7,320 nucleotides of DNA, taken from contig CAMJAJ010000054.1 of assembly GCA_946403565.1 (NCBI GenBank), positions 1-7,320 on the forward strand, read 5' to 3'. The stretch comes from an uncultured Treponema sp. GTDB lineage: Bacteria > Spirochaetota > Spirochaetia > Treponematales > Treponemataceae. Each line of letters begins with the position of its first letter. The first letter of the stretch is position 1. The position numbers were made by a program, and so were the translations under genes. Of this stretch, positions 1 through 7,320 are shown piece after piece. The notes under the pieces are model-generated. The model made no database searches, was not told where the DNA came from, and saw nothing but the letters and a program-made list of their open reading frames with translations.

Positions 1-599
1 GTGAAGAGCGCGAGGATGACGAGGGAGGAACTGAGCCCGTCTACCCCGTCGGTGCAGTTGGTCGTGTTCACGGAGACCCAGAGCAGTACGGTGGATATGG
101 TGACGTACAGCCATGCAGGGACCCGGACGGCGCCGGAGACGAAGGGCAGCCAGAAGGAGAGCGAGCCGTCCGGCGCCGCCATGAAGTACGCGAGCAGGAA
201 TGAGGCGGCAAGGCACAGGATGAAGTCCAGCAGGGCCTTGCGGTACTCGCCCCAGCCGTTCAGGCTCCTGTCATCCAGATAGCCGGTCAGCATCATGAGC
301 CAGGTAAGGACCAGGGCCCCGGCCTGCAGGAGGTCCAGGGGGATGAATGCGACGCAGAGCAGGACGAAGAGGCTGATGAAGACCACGCCCGCACCGGTCG
401 GCTTGCCCTTGGCCGCCTCCTTGGAAAGCGTGAACTCCCTCCCCCGGTCATGCGGCAGGAGTCCATAGAACTTCGGAAGCAGGCTTTCGGTCAGGACAAA
501 GGCTATATAGAGGGCAAAGACGATCAAGATTGCGTAGGACTGCAGGAGCCGCGCAGGGCCAAAATAGCTTTTCAGCAGTCCACCCAGATAGTAAAGCAT
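1..599 (-). CDS. mraY: Phospho-N-acetylmuramoyl-pentapeptide-transferase (MraY), N-terminal part
   Basis: I translated this by hand on the minus strand from the ATG at 599-597; 199 residues are visible and the C-terminus lies outside the window. MraY is an integral membrane enzyme that moves phospho-MurNAc-pentapeptide onto undecaprenyl phosphate, giving lipid I. Family marks seen: a MraY-like start MLYYLGGLL; hydrophobic segments at about residues 20-40, 70-105, 122-141 and 160-178; GKPTGAG at 65-71 (cf. the MraY TPTMGG loop); the aspartate pair D109-D110 in GYLDD; and NTTNCTDGVDGL at 178-189 (cf. NAVNLTDGLDGL). The Lys usual at DDxxK is replaced (DDRSL) and the following loop is unusual, so a WecA/TagO-type relative is the alternative, but the TPT and TDG signatures favour MraY. 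The start is fixed by an in-frame TGA at 614-612. It is divergent from thrH. Confidence 0.85.
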   Translation of the reverse strand, partial: MLYYLGGLLKSYFGPARLLQSYAILIVFALYIAFVLTESLLPKFYGLLPHDRGREFTLSKEAAKGKPTGAGVVFISLFVLLCVAFIPLDLLQAGALVLTWLMMLTGYLDDRSLNGWGEYRKALLDFILCLAASFLLAYFMAAPDGSLSFWLPFVSGAVRVPAWLYVTISTVLLWVSVNTTNCTDGVDGLSSSLVILALF

Positions 600-634
600 T
601 TTTGTATAGTATCAAAAACGGTCGAGAGTTTCAA
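600..634 (-). promoter_or_regulatory. Strong sigma70-type promoter for mraY, probably leaderless
   Basis: On the minus strand, TTGAAA (634-629) is followed by a 17-nt spacer and TACTAT (611-606), with an extended TG element just upstream (TGATACTAT). Only six bases separate the -10 box from the mraY ATG, so transcription should begin at or within a base or two of the start codon. There is no purine-rich Shine-Dalgarno sequence in this interval. The match is by eye; the start site is inferred from normal -10 to +1 spacing. Confidence 0.65.
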
Positions 635-664
635 GCCGAGGGAATTTTGCCGCTTCCCTCTCGA
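622..664. repeat. Overlapping inverted repeats between divergent promoters
   Basis: Two perfect 7-bp inverted repeats share bases. The inner one pairs GAGGGAA (638-644) with TTCCCTC (654-660) across a 9-nt loop. The outer one pairs TCGAGAG (622-628) with CTCTCGA (658-664). They overlap at 658-660, so only one could form as a hairpin at a time. The outer left arm abuts the mraY -35 box. This could be a protein-binding operator or chance; neither a U-tract nor a coding end is present, so it is not a terminator. Confidence 0.3.
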
Positions 665-689
665 TTAAATTTTCCCGTTGTGCTAGAGT
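661..689 (+). promoter_or_regulatory. Possible weak promoter for thrH
   Basis: TCGATT (661-666), a 17-nt spacer and TAGAGT (684-689), with an extended TG at 681-682, is the best plus-strand candidate upstream of thrH. The -35 box is poor. If used, it would leave a leader of about 55 nt containing the thrH ribosome binding site. A better promoter may have been missed. Confidence 0.3.
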
Positions 690-737
690 GTCTTTCACCG
701 CCGGAGGAAGGGTTCCTGCCGCGGAGTTTGCAGAAGT

Positions 738-743
738 GAGGTG
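738..743 (+). promoter_or_regulatory. Ribosome binding site that fixes the thrH start
   Basis: GAGGTG lies seven bases before the ATG at 751. It supports that ATG over an in-frame GTG at 688, which would add 21 residues not found in ThrH proteins. Confidence 0.75.
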
Positions 744-750
744 TGACGAC

Positions 751-1356
751 ATGGAAATTGTCTGTTTGGATTTGGAAGGGGTGCTGGTGCCGGAGATCTG
801 GATTGCCTTCTCCAAGGCATCGGGAATCAGCGAGCTGAAGAGGACGACGAGGGACGAGCCGGACTACGACAAGCTGATGAAGTGGCGGCTTGGCATACTC
901 AAGGAGCATGGGCTTGGCCTTAAGGAGATCCAGGACACCATCGCGACCATCGACCCTATGGAGGGGGCAAAGGACTTCCTTGACGAGCTCAGGAGCTTTA
1001 CGCAGGTGATAATCCTCAGCGACACCTTCACCCAGTTCGCAGGCCCGCTGATGAAGAAGCTCGGGCAGCCGACCATATTCTGCAACACGCTGGAGGTCGC
1101 TCCGTCAGGCGAGATAACGGGCTTCAGGCTGCGGTGCGAGAACGGGAAGCTGACGACGGTGAAGGCGCTGCAGTCCATCGGCTTCGACACAATCGCCGCC
1201 GGTGACAGCCATAACGACCTCGGGATGATCCGCGCGAGCAAGGCGGGCTTCCTCTTCCGCTCCACGGACAAGATAAAGGCCGACAACCCCGGCATACAGG
1301 CATTTGAGGAGTACGGGGACCTCCTTGCGGCGATAAAATCCGCCGTATCTTCTTGA
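751..1356 (+). CDS. thrH: ThrH-type phosphoserine phosphatase / homoserine phosphotransferase
   Basis: A 201-residue HAD-superfamily phosphatase. ThrH of Pseudomonas dephosphorylates phosphoserine and can transfer phosphate to homoserine, linking serine and threonine metabolism; the length here matches that family (about 205). The N-terminus MEIVCLDLEGVLVPEIWIAF is almost the same as I recall for ThrH. HAD motifs visible: the nucleophile loop DLEG with D7 and E9 (ThrH has DxE rather than DxD), VIILSDT at 87-92 with S90 as the motif II residue, lysines around 133-138 for motif III, and GDSHND at 151-156 as motif IV. The cap region includes TTRDEPDYDKLMKWR (32-46), also typical. The protein is cytoplasmic with no signal peptide. 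The start has a good ribosome site. The next gene begins 33 nt downstream but appears to have its own promoter. Which of the two reactions matters in this organism cannot be told from sequence. Confidence 0.92.
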   Translation: MEIVCLDLEGVLVPEIWIAFSKASGISELKRTTRDEPDYDKLMKWRLGILKEHGLGLKEIQDTIATIDPMEGAKDFLDELRSFTQVIILSDTFTQFAGPLMKKLGQPTIFCNTLEVAPSGEITGFRLRCENGKLTTVKALQSIGFDTIAAGDSHNDLGMIRASKAGFLFRSTDKIKADNPGIQAFEEYGDLLAAIKSAVSS

Positions 1357-1389
1357 AATAAGGATAGATTTGCTATAAGATAGCCCCCT
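1353..1389 (+). promoter_or_regulatory. Promoter for the DUF4912-GH57-like-ankyrin-rsmD run, near-leaderless
   Basis: TTGAAA (1353-1358) overlaps the thrH stop codon. Two overlapping -10 readings follow: TATAAG (1374-1379) with extended TGC but a 15-nt spacer, or TAAGAT (1376-1381) with a 17-nt spacer. Either predicts transcription starting 1-5 nt before the ATG at 1390. No Shine-Dalgarno sequence lies in the 20 bases before the ATG; the only AGGA (1361-1364) is 25 nt away. Confidence 0.55.
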
Positions 1390-2088
1390 ATGGAAGAGCA
1401 GATTCTTTCCCGCAAAAAACTTGAGAGCCTCACGAACACGGAGCTTGCTGAGCTTGCGGACGGCTATGGGCTGGACATTCCCAGCAGCCTGAACAGGAAC
1501 TTCATAATCGGGGAGCTGCTCGAATATGCGCAGGAGCTGGAGAGCACGTCGCTCGCTGACAGCGAGCTGAACTATGTCGATACGGAGGATGACGGCGGCG
1601 AGGCGGCGGGGGACGATTCCCTGCCCAAAAGCTACAACGAGACCAAGATAAACGCCGTCCTCCGCAATCCGACCTGGGTCTACGCGTTCTGGGACATAAG
1701 CGAGTCCGACCTGCAGTCTTTTGACGATAACACGGACTTTTCAAACCTGAACCTGCATGTCTCCTTCTTTGACAGCGCTGACAGCGAGGATCAGACGGAT
1801 TCCATAGACCTCAAGGTTTCCCTGGAGGACAGGAACCAGTACATACTGCTTTCGTCCGCAAAGAAGCATTTTTCGCTCGCGCTCGAGGCCTGCTACCTGG
1901 GAAAGCAGCCCCTGGTGCTGGCACGGAGCAAGCGGATTTCCGTGCCGACCGGCAACGAGGTCTTGAAGAATGCGGTCCCCGGGAAGAACATGGACTTTCC
2001 GCCGCTGGTCCGCCTCTCGGGAATTGACTCCGTCCTGAGGCGGCAGTACCTGGACCATAGGGAAATGTTTTCGGAGTCGGACGCGTAA
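1390..2088 (+). CDS. DUF4912 domain protein
   Basis: A 232-residue acidic cytoplasmic protein. Residues about 10-50 (LESLTNTELAELADGYGLDI and on) look like a small helical Rho_N/SAP-type module. Residues 51-77 are an acidic, low-complexity linker rich in D, E and G. From about 78 the DUF4912 domain begins with LPKSYNETKINAVLRNPTWV, followed by YAFWDIS; such Y/W-rich openings are typical of the family, whose function is unknown. As I recall, DUF4912 is often encoded beside or fused to GH57 proteins, and here a GH57-like gene follows after only four bases. That suggests a shared role, perhaps binding alpha-glucan or assisting the partner; this is inference. The ATG is the only plausible start because an in-frame TAG lies at 1381-1383. 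No Shine-Dalgarno sequence is present. Confidence 0.82.
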   Translation: MEEQILSRKKLESLTNTELAELADGYGLDIPSSLNRNFIIGELLEYAQELESTSLADSELNYVDTEDDGGEAAGDDSLPKSYNETKINAVLRNPTWVYAFWDISESDLQSFDDNTDFSNLNLHVSFFDSADSEDQTDSIDLKVSLEDRNQYILLSSAKKHFSLALEACYLGKQPLVLARSKRISVPTGNEVLKNAVPGKNMDFPPLVRLSGIDSVLRRQYLDHREMFSESDA

Positions 2089-2092
2089 GACT

Positions 2093-3688
2093 ATGGCCAG
2101 CAAGGATTTAATTTTGCTTCTGACGGCCGAACAGGCCTTCATACACAACTTCAACGCAAAGGAAAACTTCGTCTACGAGGACTCGGTCCTCTTTTCGGCG
2201 ATATCGAACAGCTACCTGCCCCTGCTGAACATGTTCCGCAGGCTGGAAGGGGAAGGCGTTCCGTTCAAGCTGGGCCTTGTCCTCAGCACCCCGCTCTGCA
2301 CCCTGCTGGCCCACAAGAGCACCAAGAAGAAGTACGTTGCCTGGCTTGACAAGATGCAGAAGCTGGGCGAGGAGGAGCTGGAGCGGCATGCGGGGGAGGA
2401 AGACGTCCTCCGCAATGTCAGGCACTGCCTCCAGGCCGTCCAGAAGAATAAGGAAGATTTTGAGGAGACCTATGAGGGCGACCTCCTGAAGGCCTTCAAG
2501 TCCTTTGCGGACAAGGGCTTTTTGGAGCTGATTCCCACGGCGGCGACATACAGCTACCTGCCCCATTACGGGGACCTGAAGGAGGCCCTGAACGCCCAGG
2601 TGGACGTGGGGCTGCATGCCCACCGGTCTTTCTTTGGCGAGACCGGGGACGGCTTCTTTCTCCCCTACCTTGGGTGGGCGGATGACTTTGATACGGTCCT
2701 CCGCTCCTATGGCGTGAACTACACGGTCGTGGACACACGGTCCCTCCTCTTCAGCAAGGACCTGCCTCCCACGGGGATATTTAGCCCCGTACGGACAAAG
2801 AAGTCGCTCGTCATCTTCGCGCGGGACTTCGACACACCCGAGGACATAGGGGGGAACCCGGCGGACGGACAGGACGACGGCTACATGAACGCCCCGGTCT
2901 ACCGCTGCGAACTGAACGACATCGGCTTCGAGCTGCATGACGGGAACATGGAGGACTTCCTCGGCACGGACTCGTCCAGGCTCCAGACGTGCTACAAGTA
3001 CTGGTCGAACGACGGGGCCACATACGATGAGGAGGCGGCGGAAGTCCAGGTGAAGGAAGATGCGGAGGACTTCTACCGCAAGAAGCTTTGCAAGCTGGAG
3101 GAGGCCGAGCAGCTGCTGGACGGAATGGAGAACGTGCTCACCTGCGTCATCCCGGCCCGGCTGATCGGCGACAGCTGGCACGAGGGCGTTTCATGGCTGG
3201 AACAGGTGATACGGCTTGCCGCCTCCGAAGGCAAGCTCCAGCTCTCCCTCTGCAAGGACCATATCGAGAAGCAGTTCAGCCTGCCCAAGATCACGCCCTA
3301 TCCGTGCAGCGCGGAAGGTGACGGCTACGGCGAGAACCTGCTGCACAGCTCCAACAGCTGGATGACGGACTGCGTACGGATTGCCAGCGAGCGCATGATA
3401 GACCTGACGGACCGCTTTCCCGCGGAGACCGGCATAAAGGCACGCATACTGAACCTCGGAGCCAAGGAGGTCCTGCTCGCGCAGTCGGCGGCATGGCAGA
3501 AGATGCTGTATGACGGGAACCTGCCGGAGTACGCCAGCATGGCGTTCAGCTCCTGCATACGCAACTTCAACATGGTGTTTGACTCGCTCGCGAGCAACAC
3601 CGTCAACACGGAATGGCTGTGCAGGTTGGAGAAGGAGGACAACATATTCCCCTGGTTGTCCTACAAGGTGTTCAGCAAGAAAAGATAG
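2093..3688 (+). CDS. GH57/DUF1957 branching-enzyme-like protein, catalytic residues lost
   Basis: A 531-residue cytoplasmic protein, close to the length of GH57 1,4-alpha-glucan branching enzymes (such as TTHA1902). Family landmarks: ENFVYEDSVLFSAISNSYLP (24-43), EGVPFKLGLVLS (54-65), LELIPTAATYSYLPH (144-158), VNYTVVDTRSLLF (208-220), WHEGVSWLEQVIRLA (362-376), and a DUF1957-like C-terminus with VLLAQSAAW (460-468) and DNIFPWLSYKVF (516-527). Every catalytic signature I can align is altered: the HAHLPF motif reads TAEQAF (11-16), the nucleophile loop LPEC reads LPYL (190-193; Glu to Tyr192), and DTELFGHWW reads PARLIGDSW (354-362; Asp to Pro354). The frame is intact, so this is a pseudoenzyme candidate rather than a decayed gene. 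The start lacks a good ribosome site and follows the DUF4912 stop by four bases, implying translational coupling. A binding or regulatory role is inference. Confidence 0.85.
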   Translation: MASKDLILLLTAEQAFIHNFNAKENFVYEDSVLFSAISNSYLPLLNMFRRLEGEGVPFKLGLVLSTPLCTLLAHKSTKKKYVAWLDKMQKLGEEELERHAGEEDVLRNVRHCLQAVQKNKEDFEETYEGDLLKAFKSFADKGFLELIPTAATYSYLPHYGDLKEALNAQVDVGLHAHRSFFGETGDGFFLPYLGWADDFDTVLRSYGVNYTVVDTRSLLFSKDLPPTGIFSPVRTKKSLVIFARDFDTPEDIGGNPADGQDDGYMNAPVYRCELNDIGFELHDGNMEDFLGTDSSRLQTCYKYWSNDGATYDEEAAEVQVKEDAEDFYRKKLCKLEEAEQLLDGMENVLTCVIPARLIGDSWHEGVSWLEQVIRLAASEGKLQLSLCKDHIEKQFSLPKITPYPCSAEGDGYGENLLHSSNSWMTDCVRIASERMIDLTDRFPAETGIKARILNLGAKEVLLAQSAAWQKMLYDGNLPEYASMAFSSCIRNFNMVFDSLASNTVNTEWLCRLEKEDNIFPWLSYKVFSKKR

Positions 3689-3694
3689 GGCGAG

Positions 3695-4492
3695 ATGAAT
3701 AGCGGCCGCCTCGTTTCCAGCCTCATCATGCTCTTCCTGCCCCTCCTCCCCCTCTGTTCCGATGATGGCGGGGATGCAGGCAGGCAGTCGCTCTACGACA
3801 TGGCGGTGGGACAGCTTGCTTCCGGGCCGGTTTCCGCAGACGAAGAGCCGAGGCGGCCCGCGCTGGGGGATGTGGACGGCAGGGACGAGAACGGAACGAC
3901 GGCCCTCATGCGGGCGGCCAAGGAAGGCAACGACTGGGAAGTGCGGATGCTGCTGGAAGCCGGTGCGGACGTCAACGCGAGGGACAGCGAGGGCTGGACT
4001 GCCCTGATGTATGCCGTCCGCTATCAGAACGGCAGCGACATCGTCAGCCTTCTGGGCAAGGCCGGGGCATATATGCGGGTCCGAAGCGCGCACAACACGA
4101 CTCCCCTGCTCCTGGCGGCCGCGTACAGCCAGAACCCGGACATAATCGACATGCTCCTGCAGGGAAGAAGCGGAGCTGAGGAGGAGGTGTTCAACGCCTT
4201 CATACTGGCGGTGGAAGACGGGAAGTCCAGCCAGCCGGTCAAGGAGGAGAAGCTCAGGCGCTTCCTACGGAAGGGGGTTCCGGTCAACGGCTTCTTCCGG
4301 GGGCTTACGCCGCTGATGTACGCATGCAGGTACGGCTCCACATCGCTCGCTGCCCGCTGCCTGCTGGAAGGGGGCGCGGATGCATCCCTGCAGGGCGAGG
4401 AAGGCAAGAGCGCGCTGGACTATGCGATGGAGAATCCCTCGTTTCCCCACGACAGGATTTTTAGCACGTTGATGGAAGGAAAAGGCTTATGA
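3695..4492 (+). CDS. Exported ankyrin-repeat protein, possible lipoprotein
   Basis: A 265-residue protein. The N-terminus has a short charged stretch and a hydrophobic core (residues 6-20, ending LLPLC), then SDDGGDAG, so export is likely. C21 could be a lipidation site: spirochaetal lipoboxes are loose, but Leu just before the Cys is unusual, so cleavage by ordinary signal peptidase is the alternative. About five or six ankyrin repeats follow: NGTTALMRAA (66-75), GWTALMYAV (100-108), NTTPLLLAAA (134-143), a degenerate unit around 165-200, RGLTPLMYAC (202-211) and GKSALDYAM (237-245). The clearest repeat ends are EAGADVNARD (88-97) and EGGADASLQG (225-234). Ankyrin repeats bind proteins; no partner can be named. 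The gene starts six bases after the GH57-like stop with AGGG (3687-3690) as a close ribosome site, and ends overlapping rsmD. Confidence 0.85.
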   Translation: MNSGRLVSSLIMLFLPLLPLCSDDGGDAGRQSLYDMAVGQLASGPVSADEEPRRPALGDVDGRDENGTTALMRAAKEGNDWEVRMLLEAGADVNARDSEGWTALMYAVRYQNGSDIVSLLGKAGAYMRVRSAHNTTPLLLAAAYSQNPDIIDMLLQGRSGAEEEVFNAFILAVEDGKSSQPVKEEKLRRFLRKGVPVNGFFRGLTPLMYACRYGSTSLAARCLLEGGADASLQGEEGKSALDYAMENPSFPHDRIFSTLMEGKGL

Positions 4493-5049
4493 GGATTACC
4501 GGAGGACTTTTAAAGGGCAGGACCACGCAGACTCCGAACGGCAAGATGGCGATTCGCCCTGCGATGGACATGATGCGGGAATCGGTCTTTGCGATACTGG
4601 GAACGGAGCTTGAGGGCAAGAGCTTCCTGGACCTGTTCTCGGGATCGGGGACCATCGCGCTGGAGGCCGTGTCGCATGGGGCAAAAGGTGTCTGCCTCTG
4701 CGAGATGGACAAGGACAAGGCAAAGACCATTATCGAAAACGTCAAGATGGCGGAGGAGCTTGGGGAGCGGATTGACTGCCACTTTATGGCCGTGGAGCTG
4801 TACCTGAAGCGCTGCAAGAAGCAGTTCGACTATATCTTCCTGGACCCGCCCTTCCCCTACCGCTTCAGGAAGGAGCTTGTCGAGACAATCGGTAAACGGA
4901 ACCTGCTCAACGACGGGGGGCTTGCCATGCTGCACCACCCCAAGGAAGACCCCCTGCCGGAAGAGCTGGGCGGCCTGAAGCGGGTCGACCAGCGCACGTA
5001 CGGGCGGTCGATAGTGGATTTCTTCAAAAAAACCGCAACTAAGCCTTGA
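4489..5049 (+). CDS. rsmD: 16S rRNA (guanine966-N2)-methyltransferase RsmD
   Basis: A 186-residue SAM-dependent methyltransferase that methylates N2 of G966 of 16S rRNA in the small ribosomal subunit. Motifs: the N-terminal signature MRITGGLLKGR (1-11), RPAMDMMRESVFAIL (23-37; usually RPT...RE), the SAM-binding loop LDLFSGSGTIALEAVSHGA (47-65), acidic E72-M-D74 after strand 2, and the catalytic motif IV DPPF at 119-122. The length is normal for RsmD. The ATG overlaps the previous stop as ATGA (4489-4492), and AAGGA at 4476-4480 gives an eight-base spacing, so it is co-translated with the ankyrin gene. Its TGA overlaps the -35 box of the next promoter. Confidence 0.94.
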   Translation: MRITGGLLKGRTTQTPNGKMAIRPAMDMMRESVFAILGTELEGKSFLDLFSGSGTIALEAVSHGAKGVCLCEMDKDKAKTIIENVKMAEELGERIDCHFMAVELYLKRCKKQFDYIFLDPPFPYRFRKELVETIGKRNLLNDGGLAMLHHPKEDPLPEELGGLKRVDQRTYGRSIVDFFKKTATKP

Positions 5050-5073
5050 CAAATCTGGATTATAAGGTAGAAT
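5046..5073 (+). promoter_or_regulatory. Near-consensus sigma70 promoter for the small protein-TPR-rlmN run
   Basis: TTGACA (5046-5051, perfect consensus), a 16-nt spacer and TAGAAT (5068-5073, five of six). The -35 box overlaps the rsmD stop codon. Predicted transcription starts near 5080, giving a leader of about 38 nt before the TTG start of the next gene. No terminator is visible between rsmD and this promoter. Confidence 0.75.
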
Positions 5074-5084
5074 AAAGCTATGTA

Positions 5085-5114
5085 ATGGAAGATTGTAGCT
5101 TGGGGAACAGATAG
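5085..5114 (+). other. Nine-codon upstream ORF or in-frame relic in the leader
   Basis: ATG at 5085 encodes MEDCSLGNR and stops at TAG (5112-5114), three bases before the TTG start of the following gene and in the same frame. It could be a leader peptide, an older N-terminus cut off by an amber codon, or chance. No ribosome site precedes it. Confidence 0.25.
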
Positions 5115-5117
5115 GAA

Positions 5118-5462
5118 TTGTTGGACGCTGATTTAAAAAAACAGATAGATGACAAGCAGGGGAAAGAAGGGTTCATAAAGGTCACGGACCTTCCGGTCGG
5201 CAACCTTTCGCTCCAGCAGAAGACCATACTAAACCGCAAGGCCAACGAGCTTTTCAATGAAGGGAAGGTTGAGATGGCGGAGCGCATCTTCATTACGACA
5301 GGATATTCAGACGGCTTGACCCGCTGTGGCGACAAGTATGCCGAAAAGTATGAATATATCAAGGCCCTGCGGCTGTACCTTTTGGCGCACAACAAGAGGA
5401 AATCGGAGCCATTGATTGAAAAGGTCGCAGGAATGGTTTCCACGCTGCTGGAAGAATCATAG
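5118..5462 (+). CDS. Conserved small protein of unknown function
   Basis: A 114-residue hydrophilic, mostly helical protein without signal peptide or membrane segment. I do not recognise a named family, though it resembles small hypothetical proteins I associate with treponemes. Visible parts: a charged start DADLKKQIDDKQGKEGFIKV (3-22), the segment TDLPVGNLSLQQKTILNRKA (23-42), then NELFNEGKVEMAERIFITTG (43-62), which reads like one TPR-type hairpin, and SDGLTRCGDKYAEKYEYIKA (64-83) leading to LRLYLLAHNKRKSEPLIEKV (84-103), a second. No ATG is available before codon 53, so the start is a TTG: 5118 or the next codon at 5121. AGGAA (5113-5117) touches the first and is three bases from the second. 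It lies 60 nt before a TPR gene, consistent with a shared helical-repeat role; this is inference. Confidence 0.78.
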   Translation: MLDADLKKQIDDKQGKEGFIKVTDLPVGNLSLQQKTILNRKANELFNEGKVEMAERIFITTGYSDGLTRCGDKYAEKYEYIKALRLYLLAHNKRKSEPLIEKVAGMVSTLLEES

Positions 5463-5522
5463 CGGTGTTGGACATGATGTAAAAAGTTGCGTTATTGCAT
5501 TTGGAGGAATTTAAAAAAGCGT
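5463..5522 (+). promoter_or_regulatory. TPR gene leader with a distant Shine-Dalgarno sequence
   Basis: GGAGG (5503-5507) is the strongest ribosome site in the window but lies 15 nt before the ATG at 5523, longer than usual, with no start codon at the ideal distance. A weak promoter reading (TTGCGT 5487-5492, 17 nt, TTTAAA 5510-5515) would start transcription at about the ATG. The TTG at 5487 is in frame but has no ribosome site, so I kept the ATG. Confidence 0.35.
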
Positions 5523-6704
5523 ATGAGCAACAGGTATCCAAATTCAGGGTCGGACGGCAAGGCTAACGATTTTTCCATGCCGGTGGACATGGAGGCTCAG
5601 AACATCGATTCGGCCGCCGCAAGCGAGATCAGCGAACTCTCCAAGAAGGGCTATGCCAAGATGAAGGACAACAACATCGCAGGCGCGGTGGAGGACTTCC
5701 GGGCGATACTCAAGATAGAGGAGAACAACAACTACGCCCTGGTCGGATTGGGAGACAGCGAGCGGAAGCGGGGGCACTATAAGGATGCGATAGACTACTA
5801 CACGAAATGCCTGTCCTACCATCCGGGAAACAACTATGCCCTTTTTGGCCTGGCCGACTGCTACAAGGCCCTGAACCAGTACCACAAGGCTATTGAAATC
5901 TGGGAGCAGTATCTGGTGCACGACGACCGTAACATTACGGTCCTGACCCGCGTGGCCGATGCATACCGCAAGATCCGCGACTTCAAGAAGTCAAAGCAGC
6001 TCTACCTCCGCGTCCTGGAGATGGAGGACACGAACGCCTATGCCGTTATCGGCCTGGGCCACCTGCACTATGACTTCAAGGAATACAAGGACGCCCTCTA
6101 CTACTGGACGAAGATGCTGGAGCTGAACCCGAACAACGTGGACATCAGGGTGCTGACATCGATCGGCAACTGCCACAGGAAGCTCAAGACCTTTGACCAG
6201 GGGCTCATCTATTTCCAGAAGGCCTTGGACATAGACCCGAAGAATTTCTATGCCCTCTTCGGAATGGCCGACTGTTACCGGGGAATGAACCAGCAGTTCC
6301 GTTCGGTGGAATACTGGAACAAGATCCTCGAACTGGACCCGAACAACAAGGTCATTCTGACCCGCGCGGGCGATGCGTACCGGAACACGGGCGACTACAA
6401 GCTGGCCGCCGACTATTACAACCGGGCGATGGACATAGACTTCGACATCTATGCGGCCCTCGGCCTTGCCCTGATCTGCAAGGGAGAGGGAAAATACGAC
6501 GAGGCCATCGACCGGCTGTCCGCCCTCATACGCGACGACCCGAAGAACTACAGGCTCTACATCGACCTGGCCGACTGCCATCTCAAGAAGAACCAGAAGG
6601 GCAAGGCCGTCGAGGTGCTCCAGTCCTTCCAGAGGCAGGGCCTGAGAAGCCAGGCCGTCAACGAGATGCTTGAGCGGCTGGAAAACAACCGCCCGCTCTT
6701 CTGA
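5523..6704 (+). CDS. Tetratricopeptide-repeat protein (about ten TPRs)
   Basis: A 393-residue soluble protein without signal peptide or membrane segment. After a polar, Ser/Asn/Asp-rich leader of about 35 residues it is almost wholly TPR: ten consecutive 34-36 residue units from about 36 to 376, with typical A8/Y11/A20 positions and Asn/Asp-Pro-Asn turns (for example LELNPNN at 199-205 and LELDPNN at 269-275). Units 3-8 alternate two subtypes: one opens YALFGLADCY and carries IxxW or YYW, the next opens VLTRVADAYR. TPR arrays form superhelical scaffolds that bind other proteins; no catalytic domain is present, so no specific function can be assigned. The ATG at 5523 is chosen although its GGAGG is 15 nt away. 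The TGA overlaps the rlmN ATG by one base, so the two are probably co-translated. Confidence 0.88.
   Translation: MSNRYPNSGSDGKANDFSMPVDMEAQNIDSAAASEISELSKKGYAKMKDNNIAGAVEDFRAILKIEENNNYALVGLGDSERKRGHYKDAIDYYTKCLSYHPGNNYALFGLADCYKALNQYHKAIEIWEQYLVHDDRNITVLTRVADAYRKIRDFKKSKQLYLRVLEMEDTNAYAVIGLGHLHYDFKEYKDALYYWTKMLELNPNNVDIRVLTSIGNCHRKLKTFDQGLIYFQKALDIDPKNFYALFGMADCYRGMNQQFRSVEYWNKILELDPNNKVILTRAGDAYRNTGDYKLAADYYNRAMDIDFDIYAALGLALICKGEGKYDEAIDRLSALIRDDPKNYRLYIDLADCHLKKNQKGKAVEVLQSFQRQGLRSQAVNEMLERLENNRPLF
5628..6650 (+). repeat. Coding TPR array with a two-TPR super-repeat
   Basis: This stretch encodes ten TPR units in tandem. Within it, units 3+4 (5832-6035), 5+6 (6036-6245) and 7+8 (6246-6446) are related pairs of 68-70 residues. 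The first unit of each pair carries the W at residues 127, 195 and 265; the second opens with VLT or ILT at residues 140-142, 210-212 and 278-280. The pairs have diverged at DNA level. Confidence 0.7.
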
Positions 6705-7320
6705 TGGCGCAGGCGGGACTCCCCTCCCTGGTCGGCCTGTTCCCTGACGAAATCTGCTCAGTCCTTGGGCTGACCCCCGCCTTCAGGGGGCAGCAGGTGT
6801 TCCAATGGATTGCAAAGGGCGTCCAGTCGTTTGACGAGATGACCAACGTGGGCAAGGGCGACAGGGAGGCCTTTGCCGGAAAAGCCCGGCTCTATTCTTC
6901 CTCCGTCACCGAAAGGCAGATGGACCCCGACGGCACGGTAAAGCTTCAGATTACCCTTGATGACGGCTGCTCTGTCGAGACCGTCCTCCTGACTGACCGG
7001 GAGGGACGGAAGACCGCCTGCGTGTCCTGCCAGGCTGGCTGCGGCATGGCATGCGCATTCTGCCAGACGGGGCGGCTCGGCCTGAAGCGCAACCTGACCG
7101 CTGGTGAAATCGTGGAGGAGTTCCTCTATCTGGAGAAAGCCGCGGGCAAGCTTGACAACATCGTGTTCATGGGGATGGGGGAGCCGCTCCAGAATCTGGA
7201 CGCAATCTTCAAGGCTGTTTCAGTCCTCACCGACCGGAAGGGACGCGCCTTGAGCTCCAGGCGGATCACGCTGAGCACCTGCGGACTGGTCCGGGGCATA
7301 TACGAGCTTGCCGACCGGGA
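6704..7320 (+). CDS. rlmN: Dual-specificity rRNA/tRNA adenine-C2 methyltransferase RlmN, N-terminal part
   Basis: 205 residues are visible; the gene continues past the right edge. RlmN is a radical-SAM enzyme that methylates C2 of A2503 in 23S rRNA and A37 of some tRNAs. Evidence: the N-terminal helical domain with AFRGQQVFQWI (26-36) and FDEMTNVGK (43-51); VETV (91-94) with the conserved Glu92; the CVSCQAGC motif leading into the iron-sulfur cluster Cys-x3-Cys-x2-Cys at C113, C117 and C120 (CGMACAFC); the loop RNLTAGEIVEEF (129-140); FMGMGEPLQNLD (155-166); and STCGLV (191-196). The C-terminal half, with the methyl-carrying Cys, is not in the window. The closely related Cfr resistance enzymes are an alternative, but the chromosomal housekeeping context favours RlmN. 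The ATG overlaps the TPR stop (TGATG), with no clear ribosome site, implying coupled translation. Confidence 0.92.
   Translation, partial: MAQAGLPSLVGLFPDEICSVLGLTPAFRGQQVFQWIAKGVQSFDEMTNVGKGDREAFAGKARLYSSSVTERQMDPDGTVKLQITLDDGCSVETVLLTDREGRKTACVSCQAGCGMACAFCQTGRLGLKRNLTAGEIVEEFLYLEKAAGKLDNIVFMGMGEPLQNLDAIFKAVSVLTDRKGRALSSRRITLSTCGLVRGIYELADR

Follow-up and report, generated by a model that had tools for sequence, protein, structure and literature searches.

Why would a treponeme keep a full-length gene for a branching-enzyme fold whose catalytic residues have been replaced? This question is raised by the window, i.e. the whole stretch of 7,320 nucleotides from an uncultured Treponema sp. analysed here, in which a GH57-like protein is encoded directly downstream of a DUF4912 protein (Table 1). 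We propose that the protein is a catalytically dead relative of the GH57 branching enzymes which is probably maintained by selection as a partner of the DUF4912 protein.

A branching-enzyme fold without its active site

The first-pass annotation had described the gene product as a full-length homologue of GH57 branching enzymes with replaced catalytic motifs. This description was confirmed, as the protein carries TAEQAF at residues 11-16, Tyr192, Pro354 and QSAAW. The family profiles Glyco_hydro_57 and BE_C score over their cut-offs and the fold is covered over its full length. In the branching enzymes of Thermotoga maritima (AmyC, 2b5d), Thermus thermophilus (TT1467/TTHA1902, 1ufa and 3p0b) and Thermococcus kodakarensis (TK1436, 3n8t) the catalytic pair consists of a Glu nucleophile and an Asp acid/base, whereas Tyr192 and Pro354 occupy these positions in the window protein. 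AmyC has been treated as a branching enzyme in the literature (PMC6616209). Compared with this group, His13, E356, H360, D467, W32, W253, W407 and W416 are replaced as well. The six-residue site composed of H13, E192, D354, E356, H360 and D467, which reads HEDEHD in intact spirochaetal members, is EYPRDA here. Moreover, the NCBIfam equivalog cut-offs for GH57 glycogen branching enzymes are missed (NF041566, 145.1 versus 920 bits; NF041133, 131.5 versus 1000 bits), a result that is weak when taken alone, both models being of thermophile lineages. As judged from the alignments and the modelled fold, the protein shares its architecture with branching enzymes and has lost both catalytic residues together with conserved aromatic residues of the pocket. 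GH57 catalysis is almost certainly absent from it, and the automatic label "1,4-alpha-glucan branching enzyme" on it and its closest kin is probably wrong.

Table 1. Features of the window, with positions counted from its first nucleotide
Feature	Position	Strand	Remark
thrH (ThrH-type phosphatase)	within the frame 688-1356	+	
DUF4912 protein, 232 aa	1390..2088	+	Pfam match
GH57 branching-enzyme-like pseudoenzyme, 531 aa	2093..3688	+	
TAEQAF, residues 11-16, at the HAHLPF-type region	2123..2140	+	Glu where full-site relatives have His13
Tyr192 (TAC) at the catalytic nucleophile position	2666..2668	+	Glu in intact relatives
Pro354 (CCG) at the acid/base position	3152..3154	+	Asp in intact relatives
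BE_C helical domain, residues 431-527	3383..3673	+	PF09210, 92.4 bits
QSAAW, residues 464-468, at the SDW-type motif site	3482..3496	+	
C-terminal tail YKVFSKKR	3662..3685	+	Phe527 and Lys530 conserved in the dead clade
Ankyrin-repeat gene	3695-4492	+	
rsmD	4489-5049	+	
TPR gene		+	3' of rsmD

Only 4 bases separate the stop codon of the DUF4912 gene from the start of the GH57-like gene, which is followed after 6 bases by the ankyrin-repeat gene; the latter overlaps rsmD by ATGA. Because of this spacing, the four genes resemble a single transcription unit. The three nearest titled relatives of the GH57-like protein (76-79% identical) belong to metagenome-assembled genomes (MAGs) labelled Treponema or Spirochaetaceae. 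Two long minus-strand frames, 2108-3181 (357 aa) and 3191-4093 (300 aa), lie antisense to the GH57-like and ankyrin genes; such frames tend to arise from the high GC3 of the coding strand. For a frame of 114 aa between rsmD and the TPR gene (5118-5462) no Pfam or NCBIfam match was found at E values up to 1.

Extent and grading of the active-site loss

The loss is not confined to the window strain. In a careful tree of 70 rows, from which 30 catalytic-motif columns had been removed, 39 rows comprising the Rectinema-type and all Treponema-like sequences, the window included, form one clade with a support of 96/98, hereafter the dead clade. None of these 39 rows has the full six-residue set, which is present in AmyC and 22 others outside the clade. 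For a wider view, 296 Spirochaetota genomes were searched, 170 of which have a GH57 match. Loci were classified for 130 of these, while the other 40 (including G173 and G210) did not enter; together with the window and G002 this gave 132 loci, duplicated, truncated or masked-base-broken entries (L001-L004, L007 and L008) having been left out of the set. With AmyC as row 133, Glu and Asp stand at both catalytic columns in 80 rows and the pair is absent from 53. The full site occurs in 68 of the 133 rows (67 loci and AmyC), where His13 is invariant by construction since it belongs to the definition, and in none of the 52 rows of the dead clade. Five dead-clade loci (L036, L065, L085, L125 and L136) have Glu and Asp without other residues of the site.

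Two sets of database homologues gave the same picture. The first, G1, holds the window protein and 118 full-length homologues (n=119) from the best 120 of its 650 homologues. The second, G2, holds the best 120 of 5559 proteins found with the C-terminal four fifths of the Spirochaetes MAG protein L004; the named proteins among these best 120 come mainly from Rectinemataceae and other spirochaetes, and a few carry labels of MAGs from elsewhere. The partial sequences P0027 and P0066 were excluded from the residue counts. At position 192 Glu is never found in G1 (Y 80, F 27, H 6, C 2 and S, N, M and Q once each) or in G2 (Gln 99, His 20, Asn 1). Position 354 is Pro in 85 and Asp in 18 of the G1 sequences, and in G2 Asp354, His13, Glu356, His360 and Asp467 are present in all 120. 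The full HEDEHD site is found in 0/119 and 0/120, respectively. Hence an isolated decay in the window strain is refuted by these homologues, and sister species that keep the motifs, a case against the first-pass annotation, were not encountered in the clade, G1 or G2. On the Treponema side both positions vary widely, with Y, F, S, A, H, C, D or E at 192 and P, D, S, N, Y, E or R at 354. As a separate observation, two loci counted among the 53 without the pair (L119 and L120, in G270 and G188) have Asp in place of the nucleophile Glu and keep the other five key residues; GT5 matches twice in their small genomes and TIGR01515 not at all, and judged by their residues these proteins may be active.

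Of those rows in the 133-row set that lie outside the dead clade, 13 differ from the full site at a single position; L118 has Tyr for Glu there, and L033 and L127 have Ser for Asp. Placing L118 inside the dead clade was rejected by the AU test (p-AU 0.022, for a group named after the tree was seen), and placing L033/L127 there was not (p-AU 0.39). These results lend some support to two separate losses, and there may have been more. An alternative topology for the order of the first steps was not quite rejected (p-AU 0.0535), and the order of residue loss is only suggestive. A change from Glu to Tyr at position 192, each requiring at least two base changes, is seen in three lineages that are separate in the tree, L118, L054 and the clade of the window; L054 sits on a long branch and its placement is unsure.

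The erosion of the remaining pocket is graded. We scored the 51 columns whose conservation among the 68 full-site rows reaches 93% or more, six of them by construction because they define these rows, and regarded a column as kept when it was conserved in 80% or more of a group. By this measure G2 keeps 47 columns, a count that may be too low as W253 was scored as lost though the L004 protein has a Trp a few columns away, G1 keeps 21 and the Treponema-side genomes (48 rows) keep 19, i.e. 32/51 are lost. Some single proteins are close to intact. The Rectinema-type L013 retains 49 of the 51 (changes E192Q and Y480F), L118 likewise 49 (E192Y and S466G) and L023 47 (L72V, D354N, E356D and S466A). 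The window protein retains 30 versus a minimum of 46 in full-site rows; even L050 and L055, full-site rows only 43% identical to the nearest other one, reach 48 and 50. Besides the catalytic motifs, P15, E30, W32, H153, W253, P265, H360, W407 and W416 are lost on the Treponema side, while P43, P157, Q169, G187, D276, Y311, W362 and E364 are kept in 48/48 rows. Judging from their conservation and general knowledge of GH57, the lost tryptophans would line the sugar pocket. As these aromatics are lost as well, binding of glucan in the old cleft of the window protein is unlikely.

Some positions are newly conserved. G1 has 85 columns that are at least 95% conserved, several of which (Y206, K449, L499, W521 and K530) occur seldom or not at all in full-site rows; F442 and F527 follow the same pattern when the Treponema-side rows are compared with these. 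F527 is found in a fraction of 1.00 and K530 in 0.96 of the 48 Treponema-side rows, and K530 reaches at least 0.95 in G1 and 0.99 in G2 versus 0.10 in full-site rows. Another acidic pair at the site would speak for retained catalysis. By sequence, the Treponema side offers no conserved acidic column in the aligned catalytic regions that could serve as such a replacement, and those that it conserves in contrast to the full-site rows (164, 171, 445 and 497) fall outside these regions.

Selection was assessed by NG86 for 15 dead-clade pairs, of which 13 gave a finite dS and two were saturated, some of the others being near saturation. The finite dN/dS values range from 0.042 to 0.153, and those of intact pairs (4 finite of 7) from 0.022 to 0.138. 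No internal stop was reported in the 52 sampled clade members (the match in L065 begins at residue 28). Therefore, purifying selection acts on the protein, which does not prove that the loss of catalysis was itself favoured. The earlier proposal of a conserved pseudoenzyme, and not a product of decay, is thus supported. Such a protein may have the binding, scaffold or regulatory role proposed along with it.

The putative DUF4912 partner

The protein encoded upstream matches DUF4912 (PF16258) with 62.3 bits versus a cut-off of 29.4. It is predicted to consist of a helical N-terminal domain (residues 8-59) and a beta-sandwich (about 85-188) that may be FnIII-like. The resemblance of the N-terminal domain to Rho_N is weak (best E 0.0021, 7 of 48 members). 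With an iterated local HMM, a same-strand DUF4912 domain was detected immediately 5' of the GH57 match in all 53 loci without the Glu/Asp pair, the two being no more than 194 bases apart, and directly upstream within 300 bases in 52/52 dead-clade loci. Among the 79 loci that have the pair, it lies within 300 bases in 48, at 344 bases in L112 (measured between domain matches) and at 2.7 kb in L086. In the other 29 it was not found in the stretch of the locus, and 23 of these have it elsewhere in the genome. Adjacency is thus not universal. Fused DUF4912-GH57 frames were not found among the 132 loci.

At the level of genomes, 151 of the 296 Spirochaetota have both families, 17 only the GH57 type, 3 only DUF4912 and 125 neither, where G173 and G210, which have only other GH57 types, were left out of the positives. 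By the more sensitive local HMM, 10 of the 17 GH57-only genomes do have an adjacent DUF4912. A Fisher p-value for this co-occurrence overstates the case because adjacency and co-occurrence are correlated by shared ancestry. DUF4912 also reaches beyond the phylum, with matches in the controls Bacillus subtilis, S. elongatus and T. maritima (over the cut-off in 2 of 14 controls). Taken together, the sequence comparisons establish clade-wide loss, purifying selection and near-obligate pairing with DUF4912. Adjacency and co-occurrence favour, by a modest degree, a physical action of the GH57-like protein together with the DUF4912 protein.

In the literature searched, the term DUF4912 occurs in one paper, on a cotton transcriptome, and nothing on the function of the family was found. 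A role in defence was also considered; PADLOC gave no match for the DUF4912 or the GH57-like protein at E values up to 0.1. A conserved neighbourhood beyond DUF4912 was rejected, since the commonest other cluster is present in only 19/52 dead-clade loci (16 commonest clusters listed, many flanks about 1.5 kb). This is a secreted-looking family of about 440 aa on the opposite strand, which adjoins the pair in 19 of the 52 loci, in 18 of them downstream.

Glycogen context and possible roles

We consider it probable that selection maintains the dead fold as a partner for the product of the upstream DUF4912 gene; its present role is most likely a non-enzymatic, structural or regulatory one that is independent of glycogen. 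Any more specific role is doubtful. According to a possible course of events, the pair of DUF4912 and GH57 enzyme would already have existed in the ancestors of the clade. Catalysis would then have been dropped by single-residue changes, Glu to Gln or His on the Rectinema side and Asp to Asn in early branches of the Treponema side, and the resulting pocket could hold glucan without cutting it. Finally the pocket would have eroded on the Treponema side without loss of the scaffold, of the helical C-terminal domain or of the new conserved positions. The middle stage is suggested by analogy. Titles of PDB entries 9jlr and 8zyi describe E256Q and D352N mutants of a GH57 amylopullulanase in complex with maltooligosaccharides, and as the few-residue stage of the Rectinema-type proteins, L023 and L118 resembles these inactive mutants, a glucan-holding stage that was later abandoned on the Treponema side can be envisaged. 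More speculatively, DUF4912 and the GH57 fold might form a two-protein module of the Spirochaetota for which branching was never the essential function. Catalysis would have been expendable in it and dropped more than once, (near-)isosteric changes (Glu to Gln/His) giving a glucan-trapping receptor in Rectinema and the subsequent dismantling of the pocket in Treponema a structural or regulatory complex with no dependence on glycogen, which even a treponeme-like genome of 1.14 Mb without detected glycogen genes has kept.

GH57 proteins that have outlived their catalytic residues are known. Martinovicova and Janecek described in 2018 a GBE-like group of 60 bacterial sequences without catalytic residues (PMC6037648), a lack that the window protein shares. 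The alpha-amylase-like and 4-alpha-glucanotransferase-like proteins treated there are likewise folds without catalytic residues, but kin of other GH57 specificities. Treponema is not mentioned in the main text of that paper, and "spirochaet" appears there twice, each time for Spirochaeta thermophila. Neither "spirochaet" nor "pseudoenzyme" occurs in the searched part of a 2024 review (PMC11046441), and a literature search on spirochaetal GH57/DUF1957 pseudoenzymes and treponeme glycogen branching gave no paper recognisable as treating this family. Because such proteins are in print, the novelty is confined to the clade-wide extent, the graded series, the partner and the evidence of selection. 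Within one phylum and beside the same DUF4912 partner, the series runs from an intact enzyme through single-residue dead proteins with a nearly untouched pocket to an eroded pseudoenzyme under selection. It makes a post-catalytic role of a glycogen-enzyme fold testable, and DUF4912 gains a candidate partner.

Searches for GT5, TIGR01515 and PF02806 covered 80 genomes, including 49 of the 51 dead-clade genomes, and those for GT35 covered 50. GT5 matches are present in 78/80 genomes and in 48 of the 49 dead-clade ones (45 over 200 bits; G001, G271 and G141 weaker). TIGR01515 exceeds its cut-off in one of the 80, G004, and in none of the 49, nor does the dead clade have a full-site GH57. A link to glycogen is therefore conceivable. 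PF02806 matches in four of the 80. The dead clade contributes one of these, G272, in which a 489-aa frame scores 20.8 bits, or 22.4 together with its neighbours, versus a cut-off of 21.2. A GT35 phosphorylase match was found in 47/50 genomes and is missing in G001, G059 and G241. The 1.14-Mb genome G059 (contig of 1,139,633 bases) has the GH57-like and DUF4912 genes side by side and no match to GT5, TIGR01515, PF02806 or GT35. In another small genome (L121 in G241, 1.5 Mb) the Glu/Asp pair is kept, E356 is Gln, and GT5, TIGR01515 and GT35 gave no match. A takeover by a GH13 branching enzyme was rejected. Of the TIGR01515-matching GH13 frames of about 715 aa, the three that were scanned (L138 in a dead-clade genome, L144 and L147 in other lineages) are GlgX over the NCBIfam cut-off. 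One further frame, L148, proved to be a type I pullulanase.

Against this background, a lectin-like regulator, which would hold alpha-glucan in the old cleft and would sense or organise glycogen together with the Ig-like DUF4912 protein, is the best surviving rival, though an unlikely one. The Rectinema-type proteins, which lose chiefly the nucleophile and keep 47/51 columns, L118 (49/51) and L023 (47/51), the sugar complexes of the E-to-Q and D-to-N mutants named in the PDB titles, and the GT5 matches in 48/49 dead-clade genomes would all suit it. In the window protein, however, W32, H153, W253, P265, H360, W407 and W416 are replaced, each being kept in a fraction of at most 0.17 of the 48 Treponema-side rows, and G059 retains the pair although none of the four glycogen families searched for gave a match there. 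The same GT5 matches would also suit an allosteric or stabilising subunit of GlgA, GlgX or GlgP instead of a DUF4912 partner. We regard this as improbable, as no glycogen-like gene was seen by eye among the 16 commonest neighbour clusters (flanks about 1.5-4 kb) and G059 has neither GT5 nor GT35 matches.

Still less credible is an enzyme of altered chemistry, in which transfer is supported by Tyr192 (Gln or His in kin) or by some other residue and the protein is the missing treponeme branching enzyme. Such an enzyme would account for GT5 in 48 of the 49 dead-clade genomes with TIGR01515 over its cut-off in none, for the recurrence of Tyr192 outside the dead clade on the tree (L118 and L054) and for the GlgX debranching enzyme identified in G168, but positions 192 and 354 are highly variable on the Treponema side, the alignments contain no replacement acidic pair and the conserved pocket is dismantled. 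Neutral decay of a dispensable glycogen gene, to which the freely variable former active-site columns of the Treponema side might point, is hardly tenable given the lack of any reported internal stop in the 52 sampled members, dN/dS values of 0.04-0.15, the 85 conserved columns in G1 and the retention of the gene in the 1.14-Mb genome.

Irrespective of the role of the pair, the tested treponemes with glycogen-synthase-type genes are exposed as lacking a recognised branching enzyme. Those with GT5 (e.g. G168, G119 and G002) and mostly also GT35 may store a linear glucan or possess an unrecognised branching enzyme.
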